Below, piece by piece: positions 1 through 64,000 of a stretch of 64,000 nt of DNA (the stretch's first letter is position 1; every line of letters begins with the position of its first letter). Both the position numbers and the translations under genes were made by a program. Under the pieces are notes generated by a model. The model searched no databases, was not told the DNA's origin, and saw only the letters and a list, made by a program, of their open reading frames with translations. Source of the stretch: Burkholderiales bacterium (GTDB lineage: Bacteria; Pseudomonadota; Gammaproteobacteria; Burkholderiales; Burkholderiaceae_C); the NCBI GenBank assembly GCA_947372465.1, contig CANBTT010000012.1:1-64000 (forward strand). Reading direction: 5' to 3'.

Positions 1-339
1 AAGCGTGAAGAGGTTGAGCGTGGTCAAGTGCTTTGTAAGCCTGGCTCCATCAAGCCCCACACGCATTTCACAGCACAAGTGTACGTGCTCAGCAAGGATG
101 AGGGAGGCCGTCATACGCCTTTCTTTAACAACTACCGTCCTCAGTTCTACTTCCGCACGACAGACGTGACTGGATCGATCGAGTTGCCAGAAGGCAAAGA
201 GATGGTGATGCCTGGTGACGACGTTGCGATCACCGTGAAGTTGATCCACCCCATTGCGATGGAAGAGGGATTGCGCTTTGCGATTCGCGAAGGCGGTAAG
301 ACCGTTGGCGCGGGTGTTGTTGCCAAAGTATTGGAGTAA
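1..339 (+). CDS. tuf: Elongation factor Tu, C-terminal part (cut by window start)
   Basis: EF-Tu brings aminoacyl-tRNA to the ribosome as a GTP complex. Only the last 112 residues are inside the window; the frame is open from base 1, so the 5' part lies outside. The segment is beta-barrel domain III plus the end of domain II, recognised by [19 protein letters not shown] and FRTTDVTG. The gene lies 5 nt before rpsJ, the usual str/S10 junction of betaproteobacteria. Confidence 0.97.
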
Positions 340-344
340 TAACC

Positions 345-659
345 ATGTCTGCTAAACAAAAAATTAGAATTCGTCTTAAAGCATTTGACTACAAATTGAT
401 TGATCAATCTGCAGCAGAAATTGTAGACACAGCGAAAAGAACGGGAGCGATTGTTAAGGGTCCCGTACCTTTGCCTACAAGGATGAAGCGCTTTGACATT
501 TTGCGTTCGCCACACGTGAACAAATCTAGTCGAGATCAGTTAGAAATAAGAACACATCAAAGATTGATGGACATTGTGGATCCGACTGATAAAACAGTAG
601 ATGCATTGATGAAGTTGGACCTGCCAGCAGGTGTTGACGTAGAAATTAAGTTGCAATAA
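345..659 (+). CDS. rpsJ: 30S ribosomal protein S10
   Basis: S10 is a small-subunit head protein that also acts as NusE in antitermination. The 104-residue length is normal and the family signature ([17 protein letters not shown]) is intact. It follows tuf by 5 nt and is probably cotranscribed with it. Unusually for the S10 operon, a hairpin and a new promoter separate it from rplC, with 171 nt between the two genes. Confidence 0.97.
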
Positions 660-666
660 TAAAACA

Positions 667-694
667 GACAGCCTAAATTTTAATTTAGGCTGTC
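667..694 (+). terminator. Hairpin after rpsJ, possible terminator or attenuator
   Basis: A perfect 13-bp inverted repeat (GACAGCCTAAATT with its complement at 682-694) starts 8 nt after the rpsJ stop. The tail has no run of U, so this may be a weak terminator, an attenuator or a 3'-end stabiliser. A promoter-like sequence starts 8 nt further on. Confidence 0.55.
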
Positions 695-701
695 GTGTTG
701 C

Positions 702-731
702 TTGCAATTAATGCAGTAATTGAGTTAGAAT
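702..731 (+). promoter_or_regulatory. Sigma-70-type promoter for rplC
   Basis: TTGCAA (702-707) and TAGAAT (726-731) are separated by 18 nt, close to consensus for the housekeeping sigma factor. Transcription would start near 738, giving a leader of about 93 nt before rplC. A short hairpin (TCTAGT-AAAA-ACTAGA, 739-754) would sit almost at the 5' end of that mRNA. Confidence 0.6.
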
Positions 732-830
732 AGCAGGCTCTAGTAAAAACTAGAAGTTTATTAACCGTCTCTCGCATAAAAAACACAGTTGCCAATTGCA
801 GTGATTGTGGTGAGGGTTTTGGAGAAAAAA

Positions 831-1502
831 ATGAGTCAAAGCACCCGTTTGGGCTTGCTTGGGCGCAAGGTAGGCATGATGCGCCTATTTACCGATGAAG
901 GCGATGCAGTGCCTGTTACGGTAGTAGATGTATCAAACAACCGAGTGTCACAGGTAAAAACCCAGGATAATGATGGTTATGTAGCCCTACAAGTTACATT
1001 TGGTGAGAGAAAAGCTTCTCGTGTCACCAAGCCAATAGCCGGTCACCTTGCTAAAGCAGGCGTGCATGCCGGAGAAATCATTCAAGAATTTCGTGTTACT
1101 GCAGACTTGGCCGCAAAATATGCAGCCGGTTCAAATGTGCCCGTAACAGACGTATTTGCAGTGGGTCAAAAAGTAGATGTACAGGGTACATCTATTGGTA
1201 AAGGCTTTGCCGGTACGATCAAACGTCATAACTTCCATTCGCAACGTGCTTCACACGGTAATAGCCGTTCGCACAATGTGCCTGGATCAATTTCAATGGC
1301 CCAAGATCCAGGCCGTGTTTTCCCTGGAAAACGCATGTCTGGACACATGGGTGATGAAACAGTAACAACGCAAAATTTGGATGTGATTCGCATTGACGAA
1401 GCACGTCAACTGTTGTTGATCAAAGGTGCGATTCCAGGGTCAGCGGGTGGTTTTGTCACCGTTAGACCTGCAATCAAAGCAAGCAATAAAGGAGCGAACT
1501 GA
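831..1502 (+). CDS. rplC: 50S ribosomal protein L3
   Basis: L3 nucleates 50S assembly near the peptidyl-transferase centre. I use the ATG at 831, preceded by GGAG at 821-824. An in-frame start at 789 would add 14 residues not typical of L3. The 223-residue protein carries the L3 signature around [13 protein letters not shown] and the loop [12 protein letters not shown]. Its stop overlaps the rplD start by 1 nt (TGATG), so translation is probably coupled. Confidence 0.96.
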
Positions 1503-2122
1503 TGCAGCTCGAACTCCTGAACGATCAAGGTCAAGCATCCTCAAAATACGATGCGCCTGAGACAGTATTCGGCAGAGCTTACAACGAAGATTTGGTTCAC
1601 CAAATCGTTGTTGCATACCAAGCCAATGCTCGCCAAGGCACACGTGCTCAAAAAGACAGAGAGCAAGTTAAGCACTCAACTAAAAAGCCTTTTAAACAAA
1701 AAGGAACGGGTCGTGCTAGGGCGGGTATGACATCTTCACCCATTTGGCGTGGAGGCGGAAGAACTTTCCCAAATAGCCCAGAAGAGAATTTCACACAAAA
1801 AATCAATAAAAAGATGTACCGTGCTGGAATGGCTTCTATTTTGTCCCAGTTGGCAAGAGAAGGCCGTTTGGCAGTGGTGGATACGCTGACTGTTGAAGCT
1901 CCAAAAACTAAATTATTGGCTGCTAAATTCAAGGCAATGAACTTGAATTCTGTACTGGTCATTTCGGATCAAGTTGATGATAACTTGTACTTGGCTTCTC
2001 GTAATTTGCCCAATGTATTGGTTGTGGAGCCTAGATATGCGGATCCCCTTTCATTGGTGCACTACAAGAAAGTATTGGTCACAAAAGCAGCAATAGATCA
2101 ACTCAAGGAGATGTTCGCATGA
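1502..2122 (+). CDS. rplD: 50S ribosomal protein L4
   Basis: L4 is an early-assembly protein whose long loop lines the peptide exit tunnel; in enterobacteria it also represses the S10 operon. The 206-residue length is normal. The tunnel-loop motif is visible as [19 protein letters not shown]. It overlaps rplC by 1 nt and rplW by 4 nt (ATGA). I saw no enterobacterial-type L4 leader upstream of rplC. Confidence 0.96.
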
Positions 2123-2433
2123 GCGCACAAAAATTTGATGAAGGTCGATTGATGCAAGTATTGGTCGCTCCTATTATTTCAGAAAAAGCAACAATGGTTG
2201 CTGAAAAAAATAACGCAGTGACCTTTAAAGTTTTGCAAGATGCTACAAAACCAGAGATTAAAGCCGCAGTTGAATTGATGTTCAAAGTAACTGTAAAAGG
2301 TATTTCTGTGGTCAATACAAAAGGCAAAACCAAACGATTTGGTCGCTCAATGGGCCGCAGAGATAACGTAAGAAAAGCTTATGTGACGCTCATGCCGGGA
2401 CAAGAGCTCAATCTTTCTGGGGAGGCTGCTTAA
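2119..2433 (+). CDS. rplW: 50S ribosomal protein L23
   Basis: L23 sits at the tunnel exit and docks trigger factor and SRP. The 104-residue protein has the family pattern [13 protein letters not shown] near the N-terminus and [12 protein letters not shown] later. It overlaps rplD by 4 nt and is followed after 2 nt by rplB. Confidence 0.95.
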
Positions 2434-2435
2434 TC

Positions 2436-3260
2436 ATGGCCGTAATTAAAATGAAACCAACTTCACCTGGCCAGCGTGCCGTGGTGAAAGTAACAAGAGA
2501 TCATTTGCACAAAGGTGAAGGTTATGCGCCTTTGTTAGAGCCTCAGTTCCAAAAAGCTGGGCGCAATAACAATGGACATATCACGACCCGTCACAAAGGT
2601 GGTGGTCATAAGCATCACTACCGTGTTGTAGATTTTCGTCGTAACAAAGATGCAATTCCAGCCAAGGTGGAGCGCATTGAATACGATCCAAACCGTACAG
2701 CGCACATTGCTCTGTTGTGTTATGCAGATGGCGAGAGACGCTATATCATTGCGCCAAGAGGTTTGGAAGTTGGTGCGACACTTATGAGTGGATCGGAAGC
2801 GCCAATCCGTGCTGGTAACACCTTGCCTATTAGAAATATTCCAGTGGGTTCAACGATTCACTGTATTGAGTTGCAAATTGGCAAGGGTGCACAAATGGCG
2901 AGATCAGCCGGTACATCTGCAACACTTCTTGCTAGAGAAGGCACATACGCTCAAGTTCGCTTGCGATCTGGAGAGGTAAGAAAAATTCACATTGAGTGCA
3001 GAGCCACAATTGGTGAAGTTGCAAATGAAGAACACAGCCTACGTCAATTGGGCAAAGCGGGTGTTAAGCGTTGGATGGGTATCAGGCCTACCGTACGTGG
3101 TGTTGCGATGAATCCTATTGATCACCCCCATGGTGGTGGTGAAGGCCGTACAGGTGAAGGCCGTGTGCCAGTTGATCCTTGGGGCAATATGACCAAAGGT
3201 TATCGCACCCGTAATAACAAACGTACACAAGTGATGATTGTGTCACGTCGTAAAAAGTAA
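2436..3260 (+). CDS. rplB: 50S ribosomal protein L2
   Basis: L2 is essential for subunit association and peptidyl-transferase activity. Its 274 residues are the normal length. The C-terminal signature [16 protein letters not shown], with the conserved histidine near the peptidyl-transferase centre, is intact, as is the N-terminal [12 protein letters not shown] stretch. It lies between rplW (2-nt gap) and rpsS (10-nt gap). Confidence 0.97.
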
Positions 3261-3270
3261 GGGGTAACCA

Positions 3271-3549
3271 ATGACACGCTCACTTAAAAAAGGCCCCTTT
3301 GTAGACCACCATTTGATGGTTAAGGTTGACAAGGCCGTCGCAATAAAAGACAAAAAACCAATCAAAACATGGTCACGTCGTTCGATGATTCTTCCAGAAT
3401 TCATTGGGTTGACTATTGCTGTTCACAATGGCAAACAACATGTTCCCGTTTACATTACAGACCAAATGGTCGGTCATAAACTCGGCGAGTTTGCTTTGAC
3501 TCGAACATTCAAAGGTCACCCAGCGGACAAGAAAGTCCAAAAGAAATAA
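3271..3549 (+). CDS. rpsS: 30S ribosomal protein S19
   Basis: S19 is a 30S head protein forming a complex with S13 that contacts the A-site tRNA. The 92-residue protein starts [12 protein letters not shown] and contains the family core around [14 protein letters not shown] and GHKLGEFA. It lies in the usual place between rplB and rplV. Confidence 0.96.
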
Positions 3550-3559
3550 GGAGAGACCT

Positions 3560-3889
3560 ATGGAAACACGTGCAGTCCTCCGCGGCGTTCGATTATCAGT
3601 CGACAAGGGGCGCTTGGTTGCTGATTTGATCCGTGGAAAAAAAGTGGATCAAGCCCTCAACATTTTGACCTTTACGCAAAAGAAAGCAGCCGGTATTGTT
3701 AAAAAGGTACTGGAATCTGCAATTGCTAATGCTGAACACAACGATGGAGCTGACATTGATGAACTCAAGGTCAAAACCATCTATGTCGAGCAAGGTGCAA
3801 CGCTCAAGCGTTTTACCGCCCGAGCTAAGGGTCGTGGAAATCGTATTAGTAAACCCACGTGCCATGTGTACGTGACGGTTGGCAACTGA
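3560..3889 (+). CDS. rplV: 50S ribosomal protein L22
   Basis: L22 lines the peptide exit tunnel with a long beta hairpin. The 109-residue sequence shows the conserved N-terminal helix region ([16 protein letters not shown]) and the hairpin region [16 protein letters not shown]. The start ATG at 3560 has GGAGAG upstream. The rpsC start follows 12 nt after the stop. Confidence 0.96.
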
Positions 3890-3901
3890 AAGGCCTAAGA
3901 A

Positions 3902-4789
3902 ATGGGACAAAAAATCCATCCAACCGGTTTCCGCTTGTCGGTAAGTCGCAATTGGGCAAGTCGTTGGTATGCAAGCAATCGTGATTTTGCTGGCATGCTT
4001 GCTGAAGACATCAAAGTTCGTGAGTATTTAAAAGCAAAGCTCAAAAATGCTGCGGTGTCTAGAGTACTCATTGAGCGTCCAGCTAAAAATGCAAGGATCA
4101 CAATTTTTTCAGCACGACCTGGTGTCGTGATTGGGAAAAAAGGCGAAGACATTGAAAGCTTGAAAAAAGAGTTGGCAGCTCGCTTAGGTGTTCCAGTTGC
4201 AGTGAACATTGAAGAAGTTAGAAAGCCTGAAATTGATGCACAGCTCATTGCTGACAGCATCACCCAACAGCTTGAAAAACGTATCATGTTCCGACGTGCG
4301 ATGAAACGTGCAATGCAAAATGCAATGCGTTTGGGTGCTCAGGGCATTAAAATCATGTCCTCTGGTCGCTTAAACGGTATTGAAATTGCTCGTACTGAAT
4401 GGTATCGCGAGGGTCGTGTACCCCTTCATACTTTAAGAGCTGACATTGATTATGGCACCTCTGAAGCCAAGACCACTTATGGTGTCATTGGTGTAAAAGT
4501 ATGGGTTTACAAAGGTGACACTCTGGGACGCAATGATGCACCAGTCGCCATTGAAGCAAAAACAGAAGAAGAGCGTCGTCCACGTGGTCCACGTCGTGAT
4601 GCAAAACCAAGTGGTGACCGTCCAGCAAGAACTGGAGCACGTCGCCCTGTAGGTACCAATGCCGCACCAGTTGATGGAAGCGATAAGCCCGCTGAAGCCG
4701 CTGATGCCCCTAAAACCACCGTCAAGCGCGTCCGTAAGGTGAGCGCGCCCGCATCCACTGGCACGGCTGCGGACGGCAAAGGAGAATAA
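3902..4789 (+). CDS. rpsC: 30S ribosomal protein S3 with long C-terminal tail
   Basis: S3 is part of the mRNA entry channel and its helicase activity. The N-terminal KH domain has the GxxG-type loop in [14 protein letters not shown]. The second domain ends near VWVYKGD (about residue 207). The protein has 295 residues, about 60 more than the E. coli form (233). The extra part is a low-complexity Arg/Lys/Pro/Ala-rich tail, probably disordered. Long S3 tails occur in Burkholderiales. The stop is 2 nt before rplP. Confidence 0.96.
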
Positions 4790-4791
4790 GC

Positions 4792-5208
4792 ATGCTGCAA
4801 CCAGCACGCCGTAAATATCGCAAAGAACAAAAAGGTAGAAACACTGGTATTGCAACCAGAGGAAACTCAGTTGCATTTGGTGATTTCGGCCTCAAGTCTA
4901 CCGATCGTGGACGTTTAACGGCTCGTCAAATTGAATCTGCTCGTCGTGCAATTTCCCGTCACGTAAAACGTGGTGGTCGAATTTGGATTCGTGTTTTCCC
5001 TGACAAACCAATTTCCCAAAAGCCTGCAGAGGTCCGTATGGGTAATGGTAAAGGCAATCCAGAGTATTACGTTGCTGAAATCCAGCCAGGCAAGGTTCTC
5101 TACGAAATCGTTGGAGTACCCGAAGAGTTGGCAAGAGAAGCATTTCGTCTGGCTGCCGCGAAGTTGCCTTTGCGCACAACCTTTGTGACCCGCATGTTGG
5201 GTCAATAA
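4792..5208 (+). CDS. rplP: 50S ribosomal protein L16
   Basis: L16 stabilises the A-site region of 23S rRNA. The 138-residue protein begins [16 protein letters not shown], and motif [13 protein letters not shown] and the loop [13 protein letters not shown] are conserved. It is located between rpsC (2-nt gap) and rpmC. Confidence 0.96.
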
Positions 5209-5221
5209 ACAGGAGAGCAAA

Positions 5222-5416
5222 ATGAATACAACTGAATTACGTGCAAAAGACGTTCCTGCTTTAGAGGCAGAAGTCAAAGACTTGCAAAAGACGCATTTTG
5301 GAATGCGCATGCAAAAAGCTACTCAGAATTTGAGCAACACTTCGCAACTTCGTCTTACAAGAAGAAGCATTGCACGTGCAAAAACGATTCTTGCTGAAAA
5401 GCAAGCAAAACAATAA
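5222..5416 (+). CDS. rpmC: 50S ribosomal protein L29
   Basis: L29 is a small two-helix protein at the tunnel exit beside L23. The 64-residue sequence starts MNTTELRAKDVPALEAEVK and ends with the typical basic helix. AGGAG lies 5 nt before the start. rpsQ follows 12 nt after its stop. Confidence 0.95.
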   Translation: MNTTELRAKDVPALEAEVKDLQKTHFGMRMQKATQNLSNTSQLRLTRRSIARAKTILAEKQAKQ

Positions 5417-5428
5417 GGAGATGGCATC

Positions 5429-5698
5429 ATGACAGAAGCTAAAAAATCTCTCAAGCGCACGTTAATTGGCAAAGTAGTGAGCGATAAAAGAGAAAAAACT
5501 GTAACAGTTTTGATTGAAAGACGTGTCAAACACGCGCTTTATGGAAAAATTGTTGGGAAATCCAGTAAATACCACGCACATGATGAAAATGGCGAATTTC
5601 ATATTGGTGACACCATTGAAATTACAGAGAGCAGACCAATCTCTAAAACCAAGAACTGGGTAGCTACCCGTTTGGTAGAAAAAGCTGAGACTGTTTAA
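5429..5698 (+). CDS. rpsQ: 30S ribosomal protein S17
   Basis: S17 is a primary 16S rRNA-binding OB-fold protein. The 89-residue sequence includes [14 protein letters not shown] and [17 protein letters not shown]. It is the last ribosomal gene here: an intrinsic terminator follows and the spc-operon genes (rplN and later) are not in the window. Confidence 0.96.
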
Positions 5699-5730
5699 AA
5701 ACCCTTCAGCTTGTACATCAATAGATTTTC

Positions 5731-5760
5731 AAACGGCCCTTTTAAGGGCCGTTTGTTATT
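5731..5760 (+). terminator. Intrinsic terminator of the S10 operon
   Basis: A GC-rich perfect hairpin, AAACGGCCCT (5731-5740) pairing with AGGGCCGTTT (5745-5754), is followed by GTTATT. It starts 33 nt after the rpsQ stop and marks the end of the ribosomal operon. Confidence 0.8.
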
Positions 5761-5804
5761 ATGTGGTGTAATATTCATTGGCAAAATTTTTAAGGAAAAA
5801 GAAA

Positions 5805-6314
5805 ATGATCAAAGTAGGCGACGCATTACCAAAACTAACATTGGCTGAATACATTGAAATCGAAACTGAGGGTTGTAGTTTAGGCCCTAATCCAGTTGAG
5901 ATAGAGAAGGCAGCAGCAGGGAAAAAAATTGCAGTATTTGCAGTTCCTGGTGCATTCACCCCTACTTGTTCAGCAAAACATGTTCCTGGATATTTGGAGC
6001 ACTTTGATGCACTTAAAGCAAATGGCATCGATGAAATTTGGTGTTTGAGTGTGAATGATCCTTTTGTGATGGGCGCTTGGTCCAAGGATCAAAAAGCAAC
6101 TGGAAAAATTAGATTTATAGCCGACGGGAGTGCTGAATTCGCAAAGTCCGTTGGATTGACGCTTGACTTGAATGGCAGAGGTTTGGGGCTCAGAAGCAAT
6201 CGTTATTCAATGCTGGTTAAAGATGGCAAGGTGGTATGCCTCAATATAGAAGGGCCTGGTGAATTTGCAGTCAGTGATGCAAAGACTATGCTTGAGCAAG
6301 CAAAGACGCATTAA
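5805..6314 (+). CDS. Peroxiredoxin, Prx5 / AhpC-TSA redoxin family
   Basis: The product probably reduces hydrogen peroxide or alkyl hydroperoxides with glutathione, glutaredoxin or thioredoxin as donor. I start at 5805, preceded by AAGGAA; an upstream in-frame start at 5778 would add nine basic residues. The 169-residue protein has the Prx5-type active site PGAFTPTCSAKH with peroxidatic Cys55, and a second cysteine at 80 (DEIWCLSVND). It has no fused glutaredoxin domain. It stands alone between two terminators. Confidence 0.9.
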   Translation: MIKVGDALPKLTLAEYIEIETEGCSLGPNPVEIEKAAAGKKIAVFAVPGAFTPTCSAKHVPGYLEHFDALKANGIDEIWCLSVNDPFVMGAWSKDQKATGKIRFIADGSAEFAKSVGLTLDLNGRGLGLRSNRYSMLVKDGKVVCLNIEGPGEFAVSDAKTMLEQAKTH

Positions 6315-6360
6315 AAAAACGAAAGACTCAGAATCAAGCCTGTCTGATTGATTCTGAGTC
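6313..6360 (-). terminator. Terminator between peroxiredoxin and cytochrome b genes
   Basis: GACTCAGAATCAA (6325-6337) pairs perfectly with 6348-6360 around a 10-nt loop. On the minus strand the hairpin is followed by a T-rich tract (the A-run at 6313-6319), so it can terminate the cytochrome b transcript. It may also act weakly for the peroxiredoxin mRNA on the plus strand. Confidence 0.7.
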
Positions 6361-6502
6361 GCTCGTGGCAACAACACAAATGCAATTGGGCTTGAGAAAA
6401 GGTAATTTTGGACTTAAAAATTAGACAGTTCTTGAGAAAATAATCAGCCCATTAAACAAGCAAAACAATGCAGTAGGTGAGATATTTAGAGAATGATTTC
6501 GT

Positions 6503-7165
6503 TCAAGCGGCTAAAAAATGCCAAGTCAAATAAAAAATAACACCAAAACTTATCAACGCAAAAACTCGCATCATCCAGCCATCGTTTGAAGATACAAGAA
6601 CGTGAAGGCCTTGTTTGAACCCTGAAATCATGGGCGTGATCAAGTCGGTTTTAAGTATAAACTTATAAAATAAAACAGCAATCACGTGGATTGCAATGAG
6701 CGAAATGATCAAGGGTTGACCAATTTCTGAATGATAAAAAGTTGCCCATTCGACTTGTTGTTCACTGAGAAAAGGGACCAAGGGGCCTGAAAAAAGAACG
6801 TCATCATCACTGCACAATCCGCTCAAAGCCTGCAATAAAAAGCTAAGGATCATGATCAAAGCGGACCAACTGCCAATGGGGTTATGACCCGGATAGGATG
6901 AAGAGCTTGCAGGCGAATCTTTCAAATAAGCCAGGACAAGGGACGGCTTTAATGAGAAAGAGCTAAATCTTGACCAATGACCCCCAAAAAACCCCCAAAA
7001 AATACGAAAAGTTAGCAAAGACAACAGGGTCAAGCCGATTTGACCATGCAAACTCATCCACTCATCGCCTAAATTCACGGTGATAAAGGCGCCCGCAACC
7101 AAGAGAATGAGTGCAACATGAAAAACACGCGTGGCTAAATCCCAAATTTTGACTGGATTGGACAT
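6503..7165 (-). CDS. Cytochrome b561 / Ni-Fe hydrogenase b-type family membrane protein
   Basis: A 220-residue diheme-type membrane cytochrome b. The N-terminal pattern VKIWDLATRVFHVALI, with a putative haem-ligand His in the first membrane helix, and later His residues in SLHGQIGL and AIHVIAVLFYKF fit the PF01292 family. Four to five hydrophobic segments are visible. Such proteins pass electrons between quinones and c-type cytochromes or hydrogenases. It is divergent from the cytochrome c' gene at 7328, so the two may work together; the physiological partner is not known. Confidence 0.8.
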   Translation of the reverse strand: MSNPVKIWDLATRVFHVALILLVAGAFITVNLGDEWMSLHGQIGLTLLSLLTFRIFWGFFGGHWSRFSSFSLKPSLVLAYLKDSPASSSSYPGHNPIGSWSALIMILSFLLQALSGLCSDDDVLFSGPLVPFLSEQQVEWATFYHSEIGQPLIISLIAIHVIAVLFYKFILKTDLITPMISGFKQGLHVLVSSNDGWMMRVFALISFGVIFYLTWHFLAA

Positions 7166-7327
7166 GGTTGTTTGATGATGTTAAATAATTTTTATTTTAA
7201 AGGGGTTATTTCTCAAGGGACTCTAGATTTAAAAAATTAAGCTAATATATTCACGAGTTTAAGAGAAAATAGCCACTGTTACAAGTGTACTTAAGAGCCG
7301 TGTTCACATTTAAATAAAGGTTAAAAA

Positions 7328-7783
7328 ATGAAACAAAAGTTGATGGGTTATTTGCTGTTGAGTCTTGGATTGTTGACTTCGTTCGCTGCGTCAGCACAAT
7401 TCGCTAAACCAGAGGATGCGATTAAATATAGAAAATCGGTCATGACGGTGATGGGGACTCATTTCTCTAGATTGGGCGCAATGGCTCAGGGCAAAGCGCC
7501 GTTTGAGCCCAAACAGGTGGTGGAGAATGAAGCGGTCGTTGAATTAACGGCTAAATTGGCCTGGTCGGCCTTCCCCGAGGGTTCAGACAAGGGAGAAACA
7601 AAAGCAAAGGCTGAGGTATGGAAAGAGCCTGCCAAATTCAAGGAAGCACAAGACAAGTTTCTTGCTGAAACATTGAAGTTAAATGCAGCAGCAAAAAGTG
7701 GAAAATTAGAAGACCTGAAAACAGCCGCCGCCGCGGTTGGTGGTACTTGCAAAAATTGCCACGATAACTTCAAAGACAAATAA
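7328..7783 (+). CDS. Cytochrome c' (periplasmic)
   Basis: A 151-residue protein with a clear signal peptide (cleavage expected after ASA at residue 23). One haem-binding site, C141-K-N-C144-H145, lies at the extreme C-terminus, as in class II cytochromes c of the c' type. Family members form four-helix bundles and bind NO or CO; a role in NO tolerance is likely but not shown here. AAAGG precedes the ATG and a terminator follows the stop. It is divergent from the cytochrome b gene. Confidence 0.9.
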   Translation: MKQKLMGYLLLSLGLLTSFAASAQFAKPEDAIKYRKSVMTVMGTHFSRLGAMAQGKAPFEPKQVVENEAVVELTAKLAWSAFPEGSDKGETKAKAEVWKEPAKFKEAQDKFLAETLKLNAAAKSGKLEDLKTAAAAVGGTCKNCHDNFKDK

Positions 7784-7847
7784 TCAATGAGAAGAGCTTG
7801 AGTGATATGTGAAAAACACACATCTGTTCTCAACTTCAACGATTCGG

Positions 7848-7878
7848 CGGGGTGCAATTCAAAATTGTGCCCCGTTTT
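7848..7878 (+). terminator. Intrinsic terminator after cytochrome c' gene
   Basis: CGGGGTGCAATT (7848-7859) pairs with 7863-7874, with two G-U wobbles, and is followed by TTTTG. It lies 65 nt beyond the cytochrome c' stop and just before the start of the lipoprotein gene. Confidence 0.75.
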
Positions 7879-7897
7879 GTATTGATAGGACATTTAA

Positions 7898-8434
7898 ATG
7901 CAAATGTGCAATGTGCGCAGCGTGATAAAAAGTTTTTTAATTTTGGTTTTATTGTCCTCTTGCGCGCCTGACTTCAATTGGCGGGAGTTTAAATTTGGAG
8001 ATGATGAGTTAACATTTTTAATGCCATGCAAACCAGAGCAAGCAAGCAAGGAGGTCATGATAGGAGAACAAAAAGAGCTGCTTGTTATGGTGGCGTGCAA
8101 TGTGGGAGAGGTGAACTTTACGATCAGCCGACTCCCAAAACCCAAAGGGATTGAATCAGAGCAAATGCTTGAGTTGTGGCAAAGGGGCAGTTTATACGCA
8201 TTGACGGGCTCAGATAAAATGGCCGATTCAACCCCTAAGAAAATTCAATTCAAAATATCAAAAAATGAAGTTTGGGGTCAAGAAATGAGTTCCAACAAGA
8301 GCGTAAAAGCACATTGGAGATGGTTCGAACAAGGCACATGGGTCTATCAATTGGGCATATACGATCCAAAAACCTCAAGCAAAGTAGACCTCAACAAAGA
8401 CCTTGAACAGATGTTTTTTGACTCCATACAGTAG
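7898..8434 (+). CDS. Putative lipoprotein of unknown function
   Basis: I do not recognise the family. The 178-residue product begins with a hydrophobic segment ending in the lipobox LLSSC (Cys about residue 22), so an outer- or inner-membrane lipoprotein is likely. The mature part has a pattern seen in many small periplasmic proteins (FKFGDDELTFLMPCKPE). It has a second and third cysteine (PCKPE, VACNVGE) that could form a disulfide. AGGA lies 7 nt before the ATG. It ends 10 nt before the MFS transporter start, so the two are probably cotranscribed. Confidence 0.7.
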   Translation: MQMCNVRSVIKSFLILVLLSSCAPDFNWREFKFGDDELTFLMPCKPEQASKEVMIGEQKELLVMVACNVGEVNFTISRLPKPKGIESEQMLELWQRGSLYALTGSDKMADSTPKKIQFKISKNEVWGQEMSSNKSVKAHWRWFEQGTWVYQLGIYDPKTSSKVDLNKDLEQMFFDSIQ

Positions 8435-8444
8435 AAAGTAAAAG

Positions 8445-9740
8445 TTGAGCGCTGAACATTTAAGTATTCAAAAGGCAAGGCTTGTATTTGTTACTTTTGC
8501 AAGTTGCTATTTTCTATCGACCTTGTTGCGTGCAATTACGGCCACCCTTTCGCCAACGCTTACAAACGAATTTCAGCTCAGTGCAAGTGATTTGGGATTG
8601 TTGGCGGGGAGTTATTTCCTTGGGTTTTCCTTCACGCAACTCCCCATGGGATTTTGGTTGGACAAATATGGCCCCAAAAAGGTAGAGTTGGGGTTTTTAG
8701 GGCTCGCTGTTCTTGGTTGCTTTGCTTTTGCAAGTGCACACACATTTGGTCAGTTGTGGGCAGCACGAATTTTGACCGGGGTGGGATTAAGCGCTTGCTT
8801 GATGGCACCATTAACAGGGTATAGAAGATGGCTTGACCTTGCTGTACAAGTACGAGCAAATTCATGGATGCTGATGACCGGCTCTCTGGGAATGTTGAGC
8901 TCAACCTTGCCTGTTGAGTGGGTGATTCCGAATTATGGTTGGCGCCCTATTTTTGTCGTCCTTGCTGTATTTTTAGTGTTTGCAATGATCGCCATTGCAA
9001 TCGTCGCCCCCAAGTGGGAGAGGACAAACTCAGAAACAAGTGCGACCCTTGAAAAAACTTATACAAAAGACATAGAAGTGATATTGAATGCAAAGGGTTG
9101 GAGAAGTTATCAAGCACTATTTCTTCACCCAAGTTTCTTATCCATTGCACCCTTGGGCTTCATTGGTTACGGTGGGATGCTGGCCATGCAAACACTATGG
9201 GCAGGACCTTGGATGATAAAAATAAATCTGTACACACCTCAAGAAGCTGCGCAGGGTTTATTTGCGATCAATTTGGGCATGCTGATTGCATTTTGGGGAT
9301 GGGGGTATTTCAATCCTAAACTGAATCAATTGGCTTGGCCCCCAAAGCGAATCATGAAAGCGGTCTACCCAACGAGTTTGCTGGTTCAGTTGATCTTCAT
9401 TTTTTTGCCTGGCATGACAGGGGCGTGGACATGGGTCGCGTTCACGCTATGCTGCTCTTGTGTCGCTCTTTCACAGGCCGCTGTTGGCGTCTCTTATCCT
9501 TCACAGATTGCAGGGCGAGCCTTGTCGGCGTTTAATCTGGTGATATTCAGTGGAGTTTTTGTTTTTCAGTGGGGCTTTGGTGCATCCATTGATTTTTGGT
9601 CTAAAAATGGCCTCGATTTGACCCAGTCGTATCAGGCGTCAATGGCCATATTTTGTTGTTGTTGCATCACAGCATATGCCTTCTTCGTCAAGCGAAGCGG
9701 GCATAATAAGGATCAAATACAAGGTCCTGTACATGAATAA
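8445..9740 (+). CDS. MFS transporter
   Basis: A 431-residue major facilitator with about 12 hydrophobic segments. The loop motif after the second helix is visible as GFWLDKYGPKKVE. The first in-frame start fitting the N-terminal helix is a TTG at 8445. The substrate cannot be told from sequence. The gene follows the lipoprotein gene after 10 nt and overlaps the PTS EIIA gene by 8 nt, which suggests one operon with the PTS genes. Confidence 0.85.
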   Translation: MSAEHLSIQKARLVFVTFASCYFLSTLLRAITATLSPTLTNEFQLSASDLGLLAGSYFLGFSFTQLPMGFWLDKYGPKKVELGFLGLAVLGCFAFASAHTFGQLWAARILTGVGLSACLMAPLTGYRRWLDLAVQVRANSWMLMTGSLGMLSSTLPVEWVIPNYGWRPIFVVLAVFLVFAMIAIAIVAPKWERTNSETSATLEKTYTKDIEVILNAKGWRSYQALFLHPSFLSIAPLGFIGYGGMLAMQTLWAGPWMIKINLYTPQEAAQGLFAINLGMLIAFWGWGYFNPKLNQLAWPPKRIMKAVYPTSLLVQLIFIFLPGMTGAWTWVAFTLCCSCVALSQAAVGVSYPSQIAGRALSAFNLVIFSGVFVFQWGFGASIDFWSKNGLDLTQSYQASMAIFCCCCITAYAFFVKRSGHNKDQIQGPVHE

Positions 9741-10179
9741 CCAGTTGCTGATCATTGCACACGCTCCGCTGGCTTCGGCATTGAAGGCGTGTGCTTTGCA
9801 TGTCTACCCGGATTGTGCAAAAAACATCATGGCCCTCGATGTGCCTGCCCATGAGCATCCAGACGATAGCATTCAACGCGCCAGAGAAATGATAGAACAA
9901 AGCGTCGAGGATGGCCTCTTGGTGATGACGGACATCTATGGGGCAACGCCATCAAACATTGCGCAAAAACTGCTCACATCGTCAAGTCAAAAACTTGTTG
10001 TAGGTGTCAATTTACCCATGTTGATTCGCACGGTTTGTTATTTAGATGAAAGTTTAGACAGCTTGGTCAATCGTGCATTAACCGGTGGTGTTAAAGGCGT
10101 GATGCAACTGACCAGTTCAGCCCCACAATATCAATCAGAAAAAACCAATGATTCAAACCAACACAACCATCAGCAATAA
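9733..10179 (+). CDS. PTS EIIA component, mannose (Man) family
   Basis: The 148-residue protein matches the EIIA-Man fold, with phosphorylatable His10 in LLIIAHAPL and the later motif TDIYGATPSNIA. It accepts phosphate from HPr. The start at 9733 matches the family N-terminus; a longer in-frame start at 9676 would lie inside the MFS gene. It overlaps ptsH by 32 nt. No EIIB or EIIC gene is present, so a regulatory rather than transport role is likely, as inferred for other betaproteobacterial partial PTS systems. Confidence 0.88.
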   Translation: MNNQLLIIAHAPLASALKACALHVYPDCAKNIMALDVPAHEHPDDSIQRAREMIEQSVEDGLLVMTDIYGATPSNIAQKLLTSSSQKLVVGVNLPMLIRTVCYLDESLDSLVNRALTGGVKGVMQLTSSAPQYQSEKTNDSNQHNHQQ

Positions 10180-10417
10180 ATTAGGATTGCATGCACGAGC
10201 ATCTGCCAAACTGACAAAGTTGGCCGGTAGTTTCCCCTGCGAAGTCTGGATCAGCAAAGGCGACCGACGCGTGAATGCAAAAAGCATCATGGGCGTCATG
10301 ATGCTCGCCGCCGGTATAGGTAGCGAGGTCACCGTTGAGTGCGATGGAGAAAATGAAAGTGAAGCGATGGCTGCTTTGCTGGGATTGATTGCAGATAAGT
10401 TTGGCGAGGGTGAATAA
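10148..10417 (+). CDS. ptsH: Phosphocarrier protein HPr
   Basis: HPr relays phosphate from Enzyme I to EIIA proteins. The 89-residue sequence has both regulatory sites: His15 in KLGLHARAS and Ser46 in KSIMGVM, the site used by HPr kinase/phosphorylase where that enzyme is present. The gene starts inside the EIIA gene and its stop directly abuts the ptsI start. Confidence 0.95.
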   Translation: MIQTNTTISNKLGLHARASAKLTKLAGSFPCEVWISKGDRRVNAKSIMGVMMLAAGIGSEVTVECDGENESEAMAALLGLIADKFGEGE

Positions 10418-12187
10418 ATGACCTTTTCCATTCATGGACTGGCTGTTGCACGCGGTATCGCCATTGGGCGTGTCGTTTTGGTCGCTTCAAGTCGTGTGGA
10501 TGTTGCGCATTACTTTATTCAACCCGAGCAAGTTTCTAGCGAAATCAAGCGATTGGCCCAGGCAAGAGATGCCGTTGTAAAGGAGGTTCAAGGCATTCAA
10601 CAAAACATGCCCAAAGATGCACCAGTTGAGCTTGCTGCCATGCTGGATGTGCATCTTATGCTTCTTGAAGACGAATTGTTGTCTGATGGCATCAAGCATT
10701 GGATCGGTGAGAGACTTTACAATGCTGAGTGGGCGCTCACTTCCCAGCTAGAGGTTGTTGCCAGACAGTTCGATGAAATGTTAGATCCTTATTTAAGGGA
10801 GAGGAAGGCCGACCTAGAGCAAGTTGTAGAGCGCATTTTGCGCCATATGAAGGGCTTGCCCAATGCCCTGCCGGTGCAGCGCTCACCAAGGCCTGGCAGC
10901 AGCAGACAACAAGACCTCTTGCTCGAAGACAGTGTGGATGTCCCTTTGGTTTTGGTTGCACATGATTTATCTCCTGCAGATATGTTGCAATTTAAGCAAA
11001 GTGTGTTCGCCGGTTTTGTAACAGATGTGGGGGGTAAAACGTCCCACACGGCCATTGTTGCTCGAAGTTTGGATATTCCAGCCGTGGTGGGTGCCAGAGG
11101 TGCGAGCCATTGGGTCAAGCAAGATGACTGGGTGATCATTGACGGCGATCAAGGCGTCATGATTGTTGATCCGTCGGCTTTTATATTGGCCGAGTACGGT
11201 TTTAAACAACGACAAGCATCCCTAGAAAGAGAGCGGCTCTCTCGACTTAGGCACACGCCAGCGATCAGCCTGGATGGACAAAAAGTGGAGTTGCTGGCCA
11301 ACATTGAGTTGCCAGAGGACACGGTGTCTGCGATCACCGTTGGCGCAGTAGGTGTGGGTCTGTTTCGCAGTGAGTTCTTGTTCATGGGGCACGATGGAAA
11401 ACTTCCAGATGAAGAGCAGCAGTTTCAAGCTTATTTAAAAGCGGTTCAAGGCATGAAGGGATTGCCCGTCACCATTCGAACGGTTGATATCGGCGCTGAC
11501 AAGCCTTTGGACAAACCAAGCGAACGGGGATCAAAAGAAGAGCATTACCTAAATCCCGCTTTGGGCCTTCGGGCCATACGTTGGAGTCTGGCAGATCCAG
11601 AAATGTTTCTAACGCAATTAAGAGCCATATTGCGTGCTGCTGCACATGGTCAGGTGCATTTGCTGATCCCCATGCTTGCGCATGCAAAAGAGATCAAGCA
11701 AACACTGCAATTGGTAGATCAAGCGCGCCGAGAGTTGGATCAAAGGGCGTTGGTGCATGGACCTGTCAAATTGGGTGCAATGATTGAAATTCCAGCCGCC
11801 GCGCTGAGCTTGCCCTTGTTTTTAAAGCATTTTGACTTTTTATCAATTGGCACCAATGACTTGATTCAATACACCTTGGCCATTGATCGAGCAGATGAGT
11901 CGGTCGCTCATTTGTATGATCCCCTGCATCCAGCGGTGCTTGGCTTGATATCAAACACCATCAAAGCCGCCCAAGAAATGGGCAAAGGCGTCAGTGTTTG
12001 CGGTGAAATGGCAGGTGACCCCAGCTTGACTAAATTGTTGTTGGCAATGGGGTTGCGAAGTTTCTCGATGCATCCGACACAAATATTGACGGTCAAGCAA
12101 GAAATCTTGCGAACAGATATTGGTAAACTTAAAAACTGGGTACATGAAGTCATGATGTCTGAGAATCCGGCAACCTTGGTGAACTGA
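10418..12187 (+). CDS. ptsI: PTS Enzyme I (phosphoenolpyruvate-protein phosphotransferase)
   Basis: Enzyme I takes phosphate from phosphoenolpyruvate and passes it to HPr. The 589-residue length is close to the usual 575. The phosphohistidine is His210 in GGKTSHTAIVA, displaced from the usual 189 by an insertion near residues 150-165. The PEP-binding barrel has VGLFRSEFLFM and the late motif VCGEMAGDP. It starts immediately after ptsH, so the two are one translational unit. Confidence 0.96.
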   Translation: MTFSIHGLAVARGIAIGRVVLVASSRVDVAHYFIQPEQVSSEIKRLAQARDAVVKEVQGIQQNMPKDAPVELAAMLDVHLMLLEDELLSDGIKHWIGERLYNAEWALTSQLEVVARQFDEMLDPYLRERKADLEQVVERILRHMKGLPNALPVQRSPRPGSSRQQDLLLEDSVDVPLVLVAHDLSPADMLQFKQSVFAGFVTDVGGKTSHTAIVARSLDIPAVVGARGASHWVKQDDWVIIDGDQGVMIVDPSAFILAEYGFKQRQASLERERLSRLRHTPAISLDGQKVELLANIELPEDTVSAITVGAVGVGLFRSEFLFMGHDGKLPDEEQQFQAYLKAVQGMKGLPVTIRTVDIGADKPLDKPSERGSKEEHYLNPALGLRAIRWSLADPEMFLTQLRAILRAAAHGQVHLLIPMLAHAKEIKQTLQLVDQARRELDQRALVHGPVKLGAMIEIPAAALSLPLFLKHFDFLSIGTNDLIQYTLAIDRADESVAHLYDPLHPAVLGLISNTIKAAQEMGKGVSVCGEMAGDPSLTKLLLAMGLRSFSMHPTQILTVKQEILRTDIGKLKNWVHEVMMSENPATLVN

Positions 12188-12226
12188 TGATCTATGCGAC
12201 AGTTCCCTGAGCAATAAGTAAATAAA

Positions 12227-13129
12227 ATGCCTCGTTTTGCTGCCAATTTATCTTTGATGTATTCGGATCGCCCTTTTAAAGAGCGATTTAAAGCCGCGCA
12301 TTTGGATGGTTTTAAATTTGTTGAGTGTTTATTTCCCTATGAGCACAGTTGCGAAGCGCTCCATGACCTGCTCCATCAAAACCATCTCAAGCAGGTCTTG
12401 ATCAATACACCACCAGGAGGTACTGACGGGTCCATGGTGGCTCAAATGTGGGACTGCGGCATGAGGGGCGTGGCGTGTCTTCCGGGTCATGAGGAAGAGT
12501 TTGAGGCCGGCTTTGTGTTGGCACTTAAATACGCGAAAGCAATGAAGTGCAAGCAGATTCATGCAATGGCAGGCTGTGTCCCTTTGGCCTTTCAACAAAA
12601 GAACAAAGAAACAGATTTCCCTTTGACCAGTTCAGATCTTGCGCAAATGAAGGGTCCTTTGCGGGATACTTTTTTGGACAATTTGTACAAGGCCGCTAAC
12701 TGGGCGGCTCAAGAAGGGATTGATGTATTGATAGAGCCCATCAATACGCGAGATATCCCGCATTATTTTTTGAATCGACAGCAACAAGCACACCATATCG
12801 TCGAAACCCTAGGTTTGCCGAACGTGAAAGTACAAATGGATCTGTACCATTGCCAAATTGTTGAAGGCGATGTCATTCAAAAAATCAAACATTACCTTCC
12901 CACTGGACGAGTGGCGCACATTCAAGTTGCTGGCGTGCCTTTGCGACAAGAACTCAATTTGGGTGAGCTCAATTACCAAGAGATATTTAAAGTTTTAGAT
13001 GAGTTGGCACTTGCTTGCGAATGGTCAGGCTGTGTGGGCTTGGAATATCGACCCAAAGAGGGTGCGCAGACAGATGGCACATCGCGAGGATTGTCTTGGC
13101 TAAAAGAGTCTGTCACTTGGTTGGAATGA
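12227..13129 (+). CDS. hyi: Hydroxypyruvate isomerase family TIM-barrel protein
   Basis: The family interconverts hydroxypyruvate and tartronate semialdehyde, or isomerises related 2-oxo acids. Family motifs are intact: IEPINTRDIPHYFLN, QMDLYHCQIVEGD, HIQVAG and GLEYRP, including the metal-binding acidic and His residues. It is 300 residues long, about 40 more than usual, with an insertion around AFQQKNKETDFPLTSSDL. It lies 39 nt after ptsI, so cotranscription with the PTS genes is possible. The exact substrate is uncertain. Confidence 0.8.
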   Translation: MPRFAANLSLMYSDRPFKERFKAAHLDGFKFVECLFPYEHSCEALHDLLHQNHLKQVLINTPPGGTDGSMVAQMWDCGMRGVACLPGHEEEFEAGFVLALKYAKAMKCKQIHAMAGCVPLAFQQKNKETDFPLTSSDLAQMKGPLRDTFLDNLYKAANWAAQEGIDVLIEPINTRDIPHYFLNRQQQAHHIVETLGLPNVKVQMDLYHCQIVEGDVIQKIKHYLPTGRVAHIQVAGVPLRQELNLGELNYQEIFKVLDELALACEWSGCVGLEYRPKEGAQTDGTSRGLSWLKESVTWLE

Positions 13130-13138
13130 TGCAAAGCG

Positions 13139-13855
13139 CTATTCAGACTGTGTGAGCGACATCAAACCCATGAGCGCGGCCGTTTCAGCTCTCAAGATTC
13201 GTGGCCCCAAAGACCATGGAACGAAGCCTTTCTCAATCAGCGCATTTTCCTCTTTGGGATCAAGTCCTCCCTCAGGGCCGCTCAGCACTTGAACCATGCG
13301 ATCGTTAGGTATTTTTGTGGGCCCTTTGAAGGGCTTGGGCTGGGTTGATAAAACCATTTGGTAGGCATCCCTTGATGGCTCATCGAGCAAATGGTTCAGT
13401 GTGAGGGGCTCGTCGATGGTGGGGATGCTGTTTCTGCCGGACTGTTCGCAGGCCCCGATCGCGATGAGTTGCCAGTGCAGAGTTTTCTTAATTGCCCGTT
13501 CACCCTGAAGTTTGAGCACTGAGCGTTGTGTCATCAAAGGAGTGATTCGCTTGACACCCAGTTCGGTTGCTTTTTCTATCAACCAATCCATGCGTTCATT
13601 GGCTGGCATGCCAACAATCAAGTGAACCTGTTGAGCGTTTTCTCGCTCAATGGGTGAGTGAACAAGGGTTTGAATGCTTACTTTTTGTCGACCCATTTCT
13701 ACAATTGTTGCGGTGTACTCTCCACCCAGACCATTGAAGACGATCAAAGGGTCGCCAGGTTGGCATCTCAGCACTTGAACGTGCTTGACCGCCCTTTCGG
13801 GCAATTCAAAAGCGGCATGCTCAATGAGTGGTAGGGGGCAATAAATTCGCGGCAT
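13139..13855 (-). CDS. rsmE: 16S rRNA (uracil-1498-N3)-methyltransferase
   Basis: RsmE methylates U1498 of 16S rRNA in the decoding region. The 238-residue length is normal. SPOUT-fold motifs near the C-terminus are clear: GPEGGLDPKEE and LGPRILRAETAAL, which form the knotted SAM site. It converges on the hyi gene with 9 nt between stops and lies 32 nt downstream of amgK on the same strand. Confidence 0.92.
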   Translation of the reverse strand: MPRIYCPLPLIEHAAFELPERAVKHVQVLRCQPGDPLIVFNGLGGEYTATIVEMGRQKVSIQTLVHSPIERENAQQVHLIVGMPANERMDWLIEKATELGVKRITPLMTQRSVLKLQGERAIKKTLHWQLIAIGACEQSGRNSIPTIDEPLTLNHLLDEPSRDAYQMVLSTQPKPFKGPTKIPNDRMVQVLSGPEGGLDPKEENALIEKGFVPWSLGPRILRAETAALMGLMSLTQSE

Positions 13856-13887
13856 GTGACTTGTATTTGAGACTGAAAAGTGCGTTT

Positions 13888-15042
13888 CTAAACGCGACCA
13901 AATGCATATCCCTCTTCGGGTTGGATGTCTTCAATGTGGTCAATGAATTTAAGAAAGGGACCTAACTCGCGGTATCTAAAGCAAGTGCTTCGAATGTAGG
14001 ACAGGAATCTTGGTATATCGTGCGCATAGTGGTGTTTTTGATCTCGAATGGACAGGCGTGAGAAAACACCTAGAATTTTCAAATGTCTTTGCAGGCCCAT
14101 CCACTCAACCTCACGATAAAAAGCCCCAAAGTCACTCCACAGCCCATTTTGGTCTAAAAGGCCCTTGTTTTTGGCTATCTCCCAATACCGAATGGTCACG
14201 TCAAGGACAAATTCTTCAGGCCAAGAAACAAAGGCGTCTTTCATCAAGCTTGCAATATCGTAGGTGATGGGACCAAAGACGCCATCTTGAAAATCAAGCA
14301 TGCCGAGCCGATCTTCATCGTGCGACAAAGACATCATCAAGTTTCTCGGCATAAAGTCCCGGTGAACAAACACACTCGGTGTGCTGAGATTGTGCTGAAT
14401 GATTTGTTGATAGACGTTGTTGAGCAAAGAGGGCCATTGATGTTCAATGGCAGTTGGAAGGAGACCTTTGTTTTGATGCAAATACCAAGTATGAAAAAGA
14501 TCCAACTCTTTGTGCAGCAGGGTTTGGTCATAATTTGGCAACACGTTCGGCTTGCTTGCAACTTGCCAGGTGATGAGTGCTGAAATGGCTTTTTTGAAGA
14601 GCGTCAGGGTTTTTTCGTTAGGACTGAGCAAATTGCTCAAATCGCTTGGTATTTGGAGCAGTCCTCCCCAATCCCCCGATGGGTTGCAAAGGGCTTGCAT
14701 CATGGTTTGCTGGCCCAAGTCGCTCAAGAGCAAGAAGCCCATCGATTCTTGCCACGCCAAGACATCCGGCACCAATAGCTCAGCGTCTCGCATCATGCGA
14801 CAAATTTTCACAAAAATATGAGAATTCTCTAGATCGGGGGGCGCATCCATGATAATCAAGGACTTGTTGTCATTGAGGCTCAAATTGACCCTAAAGTAGC
14901 GTCTAAAACTTGCATCGGAGGACGCCAGTCTTAGACTTTGGGGTTCTAAATGATGGCTTAGGCACAGGGCAGAGAACCATTCCTGAAAAGCGGCTTGTCT
15001 TTTGGGGTCGCTCCAGACGATGGGGGTCGAATTAAATTGCAT
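13888..15042 (-). CDS. amgK: Aminoglycoside phosphotransferase-like sugar kinase (AmgK type)
   Basis: AmgK phosphorylates MurNAc and GlcNAc at C1 during peptidoglycan recycling; MurU then makes UDP-MurNAc. The 384-residue protein has the kinase-fold catalytic loop VFVHRDFMPRNLM and the metal-binding segment MLDFQDGVFGP. It is divergent from lptD, a common placement for this gene. The matching murU gene is at 25378-26145 rather than next door. The assignment to AmgK rests on context plus fold; other small-molecule kinases are possible. Confidence 0.75.
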   Translation of the reverse strand: MQFNSTPIVWSDPKRQAAFQEWFSALCLSHHLEPQSLRLASSDASFRRYFRVNLSLNDNKSLIIMDAPPDLENSHIFVKICRMMRDAELLVPDVLAWQESMGFLLLSDLGQQTMMQALCNPSGDWGGLLQIPSDLSNLLSPNEKTLTLFKKAISALITWQVASKPNVLPNYDQTLLHKELDLFHTWYLHQNKGLLPTAIEHQWPSLLNNVYQQIIQHNLSTPSVFVHRDFMPRNLMMSLSHDEDRLGMLDFQDGVFGPITYDIASLMKDAFVSWPEEFVLDVTIRYWEIAKNKGLLDQNGLWSDFGAFYREVEWMGLQRHLKILGVFSRLSIRDQKHHYAHDIPRFLSYIRSTCFRYRELGPFLKFIDHIEDIQPEEGYAFGRV

Positions 15043-15087
15043 TTGAATGGGGCCTTGGACTCATGGATAATCTAAATTGTACAAATC

Positions 15088-15116
15088 TTGTTTGCACGAA
15101 ATGCGCTTGTTAAAGA
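15088..15116 (+). promoter_or_regulatory. Putative sigma-70 promoter for lptD-surA-rsmA
   Basis: TTGTTT (15088-15093) and TAAAGA (15111-15116) are spaced by 17 nt in the divergent amgK/lptD gap. The predicted transcript start is about 35 nt before the lptD start codon. Confidence 0.5.
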
Positions 15117-15156
15117 TATCTTGTTTTTACTTTGAACTGAAACTCACGAACGTCCT

Positions 15157-17520
15157 GTGTTGAAATTACTGCTTGTTGCCTTTTTGACCGTCATCAATGT
15201 CTGCAGTTTAGCTCAAACTGTGACAGAGATTGGGCCGAAGAAAGGCTTGGTGCTCAAGCCAAGCGCTTTGCTGAGTGAAAGAGTGAATGCGAGCAACAAA
15301 AGTCAAGCGCCCTCGTTTTTTGAGTCAGATCGGCTTTCTGGACAAACGGATATCAACACGCATTTTGAGGGCTCTGTGTCGATGAGAAGAGCCGATACGG
15401 TTATTCGAGCAGATGAAATTGATTACGACTCAGGCAAGGACATGCTGAGTGCAAAGGGCAATGTGCGCATCAACAAGGCGGGTAATATTTACCAAGGACC
15501 CGCCTTGAACTTAAAAGTTGAGGCGTTTGAGGGTGATTTCCTAAGCCCATCGTTCAGCTTCTTAAGGAATGGGGCTTATGGACAAGCCGATCGAATTGAG
15601 TTCATGGATGCTCAGCATGCGAAAGTGCATCAAACAACGTTCACCACTTGCCAAGTCAAGCCTGGGCCGAGTTGGTTGCCGGATTGGATTCTCAAGGCCC
15701 AGTCCATCGACATCAACAACGAGACGAGCGAGGGGCAGGCAAATGGCGCCTCCTTGTATTTCAAGGGCCTTCCAATATTGCCCATCCCTTCGATGAGTTT
15801 TCCCTTGAGCTCAGACAGAAAGTCAGGCTTTTTACCGCCCACCATTGGCTTGGACAGCATTGGGGGCTTGGAGTACACGCAGCCCTATTACTGGAACATT
15901 GCTCCGAACAGGGATGCAACCTTTCAGGCCACCACGTGGAGCAAAAGGGGTGTTAATTTTGGCAGCGAATTCAGGTATTTAGAGCACCAAGGACCCGATG
16001 AGCGAGGCATGGTCAGGCTCGATTTCATGGCGCATGACTCGCTCAGAGACAAAGCCCGGTGGGGGTATTCACAAACCCATCAAGGGGGATTGGAAATTTT
16101 GGACCAACGCTTGGGTTTGAATTTAAACATCAAGCGCGTGAGTGATGATTATTATTGGAGAGACTTTCCTAGGGCAACCAACCCGCTGACAGAACGCTTA
16201 TTGCCAGGAGATGTCTCCCTCAATTGGACGGTTGGGGATTGGAACTCAAATTTAAGAAGCCTGCGCTGGCAGACCTTGCAGGACTTGACGGCACCCATCA
16301 CCCCTCCCTTTGATCGAGTGCCACAATGGACGACGCGTTATCGCCCCTATTTGGGCAATTTGCAGTTTTCAATGCAAACGGACATCACCAAATTTCAAGC
16401 AGATAGAACCTTGGCCTGCCAAGCCGGCAGTTTTGATTGTCAGCCCAATGGTCAAAGGGCTTTGTTGATCAGTAAGTTGAGTTATCCCGTTAATTTGGGG
16501 TTTGGAACAATCACGCCTAAATTGAGTTTACTCAACAGAGCGTATGAGTTTGATCGGGCATTGAGCAATGGTCAAACTCAGGCCAGTGTTGTTGTACCAA
16601 CATTCAGTCTCGATGCCACAACGGTCTTTGAGCGACCCATTTCTTGGGGCGGACAAAGTTATACCCAAACCCTCGAACCTCGATTCTTTTATGTCAATAC
16701 GCCGCACAGAAAGCAAAATTTTCTGCCCGTCTACGACACAGGTCGCAATGATTTTAACTTTGCAACCATTTACTCAGAAAACGCTTTTTCAGGGTATGAC
16801 CGTGTCTCAGATGATCGACTCTTAACACTTGGCGCAAGCACAAGGCTGATCTCTCAGTCTTCGGGCGAAGAGCGGGCCAGGTTTGGTGTTGCTCAACGCT
16901 TTAGATTTGCCGATCCCTTGGTTACATTGCCTTCGGATGTGAATGTATCAAAAGAGCGCTTGAGTGATATGCTGCTTGGTGCATCTGTCAATATGGCAAC
17001 GAGCTTCACGCTCGACTCAACTCTTCAGTACAATCCTTCTACCAAAGAATCCATGCAAACCAAAGTGGGCGGGCGATTTTATCCCTCTAACTATCGATTG
17101 CTGAGTGCGGCGTACAGTTTTCAAAGAGACGTCAACAGTGAAATGATTGATTTGGCTTGGCAGTGGCCGCTCAATGATTTATGGGGTAAAAAAGGAAAAG
17201 ATCTAGGCCCTGGAAAAGGCCTGGGTGAGGATCAGTGGTTCAGTGTTGGAAGGCTCAATTTTGATGCTCAAAATCACGCCCTGGTCAATGCCATCGTAGG
17301 AATGGAGTACGATGCAGGGTGTTGGCTGGGTCGAGTGGTGTTTGAGCGCCTACAAGTGGCGACGAATCAGTCCAATCAACGAATCATGTTCCAGCTGGAG
17401 TTTGTTGGTTTTACTAAAGTGGGCATCAATCCACTGCAGACATTAAAAGACAATATTCCTCGATATCAAAACCTTAGAGAAACAATGAATGCACCCAGTC
17501 GGTTTGGAAATTATGATTAA
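15157..17520 (+). CDS. lptD: LPS-assembly protein LptD
   Basis: LptD is the outer-membrane beta-barrel that, with LptE, inserts lipopolysaccharide into the outer leaflet. The 787-residue sequence has a signal peptide (about residues 1-19), an N-terminal OstA/jelly-roll domain (motif IRADEIDYDSGKDMLSAKG) and a large C-terminal barrel. Near the C-terminus there is one cysteine in GCWLGR, not the double Cys of E. coli. The start codon is GTG with no strong ribosome-binding site. It overlaps surA by 8 nt. Confidence 0.93.
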   Translation: MLKLLLVAFLTVINVCSLAQTVTEIGPKKGLVLKPSALLSERVNASNKSQAPSFFESDRLSGQTDINTHFEGSVSMRRADTVIRADEIDYDSGKDMLSAKGNVRINKAGNIYQGPALNLKVEAFEGDFLSPSFSFLRNGAYGQADRIEFMDAQHAKVHQTTFTTCQVKPGPSWLPDWILKAQSIDINNETSEGQANGASLYFKGLPILPIPSMSFPLSSDRKSGFLPPTIGLDSIGGLEYTQPYYWNIAPNRDATFQATTWSKRGVNFGSEFRYLEHQGPDERGMVRLDFMAHDSLRDKARWGYSQTHQGGLEILDQRLGLNLNIKRVSDDYYWRDFPRATNPLTERLLPGDVSLNWTVGDWNSNLRSLRWQTLQDLTAPITPPFDRVPQWTTRYRPYLGNLQFSMQTDITKFQADRTLACQAGSFDCQPNGQRALLISKLSYPVNLGFGTITPKLSLLNRAYEFDRALSNGQTQASVVVPTFSLDATTVFERPISWGGQSYTQTLEPRFFYVNTPHRKQNFLPVYDTGRNDFNFATIYSENAFSGYDRVSDDRLLTLGASTRLISQSSGEERARFGVAQRFRFADPLVTLPSDVNVSKERLSDMLLGASVNMATSFTLDSTLQYNPSTKESMQTKVGGRFYPSNYRLLSAAYSFQRDVNSEMIDLAWQWPLNDLWGKKGKDLGPGKGLGEDQWFSVGRLNFDAQNHALVNAIVGMEYDAGCWLGRVVFERLQVATNQSNQRIMFQLEFVGFTKVGINPLQTLKDNIPRYQNLRETMNAPSRFGNYD

Positions 17521-18958
17521 AAAGCGAAAAATTCATGCACGCAACGCCATTTTGATGGGCTTGGGATTGCTTATTTGTATTTCAACGCTTCAGGCGCAAT
17601 CTCTTCGCGCTCCAGGAGCCGGCGCTGGTTTTTCATTGGGTTCCTCATCACCCAGTGCTGAATCGAAACCCGAGCAAGCCCCTTCGAAGGCTCAGACCCA
17701 GATCATGCAAGATTTGAAGCGGCAGTCCTCAGACTACATTGTTGCCTTGGTCGATAGTGAGCCCGTGACAAACCAAGAAATTTTGGTTCAAATGCAGCAG
17801 TGGTTGGCACAAATGGCCAATCAAAGAGTTCAAGCGCCCCCCTCCTCCGTCTTGCTCAAAGAACTGATGGAGAAGGTGATCAGTGAGAAATCCCAACTGC
17901 AGTGGGCCAACCAGCAAGGCATGAAGGTTCAGCAGCAAGAGGTTGATCAAGCCGAGTCCAGTTTGGCATCCAGAAACAACATGAACGTGGAAGAGTTTAG
18001 AGGCAAGTTGAAAAGCACGGGCATCAGCTTGAAACAATTTAAAACAGAATTACAAAATCAATTGATCCTACAAAAACTCAGAGACAAGGAAGTCAACTCT
18101 AGAATCAAAATCACGGATTCGGAAATTGATCTTTATCTGAAAGATCTGAAATCGAATCTAAAAGACGATCAAGTTCAAATTGAAATTGCTCAAATACTTG
18201 TTCGACTTCCTGACGCCGCAACGGCAGAACAGGAAAAAGCGGCTCTTGACACCATCAATGGCGTGAAAGAAAAACTCAAGTCAAAAGTGGATTTTTTTGA
18301 CCTGGCGCAAAAATATTCTCAATCTCCTGACAGTGTTGTGGGAGGACGCATGGGATTGCGTGTCGCCAACAAGTACCCTGAGCTTTTTAGCACGGCTTTA
18401 TTGAGTGCAAATGTCGGCGACGTGGTGGGCCCTGTGCGCTCTGGTGCGGGATTGCATTTGCTCAAACTGGTGGAAAAGACCTCAAGCCAAGCGTTGACCT
18501 CAAATCAAACACATGTCCGGCATATCTTGTTGCGACCCTCAGGGCAAGACAGCATGAATGCTGTTCGAGTTCGACTTTTCAACATTAAAAAACAAATAGA
18601 CAGTGCGCAGGCCGATTTTGCAACAGTTGCCAAAGAGATTTCTCAAGATGGTTCTGCACCAAGTGGTGGAGACCTGGGTTGGGCCAGTCCTGGCATGTTT
18701 GTACCCGAGTTTGAAGACACCATGAACCGACTCAAGCTCGGTGAGGTGTCAGATCCTGTGGTTTCACGCTTCGGTGTTCACCTCATTGAGGTTTTGGAGA
18801 GAAGAAAAAATCCAATGACGATCAAGGAGCAAAGGGATTTGGCCAGAAATGCTTTGAGAGAGAGCAAGTTTGAGCAGGCATTCACAGATTGGGCTCAAGA
18901 AATCAGGGGTCGGGCATTTATTGAGTACCGCGATGAGCCTCAAACCTTGTCCAATTGA
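17513..18958 (+). CDS. surA: Periplasmic chaperone / peptidyl-prolyl isomerase SurA
   Basis: SurA escorts outer-membrane proteins, including LptD, through the periplasm. I choose the ATG at 17513, which gives a normal signal peptide (basic start, hydrophobic core, cleavage near LQAQ). The 481 residues contain an N-terminal chaperone domain and two parvulin domains, seen in VQIEIAQILVRLP and THVRHILLRPS. The start overlaps the end of lptD by 8 nt. rsmA follows after 27 nt. Confidence 0.93.
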   Translation: MIKKRKIHARNAILMGLGLLICISTLQAQSLRAPGAGAGFSLGSSSPSAESKPEQAPSKAQTQIMQDLKRQSSDYIVALVDSEPVTNQEILVQMQQWLAQMANQRVQAPPSSVLLKELMEKVISEKSQLQWANQQGMKVQQQEVDQAESSLASRNNMNVEEFRGKLKSTGISLKQFKTELQNQLILQKLRDKEVNSRIKITDSEIDLYLKDLKSNLKDDQVQIEIAQILVRLPDAATAEQEKAALDTINGVKEKLKSKVDFFDLAQKYSQSPDSVVGGRMGLRVANKYPELFSTALLSANVGDVVGPVRSGAGLHLLKLVEKTSSQALTSNQTHVRHILLRPSGQDSMNAVRVRLFNIKKQIDSAQADFATVAKEISQDGSAPSGGDLGWASPGMFVPEFEDTMNRLKLGEVSDPVVSRFGVHLIEVLERRKNPMTIKEQRDLARNALRESKFEQAFTDWAQEIRGRAFIEYRDEPQTLSN

Positions 18959-18985
18959 GCGACTTGATTACAGGTTCCATTCGAT

Positions 18986-19747
18986 TTGAAACACATTGCA
19001 AAAAAACGATTTGGCCAACACTTTTTGGTCGATGCCAATGTCATTGAGCACATCGTATCTGCGATCAATCCTCAGAGGGGTCAAACCCTTGTTGAAATAG
19101 GGCCAGGTCAATCTGCGATCACACGCCCCTTGTTGTCAATGTTGGGGCAGATGTGTGTGATCGAGCTGGACCGAGATTTGGCTCAAGTTTTAAAGGCCAA
19201 CACCCAATTGAATGTGATTCAAGCCGATGTGCTGAGCGTAGATTTTGCTCGCTTGTTTGCTGATCTGGGCGAGAGGCCTTTGAGAGTGGTGGGCAATCTT
19301 CCCTATAACATTTCAACACCCATTTTGTTTCATTTGCTCAACTATGTCGGCTGCATAGAGGACCAACACTTTATGCTTCAAAAGGAGGTGATAGACCGCA
19401 TCCTTGCGCAGCCCAATGGTGCAGATTACGGGCGCCTCAGTGTGATGCTTCAGTGGCGGTATGAAATGGAGCGTGTGCTTGACGTTGGGATGGACGCGTT
19501 TGATCCGCCACCGCGTGTATTGAGTGCAGTCATTCGCATGGTACCAAGAGCCAAACCCGTCGAGTTGGAGGAGTCCTTGCTGTCTGAAATGGTTCAAGTG
19601 GCATTCAGCCAAAGACGAAAAATTCTCAGGCATGCACTTGAGCCATGGCTAGAAGCGAGAAACTTCAGTGGCAACTTTGACTTTAAACGCCGAGCACAGG
19701 AGGTGTCTGTGCAAGAGTTCATTGAGGTGGCACAAAGCTTGAGCTGA
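18986..19747 (+). CDS. rsmA: 16S rRNA (A1518/A1519-N6)-dimethyltransferase
   Basis: RsmA (KsgA) dimethylates two adenosines in helix 45 during 30S maturation. The 253-residue protein has RFGQHFLVD at the N-terminus, the SAM motif [11 protein letters not shown] and the catalytic NLPYNIS. The start codon is TTG. It belongs to the lptD-surA-rsmA unit. The pdxA gene, often placed between surA and rsmA in proteobacteria, is absent here. Confidence 0.94.
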
Positions 19748-19792
19748 ATGGGGCGACGCTAGGGGGTTGGCCCAAAGAGCCCCCATGGGCAC

Positions 19793-19821
19793 AAAAAAAG
19801 CCACAGCTCAGCTGTGGCTTT
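19793..19821 (-). terminator. Bidirectional terminator between rsmA and barstar-like gene
   Basis: AAGCCACAGC (19798-19807) pairs with GCTGTGGCTT (19811-19820) around a 3-nt loop. It has a T-run on the minus strand (A-run from 19793) and a short TTT on the plus strand, so it can serve both convergent genes. Confidence 0.8.
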
Positions 19822-19845
19822 CGATCAAGTAGTGGATGCGTTTGA

Positions 19846-20427
19846 TCAGGCCGCAGTCAACCAATACCCTGCGTTGAATGGGCTGCTCATGCGAAGCGCC
19901 AAGGGTGAAATGTCGACCAGTTTGTCGGTCGGCATTTTTTCAACCTCTTCCACAATGTCAATCCCAGACACATCGGTTGTCGTGATTGGAGGTCTTTCAA
20001 AATCCAACACAGACGGCACACGCGCCACGGAGAAAGAATAAAAGCAGCGAAAGGGAACTTTGCGATCTGACCAGTAATCCGAGGTTTCGCGAAAGATATC
20101 GAGCAGCTGCTCGCGTGCCTCCTTGTCGAACTTGGCATGGGAGGGGATGTGCTCCAAAACCACCACAAACCCGGGCTGAGGACCAGATTTATGCAAGGGG
20201 TCTGTCATGCTGTCGTACAGGGCATCAAAGCTTTTGCTGGTTTGTACAGGGAAAGTAAATTGTTGAACAATCGTGTCCAAGACATCTTGCTTACTGAGAG
20301 CTTGTGCGAGATTGGCGTACAAAAAGTGGTGACTAAGTTCTTGAGCAGCCAATTGCAAGTCATTCACAGTGAATGCCCGAATGGACTGAACAATATTAGA
20401 TTTAACTGTACGAAGTGGCGTATCCAT
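19846..20427 (-). CDS. Barstar-like family protein
   Basis: The 193-residue product resembles the barstar (PF01337) relatives of Burkholderiales in its central section, with FDALYDSMTD and the later EAREQLLDIFRETSDYW and VPFRCFYSF. Barstar inhibits the RNase barnase, but many relatives have no known toxin partner and none is seen beside this gene. I start at the ATG at 20427, which has AAGGAAG about 10 nt upstream; the open frame extends 24 codons further. The family call is from memory of the pattern and moderately sure. Confidence 0.6.
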   Translation of the reverse strand: MDTPLRTVKSNIVQSIRAFTVNDLQLAAQELSHHFLYANLAQALSKQDVLDTIVQQFTFPVQTSKSFDALYDSMTDPLHKSGPQPGFVVVLEHIPSHAKFDKEAREQLLDIFRETSDYWSDRKVPFRCFYSFSVARVPSVLDFERPPITTTDVSGIDIVEEVEKMPTDKLVDISPLALRMSSPFNAGYWLTAA

Positions 20428-20536
20428 CTCCGTTAAACTTCCTTGAAAAACTAAGGGGTTGGTTGTATTGAGCGAACATGAGACAACCCGAAATCTCAAT
20501 CAAGGATTGTCACAGAATTGACGTTTGAATGCAATA

Positions 20537-20559
20537 GCCTGCTTAGTAATTCAGCAGGC
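20537..20559 (-). terminator. Hairpin downstream of maeB
   Basis: GCCTGCT (minus strand) pairs with AGCAGGC around a 9-nt loop, about 40-60 nt after the maeB stop. There is no U-run, so terminator function is only possible; it may be an mRNA 3'-end structure. Confidence 0.4.
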
Positions 20560-20600
20560 AGAAGGGTCTTTGTCGAAACAAAAGTAAGCGCTCACTGTCT

Positions 20601-22943
20601 TTAAAGTGCTTGCCTACTGGCGTTTGCGTCCGCTACAGTCAAGGCCGTCATGTTCACAATACGTCGTACCGTGGTGCTCGCAGTCAGGATGTGGACGGGT
20701 TTTGCTGCACCCAGTAAAACTGGGCCAATTGCAATATTGCCACCGGCGGCTGTTTTGAGCAGGTTGTAGGCAATGTTGGCGGCATCCAAATTGGGCAGGA
20801 CCAGAAGATTGGCGTCGCCCTTGAGGCTTGAGCCTGGCATGATGCTCTCGCGATGAAGCCCATTCAATGCCAAATCACCATGCATTTCACCATCGATTTC
20901 AAGCCAGGGTGCTTTTGCCTGTACAAGGGCCAAGGTCTGGCGCATTTTGTGGGCGGTTGGTGTGTCGGCACTGCCAAAATTGGAGTGTGACAGCAGCGCG
21001 GCTTTAGGGCGAATGCCAAAGCGCACCATTTCTTGCGCGGCCATGATGGTGATTTCGGTCAACTGCTCGGCGCTGGGGTCGTAGTTGATGTGCGTATCGA
21101 CAAGGAAAATTTGTCGATCGGGCAGCAGCAGGCCATTCATACAGGCGTAGGTGCTCACGCCCGAGCGGTGACCAATGACTTGGTCAATGTAGTTCAAATG
21201 CACTTCGGGCGTGCTCCAAGTACCACAAATCAAACCATCGACCTCTCCCTTGTGCAAGAGCATGGTCCCAATGAGAGAGAGTCTTCGGCGCATATCGATT
21301 TTGGCCAATTGTTCGGTCACGCCTTTGCGTGCAGTCATTCGCCAATAGGTTTGCCAAAAGTCTCTGTACCGGTGGTCATGTTCTACGTTGACGACTTGGT
21401 AGTCGGTGCCTTCCTTCAAGCGCAAACCAAATTGTTCGATGCGCCTTTGAATGACCGCAGGTCGACCAATCAATGTGGGATAAGCCAAACGCTCATCGAC
21501 CACAATTTGTACGGCCCTGAGGACCCGCTCTTCCTCGCCCTCTGCATAGGCAACGCGCTTGTTGGTCGCTTTCTTGGCCGATGCATAGATGGGTTTCATC
21601 GCTTGTCCAGAGGCATACACAAAGCTTTGCAGCTTCTCTCTGTAGGCATCCATGTCTGCAATCGGACGCAAAGCAACACCACTGTCTGCTGCAGCTTGAG
21701 CCACAGCAGGTGCGATTTTGATCATCAGTCTTGGATCAAACGGTTTGGGAATTAAATACTCAGGGCCAAAGGTCAAGTCTTCACCAGAGTAAGCCGCGGC
21801 AACCACCTCACTTTGTTCGGCCTGTGCAAGTTCTGCAATGGCATAGACGGCAGCAATTTCCATCTCCGTTGTGATGGTCGAGGCGCCCGCGTCCAAGGCA
21901 CCCCTAAAGATGTATGGAAAACACAGGACATTGTTGACCTGGTTGGGATAATCTGTTCGCCCGGTTGCAATGATCGCATCGTCTCGCACCGCCTTGACGT
22001 CTTCAGGCAGAATTTCAGGGCTGGGATTGGCCAAAGCCAAGACCATGGGGTTTTTGGCCATGGTTTTGACCATGTCCTTTTTAAGCACGCCACCTGCAGA
22101 CAAGCCCAAAAAAACATCGGCGCCGACAATCACTTCGGCCAAGGTTCTGGCGTTGGTAACTTGCGCGAATTGAATTTTGTCCTCGTCCATGAGCTCGGTG
22201 CGGCCTTGGTAAACAACGCCAGCCAGATCGGTCACAAATATATTGTGCTTTGGTACGCCAAGCTTTAACAAAAGACCTAAGCATGCGAGAGCCGCAGCAC
22301 CCGCACCGGAGGTGACAATTTTCACCTCCTTGAGGTCCTTGTGAACGATCTTCAGGCCGTTCAAAATGGCGGCGCCCACCACAATGGCGGTCCCGTGTTG
22401 GTCATCATGAAAGACGGGAATCTTCATGCGCTCGCGCAATTTGCGCTCAACCACAAAACAATCCGGCGCTTTGATGTCTTCCAAATTGATGCCACCAAAG
22501 GTGGGCTCAAGAGAGGCAATGATGTCGACCAGTTTGTCGACATTTTTTTCATTGATTTCAATGTCAAACACATCAATGCCCGCAAACTTTTGAAACAAAA
22601 CCCCTTTGCCTTCCATGACGGGTTTGGCGGCCAGTGGGCCAATGTCGCCCAGTCCCAAAACGGCGGTTCCGTTGGTGATCACAGCAACCAAGTTGCCGCG
22701 TGCCGTGTACTTGAATGCGGCATTGGGGTCTTTGACGATTTCTTCGCAAGGGGCAGCAACACCAGGGGAATAGGCCAACGCCAAGTCGCGTTGATTGATC
22801 AATTGCTTGGTCGCGCGAACGCTGATTTTCCCTGGGGTGGGGAACTCGTGGTATTTCAGCGCCGCTTTGCCAAGCTCTTGGCGGGCGCGCTCGCGTCCTT
22901 GGTCAATGGAGAGGTCGGTCGGTTGAGCGGTGTTTTTAGTCAT
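20601..22943 (-). CDS. maeB: NADP-dependent malic enzyme with phosphotransacetylase-like domain
   Basis: MaeB decarboxylates malate to pyruvate with NADP+. The 780-residue protein is the large bacterial form: malic enzyme domains (about 1-430; [28 protein letters not shown](P)-binding [11 protein letters not shown]), then a phosphotransacetylase-like C-terminal half (about 440-780; [15 protein letters not shown]) thought to be regulatory. A short leader ORF with a strong Shine-Dalgarno sequence ends in a 4-nt overlap with this start. The gene's own ribosome-binding site (TAGGAA, about 11 nt away) is weaker. Confidence 0.96.
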
Positions 22944-22985
22944 GAAAAAAAGTTCCTAGCTATCAGGTGCATGTTAGGACCTCCT
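22940..22985 (-). CDS. Ten-codon leader ORF coupled to maeB
   Basis: On the minus strand AGGAGG (22985-22980) stands 7 nt before an ATG at 22972. This opens a short frame coding [10 protein letters not shown] and stops with TGA overlapping the maeB ATG (ATGA, 22940-22943). The coding part is 22940-22972. The geometry fits translational coupling: ribosomes finishing the leader could restart on maeB. The peptide has no obvious run of one amino acid, so classical attenuation is not indicated. Expression is not shown. Confidence 0.5.
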
Positions 22986-23049
22986 AGGGTTAAAGCAAGC
23001 CCAGAAGCAGACCACATGCCGATGGTACCGATTGTAGGTCTAAGAAGGT

Positions 23050-23094
23050 AAAAAAACCAAAGGGCACACAAAGTTAGACCTTGTGCGCCCTTGG
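23050..23094 (-). terminator. Strong intrinsic terminator after rubredoxin gene
   Basis: On the minus strand a long stem (CCAAGGGCGCACAA pairing with TTGTGTGCCCTTTGG, with one bulge and one mismatch) is followed by a T-run (A-run at 23050-23056). It lies about 50 nt past the rubredoxin stop. Confidence 0.85.
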
Positions 23095-23144
23095 CACAGG
23101 CGGACTGACTTTTTGAGTCCGATGCCTGCAGCGGTAGAAAAAAC

Positions 23145-23321
23145 TTAGAGCTCAACAATCTCAAAGTCAGATTTGGATACCCCACATTCTGGGCAAGCCC
23201 AGTCTGCGGGGACATCCGCCCAAAGCGTGCCGGCAGCGATGCCCTCAGATGGCAAGCCAAGGGCCTCGTCGTAAATAAAGCCGCAAACAATGCAGATATA
23301 GGTTTTGAACGTGTTGCTCAT
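23145..23321 (-). CDS. Rubredoxin
   Basis: A 58-residue one-iron electron carrier. The two CxxCG-type pairs are intact: YICIVCGFIYD and WACPECGVSKSDFE, with the usual aromatic residues around them. A perfect AGGAGG lies 8 nt before the ATG. It is 46 nt downstream of the rubrerythrin gene on the same strand and ends before a strong terminator. The likely role is reducing rubrerythrin during peroxide detoxification. Confidence 0.95.
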   Translation of the reverse strand: MSNTFKTYICIVCGFIYDEALGLPSEGIAAGTLWADVPADWACPECGVSKSDFEIVEL

Positions 23322-23367
23322 TAAAAAGGCCTCCTAAAAGTAAAAAAATTCAAATCCCGATGAGCCG

Positions 23368-23850
23368 TCAAGACTGCAAACGGTTCAATTGTGCTTGGTA
23401 ATGGTTGGCATGGCGCTCTTCAACTTTGGCCAAGGCACTGAAGCGTTTTTGCGCTTTCTCAAGTGTTTTGACAAATTGCTGCGCATGCTCTTGTGATTCA
23501 GTTATTTGCTCATCCAATTCTTTTGCGGCCCAATGGTTGCCCTCTTCGAGGGCCACTTTTTTAAACGCTGGGTACATCTCCGTGTATTCATACGTTTCGC
23601 CATCAATGGCCATTTGTAATACTTTAGCAGGGGTCAAGCTGGATTTTGGATACAGCAAGTCCAAATGCCCAAAAGCATGCATGACTTCTTGATCGGCAGT
23701 TTTTTCAAAGATGTCAGCCGTTTCAAGGTCGCCCATTTCGGCGCAAATCTTTGCGAAGTAGCGGTACTTGATGTGCGCCATGGATTCACCGGCAAAAGCG
23801 GCCTCTAAATTGGCCATGGTTTTGATGGTGGGTACTTTGGGGTGTGACAT
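23368..23850 (-). CDS. Rubrerythrin without fused rubredoxin domain
   Basis: Rubrerythrin is a diiron ferritin-like protein that reduces hydrogen peroxide to water. The 160-residue product carries the four-helix-bundle ligand pattern (EAAFAGESMAHIKY, ADQEVMHAFGH, EEGNHWAA and EERHANHY). It lacks the C-terminal rubredoxin domain of classical rubrerythrins; rubredoxin is a separate gene just downstream. AAGGAGA precedes the ATG at 23850. A frame reaching 23877 adds nine residues with no support. Confidence 0.9.
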   Translation of the reverse strand: MSHPKVPTIKTMANLEAAFAGESMAHIKYRYFAKICAEMGDLETADIFEKTADQEVMHAFGHLDLLYPKSSLTPAKVLQMAIDGETYEYTEMYPAFKKVALEEGNHWAAKELDEQITESQEHAQQFVKTLEKAQKRFSALAKVEERHANHYQAQLNRLQS

Positions 23851-23891
23851 GGATGTCTCCTTAATAAATAAAAGCAATCAGAACAAAGGCG

Positions 23892-23921
23892 ATGATAGCG
23901 ATGATTAATCAAATGCGCCAA
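23892..23921 (-). promoter_or_regulatory. Putative promoter of rubrerythrin-rubredoxin operon
   Basis: On the minus strand TTGGCG (23921-23916) and TATCAT (23897-23892) are spaced by 18 nt, 42 nt upstream of the rubrerythrin start. I did not identify a peroxide-regulator site. Confidence 0.45.
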
Positions 23922-23966
23922 TTGAAAATAACTAATTGATTGATTGAATTTATCAAGAGGGGTGTC

Positions 23967-25358
23967 TCAAGACATCAACTGTTCAATGTCCGCGACGGCC
24001 ACAGGAACACCTCTGCTCAAGAGATCAACACCCTGGGGCAACACCAGTGCATCGTCTTCGATTCGAACGCCAATGTTCCAGTACTTTTGCGGCACATCGG
24101 GGTTGGGGCGTATGTACAAGCCGGGCTCGAGGGTGAGGACCATTCCAGGCTTGAGGACTCGGCTTGGTGCGGCATGGGTGCTTTGTGTCTTGAGTGGCTC
24201 AAGCTCAGACCATGAAGTCAATGGCGGGGTGTCCTTTGAGTGACTGGGTTCAACATAGGAGCCACAGTCATGCACATCCATCCCAAGCCAATGGCTGGTG
24301 CGGTGCATGTAAAAAGGGGTGTATTTTTTATGCTCAATCACATCCTCGACCTTGCCATGGGTGTTGGGGTTCAGGATGCGCATGGCCAACAAGCCTTCGC
24401 ACAAAACGCGAACGCTGGCATCGTGGGGGTCGGAGAATTTCGAACCGGCATGGGTTGCAGCAATCGCCGCCTCTTGTGCGTTCAGCACACATTCGTAGAC
24501 TTCCCTTTGCGCCGCACTGAAGCGGCCATTGGCGGGAAAGGTTCGAGTGATGTCACTGGCATAGCCGTTGAGCTCGCATCCTGCGTCGATCAAAACCAAG
24601 TCACCGCTGAGAATCGCGGCCTTATCGGCTCTGTAATGAAGCACACAGGCATTGGCGCCTGCGGCCACGATGGAGGTGTAGGCGGGGTATTCTGAGCCGT
24701 GGCGCCTGAATTCGTGCAAAAGTTCAGCCTCAAGGTGATACTCTTTGATGTCCTCGTTGAGGCGCAATGCGCGTGAGCAATATTGCATGGCCTTGATGTG
24801 CGCAAAGGCGGAAATATCACATGCTTTTCTCATGATGGCCGTTTCATGCGCGTCTTTGATCAAACGCATCTCATCCAAAATCAAACAAGCATTTTTTATG
24901 GAATGCGGTGCGCGCACGCCGGTGCGAACCTTTTTTGCGATTGCATCAATCCATGTCTCAATGCGTCCTTTCATTTCTGGGTGAGCACCAAAGGGGAACC
25001 AAATGGTGTCGTGGTTGCTTAAAAAAGCAGGCGCAATGCTGTCCAATAGATCGAATGAATAGGCCTTTGTCAAGCCTAATTTTTCGGCCGCTTGTTCAGG
25101 CCCCAAACGATAGCCATCCCAAATTTCTCTCTCCAAGTCTTTGGGCTGACAAAAGAGGATGCTCTGCGCTTGGTCGTTGAGCAGCAAAACACTGTTGGGT
25201 TCTTCAAACCCCGTGAGGTAATAAAAATAGCTGTCAAAGCGGAACGGATAATTGGAGTCTCGGTTGCGACTCATTTCAGGGGCGGTTGGAATAACGGCCA
25301 CTTCCCCTGGCGCCAAATGGGAGGCCAAGACTGCTCTGCGTTTTTGAAATGGATTCAT
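23967..25358 (-). CDS. pepP: Xaa-Pro aminopeptidase (aminopeptidase P)
   Basis: PepP removes the N-terminal residue before proline. The 463-residue protein has the N-terminal creatinase-like domain and the C-terminal pita-bread metallopeptidase domain. Dimetal ligands are visible in VLIDAGCELNGYASDITR, HRTSHWLGMDVHD, LTLEPGLYI and GVRIEDDALV. The murU gene lies 19 nt upstream of its start region on the same strand. Confidence 0.93.
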   Translation of the reverse strand: MNPFQKRRAVLASHLAPGEVAVIPTAPEMSRNRDSNYPFRFDSYFYYLTGFEEPNSVLLLNDQAQSILFCQPKDLEREIWDGYRLGPEQAAEKLGLTKAYSFDLLDSIAPAFLSNHDTIWFPFGAHPEMKGRIETWIDAIAKKVRTGVRAPHSIKNACLILDEMRLIKDAHETAIMRKACDISAFAHIKAMQYCSRALRLNEDIKEYHLEAELLHEFRRHGSEYPAYTSIVAAGANACVLHYRADKAAILSGDLVLIDAGCELNGYASDITRTFPANGRFSAAQREVYECVLNAQEAAIAATHAGSKFSDPHDASVRVLCEGLLAMRILNPNTHGKVEDVIEHKKYTPFYMHRTSHWLGMDVHDCGSYVEPSHSKDTPPLTSWSELEPLKTQSTHAAPSRVLKPGMVLTLEPGLYIRPNPDVPQKYWNIGVRIEDDALVLPQGVDLLSRGVPVAVADIEQLMS

Positions 25359-25377
25359 GGTGATAGAAAAGTAAAAC

Positions 25378-26145
25378 TCAAAGTTGGTTTAAAAGGGCCA
25401 AACGCTCTGGTGTACCCACATCAACCCATTGTCCGTTGAATTGAGAGGCAAGCAGCGCGCGGTCTTTGATGGCATTTTTTAAAAGGGGACCCAGCGGCAG
25501 CTTCACACCCGTTGGATTGGCAAAAGGAATGTCTTTGGCATACGTTTCAAAAAAAGCATGCTTATAAAGAGCGATGGTGCTGAAGGTAAGGCTTGGACTC
25601 ACCGGCTCGACGCTTGAGCAGGCGGGCATGGCAGCCAGCCCATTTGAATCCCTGCAAAAGTCACCCTTGGGGTGATGTGGGGGATTGTCGACCAGCCAAA
25701 TATGGCCCAATTGGGCGCAGGCTTTCAATGTGGTCATGAGCGAGGGGGCAAAGTCAAAGGATGGACAAAAGGCATCGGCTGCGACAACCCAAAAAGGATC
25801 GCTCAAAAAGGGCAGGGCTCGAACAATACCGCCAGCGGTTTCTAAAGCAGCGCCAAAGTCCAAGTCCTCACACGAATACTGAATTTGCAAGGGCGACTGC
25901 GCGAGCAAATGAGAAGCGCTGAAGGCGCTGCCCAGCGTCTCTCGAATTTGAGCACCCAGCCAAGCCGTATTGATCAAGACGCTTGTATAGCCCTGTGCTT
26001 GAAACGCTTGCAGTGTCCATTCAATCAGCGCTTTGTTGTGAACCTTTAAAAGTGGCTTGGGCGTGTGTTCGGTGAGGGGGCGCATGCGCTCACCTCGGCC
26101 GGCCGCTAAAACCATCACCTGCGCCTTTGAACCGGCGTTGTTCAT
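25378..26145 (-). CDS. murU: Nucleotidyltransferase MurU-like (MurNAc-1-P uridylyltransferase)
   Basis: MurU makes UDP-MurNAc from MurNAc-1-phosphate in the recycling route that bypasses de novo synthesis. The N-terminal signature VMVLAAGRGERMRPLTEHTP and the PKPLLKV lysine motif mark the family. I use the ATG at 26145 (255 residues); a GTG at 26178 would add 11 unlikely residues. It precedes pepP and lies 10 kb from the kinase amgK. Other sugar-1-phosphate nucleotidyltransferase functions cannot be excluded. Confidence 0.8.
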   Translation of the reverse strand: MNNAGSKAQVMVLAAGRGERMRPLTEHTPKPLLKVHNKALIEWTLQAFQAQGYTSVLINTAWLGAQIRETLGSAFSASHLLAQSPLQIQYSCEDLDFGAALETAGGIVRALPFLSDPFWVVAADAFCPSFDFAPSLMTTLKACAQLGHIWLVDNPPHHPKGDFCRDSNGLAAMPACSSVEPVSPSLTFSTIALYKHAFFETYAKDIPFANPTGVKLPLGPLLKNAIKDRALLASQFNGQWVDVGTPERLALLNQL

Positions 26146-26401
26146 GCGAGTGCCCAAGAAGCAGCCTGCGCACTGCACGGGGCTTGATCAGAAAAAAGGG
26201 CGTGCAAAGCGAGGGGGCTTTTTTTCATTTTTAACAAAGCTCACAATTTTTTGTCATCGAAAGGCGTCTTGGGGTGGCAGCTGGCATGCACGTGAAAACA
26301 CCCACGTGCAAGGCACTGGGAATGCTCTATGATAAGGGTTGAAAGAACACACGTTCAACCGTTTGATTCAACCCCCCCATTCGACGTCATTTTGCACCAT
26401 C

Positions 26402-27187
26402 ATGAACAATTTTAAAAACACATTCAAACAAGCCCTGAAGGAAAGAACGCCTCAAATTGGTCTTTGGCTGGGCTTGGCCAATGCTTACACAACAGATATT
26501 TGTGCGGGCGCTGGTTTTGATTGGTTGCTGATCGATGGCGAGCACTCGCCCAACGACATCAATTCTATTTTGGCGCAGTTGCAAGTCATCTCTGGCCACC
26601 CCAGTGCTCACGCCGTTGCGCGAGTTCCGGTGGGACATGGCCACATTGGTGTGACCCTGATCAAACAATACTTGGACATTGGCGTGCAATCGATTTTGGT
26701 GCCCATGGTCGACAACGCTCAACAAGCCCGAGATTTGGTCAAAGCCACGCGTTATCCACCAGAGGGCATCCGAGGCATGGGAGGGGCCAGGGCCTCAAGG
26801 TGGGGAAGAATCAAGGACTATGGACGTGAGGCAAACAAAGAGATTTGTTTGCTGGTGCAAGTTGAGACGCAAGAGTCACTCAATAACATTGAAGAAATTG
26901 CCGCGGTGGAGGGTGTAGACGGTGTTTTTATTGGGCCCTCTGACTTGTCGGCATCCCTTGGATATGTTGGACAACAAGATCACCCGGTGGTGAGAGCCGC
27001 GATTGAGGACGCGTTTGCAAAAATTCTCAAGGCTGGCAAGGCGCCTGGCTTTTTAACCTTGGATGAAAAGCTCTCCAAGCATTACTTGGATTTGGGCGGC
27101 GTCTTCATGGCCGTGGGGGTGGAGGCCGTGATGCTGGCACAACAAACGCAAGCTTTGGCACAAAGGTTCAAGCCGCCAAAGCCCTAA
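26402..27187 (+). CDS. hpaI: HpcH/HpaI family aldolase (4-hydroxy-2-oxoheptanedioate aldolase type)
   Basis: Class II pyruvate-dependent aldolases of this family cleave 4-hydroxy-2-oxo acids to pyruvate and an aldehyde. The 261-residue protein shows FDWLLIDGEHSPND with the catalytic histidine, QVETQESL and GVFIGPSDLSASLGY. I start at the ATG at 26402, which aligns with family N-termini; the frame opens 63 nt earlier but those residues look non-coding. No aromatic-degradation genes are nearby, so the true substrate is unknown. Confidence 0.85.
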   Translation: MNNFKNTFKQALKERTPQIGLWLGLANAYTTDICAGAGFDWLLIDGEHSPNDINSILAQLQVISGHPSAHAVARVPVGHGHIGVTLIKQYLDIGVQSILVPMVDNAQQARDLVKATRYPPEGIRGMGGARASRWGRIKDYGREANKEICLLVQVETQESLNNIEEIAAVEGVDGVFIGPSDLSASLGYVGQQDHPVVRAAIEDAFAKILKAGKAPGFLTLDEKLSKHYLDLGGVFMAVGVEAVMLAQQTQALAQRFKPPKP

Positions 27188-27216
27188 AGCGCTTTTTGCG
27201 CCACACCATCGGTGCC

Positions 27217-28335
27217 TCAATCCTTGTCTTCAAGCACTTCAAAGGGCACACGGTTGGCCAAGCCACACATCAACTCGTAGGCCAAGGTCTTGGCGTGGTG
27301 GGCCACGAGATCAATTTCCAAAATTTGGCCCGATGTCGATCTCCCCCACAGCGTGACCTCGGCCCCAAGGGCCTGGGTGTTTTCTGGACCTTGTAAAGGG
27401 GTTAAATCCACGCTCAGCATGTCCATGCTCACGCGACCCACGGTTTGAGTGCGTTGCCCATTGACCAAAATGGGCGTCCCAGATTCGGCCGATCTGGGGT
27501 AGCCATCGGCATACCCACACGCCACAATACCAATTTTCATCGGCCGCTGGGCCGTGAACGTTGAGCCGTAGCCCACCGTGTCACCCGCTTGCAGGTCTTG
27601 GGTGGCAATGATTTTGCTTCGCAAAGACATGGCCGGTTTCAGGCCCCAGTCTTGGGCCAGCTGTGTGGGGTGATTCACGGAGCCCCCATAAAGGGCAATC
27701 CCAATTCGAACCCAGTCTTGGGCGATTGCGTTGTTGTGAGGGTTTAAAAACAAAGCAGCACTGTTGGAGAGCGTTCTCTCGCCCATCACATCTTGACTGT
27801 GCGAATCAAAGGTGCCGAGTTGACGCAAGGTGCCACCGACCGCATCGGCATCGCTGAAATGCGTCATCAGAGAAATCTCTTCAATTTGTGGCAAGGCATT
27901 CAAGCGGCTCCACACGGATTTGAATTGTTCAGGCTTGAAGCCCAAACGATTCATGCCAGAGTTCATTTTTAAAAAAACGCGGTGGGCTTTGTGTGTTTTG
28001 TGACGACTGAGCCAATCGATTTGCTCATTGCAATGAACCGTGTGCCAAAGTTGTAGCCTAGAACAGTCCTCCAACTCGCGAGGATCAAAAACACCTTCAA
28101 GCAAGACGATCGGCCCTCTAAAGCCCAAGTCTCTGAGCGTTTGAGCTTCACAGACTTCTAAAACCCCAAACCCATCAGAGCCCCTCAAGCCCTCAAAGAC
28201 ACGCTCGATGCCGTGGCCATAGGCGTTCGCTTTTACAACGCAGAGGATTTGACTTTGTGCAGACTTTTTTCGAACACAAGAAAGATTGTCTTTCAGTGCT
28301 TTTGTATCCACAAAGGCTTTAATTGGTCGGGTCAT
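27217..28335 (-). CDS. alr: Alanine racemase
   Basis: Alr converts L- to D-alanine for peptidoglycan with PLP. The 372-residue protein has the PLP lysine motif VVKANAYGHG, the barrel motif LKMNSGMNRLGF and the catalytic-tyrosine region GYGSTFTAQ. It is convergent with hpaI and divergent from lplT, a grouping seen in Burkholderiales. DadX-type catabolic racemases look alike; I prefer the biosynthetic name because no dadA is adjacent. Confidence 0.93.
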   Translation of the reverse strand: MTRPIKAFVDTKALKDNLSCVRKKSAQSQILCVVKANAYGHGIERVFEGLRGSDGFGVLEVCEAQTLRDLGFRGPIVLLEGVFDPRELEDCSRLQLWHTVHCNEQIDWLSRHKTHKAHRVFLKMNSGMNRLGFKPEQFKSVWSRLNALPQIEEISLMTHFSDADAVGGTLRQLGTFDSHSQDVMGERTLSNSAALFLNPHNNAIAQDWVRIGIALYGGSVNHPTQLAQDWGLKPAMSLRSKIIATQDLQAGDTVGYGSTFTAQRPMKIGIVACGYADGYPRSAESGTPILVNGQRTQTVGRVSMDMLSVDLTPLQGPENTQALGAEVTLWGRSTSGQILEIDLVAHHAKTLAYELMCGLANRVPFEVLEDKD

Positions 28336-28474
28336 GCTGAAAAAAGTCTGTCACTCGTGTTATAACTGCAAAAGGTGAGATGCCCTAGCATTCTAAGAAA
28401 GAAATTCGTTGATTGAGCTGACTTTTGATATTTCGTTTGAATCTTTGTTGAAACCGCTGGTTTTGGACTTTTAA

Positions 28475-29785
28475 ATGATGAAGCAAGGTTTCTACACCAT
28501 CATGGTCGCGCAGTTTTTCAGCTCTCTTGCTGACAACGCATTGTTCGTTGCAGCCGTTGAGTTGTTGCACACCCAAGGCTACCCAGAGTGGGAGCGTGCT
28601 GCCTTGGTGCCCATGTTTGCCTTTTTCTATGTTGTTTTGGCGCCCTTTGTTGGCGCCTATGCGGATGCCAAGCCCAAGGGCGATGTGATGTTCAACAGCA
28701 ATGCGATCAAGGTGCTGGGCTGCTTTTTGATGCTATTGGGCTTGCACCCCTTGGCGGCGTATGCCCTGGTGGGACTGGGTGCGGCGGCCTACTCACCAGC
28801 CAAATACGGCATTCTCACGGAATTGTTACCCGCCTCTCAGTTGGTCAAAGCCAACGGTTGGATCGAGGGCTTGACCATCGCATCCATTATTTTGGGCGTG
28901 TTGTTGGGCGGGCAGTTGGTTGGAGACAATTTTTCTGCTTGGTTGTTGTCCTTTGACTTGCCGATGCTTGACACCGGCATCGATACCAGAGCAGAAGCCG
29001 CCATTTCGGTGATCATTTTGCTTTACGCCTTGGCCGCTTGGTTCAATACCCGCATTCCAGACACGGGCGTTCAATTGCGGCCCTTGCCTGCCGATCCCAA
29101 TCGCTCAGCGGTGGGCAATTTATGGACCTTGGCGCCAGACTTTATCGATTGCAACAAAAGACTGTGGATGGACAAGCTGGGGCAAATTTCTCTGTCAACG
29201 ACAACCCTGTTTTGGGGCGTGTCGGGTAACTTGAGATACATTGTTCTTGCTTGGAGCGCGGCGGCCCTTCACTATTCAACAACACAGGCCTCCTCCTTGG
29301 TCGGGGTGGTTGCCATTGGCACAGCAGTGGGCGCTGTCTTGGCATCTGTGAAGATGAAGCTTGAGCAAGCTCCCAATGTGATTCCATTGGGCATTGCCAT
29401 GGGCTTGATGGTGCTTGGCATGAATTTTATTCGCGACGTCTGGGTGGCTGCTCCGTTTTTGGTCTTGCTTGGCGGCTTGGGAGGGTTTTTGGTGGTCCCC
29501 ATGAACGCTTTGCTTCAGCACCGAGGCCATGTCTTGATGGGTGGGGGGCGTTCAATTGCAGTTCAAAATTTCAATGAACAAACCTGTATTTTGATCCTCG
29601 GTGGCGGGTATGCACTTTTAACGGGCTTAGGGCTAGACGCCTACGAGGCTTTGACGGGCTTTAGTATTTTGGTGGCCTCCGTGATGTGGCTGATCAAGAA
29701 GTGGCATGAAAGCAATTTGGAACACCATTCCGAGGAGTTGAGTCGGCTCTTGGAAGAGGTGAGGCGTGAGGAATCGAAGAGCTGA
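28475..29785 (+). CDS. lplT: Lysophospholipid transporter LplT
   Basis: LplT is an MFS protein that flips lysophospholipids across the inner membrane for re-acylation. The 436-residue product begins MMKQGFYTIMVAQFFSSLAD, the family pattern, and has about 12 membrane segments. The fused acyltransferase (Aas) seen in some bacteria is absent. The alternative start is the second ATG (28478). It is followed after 12 nt by glutathione peroxidase. Confidence 0.88.
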   Translation: MMKQGFYTIMVAQFFSSLADNALFVAAVELLHTQGYPEWERAALVPMFAFFYVVLAPFVGAYADAKPKGDVMFNSNAIKVLGCFLMLLGLHPLAAYALVGLGAAAYSPAKYGILTELLPASQLVKANGWIEGLTIASIILGVLLGGQLVGDNFSAWLLSFDLPMLDTGIDTRAEAAISVIILLYALAAWFNTRIPDTGVQLRPLPADPNRSAVGNLWTLAPDFIDCNKRLWMDKLGQISLSTTTLFWGVSGNLRYIVLAWSAAALHYSTTQASSLVGVVAIGTAVGAVLASVKMKLEQAPNVIPLGIAMGLMVLGMNFIRDVWVAAPFLVLLGGLGGFLVVPMNALLQHRGHVLMGGGRSIAVQNFNEQTCILILGGGYALLTGLGLDAYEALTGFSILVASVMWLIKKWHESNLEHHSEELSRLLEEVRREESKS

Positions 29786-29797
29786 GGGGTGCATCAA

Positions 29798-30295
29798 ATG
29801 AAAACAGCAAGCATTTACGACTTTAAAGCCCTTTCTATTGAGGGCGAGGACATCGATTTCAATCAATACAAAGGGCAGGTGCTGCTGATTGTGAACACGG
29901 CCAGTGCCTGCGGTTTTACCCCGCAACTCAAAGAGCTGCAGCAGCTGCATCAAGAGTTTAGCGCCCAAGGCCTTCGAGTGCTCGGTTTTCCTTGCAATCA
30001 ATTTGGGGGCCAAGAGCCCAAGGGCTCACAGGAAATTGCACAGTTTTGTGCGCTGAACTATGGCGTCGAATTCATGCTCATGCAAAAGATCGACGTCAAT
30101 GGTGACCAAGCCCATCCCCTTTTCAGCTGGCTCAAATCACAGGCGCCGGGGCTCTTGAGCACAGAGGGCATCAAATGGAATTTCACCAAATTTTTGGTCG
30201 GCAAGACGGGGCATGTGATCCATCGCTATGCCCCTCAAACCTCACCCTTGTCCATCAAAGGGGACATTGAACTCGCCTTGGGACTGGCCCAATAG
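29798..30295 (+). CDS. Glutathione peroxidase (Cys type)
   Basis: The enzyme reduces peroxides with glutathione or thioredoxin. The 165-residue sequence has the active-site Cys in NTASACGFTPQ, the Gln motif GFPCNQFGGQEP and the Trp/Asn motif KWNFTKFLV, so the tetrad is complete with Cys in place of selenocysteine. I start at the ATG at 29798 with GAGGGG upstream; a GTG three codons earlier is less likely. It is in the same direction as lplT with a 12-nt gap. Confidence 0.92.
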   Translation: MKTASIYDFKALSIEGEDIDFNQYKGQVLLIVNTASACGFTPQLKELQQLHQEFSAQGLRVLGFPCNQFGGQEPKGSQEIAQFCALNYGVEFMLMQKIDVNGDQAHPLFSWLKSQAPGLLSTEGIKWNFTKFLVGKTGHVIHRYAPQTSPLSIKGDIELALGLAQ

Positions 30296-30306
30296 GGAAC
30301 AAGCCT

Positions 30307-31560
30307 TTAACCCAGGGACTTCGACGACTCGCTCAACGCGCGGTCTAGCCACTCAATCCAGTGCTCCACAGGCAGGTGGCTGGCACTTTGAAGGTGAGAG
30401 ATGCACCCGACATTGGCGCTCAAGATCACTTGTGAGGGGGTGTTGTGCAGATGGGTCAATTTTCGATTTTTAAGCGCATTCGACACAGTGGGCTGCAAAA
30501 CGGAATAGGTCCCTGCTGAGCCGCAGCACAGGTGGGCTTCAGCCGGGGGTTCGCTCAGGCGAAACCCAAGTGCCTTAAGAAGTGTTTCAACGCGGCCTTT
30601 GATTTTTTGGCCATGTTGAAGCGTGCACGGTGGATGGAACACGGCTTGTTCAAAGTCCTTGATGACTTGGGGGCTCAAAAGGGGCAAGAGCTGGGCCGTC
30701 TCTTTTTCAAGCACTTCACAAATATCCAAGGTCATGGCGCTGACGGTTTGGGCTTTTTTTGCATAAAGAGGGTCCAAGCGCAGCACATGCGCATAGTCTT
30801 TGACCATGACGCCACAGCCTGAGGCATTCATCACAATGCAAGACACGCCCTTTTCAATCCATGGCCACCACGCATCAATATTGGCTTTCATTTGCGCATG
30901 TGCGCGTTCGGTGTCGTTCAAGTGGTGCGCCAGCGCCCCGCAACACTGCGCTTGTTTGGCCACAATGGTTTGAATCGACATCGCACTTAAAACCCGAGCC
31001 GTGGCTGAATTGACGTTGGGCATCATGGCTTCTTGTACGCAGCCTTGCAGTAAAAGCGCTTGCTTTTGATGGTGGTCTGTGGGCCAAGTGCCCGGATCTC
31101 GTCTTCGGGTGATCTTTGCCTGTAGACGTTTGGGCAAAAGAGGACGCAAAAATTGAGCGGTTATGTAGGCGGGTTTAAAGCCAGCCGAGGTCAAGCCCCT
31201 TTTTAGCAGCCAACGCACCCCTCGAGAAAGCAAGGGGCGTGGGACGGCCGCTTCAACGATTTCTCGGCCAACATCCAGAAGTTGCCCATAGTCCACGCCG
31301 CTCGGGCACGTGCTCTCACAATTGCGACAGGTCAAGCAGCGGTCTAAATGCTGCTGTGTTTTTTCGGTGGGTGTTTTGCCCTCCAGCACCTCTTTGATCA
31401 GGTAAATACGGCCTCTTGGGCCATCGAGCTCATCGCCGAGCAATTGGTAGGTTGGACAGGTGGCCGTGCAAAAGCCACAATGCACACACTTGCGCAAAAT
31501 GGACTCGCCCAGTTGACCTTGGGGGCTGAGCAAAAACTGGGGGGCAAGTTGGGTTTGCAT
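30307..31560 (-). CDS. glcF: Glycolate oxidase iron-sulfur subunit
   Basis: GlcF is the electron-transfer subunit of glycolate dehydrogenase, which oxidises glycolate to glyoxylate. The 417-residue protein has two 4Fe-4S motifs (CVHCGFCTATCPTY and CLTCRNCESTCPSG) and two CCG-type domains (QCCGALAHHL, CCGSAGTYS). It follows glcE on the same strand with a 33-nt gap. The catalytic flavoprotein gene glcD is not present in this window. Confidence 0.92.
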   Translation of the reverse strand: MQTQLAPQFLLSPQGQLGESILRKCVHCGFCTATCPTYQLLGDELDGPRGRIYLIKEVLEGKTPTEKTQQHLDRCLTCRNCESTCPSGVDYGQLLDVGREIVEAAVPRPLLSRGVRWLLKRGLTSAGFKPAYITAQFLRPLLPKRLQAKITRRRDPGTWPTDHHQKQALLLQGCVQEAMMPNVNSATARVLSAMSIQTIVAKQAQCCGALAHHLNDTERAHAQMKANIDAWWPWIEKGVSCIVMNASGCGVMVKDYAHVLRLDPLYAKKAQTVSAMTLDICEVLEKETAQLLPLLSPQVIKDFEQAVFHPPCTLQHGQKIKGRVETLLKALGFRLSEPPAEAHLCCGSAGTYSVLQPTVSNALKNRKLTHLHNTPSQVILSANVGCISHLQSASHLPVEHWIEWLDRALSESSKSLG

Positions 31561-31593
31561 AAGATCCGAATTATGGCGCCAAGCGGCGGATGG

Positions 31594-32793
31594 TCATGGG
31601 TGTGCTCGCCCGGTGTTAAAAACACCCTCAGGATCGAAGGCGCGTTGAAGTTGATTTTGCAGGTTCATCGCATTGGGCTCGACAAGGGTGTTGAGTGCTT
31701 TGAGCTTGGTGTCTTGCTCAAGGCCAGCACCCGCACGCCACAAATTCATCGATCCCCCAAGCGCTGAGACCTCTTGCTGCAACTGGATCGCTTGTGCCTC
31801 ATTTGCCCACATCCAATGCAAAGCACCAAACCACTCTGTGAAGGCGTGGTGCGCAAATGAGGGCGGACCGTGCTTCAACGCTTTGAGAGGCAAGGAGATG
31901 CGCCAAAGAGAGGCATCTGTGGCGCTTGGATTTGAGAAAAAGGGATGGGTTTGATCCCTCACGCTGTCCCAATGTGCTTGGGCTTGAAGGGCGGTGAGCT
32001 CTAGAGGACTGGACTTGAGGGCGAGCAGTTCAGCGCAAATCAAAGACACTGCAGATTGGGTTGCGGCCTTGGCCCCTTTGAGTCGAAGCACAAACGCCAT
32101 GCTTTGAGGATCTTGGGTTGCGCAGGGGTCCTTGAACCAAGAGCTTGAGTGAAGGGGTAGAGGGCGTTGTCCAAGGCGCTGCATGAGCGCCAAAGCCTCT
32201 TTGGTGGGCAGCATGGCTTTTAAGGTACAGTCGCCCAAGGTCATGGGCAAGACCTTCAAGGTCACCTCGGTGATGAGGCCCAAGGTGCCCATGGAGCTTG
32301 CGAGCACGCGCGAGACGTCGTATCCCGCTACATTTTTCATCACCTGTCCTCCAAAGACCAAGTGTTCGGCCTTGCCATTGATCAAATGGGCCCCCAAGAT
32401 GTAATCTTTGACCCCGCCCAGGCTGGCTCTTGCCGGGCCACTGAGGCCACAAGCGACCATGCCGCCGATGCTGGCGTTTCCCCCTTGGGGCTCTAGACGG
32501 TGTTGAGGGAATCTGGGCGGCTCAAAGGGCAAGCATTGCCCTTGCGCGGCCAGCAAAGCTTCCACCTCAAGCAAAGGGGTGCCGCTGGCGACTTGGATAA
32601 AGAGTTCTGTCGGTTCGTAATTGATCACACCCTTGAGCCCCAAGGTGCTCAAGGGCTCACACGCAATAGTTGTGGGCAATGGATGGTAAAAATCTTTGCT
32701 GCCCAGGCCTCGAATATGTAAGCGCGTTCGACCGCTTTTGGCTTGCAAGATGTGATCTTGCAAAGCCGCATGCTCTTGCTTGAGGTCCACCAT
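31594..32793 (-). CDS. glcE: Glycolate oxidase FAD-binding subunit
   Basis: GlcE is the second flavin subunit of glycolate dehydrogenase. The protein has an FAD-binding PCMH-type domain (GGNASIGGMVACGLSGPARA and VMKNVAGYDVSR). I use the ATG at 32793 with AAGGAGG upstream (399 residues), rejecting a frame extension to 32829. Usually the order is glcD-glcE-glcF; here the gene directly upstream is gap (111 nt away) and glcD is missing. Confidence 0.9.
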   Translation of the reverse strand: MVDLKQEHAALQDHILQAKSGRTRLHIRGLGSKDFYHPLPTTIACEPLSTLGLKGVINYEPTELFIQVASGTPLLEVEALLAAQGQCLPFEPPRFPQHRLEPQGGNASIGGMVACGLSGPARASLGGVKDYILGAHLINGKAEHLVFGGQVMKNVAGYDVSRVLASSMGTLGLITEVTLKVLPMTLGDCTLKAMLPTKEALALMQRLGQRPLPLHSSSWFKDPCATQDPQSMAFVLRLKGAKAATQSAVSLICAELLALKSSPLELTALQAQAHWDSVRDQTHPFFSNPSATDASLWRISLPLKALKHGPPSFAHHAFTEWFGALHWMWANEAQAIQLQQEVSALGGSMNLWRAGAGLEQDTKLKALNTLVEPNAMNLQNQLQRAFDPEGVFNTGRAHP

Positions 32794-32904
32794 CACAGCC
32801 TCCTTGGCTTTGTAGCGTGTGCGCACCAACAGGAGGACCGCGTCAAGGCACGCTTACAAGCGCAAAGGCATGCGTTGAACAAAAGGACCATCTCGAGAGA
32901 CCTT

Positions 32905-33912
<1,008 letters not shown>

Positions 33913-33944
33913 TTAATCTCCAGTTGTGATGGTTTTTTAGGGTT

Positions 33945-35978
33945 TTATTCTTTGAGGGCTTCTTTGACCGTTTGCGCAACCTGTTCGGGCGTGAAGCCAA
34001 AGTGTTTGAACAAATCAGCCGCCGGTGCACTTTCGCCAAATTGGTCAATGCCAACCACGGCGCAAACTTTGTATTTCCACCAAAAGTCGCGAGCACCCAT
34101 TTCAACCGCAATGGAGGGCATGCCCACGGGTAAAACGCTCTGACGGTATTCAATGGATTGAGCATCAAAGACTTGCGTACACGGCATGGAGACCACACGG
34201 GTGGCAATGCCTTGGGCGGCCAAAAGAGTTTGCGCTTTGAGGGCCAAAGAGACCTCCGAGCCTGTGGCGATGATCACCGCTTGAGCGACTTGGTCAAGAC
34301 CTGCATCTTTGGGTTCAGACAAGATGTAGCCACCTTTGATGATGTTGGACGTGTCTTTCTTGGGCGCGTGATTGAGATTTTGTCGCGAAAGCAGCAAGGC
34401 AGCAGGCCGGTCTTGGGTGCGGATGGCGTGACCCCAAGCGACAGCGGTCTCGCTGGTGTCGCATGGGCGCCAAACGTTCAATTGCGGAATGAGTCGAAGA
34501 CTTGAGGCGTGTTCAATGGATTGATGGGTTGGGCCATCTTCTCCAAGACCAATCGAGTCGTGTGTGAAAACATGGATCACTCGCAGCTTCATGAGGGCGG
34601 CCATGCGAATGGCGTTTCGACTGTAATCACTGAAGGTGAGGAAGGTGCCGCCATAAGGAATGTAGCCGCCGTGCAGGGCAACACCATTCATGATCCCTGC
34701 CATGCCAAACTCACGCACACCGTAGTTGATGTGGTTGGGGCGCTGTTCTTCGCCAACCGAGGCGATCAGGCCGCTTGGGGTGATTCGAAACGAGCCGGTT
34801 GAGCTTGTTTGAGTGAGGTTGGAGCCCGTGAGGTCGGCGCTTCCACCCAGAAGTTCGCCCAGATGAGAGGTGAGTTTTTCCAACACCATTTGTGAGGCTT
34901 TTCGGCTTGCAACGGTGGCGCCATCTTTCTCAAATTGTTCGACGAGGGATTTCACCTGGCCTTCATAAGTCATGGGCAGCGCACCACTCACGCGACGCGT
35001 CAATTGGCTTGCAAGTTCACGGTAGGTTTTTTGATAGTCTTCAAAAAGCGTGTTCCAGCTCGCCTCAAGCGCTTGGCCTTTTTGTTTTGCATCCCATTCT
35101 TTGTAGATCTCGCCAGGGATTTCAAACGGTGCGTGGCGCCAGCCAAGGGCCTCGCGGGTCAACGCGATCTCTTGTTCACCAAAGGGTTCTCCATGTGCTT
35201 TAGAGGTGTTGGCGCGGTTTGGACTGCCTTTGCCGATCGATGTTTTGCAAATGATCAGCGTTGGGGCTTCCAAGTTGTTTTTGGCAACCTCAATCGCTTT
35301 CGACAGGGCGTTCACATCGTGCCCGTCAATGGGGCCGATGACGCTCCATCCGTAGGCTTTGAACCGCTCAGGGGTGTTGTCGCTGAACCAAGGCTTGACA
35401 GCGCCATCAATGGAGATGCCGTTGTCGTCGTACATCGCAATGAGCTTGTTCAACTTCCAAGCGCCCGCCAAAGAGCAAACTTCGTGGCTGATGCCCTCCA
35501 TGAGACAGCCATCTCCCAAAAAAGTGAAGGTGTGGTGGTCCACCACTTTAAAACCTGGGCGGTTGAATTCGTGGGCGAGCAATTTTTCAGCCAAGGCCAT
35601 GCCCACCGCATTGCTCAAACCTTGGCCCAAAGGACCGGTGGTCGTCTCAACCCCTGGGGTGACGCCCACCTCGGGGTGGCCAGGCGTCTTGGAGTGCAAT
35701 TGGCGGAATTTTTTCAGATCTTCAATGCTCAAGTCATAACCACTTAAATGCAACAAGGCATACAAAAGCATGGAGGCGTGTCCATTGGACAAGACAAAGC
35801 GATCTCGATTGAGCCAATGAGGGTTTTGAGGGTTGTGTTTTAAATGATGGCCCCAAAGTGCCACAGCCATTTCTGCCATCCCGAGAGGAGCACCTGGGTG
35901 TCCAGAGTTTGCTTGTTGGACAGCATCCATGGCGAGTGCACGTATGGCGTTGGCCATATTGGATTGAGTAGGGGTCAT
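33945..35978 (-). CDS. tkt: Transketolase
   Basis: Tkt moves two-carbon units between sugar phosphates with thiamine diphosphate. The 677-residue length is usual. Motifs include [19 protein letters not shown], the thiamine-binding [12 protein letters not shown] and the pyrimidine-domain [13 protein letters not shown]. It begins the minus-strand group tkt-gap-(glcE-glcF). Confidence 0.95.
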
Positions 35979-36184
35979 AATTTACTGGATGGAAAGAAGG
36001 GATCAGGCATGCTGATTTGAAAGGAATGCATCTTGGGATGTTGAATCTGGAAGAGCCATTTTATCTTTGGTTGGAAGCAATCTTCTATTAATTGCAACTT
36101 TGATTTGGAGCCAAGCCCAAAATTTTTGACAAGACGTGCGCATTTTGAAGACTTTCGTGCCCCACTTGGGGTTACGATGGGCGC

Positions 36185-37561
36185 ATGGCCAAAGAAAAAA
36201 CACTCTTCTCTTGCACCGAATGTGGAGGCACCAGTCCCAAATGGTTGGGCAAGTGTCCTCATTGTGAGTCTTGGAACACCTTGGTTGAAACCGTGGCCGA
36301 GAGCACAACGAACTCCAAAAATAGATACCAAAGTATGACAGCCCTGGCGCCGGCAAGCCCTTTGAGCACCTTGTCCGATATCAAAGCCACCGACGTGGAC
36401 CGCACCGCAACGGGTTTAGAGGAGCTGGACCGCGTTTTGGGCGGGGGTTTGGTGCAAGGTGGCGTGGTGCTGATGGGTGGGGATCCTGGGATTGGAAAGT
36501 CCACCTTGCTCCTTCAGGCGGTGGATCGACTTCAAAGAAACGGCACACAGGCTCTGTACGTCAGTGGCGAGGAGTCTGCCTCTCAAGTGGCGCTCAGAGC
36601 GAGGCGCTTGGGCTTGGATCACAGTCAAGTTCAAATCATGGCCGAAACGCAACTCGAGCGCATTCTTGCGACCCTGGATGCGGCGCGTCCACATGTGGCG
36701 GTGATTGACTCGATTCAGACGGTCTACTCGGAGCAACTCACGAGCGCACCCGGCTCGGTGGCCCAGGTGCGTGAATGTGCGGCGCATTTAACGCGATTGG
36801 CCAAGGCCAAAGACATCACGATCATTTTGGTCGGACACGTTACCAAAGAAGGCGCACTTGCAGGACCTCGGGTGCTTGAACACATGGTCGATACGGTGCT
36901 TTATTTTGAGGGCGATACGCATTCCAGTTTCCGTTTGGTGAGGGCCATTAAAAATCGCTTCGGCGCGGTCAATGAAATTGGTGTGTTTGCCATGACGGAG
37001 AAGGGTTTGAAGGGCGTTAGCAACCCCAGTGCCATCTTTTTATCTCAGCACCCCGAGCCCGTTGCGGGCAGTTGTGTGTTGGTCACCCTAGAGGGCACCC
37101 GTCCCTTGCTCGTTGAAATTCAAGCCTTGGTCGACTCTGGTGGTCCCAACCCAAGACGCTTGTCTGTGGGCTTGGAGCGCGATCGATTGGCCATGCTGCT
37201 CGCTGTATTGCATCGCCATGCGGGGGTGTCGTGCATGGACCAGGACGTTTTTGTCAATGCAGTTGGGGGCGTGAGGATCAGCGAGCCGGCGGCCGATTTG
37301 GCCGCCTTGCTGGCCATCCACAGCAGCTTAAAAGGGCGGGCCCTTCCGCAAGGATTCATTGCATTTGGAGAAATTGGTTTGGCCGGCGAGGTTCGACCCG
37401 CACCCAGGGGACAAGATCGCCTAAGAGAGGCGGCCAAATTGGGCTTCACTTTGGCCATGATTCCCAAGGCCAATGCGCCAAAAGCGCCCATTCAAGGCAT
37501 GAAAATCGTGGAAATTGAACGTGTTGAGCAAGCGGTGCATTGGCTCAGAGAGCATATTTAA
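36185..37561 (+). CDS. radA: DNA repair protein RadA
   Basis: RadA (Sms) is a RecA-like branch-migration ATPase. The 458-residue protein has the N-terminal zinc finger CTECGGTSPKWLGKCPHC, Walker A GGDPGIGKSTLL, the RadA-specific KNRFG motif and a Lon-like C-terminal domain. It is divergent from tkt. A start at the TTG before MAKEKTLF was not needed; the ATG at 36185 fits the family. Confidence 0.95.
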   Translation: MAKEKTLFSCTECGGTSPKWLGKCPHCESWNTLVETVAESTTNSKNRYQSMTALAPASPLSTLSDIKATDVDRTATGLEELDRVLGGGLVQGGVVLMGGDPGIGKSTLLLQAVDRLQRNGTQALYVSGEESASQVALRARRLGLDHSQVQIMAETQLERILATLDAARPHVAVIDSIQTVYSEQLTSAPGSVAQVRECAAHLTRLAKAKDITIILVGHVTKEGALAGPRVLEHMVDTVLYFEGDTHSSFRLVRAIKNRFGAVNEIGVFAMTEKGLKGVSNPSAIFLSQHPEPVAGSCVLVTLEGTRPLLVEIQALVDSGGPNPRRLSVGLERDRLAMLLAVLHRHAGVSCMDQDVFVNAVGGVRISEPAADLAALLAIHSSLKGRALPQGFIAFGEIGLAGEVRPAPRGQDRLREAAKLGFTLAMIPKANAPKAPIQGMKIVEIERVEQAVHWLREHI

Positions 37562-37694
37562 GCGAATGCGCAGGCATGACGGCTCGCGCGCCGTGGGCGC
37601 TGAGCCATTGGGCGAGCAAAGTTCCAAGAATTCACGCGCCTAGGCTCTAGAATAGGAGATCTTTTTTTTGGGCGGCCAACAGGTCGGAGTTTCG

Positions 37695-38132
37695 ATGCAA
37701 TTTAACAATATTTTGATGCCTGCCGTGGCCTTGGTGGTCATTGTTTGGGCCTACGACAGCATGCAGTGGCTAGGGGTGGGTTTGGCGGTATCGGCCATGG
37801 TCATGTGGCTTTTGTTGCACTACACCCGCTTGATTCATATTTTTAACCGGGCCTCTAAGCGTCCCATTGGCTTTGTAGACAGCGCCGTGATGATGCATGT
37901 GAAAATCAAAAAAGGCATGCCTTTGCTGAAAGTGATTGCCTTGACCAGGAGTTTGGGGCAAAAGCAAGGGGAGATGACGAATCCGCCGGTTGACCCAGAA
38001 ATTTATACATGGACGGATGCCTCCAACAGTTTTGTACGATGTGAGTTTGTGGGTGGACGATTGACGGCGTGGGAGCTCCATCGTCCACAAGAAAACACAG
38101 CCAGCAGCCATAACGCTTTAGAATCGGCGTAG
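37695..38132 (+). CDS. Small membrane-anchored protein of unknown function
   Basis: I do not recognise the family. The 145-residue product has two hydrophobic segments close together (about residues 5-40), then a soluble, basic part ending with a polar tail. GGAG lies 5 nt before the ATG at 37695; a TTG nine codons upstream is less likely. It lies between radA and ilvE in the same direction. A cytoplasmic domain after the second segment is my inference. Confidence 0.65.
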   Translation: MQFNNILMPAVALVVIVWAYDSMQWLGVGLAVSAMVMWLLLHYTRLIHIFNRASKRPIGFVDSAVMMHVKIKKGMPLLKVIALTRSLGQKQGEMTNPPVDPEIYTWTDASNSFVRCEFVGGRLTAWELHRPQENTASSHNALESA

Positions 38133-38137
38133 AGACG

Positions 38138-38165
38138 TTGAAAAGAGAAATGTAAAATTTAAATA
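38138..38165 (+). promoter_or_regulatory. Putative promoter for ilvE
   Basis: TTGAAA (38138-38143) and TAAATA (38160-38165) are spaced by 16 nt, 21 nt before the ilvE start. The AT-rich stretch contrasts with surrounding coding DNA. Confidence 0.4.
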
Positions 38166-38186
38166 AGTCAATGAAAGAGGACAACG

Positions 38187-39125
38187 ATGAGTGCACTACC
38201 CCAGTCAATGGATGATCGTGATGGAAAAATTTGGATGGATGGCCGTTTGGTTGAGTGGAGAGATGCAAAGATCCATGTCCTCACGCACACATTGCACTAC
38301 GGATGTGGTGCTTTTGAGGGTGTTCGGGCTTACAAAACAGACAAAGGCACCGCGATCTTTCGCCTGCAAGAGCACACGCAACGCTTGTTCAACAGTGCCA
38401 AAATTTTGCGCATGGCCATCCCTTTTTCTCAAGAGGAAGTGAACGAGGCTCAAAAAACGGTGGTCAGAGAGAATCATTTGGAGAGCTGTTATCTCAGACC
38501 CTTGTCTTGGATCGGTTCACAAAAGTTGGGTGTCTCGCCCAAAGGCAACACCATTCACCTGATGGTGGCCGCGTGGTCATGGGGGGCTTATCTGGGAGAA
38601 GAGGGATTGGCCAAAGGCATTCGAGTTAAAACCTCAAGCTTTACACGCCACCATGTCAATATCACCATGACACAAGCCAAGGCGGTGAGCAATTACACCA
38701 ACTCTATTTTGGCCAATATGGAAGCCACAGAGGATGGCTACGATGAGGCCTTGCTGCTCGATCCAAGCGGTTTTGTCTCTGAGGGTGCAGGAGAGAATAT
38801 TTTTGTGATCAAAGATGGGGTGATCTATACGCCCGACCTCTCCGCGGGTGCTTTGAACGGCATCACAAGAAACACGGTGCTCCATATTGCCGAAGATCTG
38901 GGTCTGAAAGTGGTTCAAAAGAGAATCACCAGAGATGAGGTCTACATCAGCGATGAGGCCTTCTTTACCGGCACGGCTGCAGAAGTCACCCCAATTCGTG
39001 AGCTCGACCGCATCCAAATTGGACGGGGATACCGAGGCGAAATTACGCAAAAGGTTCAAAGTGCGTTCTTCGATATCGTGATGGGTAAAAATCCCAAGTA
39101 CGCACACTGGCTCACGCATGTATGA
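38187..39125 (+). CDS. ilvE: Branched-chain-amino-acid aminotransferase
   Basis: IlvE makes the final transamination step for valine, leucine and isoleucine. The 312-residue class IV aminotransferase has LTHTLHYGCGAFEGVRAY near the start, the PLP-lysine region ITMTQAKAVSNYTNS and the later DEAFFTGTAAEVTPI. GAGGA lies upstream of the ATG. It heads a short group with the zinc-finger gene and waaF. Confidence 0.95.
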   Translation: MSALPQSMDDRDGKIWMDGRLVEWRDAKIHVLTHTLHYGCGAFEGVRAYKTDKGTAIFRLQEHTQRLFNSAKILRMAIPFSQEEVNEAQKTVVRENHLESCYLRPLSWIGSQKLGVSPKGNTIHLMVAAWSWGAYLGEEGLAKGIRVKTSSFTRHHVNITMTQAKAVSNYTNSILANMEATEDGYDEALLLDPSGFVSEGAGENIFVIKDGVIYTPDLSAGALNGITRNTVLHIAEDLGLKVVQKRITRDEVYISDEAFFTGTAAEVTPIRELDRIQIGRGYRGEITQKVQSAFFDIVMGKNPKYAHWLTHV

Positions 39126-39195
39126 GTAAAGCACGCATGAACCCCCCCCGTCAGCGCCAACAATTCAATGCGCACTTTGCAAGGCAATTATAAAA

Positions 39196-39405
39196 ATGAC
39201 ATCATCCATTGCGGTTAGAGAAAGCGACTTGAACGGACACGGCGGCATTTTTTGCCCCAGTCCTTTGGCGCACATGTCCGTTTGGGATTCTCACCCCAAG
39301 GTTTTTTTAGATGTTGGAAAACTGGGCCTTGCCACATGCCCCTATTGCTCAACGCAGTACACCTTGACCCAAGACGTGCAGTCGAGTGGCTCCAAGACAC
39401 TGTAA
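39196..39405 (+). CDS. CHCC-type zinc-finger domain protein
   Basis: A 69-residue protein whose spacing of Cys20, His26 or His33, Cys48 and Cys51 (CPYCSTQYTL) fits the zf-CHCC family (PF10276). That family is related to a mitochondrial complex I subunit but has no settled bacterial role. It commonly lies between ilvE and waaF in Burkholderiales. A run of eight C (39142-39149) sits in its upstream region. Confidence 0.85.
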   Translation: MTSSIAVRESDLNGHGGIFCPSPLAHMSVWDSHPKVFLDVGKLGLATCPYCSTQYTLTQDVQSSGSKTL

Positions 39406-39441
39406 GTCATTGAACGCGGACTTGTTCTGGCGAGCGCGTCC

Positions 39442-40479
39442 TTGAGCACGAGTCGCACATTGATCATTGCTCCTCAATGGATTGGGGATGCGGTCATGAC
39501 CCAACCCCTGCTGTCTGAGTTGACGCGCCAAGGCCATGACTTGACCGTGGCAGCCCTGCCATGGGTGGCGCCCGTGTATGAGGCCATGGCAGAGTGCAAA
39601 CACACCTTGGTGTTGCCCTTTTCGAGGGGTTCGCTGGAGTGGTCTAAAAGACGTGATTGGGCGCGCAGCATTCAGGGGCAATTTGATGAGTCCTACGTTT
39701 GTCCCAATTCTTTCAAGAGTGCGTTGTTGCCCTTTTTGGCTGGCATTCCTTTGCGTGTGGGGTACACGGGAGAAATGCGCTTTGGTCTCTTGAATCGTCG
39801 ACTGAGCAACCCGAGCAAACAAACTCGCTCAAGCATGGTGAAGTTTTATCTGGCCATGTCTCAAATGCGGGCCAAGGCTCCCGAGGTTTTGCCCACGGAG
39901 GGGCTTGTGCCAAAGTTGAAGATAGACGCCCAACTGCAACAAACGGTCTGGGCACGCTTTGGTTTGCACGAAAAACAATACGTCGCCATGGCGCCGGGTG
40001 CAGAGTATGGGGATGCAAAGCGTTGGCCCGAGGAGAGATTTTGTGAACTGATTGCAAACACTGAACGCCCCGTCGTGTTGTTGGGTTCGGCATCGGACCG
40101 AGCTGTTGGAGATGCAATTGTGCAAGGGGTCAAAGCCTTGGGTTTCTCGCATGTCAGGAACTTGGCTGGGCAAACACAGTTAAGTGAGGCCATGGCCATG
40201 ATTGGTGGCGCAGCGGGTTTGGTGTCCAACGACTCGGGCCTGATGCACATTGCCGCCGCTTTGGGCGTGCCACAAGTGGCCTTGTTTGGCTCCTCTTCTC
40301 CAGAGCACACCCCTGCCTTGTCCAGTAAAGCGCAGATGATTTGGCTCAAATGGGATCCCACCTACCAACCCGCTTTGGCATGTGCCCCATGCTTTAAGCG
40401 TGTTTGCCCATTGGCTCACAAGCGTTGCTTGTGGGACATCAGCGCGCAATCTGTGCTGGCGCGCATGAGGGCGTGGTGA
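39442..40479 (+). CDS. waaF: ADP-heptose:LPS heptosyltransferase II
   Basis: WaaF adds the second heptose of the LPS inner core. The 345-residue GT9 glycosyltransferase has IIAPQWIGDAVMTQPLL at the start, MAPGAEYGDAKRWP and SNDSGLMHIAAALGVPQVALF in the C-terminal half. The start codon is TTG. It is the last plus-strand gene before the group I intron-like element and converges on the histidine kinase. Confidence 0.93.
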   Translation: MSTSRTLIIAPQWIGDAVMTQPLLSELTRQGHDLTVAALPWVAPVYEAMAECKHTLVLPFSRGSLEWSKRRDWARSIQGQFDESYVCPNSFKSALLPFLAGIPLRVGYTGEMRFGLLNRRLSNPSKQTRSSMVKFYLAMSQMRAKAPEVLPTEGLVPKLKIDAQLQQTVWARFGLHEKQYVAMAPGAEYGDAKRWPEERFCELIANTERPVVLLGSASDRAVGDAIVQGVKALGFSHVRNLAGQTQLSEAMAMIGGAAGLVSNDSGLMHIAAALGVPQVALFGSSSPEHTPALSSKAQMIWLKWDPTYQPALACAPCFKRVCPLAHKRCLWDISAQSVLARMRAW

Positions 40480-40499
40480 TTCGTGTGGATTAAACGGCG

Positions 40500-40736
40500 C
40501 CGCTTTGAGGGGCCAAGTGACAGCGGTGGACCCATGATGGATTTAACCGTGGGTCCCAGAAGTAGAAATCGCAATTGTTTCAATGCTTACATAAGACAAT
40601 GCCGAGCCAAGCTTTTGGTAGAGCATCATCCGTTGAAGGTGTAGAGACGAGACGGCGCCCGCCTAAGTGCAAAGGCGGACATGCATAGGGTGACAAGCAT
40701 AGCCCAAAGAGTGAGCTAGCACTTCTAGTAAATGCG
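40500..40736 (+). ncRNA. Group I intron-like relic (IC3 type), plus strand
   Basis: This 237-nt stretch in the 278-nt gap between waaF and the histidine kinase carries the conserved core of an IC3 group I intron. GCCGAGCCAAGC (40601-40612) and GGTGTAGAGACGAGACGGC (40638-40656), then CCCGCCTAAG, match the Azoarcus tRNA-Ile intron in order and spacing. AAGCATAGCCC (40695-40705) matches the S element. Hairpins fitting P8 (CCGCCT/AGGCGG) and P9 (AGTG/CACT) follow, and a 9-bp hairpin lies at 40528-40556. The P7 strands (GACGA and TAGCC) no longer pair fully, and no tRNA halves flank it, so splicing is unlikely. Ends are approximate. Confidence 0.72.
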
Positions 40737-40757
40737 TGAATTTCCTTAGACATTTAC

Positions 40758-42146
40758 TTACACACCAACGCTGAGCACCTGCAGACCCCCTGTTTGTATG
40801 GGTCGACCTTGGGTGTCTGCTCTCAAGGGCAAGTTGACTTCAAAAACACTGCCCCCACCTGCTCTTGGCACGTGTTGAACAAAACCATGGTGTCGATGCG
40901 CAATCGATTGCACCAAGGCAAGTCCAAGTCCAACACCTTTGTCAGACTCGTCTTTGCCAGGCAAGCGAAAGAAAGGTTTGAAGATCTGATCGCGCAGTTC
41001 CAAGGGGACGCCTGGGCCCAGATCGGATACGCTGATCAACACGCGCGAGTGCTCGAGCACCTCCAAACGAACTTCAACCCCATCGATTTGGCCACTGTGA
41101 CGGATCGCATTGTCAATCAAATTGCGCAACAAGCGACGGATCAGTCTGGGTATACAAATGAGTTCAATGCTCTGGGGATGGGGTCCCAATTCAAGCGAAA
41201 TTTTTGCTCTTGAGCACTCTTCACTGGCCAGTCCCGTCAAGTCCAAGCCCTCAAAGCGGCCCACATCAACGTTGGTGGCATCCAGTCTTGAGGCGAGCAA
41301 AATTTCATCGATCAACTGATCGAGCTCAGAGATGCTTTTCTTGACCTCATCGATGAGGGGCGGGTTTTGAGTGGCGTCCATCAACTCCAAGCTCATGCGA
41401 ATGCGCGTGAGCGGCGTTCTCAACTCATGGGAAGCATTGGCCAGTAAAGATTTATGGGCCAACACCAGGGCCTCGATTTGACTTGCGGCGTGGTTAAAGC
41501 GTTGCGCTAAAAACCCGATCTCATCCTCGCCTTTGGCATCAACGCGCGTTGACAAGGCGCCTGTGCCCCATTGCTCAACGCCCGCTCGAAGGGATTCTAG
41601 GCGCCGGGTCAAACGGCGAATGATGGGATAGGTTGCCAAAGCGACAGCAATGGCGACCACCACCATGGACCAGACAAAACCAAAGCGGGGTAAAAAGGAG
41701 GTCTTCAGTGCAGGACTGGGCAAATGAATGTGCAGCACTTGACCATCGCTCAATTGAACCAAAAACTCTGGCCCGGGCCCAAATTGGCCTTGTGCAAGAG
41801 AGGGATGGAGGGTTTCAGCGGGTGTGTTTTGAAGCGTTTGTGTGGGGTCGGGGACGCGCTTGGCAAAAACGTCTTGTTGCGCCAAGCGTCTGGGGTTGTT
41901 GAGTTTGAGGGGCTCATCGGGACTTGCAAGATCAGAGCCCCCGTTCTCGGGTGTTTTGAGAAGTCGCACAAGACCTTGCCCCAACACAACGCCTTGCTCT
42001 GAGCGCACCACAACCTCTTTGAGCGGCGGCTCGCGGTAGATCTTCATGACCCATGTGGACAGCAAGCTCAAAGCGGCGATGCTCAACACAACGGCCAACC
42101 AAATGCGCGCGTACAGGCGGTTCATCAATGCCCGAAAAATCATCAC
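40758..42146 (-). CDS. Sensor histidine kinase, RstB-like
   Basis: A 462-residue inner-membrane sensor. Membrane segments lie at about 14-34 and 156-174 around a periplasmic loop; HAMP follows. HisKA has the phosphorylated His240 (NASHELRTPL), and the ATPase domain has NLIDNAIRHSG, DLGPGVP and GVGLGLALV. It is encoded 51 nt downstream of the response regulator and is its partner. The signal sensed is unknown; a link to RstB is by overall layout only. Confidence 0.9.
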   Translation of the reverse strand: MMIFRALMNRLYARIWLAVVLSIAALSLLSTWVMKIYREPPLKEVVVRSEQGVVLGQGLVRLLKTPENGGSDLASPDEPLKLNNPRRLAQQDVFAKRVPDPTQTLQNTPAETLHPSLAQGQFGPGPEFLVQLSDGQVLHIHLPSPALKTSFLPRFGFVWSMVVVAIAVALATYPIIRRLTRRLESLRAGVEQWGTGALSTRVDAKGEDEIGFLAQRFNHAASQIEALVLAHKSLLANASHELRTPLTRIRMSLELMDATQNPPLIDEVKKSISELDQLIDEILLASRLDATNVDVGRFEGLDLTGLASEECSRAKISLELGPHPQSIELICIPRLIRRLLRNLIDNAIRHSGQIDGVEVRLEVLEHSRVLISVSDLGPGVPLELRDQIFKPFFRLPGKDESDKGVGLGLALVQSIAHRHHGFVQHVPRAGGGSVFEVNLPLRADTQGRPIQTGGLQVLSVGV

Positions 42147-42197
42147 CGAACCCTCCCTAAAAGCAGTTCAACCATCGTGTCGCTGTGAAGCTCAGCT

Positions 42198-42920
42198 TCA
42201 ATCTTGTTGCTTCGCAAAAACGTAGCCCACGCCTCTGACGGTCAAGATCCGTTTCGGGGCCTTAAGATCGTCTTCAATGGCCGCTCTGATTCGGCCCATG
42301 TGGACATCGATCGAGCGATCGAACGCCTCGAGCTCTCGGCCTCTGACGGCGGACATGATTTGATCTCGGCTGAGAACACGCCCGGCGCGTTCGGCCAAAA
42401 CAAGCAGCAAGTCGAATTGATAGGACGTCAAGTCGCAAGCGCTGCCCGACACGCTCACAGTTCTAGCGTCACGGTCTATTTCTAAGCGACCAAACCGCAA
42501 GCTTGGCAGCAATTCTTTGCCCCCCAGTTTGTGCTCTTTGGCCGATGTTTGACGTCTAAGTATGGCCCGAATCCGAGCCAACAACTCTCTGGGCTCAAAG
42601 GGTTTGGCCAAATAGTCATCTGCACCAAGCTCCAAGCCAACGACACGGTCCATGGGGTCGCCCTTGGCTGTCAGCATCAAAATAGGCAGCGCCGCCTTGG
42701 CGCCAGGCAGCGAGCGAATTTGGCGACACACCTCAAGGCCATCCGTATCGGGCAGCATCAGGTCCAAAATGACCAATTGGATATCGAGGTTCTTTTCAAT
42801 TTGCCGCAGTCCCGACGAACCGTTGGGCGCGTGCTCAAGCGTGTAGCCAAATTGCTTGAGGTAGTCGCAAACCATTTGCGCCAAGCGCTGATCGTCTTCG
42901 ATGATGAGTAGGTGTTCCAT
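42198..42920 (-). CDS. OmpR-family response regulator
   Basis: The 240-residue DNA-binding regulator has the receiver domain with acidic pocket E8-D9-D10, phospho-acceptor Asp53 (LVILDLMLPDTDG) and the Lys switch in LMLTAKGDP. It ends with an OmpR-type winged helix (RVLSRDQIMSAVRG, VRGVGYVF). I start at the ATG at 42920, dropping six residues. The kinase gene follows. Target genes cannot be inferred. Confidence 0.92.
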   Translation of the reverse strand: MEHLLIIEDDQRLAQMVCDYLKQFGYTLEHAPNGSSGLRQIEKNLDIQLVILDLMLPDTDGLEVCRQIRSLPGAKAALPILMLTAKGDPMDRVVGLELGADDYLAKPFEPRELLARIRAILRRQTSAKEHKLGGKELLPSLRFGRLEIDRDARTVSVSGSACDLTSYQFDLLLVLAERAGRVLSRDQIMSAVRGRELEAFDRSIDVHMGRIRAAIEDDLKAPKRILTVRGVGYVFAKQQD

Positions 42921-42989
42921 CCCTATAGCATGCGCCATGGACTTGGCCTTGTGTTAAAGACGGGGTAAAGATACGTAAACACCGGGTTT

Positions 42990-44354
42990 TCAAAAGCGTT
43001 CAATGGATCCGTGGGCTTCAATGTCTTGGACCCAAAAGATCAGAATCAAAACAGGCAGGCCAATGAGCGCGGTGCTTAAAAAGAACAGTTGGTAGCCAAA
43101 TTGGTCCACAAAAACACCAGAAAATCCAGCCAACCATTTTGGGGCGAGCAGCATGATGGAGCTGAGCAAGGCGTATTGTGAGGCGGAATATTGAATCTTG
43201 GTCAGACTTGAGAGGTAAGCGATGAATGCAGCGGAGGCGATGCCCCCTGACAAATTGTCAACACTGATCACCCAGACGAGCGCCCAAAACGAGTGACCCA
43301 GCCCCGCCAGCCAGGCAAACAAAAGGTTGCTTGCCGCACTGAGAATGGCGCCCCACATCAGCACTTTCATATTGCCCAAGCGAGTGCTGAGCAGTCCCCC
43401 CAGGAAGGCACCCAGCAAGGTCATGATGACGCCAAACACTTTGGTCACCATGGCGATCTCATCCTTGGTGTAACCCATGTCAATGTAGAAGGGGCTGGCC
43501 ATGATGCCCATCACGATGTCACTGATGCGGTAAACACCGATCAGGCCAAGGATGACCCACGCATGCCAGCCAAAGCGAGCAAAGAACTCGGCAAAGGGTG
43601 CCACCAAAACGTCTTGCGCCCACTGTTTTGCGCTGCGTGCTTTGCCAGGTGAGGGCAAGGGGGGCTCCCTTGAAGACAACACACACACCAAGCCCAGCAC
43701 CATGGAGCCACTCATGACCAAGTAAGAGATGCTCCATGCGCTGTTTTGGTACTGCCCCAACAAGGCCGCACTCTCCGCTCTTGCTGCAATCCACAGCGCC
43801 CCGGCACCTGACCAAATCATGCCCAAGCGGTAACCTGTTTGGTACATGGCCGCCAAGGCGGCCTGGTGCGCCATGTCTTCAGATTCAATTCTGTAGGCGT
43901 CTAGTGCAATGTCTTGGGTGGCCGAGCCAATGGCCACCCAAATGGCCCAAAGGACCAAATGTTCCAAGTGGGCATTGGGGTCGCAATAGGCCATCCCTAA
44001 GAGACCCGTGATGATCAAAAGTTGTGACAAAACCAACCACGCACGGCGCCGGCCTAAAAAGGCACTCAAAAAAGGCAGGCGCACTTGGTCCACCAAGGGA
44101 GACCAAGCCCATTTAAAAGCATACGCCAGGCCCACCCAGCTGAGAAAGCCGATCGTGGTGCGCTCAATGCCCGCTTCGCGCAAGCGAAAACTAAGGGTCC
44201 CCAGCACCAGCAAAAGAGGCAAGCCAGCACAAAAGCCGAGCGCGACCATTCTCAAGCTTGAGCCACTCAAGTACCAAGACAAACTCTCTCGCCAAGTGCG
44301 AGCAAAAAGGCCGGCCTTGCCTGTGTTGGGTGGGGTGGGTTCAGTGCTATTCAT
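42990..44354 (-). CDS. AmpG-type MFS transporter (muropeptide permease family)
   Basis: AmpG imports anhydromuropeptides for wall recycling. The protein has about 12 membrane segments and family patterns GFCAGLPLLLVLGTLSFRLRE and WVGLAYAFKWAWSPLVD. A frame start at 44465 would overlap the divergent M48 gene, so I use the ATG at 44354 (454 residues). The AmpG assignment is by family likeness; other MFS substrates are possible. It divides amgK/murU recycling functions across the window. Confidence 0.75.
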   Translation of the reverse strand: MNSTEPTPPNTGKAGLFARTWRESLSWYLSGSSLRMVALGFCAGLPLLLVLGTLSFRLREAGIERTTIGFLSWVGLAYAFKWAWSPLVDQVRLPFLSAFLGRRRAWLVLSQLLIITGLLGMAYCDPNAHLEHLVLWAIWVAIGSATQDIALDAYRIESEDMAHQAALAAMYQTGYRLGMIWSGAGALWIAARAESAALLGQYQNSAWSISYLVMSGSMVLGLVCVLSSREPPLPSPGKARSAKQWAQDVLVAPFAEFFARFGWHAWVILGLIGVYRISDIVMGIMASPFYIDMGYTKDEIAMVTKVFGVIMTLLGAFLGGLLSTRLGNMKVLMWGAILSAASNLLFAWLAGLGHSFWALVWVISVDNLSGGIASAAFIAYLSSLTKIQYSASQYALLSSIMLLAPKWLAGFSGVFVDQFGYQLFFLSTALIGLPVLILIFWVQDIEAHGSIERF

Positions 44355-44435
44355 TTCACAAGCATTGTCCTCTAAACTCGGGGCTGTCGTTGGCTGCCTG
44401 ATGGGCAGGGCATTTAATTTTTCGTTCAAATCAAC

Positions 44436-45347
44436 ATGCAATTCAAGAAAAATCAACGTTTTCATGTGGCAAGCCTAGTCACATCGCGCACCAGGCCTGC
44501 ATGGCTTTGCTGGTTCTTCTTGTGTGCTCTCCTCGTGCACGGCGCTTTATCGGCCAGAGAGGGGGTGGAGGTGGCTGAACCCTCCGCCTTTGCCAAATTG
44601 GTCCCAGCCGCTGAGCTCGAAAACAAAGCGGGCAACGAGTACCGACAACTCATTCAAGACGCCTACAGCAAGGGCTTGTTAAAGTCCTCAGAACGGTCGG
44701 ACGTTGTTCGGCTGAGAAGCATTGCAAAAAAACTGATCGATCAGTCCTTTGTTTGGAGCGACCGGGCCAAGCTGTGGGCTTGGGAGGTGAATTTGATCGA
44801 GTCCCCTCAAGTCAACGCCTTTTGCATGCCGGGTGGCAAAATTGCAGTTTATACCGGCTTGATCGAGAAATTGGGTTTGAGTGAAGATGAGTTGGCCATG
44901 GTGGTGGGCCATGAAATTGCGCACGCACTCAGAGAGCACGCCAGGCAGAGAATGGGAAAAGGCCTGGCCACGGAGGGTGTGACGCGCATAGGTGGGGCGG
45001 TGATTGCAGGGATTTTTGGCATCGATCCCAGGATCACAGACTTCATGGCCAAACAAGGGGCCAGTTTATTGAGCTTGAAATTCTCCAGGGAGGATGAAAC
45101 CGATGCGGATTTGGTCGGCATGGAGCTTGCGGCAAGAGCGGGATTTGACCCAAGAGCGGGCGTGACCTTGTGGAAGAAAATGAGTGCACAAAATGCTCAA
45201 ACGCCCCCGCAATGGTTGAGCACACACCCCAGCAGCACGAGTCGCATCAAAGACTTGGAGCTCAATTTGAACAAAGTGATGCCCCTATTTGAAAAGGCGC
45301 AGCATTTAGAGCGCTTAGAAAAATTCAACCTCGAGCCCAAGAGCTGA
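44436..45347 (+). CDS. M48-family metallopeptidase (periplasmic)
   Basis: The 303-residue protein has an N-terminal hydrophobic segment (about 24-38) ending in a signal cleavage-like LSA. The zinc-protease motif is H159-E-I-A-H163, with a third ligand Glu in REDETDADLVG. It resembles LoiP/YcaL, which act in outer-membrane protein quality control. It is divergent from the AmpG-like gene and convergent with the MBL hydrolase. Confidence 0.85.
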   Translation: MQFKKNQRFHVASLVTSRTRPAWLCWFFLCALLVHGALSAREGVEVAEPSAFAKLVPAAELENKAGNEYRQLIQDAYSKGLLKSSERSDVVRLRSIAKKLIDQSFVWSDRAKLWAWEVNLIESPQVNAFCMPGGKIAVYTGLIEKLGLSEDELAMVVGHEIAHALREHARQRMGKGLATEGVTRIGGAVIAGIFGIDPRITDFMAKQGASLLSLKFSREDETDADLVGMELAARAGFDPRAGVTLWKKMSAQNAQTPPQWLSTHPSSTSRIKDLELNLNKVMPLFEKAQHLERLEKFNLEPKS

Positions 45348-45362
45348 GCCGCTGTCAAGCGC

Positions 45363-46001
45363 TCATGTCCCGCCGACATAGGGGTTGCTTTTTCGCTCTT
45401 GGCCAAAGCTGCTCTCGGGCCCATGGCCTGGAATGAAAACGGTTTCATTGCCCAAAGGCCACAAGCGCTCAGTGATGCTGTTGATCAAGGTGGCGTGGTC
45501 GCCTCTTGGAAAATCAGTTCGCCCAATGCTGCCCGCAAACAGCACGTCGCCTACAAACGCACGGTTGAGCTCTTTGGAGTAAAAAACCACGTGCCCAGGT
45601 GTGTGACCAGGACAGTGGCGAACCAGCAACTGGTGCTCTCCAAGGTTCACATGGTCAAGGTCATTGAGCCAGCGAGTGGGTTGAAACGCAGTTGCATGCT
45701 CAAACCCGTAACGCGCGCCTTGCTCGGGCAAAAGATCAATCCAAAATTGGTCTTCGATGTGAGGCCCCACAATGGGCACATTCAATTTCTTTGCCAAAGT
45801 CCCTACGGCCCCTGCGTGATCGATGTGCGCATGCGTGACCCAAATTTGCGCCAATGTAAGTCCCAGGGCTTGCACGCGCTCGAGCAAGTGATCAAGATCT
45901 CCACCTGGGTCAATGAGGGCGCACGTTTTGGTTTCATCACACCAAATCAGTGAGCAATTTTGCTCAAAGGGTGTGACGGGGATGGTTTCGTAATGCAGCA
46001 T
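45363..46001 (-). CDS. MBL-fold metallo-hydrolase (glyoxalase II-like)
   Basis: A 212-residue metallo-beta-lactamase fold hydrolase. Metal ligands are in THAHIDHAG, HCPGHTPGHVVF, FVGDVLFAGSIGR and IPGHGPES. The overall pattern is that of the small bacterial hydroxyacylglutathione hydrolase-like group, whose substrate is often not known. It ends near the M48 stop and lies downstream of xth on the same strand with a 34-nt gap. Confidence 0.85.
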   Translation of the reverse strand: MLHYETIPVTPFEQNCSLIWCDETKTCALIDPGGDLDHLLERVQALGLTLAQIWVTHAHIDHAGAVGTLAKKLNVPIVGPHIEDQFWIDLLPEQGARYGFEHATAFQPTRWLNDLDHVNLGEHQLLVRHCPGHTPGHVVFYSKELNRAFVGDVLFAGSIGRTDFPRGDHATLINSITERLWPLGNETVFIPGHGPESSFGQERKSNPYVGGT

Positions 46002-46035
46002 GTCGAGTCACCTCAAAGAATAGCAAGCAAGGGGC

Positions 46036-46842
46036 TCAGATCGACCAATCGTAGTCGACGCCCAAGGGGGCGTGGTCGGAGAACTTTTGATCTTTAAAAA
46101 CCCAAGCGCGAAGCGCACCTTGGGCCAAGTTGGGGGTTGCCAATTGGTAATCGATGCGCCAACCCACGTTTTTGGCATAGGCTTGCCCGCGTTGACTCCA
46201 CCAGGTGTAGCACGTGTCCCCGGCCTCAGGATAGAGGTGGCGGTAGACATCGACCAAAGGCGTGTCGGACAAGGTTTGCGTGAGCCATGCGCGCTCCTCT
46301 GGGGTGAAGCCAGAGTTTTTGACATTCGCTTTCCAATTCTTGAGGTCCAAATTTTGGTGAGCAATGTTGATGTCACCCATCAACACAAACTCACGCTCTT
46401 TGGCCAATTGACGCAAGCGTGGACCGATCAAATTGAGAAACCTAAATTTGGCACTTTGTCTTTCATCTGAGCTGGATCCGGAGGGAAAGTAGCTGCTGAT
46501 GATGCTCAGTTTGCGCCCAGGTTTGTCAAACCGTTTTTCGATCCACCGGCCTTCAAAATCAAACGCCTCATCCTCAATCCCAATGATCACCTCACTGGGC
46601 TCGCTGTGGGTGTACAAGCCGACCCCGGAGTAGCCCTTTTTCTGAGCAAAATGAAAGGCGCCTGAGAGCGACTTTGAAGACGAGGAGGACTTGATTTGCG
46701 TGAGCGCCTCAGACAGATCCGCCGCTTGGGCTTTGACCTCTTGGACGCCCAAGGCGTCGATGTCTTGGCCAGCGACCCATTCAAAGAAGCCCTTGCTGGC
46801 AGCGGATCTGATGCCGTTTAAATTGGCGGAAACAATTTTCAT
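46036..46842 (-). CDS. xth: Exodeoxyribonuclease III
   Basis: An AP endonuclease / 3'-5' exonuclease of base-excision repair. The 268-residue protein starts MKIVSANLNGIRSAASKG; catalytic motifs include LGVQEVKA, GDINIAHQNLDLKN and the C-terminal FSDHAPLGVDYDW. I use the ATG at 46842 with AAAGGACA upstream. The open frame reaches 47040 but the extra 66 residues are unlike the family. It is divergent from pyrE. Confidence 0.93.
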   Translation of the reverse strand: MKIVSANLNGIRSAASKGFFEWVAGQDIDALGVQEVKAQAADLSEALTQIKSSSSSKSLSGAFHFAQKKGYSGVGLYTHSEPSEVIIGIEDEAFDFEGRWIEKRFDKPGRKLSIISSYFPSGSSSDERQSAKFRFLNLIGPRLRQLAKEREFVLMGDINIAHQNLDLKNWKANVKNSGFTPEERAWLTQTLSDTPLVDVYRHLYPEAGDTCYTWWSQRGQAYAKNVGWRIDYQLATPNLAQGALRAWVFKDQKFSDHAPLGVDYDWSI

Positions 46843-47077
46843 GGCGGTTTGTGTCCTTTGGCATGAATTTGAAGAGAAGGGAGAGCGTTGGCGTTTGGGC
46901 CACACAGCACGGGGTGGCGAGTGGAATAGTTTAATCCATCGCTCAATGCAACACCTACAAGGCTGAATCAAAAACAAGTCAAAAATAAGTTGGTCGCATG
47001 AGCAATTAGAATGTGTGCAGTCAAAGAGCGATTCATCCACGAGTGGCTCATTTCCTTACCTTGATTGAGATTTATAC

Positions 47078-47779
47078 ATGAGCGAGTTCATCGGTGCTGA
47101 GAAGGGTTTGTCGCATGATTTTGTGGCCTTTGCCATTGATTGCGGCGTCTTAAAATTTGGACAATACACGACCAAAGCGGGCCGGCTGTCTCCTTATTTT
47201 TTCAATGCGGGTTTGTTTGACGATGGTTTGAAAATCTCAAAGCTGGCCAGTTTCTATGCCCAAAGCTTGCTTGAAAGCGGGATCGAGTTTGACATGATTT
47301 TTGGCCCTGCCTATAAAGGCATCCCTTTGGGGGCCACTTTGGCCATGGAGTTGGCAAGGCGGGGTAAAAATGTGCCCTTTGCCTACAACCGCAAAGAGGT
47401 CAAGGACCATGGGGAAGGGGGCTCTTTGGTCGGCGCTTCACTCAAGGGCCGCGTTTTGATTGTGGACGATGTGATGAGCGCGGGCACGGCCGTGAGAGAG
47501 TCCATCGAGTTGATCCGTCAACATGGGGCGACACCACAGGCGGTGGTGATTGCGCTGGACAGGCAAGAGATGGCGACCGAGAAAAACAACGCGGGCGTGC
47601 AAGATGTCCCCTACAGTGCCGTGCAGTACGTCAAAGAGCACCTGGGCTTAAAAGTGTGTGCGGTCGCCTCTTTGGACGATTTGCTCAACTATTTGGCACA
47701 CAGCTTGGACCCAAGCCTTAAGGCGCATTTAAGCCATGTACAGGCCTACCGAGCCAAGTATGGTGTGAGCTTGGCATAA
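47078..47779 (+). CDS. pyrE: Orotate phosphoribosyltransferase
   Basis: PyrE forms orotidine monophosphate in pyrimidine synthesis. The 233-residue protein has IFGPAYKGIPLG and the PRPP-binding motif VLIVDDVMSAGTAVRES. It is divergent from xth with a 235-nt gap. It ends against a hairpin that separates it from gatB. Confidence 0.95.
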   Translation: MSEFIGAEKGLSHDFVAFAIDCGVLKFGQYTTKAGRLSPYFFNAGLFDDGLKISKLASFYAQSLLESGIEFDMIFGPAYKGIPLGATLAMELARRGKNVPFAYNRKEVKDHGEGGSLVGASLKGRVLIVDDVMSAGTAVRESIELIRQHGATPQAVVIALDRQEMATEKNNAGVQDVPYSAVQYVKEHLGLKVCAVASLDDLLNYLAHSLDPSLKAHLSHVQAYRAKYGVSLA

Positions 47780-47786
47780 AAGAGCG

Positions 47787-47822
47787 CAGACCCCACAAAT
47801 TCAAAAGCGCAGCTGGGGTCTG
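47787..47822. terminator. Dyad between convergent pyrE and gatB
   Basis: CAGACCCCA (47787-47795) pairs perfectly with TGGGGTCTG (47814-47822) around an 18-nt loop. There is no U-run on either strand, so it may act as a Rho-assisted or structural 3' end for both genes. Confidence 0.5.
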
Positions 47823-47852
47823 GGGAGCAGTCCCAGCGCGCGTCTTTCGCCC

Positions 47853-49322
47853 TTAGAGTGCTGCAATCTTTGAGCGCAAAAGATCGTTCACATCTTTGGG
47901 GTTGGCTTTGCCTTGGCTGGCTTTCATGACTTGACCAATCAGCGCATTGAACGCTTTGTCTTTGCCCGCCTTGATTTGTTCAACCTGGTCCGCGTTGGCA
48001 GATAAAACGCCATCAATGATGACCTCAAGCGCTTTGGTGTCATTGATCTGTTTGAGGCCCTTTTCATCAATCACGCGGTCAATCAATGCCAAAGCTTGGG
48101 GCCCATCAGCCGGCAATGACCAGATCTCCTCCAAGACCACCTTGGCGGCATTGTTGGAGAGTGTTGAGTCTGCAATCCGACTCAACAAGGCGGCCAAAGT
48201 CAAAGCGTTCAACGGACAGGCCTCAAAGCCCATGTGAGCGGCATTGAGTTTTCTGGAGAGCTCGCCCATGATCCAATTGCTGGCCATTTTTGCTTGCGAA
48301 CTGGCTTGGGCCACAGATTCAAAATAATGCGCCATGGCTTGAGATTGAGTGAGGGTGATGGCATCGTATTCAGGAATGCCATACGTTTTGACAAAGCGCA
48401 TCGCCATGGCTCTGGGCAGCTCTGCCATCTGAGAGCGCACGTCGTCCACCCAAGCTCGATCCACCTTAAGTGGGGGCAAATCGGGGTCAGGAAAATACCG
48501 GTAGTCGGCCGAATCTTCCTTGGTTCTCATCGCCTTGGTTTCTCCCGTATCGGGGTTGAATAAAACGGTGGACTGAATGATTTTGTGGCCATCTTCAAGC
48601 TGCTCAATTTGCCACAAAATTTCAAAATCAATGGCCTGTTGCATGAACTTAAAGCTGTTTAAATTCTTGATCTCGCGTCGGGTGCCGAGGGCTTGACCTG
48701 GGCGCCTGATGGAGACGTTTGCGTCGCAGCGGAAACTGCCCTCTTGCATGTTGCCGTCGCAAATGCCAATCCATGTGACAATTTTATGCAGCTCTTTTGC
48801 GTAGGCCACGGCTTCTGCGCTCGAGCGCATATCTGGCTCGGTGACGATTTCTAGCAAAGGGGTGCCTGCGCGGTTGAGGTCAATGCCGGACTGGTCCGCA
48901 AAGTCTTCATGCAAAGACTTGCCGGCATCTTCTTCCAAGTGGGCCCGTACCAAGCGGACCGTCTTTTTCTCTTGTCCTAAAAAGAACTCAACCTCACCGC
49001 CTTGAACCACGGGTATTTCAAATTGACTGATTTGATAGCCTTTGGGCAGATCGGGGTAGAAATAATTTTTTCTGGCGAAAATGCTCAGCGGCGACACCTG
49101 CCCTCCAACGGCCAAGCCAAATTGAATGGCACGCTCAACAGCCTGGCGGTTCATCACAGGCAGTGTGCCTGGCAAGGCCAAGTCCACAGCGCAGGCTTGC
49201 GTGTTGGGCTCGGCGCCAAAAGCGATTGCCGCACGAGAAAAAATTTTGCTCTGTGTGGTGAGTTGCGTGTGGGTCTCAAAACCGATGACCACCTCATAGC
49301 CATGAATCAAGTTGGCGCTCAT
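47853..49322 (-). CDS. gatB: Aspartyl/glutamyl-tRNA amidotransferase subunit B
   Basis: GatB activates misacylated Glu-tRNA(Gln) or Asp-tRNA(Asn) for amidation in the GatCAB complex. The ATG at 49322 gives [18 protein letters not shown], the conserved start (489 residues); a longer frame lies inside gatA. Motifs [22 protein letters not shown]-like ([12 protein letters not shown]) and the C-terminal Yqey-like domain are visible. It overlaps gatA by 4 nt. Confidence 0.94.
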
Positions 49323-50848
49323 TTGGACGCTCCTCCTGGGACTTTTTTGTGCCAATCGGTGGCCATTTGGAATTGATGGGCCACATTCAAGAGACGACTC
49401 TCGCCCAAGTAGTTTCCAATCATTTGAAGGCCAACGGGCATGTGGGACGCGCCAAACCCACAGGGCATGCTCATGGCGGGCAATCCCGCCAAGGAGGCTG
49501 GCAAGGTGAAGATGTCGGCCAAATAGTTGGCCAAAGGATCGGTATTTTGTTCGCCAATTTTCCAGGCCACTTGCGGTGTCACGGGCCCAGCAATCAGATC
49601 GCAGCGCTTGAAGGCCTCTTGAAAATCGTTGGAAATCATCCGTCTAATTTTTTGAGCTTGTAAATAATAAGCATCGTAATAGCCATGTGACAAGACATAG
49701 GTGCCAATCATGATGCGTTTTTTGACCTCTTCGCCAAAGCCTTCGGTTCGTGTTTTGCGATAAAGCTCATCGAGGTCTTTGTATTCTTTGGCCCTGAAGC
49801 CAAACTTGACCCCATCGAATCGACTGAGGTTGCTGGACGCCTCCGCGGGAGCCAAGATGTAATACACGGGAATTGACAACTCTGTTTTGGGCAACTCAAT
49901 GGGGACCAATATGGCGCCCAACGCTTCAAGCTCTTTGAGGGCCAATTCTATGGATTGACGCACCTCGGCGTGAAGTCCATCAGAGAAAAACTCCTTTGGC
50001 AAACCAATGCGCAGCCCCTTGATGGGCTCATTGAGCTCGCGTGAAAAGTCCTCCCTTGGCAAGTCCAAAGAGGTGGCGTCTCGATCAGGGTCCCCGCCGC
50101 ACATGGCGCTCAAAAGCATGGCGCAATCTTCAGCCGTCTTGGCCATCGGCCCGGCTTGGTCCAAGCTCGAAGCGTAGGCGATCATGCCGTACCTGGAGGC
50201 GCGACCATAGGTGGGCTTGATGCCTGTGATGCCACAAAAGGAGGCGGGTTGACGGATGGAGCCCCCCGTGTCCGTGCCTGTGGCCGCAGGGCACAGGCCC
50301 AGGGCCACAGCGGCCGCACTCCCACCGGAGGAGCCGCCGGCAACGCGAGTGCTGTCCCATGGATTTTTTACTGGGCCCCAAGCGGAGTTTTCGTTGGCCG
50401 ATCCCATGGCAAACTCGTCGCAATTGAGTTTGCCCAAGTTCACCATGCCTTCGTCTTGCAATTGGGTCACCACGGTCGCGTCAAAGGGGGAACAATACCC
50501 ATCCAACATCTTGGAGCCAGCGGTTGTTGGGAAATTTTTGGTCACAAAGATATCTTTGTGTGCAATGGGCAGGCCTTCAAGTGGGCGTGATGTCCCCTTG
50601 GCAATGCGCGCATCGCTTTGGTCGGCCAATTCGAGGGTGAATGCTTCGTTGAAGCTCACAAATGCCCCGCTGGAGTGACTTTGATCGCCCAGATTTTGTT
50701 GCGTTTGAAAGGGGTTGTTCACGGGCTTGGAGCTCGCGTGCGCTTTGGCGCGCTTTAAAAAATGTTCGCTCGTCTCGCGAGCGCTCACCGATTTGCTTTG
50801 CAAGGCCTTTGACAACGCTTTAAGGCTTAACTCATGAAGTTCAGACAT
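49319..50848 (-). CDS. gatA: Aspartyl/glutamyl-tRNA amidotransferase subunit A
   Basis: GatA is the glutaminase subunit. The 509-residue amidase has the Lys of the Ser-cis-Ser-Lys triad in PIAHKDIF and the serines in [16 protein letters not shown] and [12 protein letters not shown]. The start lies 1 nt after the gatC stop and its end overlaps gatB by 4 nt, so gatC-gatA-gatB is one operon. Confidence 0.95.
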
Positions 50849-50849
50849 A

Positions 50850-51152
50850 TCAGGACTCGATCACTTTGGGGACTAAAAACAGGCCTTTTTGAACCTCGGG
50901 TGCGCTTTTTTGGTTCAATTCTCGTTGATTGGATTCGCTCACACGATCTTCACGCAAACGCAAGGACACCTCTTGGATGGTCGCCAAAGGGTGGGACAAA
51001 GGGGTCACAGAGGAGGTGTCGATGGACTTGATTTGTTCAACAATCTCGAAAAACGCATTAATTTGACCCAGCATGCGCTCTTCTTGACTTGGGTTGAGCT
51101 CAAGTTTTGCAAGGGATGCGATTTTTTGGATCTCTTGGGAGGTCAAAGGCAT
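50850..51152 (-). CDS. gatC: Aspartyl/glutamyl-tRNA amidotransferase subunit C
   Basis: GatC is the small belt subunit of GatCAB. The 100-residue protein has the pattern [13 protein letters not shown] and [10 protein letters not shown] start at the ATG at 51152, the usual family N-terminus; a GTG three codons upstream is the alternative. It is the first gene of gatCAB and is divergent from mreB. Confidence 0.92.
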
Positions 51153-51355
51153 AAAAAACACTTCAAAAAGAAAAATTAAAACACTTGAAATTCGTTCTGG
51201 CTCTAGCGTTCGTGTATTATCACGCCCCTATGCTCAAGAAATTTTGAGATATCAAATTTCAGTTAAAAAAGACGGGTTTTTTATCTAAAACGCGCTTTTT
51301 TTACAAACGATAAAATTGAATGCGGGTCAAAATCCCTAAAAGCCGGCATTCGTGA

Positions 51356-52411
<1,056 letters not shown>

Positions 52412-52493
52412 AACCTTTTGAAGGGCAACATGTTTTGCTCAACGTGTGATCAAGTTGAGCTTTAACATTTACAATTGAGCATTAAAACCAATG

Positions 52494-52524
52494 GGTGTAT
52501 GCACTGAGTGCATATGCCTTTTTT
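52494..52524 (+). terminator. Intrinsic terminator between mreB and mreC
   Basis: GGTGTATGCAC (52494-52504) pairs with 52508-52518 (two wobbles, 3-nt loop) and is followed by six T. It is 83 nt after mreB. Confidence 0.8.
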
Positions 52525-52551
52525 GCGATTGAGACTGGATTTTTGTATGAG
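52523..52551 (+). promoter_or_regulatory. Putative promoter for mreC-mreD-mrdA
   Basis: TTGCGA (52523-52528) and TATGAG (52546-52551) are spaced by 17 nt, starting in the T-run of the upstream terminator and 45 nt before the mreC ATG. Confidence 0.5.
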
Positions 52552-52595
52552 CTCATTCATTCACGACCCTTCATTGCGTTGATCTGAACCCCACC

Positions 52596-53513
52596 ATGCC
52601 ACTCGGTACGCTAGACAGAACTCCCCCACCGTTTTTTAAACAAGGTGCGACCCCTCTTCATAAGCTGATATTTTTTGCGTGCCTGTCTATTTTGATGATG
52701 TTTTGTGATGTGAGGTGGCAGCTCACCCAGCCCCTGCGCTCTATGTTTTCACTGGCCTTGGCGCCCATTCAGTGGATGGCGCAGCAGCCGGGGCAATTTT
52801 CTGCTCGCGTGGAGGTGTTCTTTCAAGACAAGGGCGAGGCACAGGAAGAGGCACTCTTGGCCAAGAAGCAACTTTTGGCACAAGCCCTTCATGCGTCACA
52901 AGTCGATCAATTGTTGCTTGAGAACAAACAATTGAGAGCCCTATTGGATCTCAAGGAGCGCGTTCAAACCCAGGGGCAAGTTGCACAGGTGATTTACGAC
53001 GCGGCAGACCCCTTCACCCGAAAGGTCATCCTTGATAAGGGCTCCTTCAGTGGCATTCAGGTCAGCTCTCCCGTGATGGATGAGGCGGGCATTGTGGGTC
53101 AAGTCACGAGGGTGTACCCCTTGATCAGTGAAGTCACATTGATCATTGATAAGAATCATTCCATCCCCGTTCTCAACAACCGCACGGGCGCCAGAGGGGT
53201 GGCTTTTGGCGAGTCCGCAGGAGCGCCTTTGCTGGAGCTCAGATACATGGCCGCCAATGCAGATATCCAGGAAAACGACATCTTGAGCACAAGTGGCGTG
53301 GATGGTGTATACCCAGCAGGCGTGCCTGTTGCCAAGGTGATCAAAATAGAAAAGAGCGCGGACTCCATGTTTGCCCGCATTCTTTGCGAGCCCATGGGCC
53401 GTGCCCAAGGGGTCAGGCACCTGATGGTGTTGGAGCCTGTGGGGCTGGAGTTGCCGCCCAGGCCAGACGCCGATATTGTGAAGCCAGCGCCTAAAAACGG
53501 GGGCCGATCATGA
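52596..53513 (+). CDS. mreC: Rod shape-determining protein MreC
   Basis: MreC links cytoplasmic MreB to periplasmic wall synthases. The 305-residue protein has one membrane helix near residues 22-45, a periplasmic coiled coil (about 70-115, rich in Gln/Leu/Lys) and the beta-domain core with IQVSSPVMDEAGIVGQV and GARGVAFGES. It overlaps mreD by 4 nt (ATGA). Confidence 0.93.
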   Translation: MPLGTLDRTPPPFFKQGATPLHKLIFFACLSILMMFCDVRWQLTQPLRSMFSLALAPIQWMAQQPGQFSARVEVFFQDKGEAQEEALLAKKQLLAQALHASQVDQLLLENKQLRALLDLKERVQTQGQVAQVIYDAADPFTRKVILDKGSFSGIQVSSPVMDEAGIVGQVTRVYPLISEVTLIIDKNHSIPVLNNRTGARGVAFGESAGAPLLELRYMAANADIQENDILSTSGVDGVYPAGVPVAKVIKIEKSADSMFARILCEPMGRAQGVRHLMVLEPVGLELPPRPDADIVKPAPKNGGRS

Positions 53514-54040
53514 TCATGCCTCGTGGCCAGCAACTTTTGTTGCCCGCCAAGCCTTTCTTCATCGTGATGAGTTTGTTCATGGCCTTGCTTTTGAACATGA
53601 TTGAGAACGTGGGCTTGCTTGGCAATGCGGCTTGGATGCCCGATTTTTTAGCGCTTGTTTTGCTCTTTTGGTCTGTTCATCAACCCCAGCGCGTAGGGAT
53701 CGGGTGGGCCTTTGTGCTGGGGCTGGCTTGTGATGTGCACCAAGTTTCCTTTTTAGGACAGCACGCTTTGGCTTATACGGTTCAAGGGTTTTTGGCAACC
53801 TTGATCCACCGCCGTTTGCTTTGGTTTTCGGTCCCCTCACAAGCGTTGCAGGTTTTGCCGCTCTTTGCCATTTCTCATGCCATCTCCATGGTGCTGCGCA
53901 TGTCTTTGTCGGGCAGTTTGATGGGTTGGCCGATGCTGTTTGCGCCAATGATCGAGGCCCTTTTGTGGCCCGTTGTGAGCATCATTTTGTTGGCCCCGCA
54001 ACGCCGCGCACCTGACCCAGATGAGAATCGACCCTTATGA
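53510..54040 (+). CDS. mreD: Rod shape-determining protein MreD
   Basis: MreD is a polytopic inner-membrane partner of MreC. The 176-residue protein has about five hydrophobic segments and the pattern GFLATLIHRRLLWFS. Starting ATGs at 53510 and 53516 are both possible; the first gives the 4-nt overlap with mreC. It overlaps mrdA by 4 nt. Confidence 0.88.
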   Translation: MIMPRGQQLLLPAKPFFIVMSLFMALLLNMIENVGLLGNAAWMPDFLALVLLFWSVHQPQRVGIGWAFVLGLACDVHQVSFLGQHALAYTVQGFLATLIHRRLLWFSVPSQALQVLPLFAISHAISMVLRMSLSGSLMGWPMLFAPMIEALLWPVVSIILLAPQRRAPDPDENRPL

Positions 54041-56040
54041 GTTTGGGTGGAAACATTGAACAAGACTTGAGACGATTTAGGGGGCGAATATTGGCCGCCA
54101 CGGTTTTTGTGTTTGTGGCCTTCGCGCTTTTGGGTTTGAGACTGCTGTATCTGCAAGTTTGGCGCTATCAAGACTTGTTCGAGCAAGCGGAGAGCAACCG
54201 CAAAGTGATTGCACCCGTCGTGCCAACGCGTGGCGTGATCATGGATCGCAACGGACTGATTGTCGCCACCAATTATTCGGCTTACACCTTAGAGATCACG
54301 CCGGCCAAATTGAACGCGACCTTGGACGTGGTGATTGATGACTTGTCAAAAGTGATCAACATCTACCCCAGAGACAGGAGGCGCTTTAAGAAACTCTCAG
54401 ACGAGTCCAAGAGTTTCGAGTCCGTCCCCATACGTACCCGCTTGACCGATCAAGAGGTGGCCCGCTTTGCTGCCCAGCGCTTTAGGTTTCCGGGCGTTGA
54501 GATCAAGGCCCGACTCTTTAGAAACTACCCCTATCAGACCTTGGCCAGTCACCTCATTGGCTACATTGGGCGGATCAATCAATCTGAGAAAGAAAAAATA
54601 GAAGAAACAGAGGACGAGGCCAATTACAGGGGCACAGACTACATAGGCAAACTCGGTGTCGAGCAAAGCTATGAAAGAGAGCTTCACGGTGTGACGGGTT
54701 TTCATGAAATGGAGACCTCTGCGGGGGGGCGGGCGGTCAGACGGCTGTCAAGCATTCCCTCGACCGCTGGCAACACGGTCAAACTCTCTGTGGATATCAA
54801 GTTGCAAAAACTCATTGAGGATTTGTATGGAAATCGACGGGGTGCTTTGGTCGCGATGGATCCAAAAAATGGGGAAATCCTTGCCTTTGTCAGCAAGCCC
54901 ACCTTTGATCCCAACTTGTTTGTAGAGGGCATTGACATTGAAAATTGGCAGGCCTTGAACGAGTCCATTGACAAACCTTTGCTCAACCGTGCATTGAGGG
55001 GCACCTATCCGCCGGGCTCGGTATACAAACCCTTCATGGCCCTGGCGGCTTTGGAAGTGGGCAAAAGGACGCCAACACAATCGGTGTTTGATCCCGGATT
55101 TTATATGTTTGGAAACCACCGTTTCAGAGACGACAAAGAGGGAGGACACGGAACGGTGGACATGTATCGCTCCATCGTTGAGTCTTGTGACACGTACTAC
55201 TACATCTTGGCCCATGACTTGGGTGTTGACACGATTTATGAGCAAATGAAGCCATTGGGCTTTGGTCAATACACGGGCATTGATGTGCTTGGTGAATCCA
55301 AAGGCATTTTGCCTTCGACGCAATGGAAAAGCGCAACTTACAAAAAACCTGAGCAGCAAAGATGGTACTCGGGAGAGACCATTTCTTTGGGTATTGGTCA
55401 GGGTTACAACAGCTTCACGGTGTTGCAAATTGTTCAAGCGGCCGCAACGCTTCTCAATGATGGGAAAAAAACAAGACCACATTTGGTCAAAGAGATCATC
55501 AACCCAGAGACCAAAGTCAGCAAGCCCGTCGCTGTAACCGCCATGGCAGAAATTTCCTTAAAACCAGAAAACACTGCGGTGATACGGCAGGCCTTGGTCG
55601 GCGTGAATTTGGAGGGAACTTCGGCCTCGAGTTTTGTCGGCGCTGGTTATACAAGTGGCGGTAAGACAGGAACTGCACAGGTGTATTCAGTTCGAGAGAA
55701 CGAAAAATACAACGCCTCTAAGTTGGATGAGAGAATGCGAGACCATGCGCTTTTTATGGCCTATGCACCAGCAGAAGACCCCAAAGTTGTGTTGGCCATG
55801 GTGGTAGAGAACTCTGGATTTGGTGCGCAAAATGCAGCGCCTATTGCTCGGCGTGTGTTTGATTTTCTGTTGCTGGGGCAATACCCCGCGGAGGAGGACA
55901 TTGCTGCAGTGCAAATCGGGCAAGCCACCAAGCCGATCGGAAAAACCAGGCCCGTGGCCAGCGTGCAGTGGTTCAATGCCATTGAGAAAAGTGTGCCCAC
56001 AGGTGCCATGCCCGCAAACGCGGCGAGCTCCACGCCTTGA
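54037..56040 (+). CDS. mrdA: Penicillin-binding protein 2 (peptidoglycan transpeptidase)
   Basis: PBP2 crosslinks peptidoglycan during rod elongation. The 667-residue protein has an N-terminal membrane helix (about 18-40), a dimerisation domain, and the transpeptidase domain with catalytic Ser328 in PPGSVYKP, the SxD motif in ESCDTYYY and the KTGT box. It completes mreC-mreD-mrdA, but rodA, often next, is not here; the TSUP gene converges after 31 nt. Confidence 0.95.
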   Translation: MSLGGNIEQDLRRFRGRILAATVFVFVAFALLGLRLLYLQVWRYQDLFEQAESNRKVIAPVVPTRGVIMDRNGLIVATNYSAYTLEITPAKLNATLDVVIDDLSKVINIYPRDRRRFKKLSDESKSFESVPIRTRLTDQEVARFAAQRFRFPGVEIKARLFRNYPYQTLASHLIGYIGRINQSEKEKIEETEDEANYRGTDYIGKLGVEQSYERELHGVTGFHEMETSAGGRAVRRLSSIPSTAGNTVKLSVDIKLQKLIEDLYGNRRGALVAMDPKNGEILAFVSKPTFDPNLFVEGIDIENWQALNESIDKPLLNRALRGTYPPGSVYKPFMALAALEVGKRTPTQSVFDPGFYMFGNHRFRDDKEGGHGTVDMYRSIVESCDTYYYILAHDLGVDTIYEQMKPLGFGQYTGIDVLGESKGILPSTQWKSATYKKPEQQRWYSGETISLGIGQGYNSFTVLQIVQAAATLLNDGKKTRPHLVKEIINPETKVSKPVAVTAMAEISLKPENTAVIRQALVGVNLEGTSASSFVGAGYTSGGKTGTAQVYSVRENEKYNASKLDERMRDHALFMAYAPAEDPKVVLAMVVENSGFGAQNAAPIARRVFDFLLLGQYPAEEDIAAVQIGQATKPIGKTRPVASVQWFNAIEKSVPTGAMPANAASSTP

Positions 56041-56071
56041 GTGCTGGCAAAGACCTTGCCGTCCTCGATCT

Positions 56072-56833
56072 CTAAACCATCCAATACGCGTCGCGTGCGG
56101 TTTTTAGAATCAAACAAGTCACAACAAAGATAAAGACCCAGCGGACAAATCCTGAACCGTGCTTGACGGCCATTTTGGTCCCCATCAAACTGCCCAAAAT
56201 ATTACAAAGGGCCATCGGAATCGTGATGGCCCACCAAATTTTCCCCTGAAACACAAACAAACTCAATGCCGCAGCATTGCTGGCACTGTTGAGCACTTTT
56301 GCGGCCCCCGATGCATGGAGGAAGTCATAGCGCAGAAGTCGAACAAAAATAAAAATAAAAAAACTGCCCGTTCCAGGCCCAAAAAAACCATCGTAAAAAC
56401 CGATCACACTGGCCACCGCCACCAAAGCAAAAAGCTCAGTGTGACCTTGGAATCTGGGCTGGTGCGTGCTGCCTAGTTTTTTGCTCACCAAGGTATAAAT
56501 CAAAACACAGCTCAAGACAAAGGGCAGTGCTTTTTTCAGTGCATCTGAGGAGACCATGTTCAAGGTCCATGCGCCGATCAAGGAGCAAGTTGCTGCACAA
56601 CAAGCGGCGATGAAAAGTTTTTTCCACGGCAAGTCAATGTGGCGACTGTAATTCCAGCTTGCAAAAAGGGTGCCCCAAAGTGACACAGACTTGTTGTTGC
56701 CTAAAAGGGTCGCAGCGGGCGCCAATGGGTAAGTTGAAAACAGGGCAGGGACAAGGACCAACCCTCCGCCACCAACAATGGCGTCCACGTAACCCGCCAA
56801 TGCGGCACAACTCAAAATAAAGAGGACATCCAT
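56072..56833 (-). CDS. TSUP family permease (TauE/SafE)
   Basis: A membrane protein of the sulfite/organosulfur exporter type, about eight hydrophobic segments, with the family pattern AALAGYVDAIVGGGGLVLVP near its start and GFYDGFFGPGTGSF at the second half. I start at the ATG at 56833 (253 residues); the open frame to 56866 begins inside a terminator T-run and is unlikely. The substrate is unknown. Confidence 0.85.
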   Translation of the reverse strand: MDVLFILSCAALAGYVDAIVGGGGLVLVPALFSTYPLAPAATLLGNNKSVSLWGTLFASWNYSRHIDLPWKKLFIAACCAATCSLIGAWTLNMVSSDALKKALPFVLSCVLIYTLVSKKLGSTHQPRFQGHTELFALVAVASVIGFYDGFFGPGTGSFFIFIFVRLLRYDFLHASGAAKVLNSASNAAALSLFVFQGKIWWAITIPMALCNILGSLMGTKMAVKHGSGFVRWVFIFVVTCLILKTARDAYWMV

Positions 56834-56865
56834 CACTGCATTGTGACTGAAAAAATGGGGGAGCA

Positions 56866-56896
56866 AAAAAAAAGCACCGCCTTCAGCAGTGCTTTT
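56866..56896 (-). terminator. Terminator downstream of GMC oxidoreductase
   Basis: AAAAGCAC (56870-56877) pairs with GTGCTTTT (56889-56896). The minus strand continues in a T-run (A-run 56866-56873), so it can stop the transcript of the GMC gene, 145 nt away. Confidence 0.7.
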
Positions 56897-57040
56897 CTAT
56901 GGATGCCCTCTTGATCGGGGCTGGCGTCTTCATGTCTCCTCAACCTCAAAACAGTTTTCATGTCTTCTCGTGACTTGAATGTAGCCGTTATGGCGCCTCA
57001 GGCAACTAGGTGCTTTCCCAGGGAAGCGAGCACCACACAT

Positions 57041-58768
57041 TCAGTTGGCGTGAGCAAGTGCGATCCATTTTGCTGCCTTCTCGGCCATCATCAATGTGGG
57101 TGAATTGGTGTTGCCACTGGTGATGGTGGGCATGGCGCTTGCGTCCACGACACGCAAGCCGGCGACAAGGCCTCCACGCCCATTTTGTACTCTCAACTGT
57201 GAGTCCAAAACCGCCCCCTTGGCACCCAAGCGACCCATTTGGGCTGTTCCAACAGGGTGAAAAATGGTGGTGCCAATGTCGCCAGCCAAACGACTCAAAT
57301 CTTCTTCGCTTTGAAATTGGGCGCCAGGTTTGATCTCTTGGGGTGCAAAAGGAGACAAGGCTTTTTGCGCCATGATGTTTCGCGTTAATGCAATCGACTT
57401 GGCCGCTTTGTCCAAGTCCTCACGCGTGCTCAGATAGTTGGGGTTGATCAAGGGCGCATCTTGGAAATGGGGTGTTTTTGCACGAACATGTCCTCTTGAG
57501 CTTGGGTTCAAGTTACACACACTGGCCGTGATGGCATCAAAGGCGTGCAAGGGTTCACCAAAGGCCTCTAAGCTCAAAGGCTGAACATGGTATTGCAAAT
57601 CGGGCCAATCAAGTGAGGCATCACTTTTGGTGAACACACCCAGTTGCGACGGCGCCATGCTCATAGGACCTGATTGAGTCAGCACATATTCAAGGCCCAT
57701 TTTGGCCTTCCCCCACCAACTTTTTGAAAGTGTATTCAAGGTGCGTGTGTTGCTGACTTTGAAGACGGTTCGTATTTGCAAATGGTCTTGTAAATTTTCT
57801 CCAACGCCTGGTAAATCAACCAATGTAGGAATGCCAATGCTTTGTAAGTGTTCAGGATCTCCAATGCCAGACAATTGCAAGAGGTGAGGACTGCCAATGC
57901 TGCCAGCACAAAGGATGACTTCGTGCCTGGCATTCACGATCAGCTTTTCATGGCCTGTGAACACTTCAACACCTGAGCATCTTTGGGAGCCATCCAGCGT
58001 GGTTTCAAGCACGACTCGACAAACTTGTGCGCGAGTCCACATCTCGAAATTGTCTCGCCCATAACAAGCCGGACGCAGAAAAGCTTTGGCCGTGTTCCAA
58101 CGCCAACCCGATCGCTGATTGACTTCGAAGTAAGCGACCCCTTCGTTGTTGCCGCCATTGAAGTCCTGCGTTGGTGCAATGCCGTGCTGCTCACAGGCCT
58201 TGGCAAAAGCATTCAAAATAGGCCAATCGAGTCTTTGCTTTTCAACCCTCCACTCCCCCCCTGCATTTTTAAAGGAAAGGGTTTGCTCATAAACGGAGGG
58301 TGAGTCGCTGGTTGTGGCCGCATGAAGATTTGAATTTTTGGCGCCATGAAATGCATTGGCACCCAAATAGTGGTCTTCATGGAATTTAAAATCTTCAAGG
58401 CACGCAGACCAATTCCAACGGTCATCTTGGGTGATGTTTGCCCAGTGATCATAGTCCCTGGATTGACCGCGCATGTAAATCATGCCATTGATGCTGGAAC
58501 ACCCGCCCAAACCCTTGCCGCGTGGGTAGCGCAGCGAGCGACCATTCAATCCCGCTTGCGCCTGTGTGTGATAAAGCCAGTCGGTTCTTGGGTTTCCAAT
58601 GCAGTACAAGTATCCCACTGGGATGTGAATCCAGTGGTAGTCGTCCTTGCCCCCCGCTTCAATCAAGAGCACTCTTTTTGAAGCATTTGCACTGAGGCGA
58701 TTGGCCAGCAAGGCACCAGCCGTTCCTGCACCGACAATGATGTAGTCAAAAGTCAGCTCGTTCATCAA
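57041..58768 (-). CDS. GMC-family oxidoreductase (choline dehydrogenase-like)
   Basis: FAD-dependent alcohol dehydrogenase family. The 575-residue protein has the FAD-binding DYIIVGAGTAGALLANRLS, the GMC signature PRGKGLGGCSSINGMIYMRG and a C-terminal HPVGTAQMG plus TSGNTNSPTLMMAEKAA. It might oxidise an alcohol whose aldehyde feeds the neighbouring semialdehyde dehydrogenase, but the substrate cannot be told. It follows mmsA by 16 nt on the same strand. Confidence 0.87.
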   Translation of the reverse strand: MMNELTFDYIIVGAGTAGALLANRLSANASKRVLLIEAGGKDDYHWIHIPVGYLYCIGNPRTDWLYHTQAQAGLNGRSLRYPRGKGLGGCSSINGMIYMRGQSRDYDHWANITQDDRWNWSACLEDFKFHEDHYLGANAFHGAKNSNLHAATTSDSPSVYEQTLSFKNAGGEWRVEKQRLDWPILNAFAKACEQHGIAPTQDFNGGNNEGVAYFEVNQRSGWRWNTAKAFLRPACYGRDNFEMWTRAQVCRVVLETTLDGSQRCSGVEVFTGHEKLIVNARHEVILCAGSIGSPHLLQLSGIGDPEHLQSIGIPTLVDLPGVGENLQDHLQIRTVFKVSNTRTLNTLSKSWWGKAKMGLEYVLTQSGPMSMAPSQLGVFTKSDASLDWPDLQYHVQPLSLEAFGEPLHAFDAITASVCNLNPSSRGHVRAKTPHFQDAPLINPNYLSTREDLDKAAKSIALTRNIMAQKALSPFAPQEIKPGAQFQSEEDLSRLAGDIGTTIFHPVGTAQMGRLGAKGAVLDSQLRVQNGRGGLVAGLRVVDASAMPTITSGNTNSPTLMMAEKAAKWIALAHAN

Positions 58769-58784
58769 TGAACTTCAGCGCTTG

Positions 58785-60308
58785 TTACTTAGAGGTGGGC
58801 ATGACAAACTCGGCCCCACCCGTGATGCTTTGAGGCCAGCGTTGCATGATGCTCTTTTGCTTGGTATAAAAACGCACACCCTCTTCCCCATAGGCGTGAA
58901 CGTCCCCAAATAAAGAGCGCTTCCATCCGCCAAAACCATGCCAAGCCATGGGCACTGGAATGGGGACATTGATGCCAACCATGCCGACTTGTATGCGTCT
59001 TGAGAATTCCCTTGCGACGTGTCCTTCACGTGTAAAGCAACTCACCCCGTTGCCGAACTCATGGTCATTGATCAACGCAATGGCTTCGTTCAGATCGCTC
59101 ACTCGAACGCAGCTCAGGACGGGTCCAAAAATCTCTTCCTTATAAATTCTCATATTGGTTTTGACGTGGTCAAACAAAGTGCCACCCAACCAAAAGCCTT
59201 GGTCACATCCTTGACCGGCTTTTGCGCCATGAAAGCCGCGACCATCCACCAAGAGTTCTGCCCCTTCTTTTTCTCCAATGTCGATGTAGCCCGTGATCTT
59301 TTCTAGGGCAGCACGCGTCACAATGGGTCCCATTTCCGCATCAAGCTCAATGCCGTTTTTGATCTTCAAGTCACGCGTTCTTTGTATCAAGGCGGGCATG
59401 ATTTTGTCGGCAACATCACCCACCAAAACCGCAACGCTGATGGCCATGCAGCGCTCTCCGGCTGAGCCATATGCGCTACCAATTAGAGCGTCAACAGCTT
59501 GGTCCAAATCTGCATCTGGCATCACTACCATGTGATTTTTTGCCCCCCCAAGGGCCTGAACGCGTTTGCCAAGTCGTGCGCCTGTTTCGTACAGGTGATT
59601 GGCGATCGGTGTTGAGCCCACAAAACTCAAGCCTTGCACATCGGGGTGAGCCATCAATGCATCGACGGCTTCTTTGCCCCCCTGAATGACGCTAAAAACA
59701 CCATCTGGCAAGCCGGCTTGTTTTAACAAGTCGGCCATCATCAAAGAGGGAGAGGGATCAAGAGGACTTGGTTTTAAGATAAAGCTGTTGCCGCAAGCCA
59801 AAGCAACTGGGAACATCCACATGGGCACCATCACGGGGAAGTTAAAGGGCGTGATGCCGGCAACGACCCCAAGCGGTTGGCGCATGGTCCAGTTGTCGAT
59901 TCCAGTGGAAACTTGATCGGTAAAGTCGCCTTTGAGGAGTTGAGGGATGCCGCAGGCGAACTCGATGATGTCAATGCCTCGGGAGACTTCGCCCTGCGCA
60001 TCCGTAAACACTTTGCCATGTTCGGCCGTGATGAGGTGTGCGAGTTCATCTTTGTGCAGATTGATCAACTCTAAAAATCGAAACAAGACCCGTGCTCTTC
60101 GAATGGGGGGCATCTCACCCCAGGCAACTTGGGCGTGTTTTGCCGATGCAACGGCCGAATTCACCTCTTCTTGTGCACCCAGTAAAACTTCTCGAGTGAC
60201 AGCACCACTCGCGGGGTTGTAAACAGCTTGTTTGGATTGCGTAAAACCCGCGTGAAGTTGGCCATTGATGAAATGTTGGACCAAGGGGCGTGCTTGTGAA
60301 TTTGCCAT
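58785..60308 (-). CDS. mmsA: Methylmalonate-semialdehyde dehydrogenase (CoA-acylating)
   Basis: MmsA converts (methyl)malonate semialdehyde plus CoA to propionyl- or acetyl-CoA with NAD+. The 507-residue aldehyde dehydrogenase has catalytic Cys287 in [11 protein letters not shown], the NAD site [12 protein letters not shown] and [13 protein letters not shown], typical of the CoA-acylating group. It precedes the GMC gene. A role in valine, beta-alanine or inositol breakdown is possible. Confidence 0.9.
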
Positions 60309-60425
60309 GATGACGTGAGCCTCAAAAAAGGGATGTGTATGAGAAACTGTAAAACAAAGATGTGTAGACGATTTTGATTAGGCGACTATATCCTGAAATC
60401 GGATTGTTCTAAGAGCGTGAGGACC

Positions 60426-61175
60426 CTAACGAGCGCCAGCAATGTCCACAAAAGTGCCGCTGCAATAGGAGGACAAGGGCCCCAGCAGCCAGATGATGGC
60501 GTTGGCGACTTCCTGTGCTGTGCCCACGCGTCCCATGGGCATTTGAGGCGCCAAGTCGCGGGCGCGGTTGGGCAGTCCGCCGCTTGCGTGAATTTCAGTA
60601 TCAATCACACCGGGTCTCACCGCATTGACGCGAATGCCTTCGCCAGCAACCTCTTTGGCCAAACCAAGTGTCATGACGTCAATGGCGCCTTTGCTGGCTG
60701 CGTAGTCAATGTATTGACCGGGTGAGCCAAGTCTTGAGGCGGCACTGCCGACATTGACGATGCTGCCTCCTTGTGCGCCATGGCGTGTGCTCATTCTAAG
60801 AACCGCTTCTTTTGCACAATAGAAGCTTCCAAGGACATTGATGCGCATCATTCGCTCGAGTCGATCAGAACTGAATTGATCCAGTCGCTGTGGGTAATCC
60901 ACAATGCCTGCATTGTTAACGAGCCCATCAATGCGACCCAATTTGGCGTCAATGTGCTCAAACATTCTTTGCACCTGCTGCTCATTGCCAATGTCGGCTT
61001 GGATGCTGATGGCGGTTCCTCCGGATTCGCGAATTTGCCGAACAACCGCATCAGCTGCCAAGGAGTTGCTGCTGTAGTTGACCGCTACATGCCAGCCTTG
61101 TTGTGCTGCCAACAGGGCAGTTTGCGCACCAATGCCACGAGAAGCACCTGTGATCAAGACTATTTTGGGATTCAA
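60426..61175 (-). CDS. SDR-family oxidoreductase
   Basis: A short-chain dehydrogenase of 249 residues. The cofactor motif is TGASRGIGAQ, the NNAG motif follows, and the catalytic pair is Y158-x3-K162 with a serine near 144. Arg/Asn-rich start after the cofactor loop gives no clear NAD/NADP choice. The substrate is unknown. It ends 118 nt before mmsA and follows lipA after 6 nt on the same strand. Confidence 0.88.
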   Translation of the reverse strand: MNPKIVLITGASRGIGAQTALLAAQQGWHVAVNYSSNSLAADAVVRQIRESGGTAISIQADIGNEQQVQRMFEHIDAKLGRIDGLVNNAGIVDYPQRLDQFSSDRLERMMRINVLGSFYCAKEAVLRMSTRHGAQGGSIVNVGSAASRLGSPGQYIDYAASKGAIDVMTLGLAKEVAGEGIRVNAVRPGVIDTEIHASGGLPNRARDLAPQMPMGRVGTAQEVANAIIWLLGPLSSYCSGTFVDIAGAR

Positions 61176-61181
61176 GATGAG

Positions 61182-62159
61182 TTAACCTTGTTGCGCTTGA
61201 TGGGCTTGCTGGTCGGCATGGTAACTAGAACGAACCATGGCGCCAATGGCGGCATGTTTAAATCCAAATTCATAGGCTTTGGCTTCAAACATTTTGAAGG
61301 TGTCGGGGTGGACATACCGGGTCACGGGAAGGTGATGCGTGCTTGGCGACAGGTACTGGCCGATGGTCAGCATATCGATACCGTGTTCACGCATGTCTTG
61401 CATGGTTTGTAAGATTTCATCGTCCGTTTCGCCAAGTCCAACCATGAGGCCACTTTTTGTGGGGACATGGGGGAACAGGGCCTTGAATTTTTTTAAAAGC
61501 GAGAGGCTGAACTGATAGTCGCTTCCCGGTCTTGCTTGTGCATAGAGTCTTGGGACGGTTTCTAAATTGTGGTTCATGACATCTGGAGGGGCGTTTTTTA
61601 AAATCCCCAAGGCTTTGTCGTCTCTGCCCCTAAAGTCGGGCACCAAGATTTCAATTTGGGTTTGAGGTGAGAGTGCGCGGATGCTCTCAATGCACTGAAC
61701 GAAGTGGGTGCTACCCCCATCCCTTAAATCGTCCCTGTCAACGCTTGTGATCACAACGTATTTGAGCTTGAGTTGAGCCACTGTTTGGCCCAAGTGCAGT
61801 GGCTCATTGGGGTCCAATGGGTCTGGCCTGCCGTGGCCGACATCGCAAAAGGGACATCGCCTGGTGCACTTGTCACCCATGATCATGAAGGTGGCGGTGC
61901 CATTGCCAAAGCATTCCCCAATATTGGGGCAAGACGCCTCCTCGCAGACGGTGACGAGTTGATTGCTTCTTAAGATGTCTTTGATCTCGTAGAAGCGGGA
62001 GTTGGGTGAGGCGGCTTTAACTCTGATCCACTCGGGTTTTTTCAGTGTTTCTTGCTGTTGAACTTTGATGGGTATTTTGGACAACTTATCAAATGCCTTT
62101 TGTTTGATCAAAGGGTCATAGGCCTTGCTGTTTGGGGTGTCATTGGGTGAGGTGCTCAT
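61182..62159 (-). CDS. lipA: Lipoyl synthase
   Basis: LipA is a radical-SAM enzyme inserting two sulfurs into octanoyl groups. The 325-residue protein has the auxiliary cluster motif [12 protein letters not shown] and the radical-SAM motif [10 protein letters not shown]. It lies 58 nt downstream of lipB on the same strand. Confidence 0.95.
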
Positions 62160-62217
62160 GGGCGAGAGTTTTGTAAATTAGGAAAAAATATAAAAATGGC
62201 AACGCCCGAGTGTGGCA

Positions 62218-62910
62218 TCAATTGGAAAGATAGGTGCTTAGCTTTTGCGCCAACAGCACAGAGACATCTTGGCAATTTAACATGACCCCAAGCTTATGTA
62301 AATTGGTGGTCTGTAATCCTTCATACCCACAAGGGTTGATGGCTTCAAAGGGGCTCAGATCAACGGCGACATTCAAAGCAAGTCCGTGGTAAGTGCAGTG
62401 TTTGGAGACCTTCACGCCGATGGCGGCAATTTTAGACAGCTCACCAAAGACGGGCTTGTGGGCGGAGGGGTTTGAGTGGGGCTCATGGGCCGAGTAGGCA
62501 AGCCGATGGTGAGCTTGAGGGTTGGATGCATTGACATACACACCGGGCGCACCAAGAACGCGGTGTGCCGTGAGGTCCAATGCATTGAGTGTTTTGATCA
62601 CGGCCTCTTCAAGTCGATACACATACTCCTTCACAAAATAGCCTTTGGCGCTCAGGTTGATCAAAGGATAGGCGATCACTTGGCCTGGACCGTGGTAAGT
62701 GATTTGACCGCCTCTGTTGGTTTGAACGAGGGGGATGTCGCTTGGTTTTAAGAGGTCCTTGGGTGTTGCGCTCAGCCCCAGTGTGTAAACCTTTGGATGT
62801 TCACACAGCCACAATTCATCCGGCGTTTGAGGGGTCCTGCTCAGTGTGAAATCTTGCATTTTTTGATAGATTTCTGCGTAAGGCACCAATCCCAAGTGAG
62901 ATATTTTCAT
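62218..62910 (-). CDS. lipB: Lipoyl(octanoyl) transferase
   Basis: LipB moves octanoate from acyl carrier protein to lipoyl domains; LipA then adds sulfur. The 230-residue protein has the motifs RGGQITYHGPGQ and GVKVSKHCTYHGLALNV, with the catalytic Cys in INPCGYEG. It is located between the DUF493 gene and lipA, 44 nt after the former's stop. Confidence 0.93.
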   Translation of the reverse strand: MKISHLGLVPYAEIYQKMQDFTLSRTPQTPDELWLCEHPKVYTLGLSATPKDLLKPSDIPLVQTNRGGQITYHGPGQVIAYPLINLSAKGYFVKEYVYRLEEAVIKTLNALDLTAHRVLGAPGVYVNASNPQAHHRLAYSAHEPHSNPSAHKPVFGELSKIAAIGVKVSKHCTYHGLALNVAVDLSPFEAINPCGYEGLQTTNLHKLGVMLNCQDVSVLLAQKLSTYLSN

Positions 62911-62954
62911 GAGCTCATTTGTACGGGTTTTGAGTGGAAAACATCAAAAGTGGC

Positions 62955-63260
62955 TCAAAGAACCACTTTGACCAAAGGGTGCGAGGACAAGGTGGTGTAC
63001 AGCTCATCCAATTGAACTTGCGAAGTGGCCCAGACATTGAGGGTCACGCCCAAATAGTTGCCCGCCTTGCTTTGTCTGATCTCGATGCTTGAGGCATCAA
63101 ACTGAGGATCAAACTGTTTTGCAATCAGAGTCAGGGTGTGAACAAAATGATCGACCTTTTGACCCATGACTTTGATTGGAAATGAGCAGGGGAATTCGAT
63201 CAAGCTGGCTCTGGTTGACTCGCTGACAGCAATTGGGGGGGGGTGAATGGGGTCACTCAT
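62955..63260 (-). CDS. DUF493 (YbeD-like) family protein
   Basis: A 101-residue protein with the YbeD pattern FPCSFPIKVMGQK and LGVTLNVWATSQ, an ACT-like fold of unknown function usually next to lipB. Codons 6-9 contain a run of nine C (63235-63243), coding the PPP after His6. The start overlaps the end of the aminotransferase gene by 8 nt. Confidence 0.88.
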   Translation of the reverse strand: MSDPIHPPPIAVSESTRASLIEFPCSFPIKVMGQKVDHFVHTLTLIAKQFDPQFDASSIEIRQSKAGNYLGVTLNVWATSQVQLDELYTTLSSHPLVKVVL

Positions 63261-64000
63261 GGTGTTTTAAGGCTTGATAGGCGCAGTAGAGTTGTTGATA
63301 GATGGGCCCTGGGCGAGCGTCTCCAATGGCCTGGGCATCGAGTTGTGTGATGGGTAAGATTTCCTTGGAGGCAGAGCTCAGCAGCAGTTCATCGGCATCA
63401 AAAACGTCTGCCTTGCTGAGCGGTTTGAGGGCAAAAGGAATGTGCTGAGCTGCACACAACTGGGCCAGCACGCCGTAACGCACACCTTCTAGAACCAAGT
63501 GATCGTTGGGGACGCCAAAAACCGCACCATTTTTGACCACCCAGACGTTGCTTGAGGCGGCTTCACTCAAAAAACCATCTCTAAACATGACCGTTTCTGC
63601 CGCGCCAGCTTGCTCGCTGAGTCGTTTGGCCAAGATGGCGCCCATCAAACTGGTGGTTTTGATGTGTGCTTTTTCCCAGCGGAAGTCTTCGTGTGTAATG
63701 CAAAAGACCCCATTTTCAAGCGGCTCTTGGCTTCTTTCTGGGCTTGGTTGGCACATTGCAAAGACCGTTGGGGTCAGATTCTTCGGGATCACATGATCCC
63801 GCGAGGCGACGCCTCTGGAGATTTGAAGGTAAATGTTTGCATTGAACTGCAGAATGGGTGTCTCAAAAAGGGCGGCATTGTCTAAAAGCAGGCGCTCAAA
63901 TATGGCCCGCCAGCCCAGGGCCGCATGGGGGTTGGTCATCAAGACCTCACTGAGGGAGCGTTCCAAGCGGACCATGTGCTCCTCAAACCTGAACAGTTTT
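63253..64000 (-). CDS. Class IV aminotransferase (D-amino acid type), cut by window end
   Basis: The PLP class IV family includes D-alanine transaminase. The frame is open to the window edge and its residues there, KLFRFEEHMVRLERSL, continue a normal family N-terminal region, so the ATG at 63975 is internal and the true start lies outside. The visible C-terminal part has MFRDGFLSEAASSNVWVVKNG and LLSSASKEILPIT. Its place before DUF493-lipB-lipA favours the D-amino acid aminotransferase call. Confidence 0.85.
   Translation of the reverse strand, partial: KLFRFEEHMVRLERSLSEVLMTNPHAALGWRAIFERLLLDNAALFETPILQFNANIYLQISRGVASRDHVIPKNLTPTVFAMCQPSPERSQEPLENGVFCITHEDFRWEKAHIKTTSLMGAILAKRLSEQAGAAETVMFRDGFLSEAASSNVWVVKNGAVFGVPNDHLVLEGVRYGVLAQLCAAQHIPFALKPLSKADVFDADELLLSSASKEILPITQLDAQAIGDARPGPIYQQLYCAYQALKHHE

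Follow-up and report, generated by a model that had tools for sequence, protein, structure and literature searches.

The gap between the convergent genes waaF (39442-40479, + strand) and a histidine kinase (40758-42146, - strand) contains a degenerate group I intron relic at 40535-40725 of the + strand, with approximate outer limits, preceded at 40496-40534 (+) by a weak relic of a tRNA-Ile(CAU) 5' half. This stretch is very probably a pseudogene that arose by duplication of a tRNA-Ile(CAU) gene together with its group I intron. The relic is homologous to the intron of an intact tRNA gene elsewhere in the same genome, the insertion is shared with a sister genome whose copy retains the tRNA 3' half, and several of the conserved helices are mismatched. 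Since the intact copy makes the one at the junction an extra copy, the relic is most likely a fossil in the genome rather than a novel RNA.

Identification of the intron relic

Four group I intron-like motifs lie on the + strand of the gap: GCCGAGCCAAGC (40601-40612), GGTGTAGAGACGAGACGGC (40638-40656), GCCTAAG (40661-40667) and AAGCATAGCCC (40695-40705). An earlier, sequence-only reading had recognized these motifs at 40601-40705 and placed them between convergent waaF and histidine kinase genes. Both points hold: the motifs are at these positions, their likeness to group I introns is well above chance by blastn and by a genus-specific covariance model, and Pfam assigns Glyco_transf_9 to the upstream gene and HisKA/HATPase_c to the downstream one. 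The same reading had noted no tRNA half on either side, and ARAGORN indeed recognizes none there; it calls no tRNA in the window (the whole 64,000-nucleotide stretch analysed) and none at this locus (L003) when introns are allowed. No open reading frame of at least 60 amino acids is found within the gap, hence no homing enzyme is seen.

When the gap (40480-40757) was used as a blastn query against 61 genomes, matches were obtained in 12 of them, the genome of origin included. The second match in that genome, on contig C21, shows 83% identity over 64 bases (query 40597-40666; E 8.2e-13). It corresponds to an intron inserted directly after the anticodon, CAT (CAU), of an intact tRNA gene. ARAGORN labels this gene tRNA-Met; from its likeness we take it to be tRNA-Ile(CAU). 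Likewise, we take the relic to resemble the Azoarcus BH72 tRNA-Ile(CAU) group I intron, with IC3 as the presumed subgroup. The P6 and P8 elements of the relic differ from those of the present C21 copy, and its source may therefore have been another or an older copy. From the phage collection the query returned only two records, both of one Agrobacterium phage (a 58-base query stretch at 81%), and from the plasmid collection no match.

The generic Rfam family RF00028 gives no match at its gathering score in the whole window, and none even at E 10 on 40440-40800; this test is weak, because the intact C21 intron also falls short of the family cut-off (44.1 vs 50 bits). The covariance match by which the sequence-only reading proposed to check its claim is thus absent up to E 10, and the conservation of the 40601-40705 core in relatives, its other check, is borne out in one sister genome. 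A DnaX match on 40440-40800 (11.5 bits, E 5.2) was taken as chance.

A genus-specific covariance model, R1, was built from 19 introns out of 21 cores obtained by motif search, after removal of L021 and L024, which nearly duplicate retained rows; L017 (from G033), among the introns used, has no 5' exon. On the window, R1 matches 40557-40712 with 55.0 bits (E 9e-13), and on the ectopic copy of the sister genome G079 it scores 49.4 bits. Four tRNA introns that the motif search had missed, and that therefore served as controls outside the model, reach 162.8 (L037), 163.4 (L039), 159.1 (L040) and 136.6 bits (L101). An intron at another tRNA position in G033 scores 61.4 bits, and introns of this other-position class elsewhere in the genus score 44-58 bits. 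Of 299 genomes drawn from the whole family, 65 contain an R1 match at E 1e-6, and many of the introns there score 39-92 bits. The R1 score alone does not identify the source, and the model is not specific to the tRNA-Ile(CAU) intron class. Homology to tRNA-Ile(CAU) group I introns is found by both blastn and R1, the latter scoring other group I introns alike, and the assignment to tRNA-Ile(CAU) follows from the blastn match and the tRNA 3' exon of the sister copy, not from the R1 score. Across the genus, R1 finds 41 places in 32 of 84 genomes at E 1 or better; a 31-base match in G005:C42 (20.7 bits) was set aside as too short.

The shared insertion in the sister genome

The waaF gene of G079 is 91% identical to that of the window, and an insert at the same waaF/kinase junction is 87% identical over 40480-40713. 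In the sister, the end of the intron is followed by AATCCTTTGCTCCAGGGTTGAAGTCCCTGAC, of which 28 of 31 bases correspond to the tRNA 3' half, a match that none of 1000 shuffles equalled. Pairwise alignment indicates that the window lacks this half: the site at 40714-40726 (+), whose junction is approximate, marks where the sister continues into the 3' end of the intron and then the tRNA 3' half. The sister copy therefore retains part of a tRNA exon in register with its intron, and the window itself carries a weak 5' trace. This trace is the better of several alignments tried, and its significance depends on the portion compared, sixteen combinations having been tried in the shuffle tests. For the 5' exon alone, 120 of 1000 shuffles are as good in the window, no better than chance, vs 3 of 1000 in the sister; for the 5' exon together with the start of the intron, the counts are 3 and 74 of 1000, respectively.

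The insert is carried by two genomes only. Matches to waaF number 64, in 63 of the 84 genus genomes, and among the 30 of these 64 that were fetched as loci R1 matches two, the window's own and that of G079. Comparison of R1 and waaF places across the 84 genomes likewise finds both on one contig only in G000, the genome of the window, and in G079. Of 16 relatives' loci with a kinase match, the gaps of 13 were read, those of L052, L054 and L056 being left aside on account of a partial kinase match about 1 kb from waaF; these three gave no R1 match in the search of the 30 loci. Among the 13 gaps the insert occurs in G079 alone, the others measuring 14-136 bases between alignment ends.

Probable decay of the ribozyme core

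The helices of the relic were compared with those of the sister copy and of the intact tRNA introns of G000 and G079 on hand-chosen strands, all on the + strand in the window. In the P7 helix, which holds the guanosine site of group I introns, the 5' strand (40646-40650) pairs with the 3' strand (40700-40704) at three of five positions in the window and at four of five in the sister, vs five of five in both intact introns. P3 (40552-40557 with 40654-40659) has one mismatch in each ectopic copy and none in the intact introns. For P4, where the 5' strand (40569-40574) faces a 3' strand at 40600-40605 located by R1 and the pairing comparison, two mismatches are counted in the window and one each in the sister and the two intact introns. 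The three P6 pairs (40606-40608 with 40638-40640) are intact, and P8 (within 40659-40692) is still able to form, either as 40660-40664 with 40688-40692 or as 40659-40664 with 40673-40678, both fully pairable. Of the 82 alignment columns at which all 19 model introns agree, 16 differ in the window and 19 in the sister. A functional group I intron would be expected to have an RF00028 match, a complete P7, flanking exons and a 3' splice site; in the window the first two are lacking, the 3' exon present in the sister is missing, and no tRNA is called.

In the core (40597-40712), 9 of 116 positions differ between the two ectopic copies, which is less than at all pooled four-fold sites of both neighbouring genes (74 of 331, p 3e-4) and less than in the gap's 5' portion (21 of 117, p 0.03). 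The apparent conservation against the pooled sites vanishes when only four-fold sites in the neighbouring thirds of both genes are used (14 of 116, p 0.38). The core thus diverges at about the local four-fold rate, and weak, low-level or past constraint may have acted on it. Differences between window and sister tend to fall off the invariant columns (6 of 82 vs 13 of 74, p 0.08). No two-sided compensatory change between the copies is found in the helices compared. Folding energies give z values of -1.30 for the window, -0.37 for the sister and -1.20 for the intact intron, with 19, 61 and 24 of 200 shuffles, respectively, folding as well, and the test has little power since even the intact intron reaches only -1.20.

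Other copies in the genus

Further broken copies are present in the genus. G019:C84 is nearly full length and appears decayed by eye, and G033 carries at 183 kb an intron with its 3' exon and no 5' exon. Pieces of the intron 3' end occur in G081 and G089, each standing alone with a tRNA 3' half attached, as would result from displacement by an integration event (L120:1562-1674 and L121:1549-1660; R1 29.8 and 19.1 bits). G087:C14 was not counted as a broken copy, because it is cut by the contig end and its 5' half is intact. In G033:C2, three intron-bearing copies of tRNA-Ile(CAU) type lie within 32 kb (183-215 kb; L099, L100, L101, L126, L127); one of them lacks the 5' exon, and in another the 5' half recurs about 190 bases upstream. 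Beside two of them are integrase-like stop-to-stop reading frames of 480 and 473 amino acids, the first with a Pfam integrase SAM-like domain and the second with no Pfam match. In the genome of the window, a phage-integrase-family gene (L124:1882-3141) adjoins tRNA-Arg(ACG) on C21; the intact tRNA gene with the intron lies about 1 kb away. The broken copies and the G033 reading frames suggest that mobile elements may move intron-bearing tRNA genes in the genus.

The tRNA(CAU) gene also hosts a second class of group I intron, inserted elsewhere in the gene and apparently immediately 5' of the anticodon (L041, L042, L043, L044, L100, L105, L106, L107). ARAGORN prints tRNA-Leu(UAA) for it in G065, G029, G071 and G018, and by eye the class is also present in G033 at 195 kb, G015, G085 and G030. 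At L035:267-564 (G068:C237) a tRNA-Leu(UAA) gene contains a group I intron. Its contig is 3.9 kb long and its genome is listed at 5% contamination, so the intron is possibly foreign.

Origin of the relic

Taking these observations together, a copy of the tRNA-Ile(CAU) gene with its intron would have been placed by duplication in the waaF/histidine-kinase junction in an ancestor of the window species and G079. The intact copy having stayed elsewhere, the one at the junction would have been redundant and free to decay: the 5' exon would have eroded, pairing would have been lost in P7 and P3 and, in the window genome, also in P4, and a deletion there would presumably have taken both the 3' end of the intron and the adjoining tRNA 3' half. 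The relic would thus have lost splicing and is now most likely functionless. The sequence-only reading had offered, among other possibilities, a leftover of tRNA loss; a leftover it is, and the loss of the tRNA is unsupported because an intact intron-bearing tRNA(CAU) gene persists at C21.

That reading had also considered an intron outside its normal niche, and indeed the absence of a recognizable tRNA half beside the intron in the window would suit an intron that moved alone into the intergenic site by reverse splicing or homing, as a mobile intron in a new niche. The sister copy largely contradicts this by carrying the tRNA 3' half at the expected place in the same junction, and no homing enzyme is seen among reading frames of at least 60 amino acids in the gap, which makes such a move extremely improbable. 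Its further suggestion of a structured RNA with a new role finds no positive support, P7 being broken and the core diverging at about the local four-fold rate. That the relic was recruited between the two genes as a structured RNA, such as a regulator or a transcript end, could be argued from the lower divergence of the core relative to the pooled four-fold sites and to the 5' part of the gap, and from the still pairable P6 and P8. Against it, the four-fold sites of the neighbouring thirds diverge about as slowly, the folding energy is unremarkable (in a test of little power), two-sided compensatory changes are not seen in the helices compared, and a search of 40300-40900 finds nothing resembling a promoter or a terminator. 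Recruitment is accordingly very unlikely, and it is equally doubtful that the decayed core has been kept as a small regulatory or transcript-ending structured RNA at the waaF/kinase junction in this species pair.

A further proposal is that the relic was left by an integrative element targeting an intron-bearing tRNA gene, which would make it an att-type copy that was displaced or carried along. The proposal is the duplicated-pseudogene explanation with a named carrier. It draws on the integrase-like reading frames adjoining two intron-bearing copies in G033, one with a Pfam integrase domain, on the lone intron 3' ends with tRNA 3' halves in G081 and G089, and on the Pfam integrase gene beside tRNA-Arg near the intact copy. 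However, no integrase was found by Pfam among the four neighbouring window proteins scanned, the second G033 reading frame and that of G089 have no Pfam match, and what remains is more than a displaced half, comprising most of the intron and possibly a 5' trace. Such a carrier is thus rather unlikely, though less so than either of the preceding alternatives, and the pseudogene of a duplicated intron-bearing tRNA gene remains the preferred reading.

Comparison with known systems and implications

Compared with the bacterial tRNA-Ile(CAU) group I introns, the relic is alike in the order and sequence of its P4, P6, P7, P3' and P8 elements, the likeness to Azoarcus being presumed. The intact copy in the same genome also agrees with them in sitting directly after the anticodon. 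The relic differs in its mismatched P7 and P3 and its further P4 mismatch, and in the lack of a functional tRNA around it and of a 3' splice site. Bacterial tRNA pseudogenes and displaced tRNA fragments are redundant decayed copies that persist while an intact gene is kept elsewhere. The relic is likewise such a copy, and it differs in carrying a group I intron, which accounts for most of what is still readable. Among the titles and abstract openings searched in the literature, none describes a bacterial tRNA::group I intron copy in decay, which does not prove its absence in print.

These findings indicate that what looks like an orphan ribozyme can in fact be a fossil left when an intron-bearing tRNA gene was duplicated. 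Such a fossil escapes a generic family model and is detected by a genus-specific one. The findings further hint that duplication and breakage have affected intron-bearing tRNA genes of this genus repeatedly, in some cases next to integrase-like genes.
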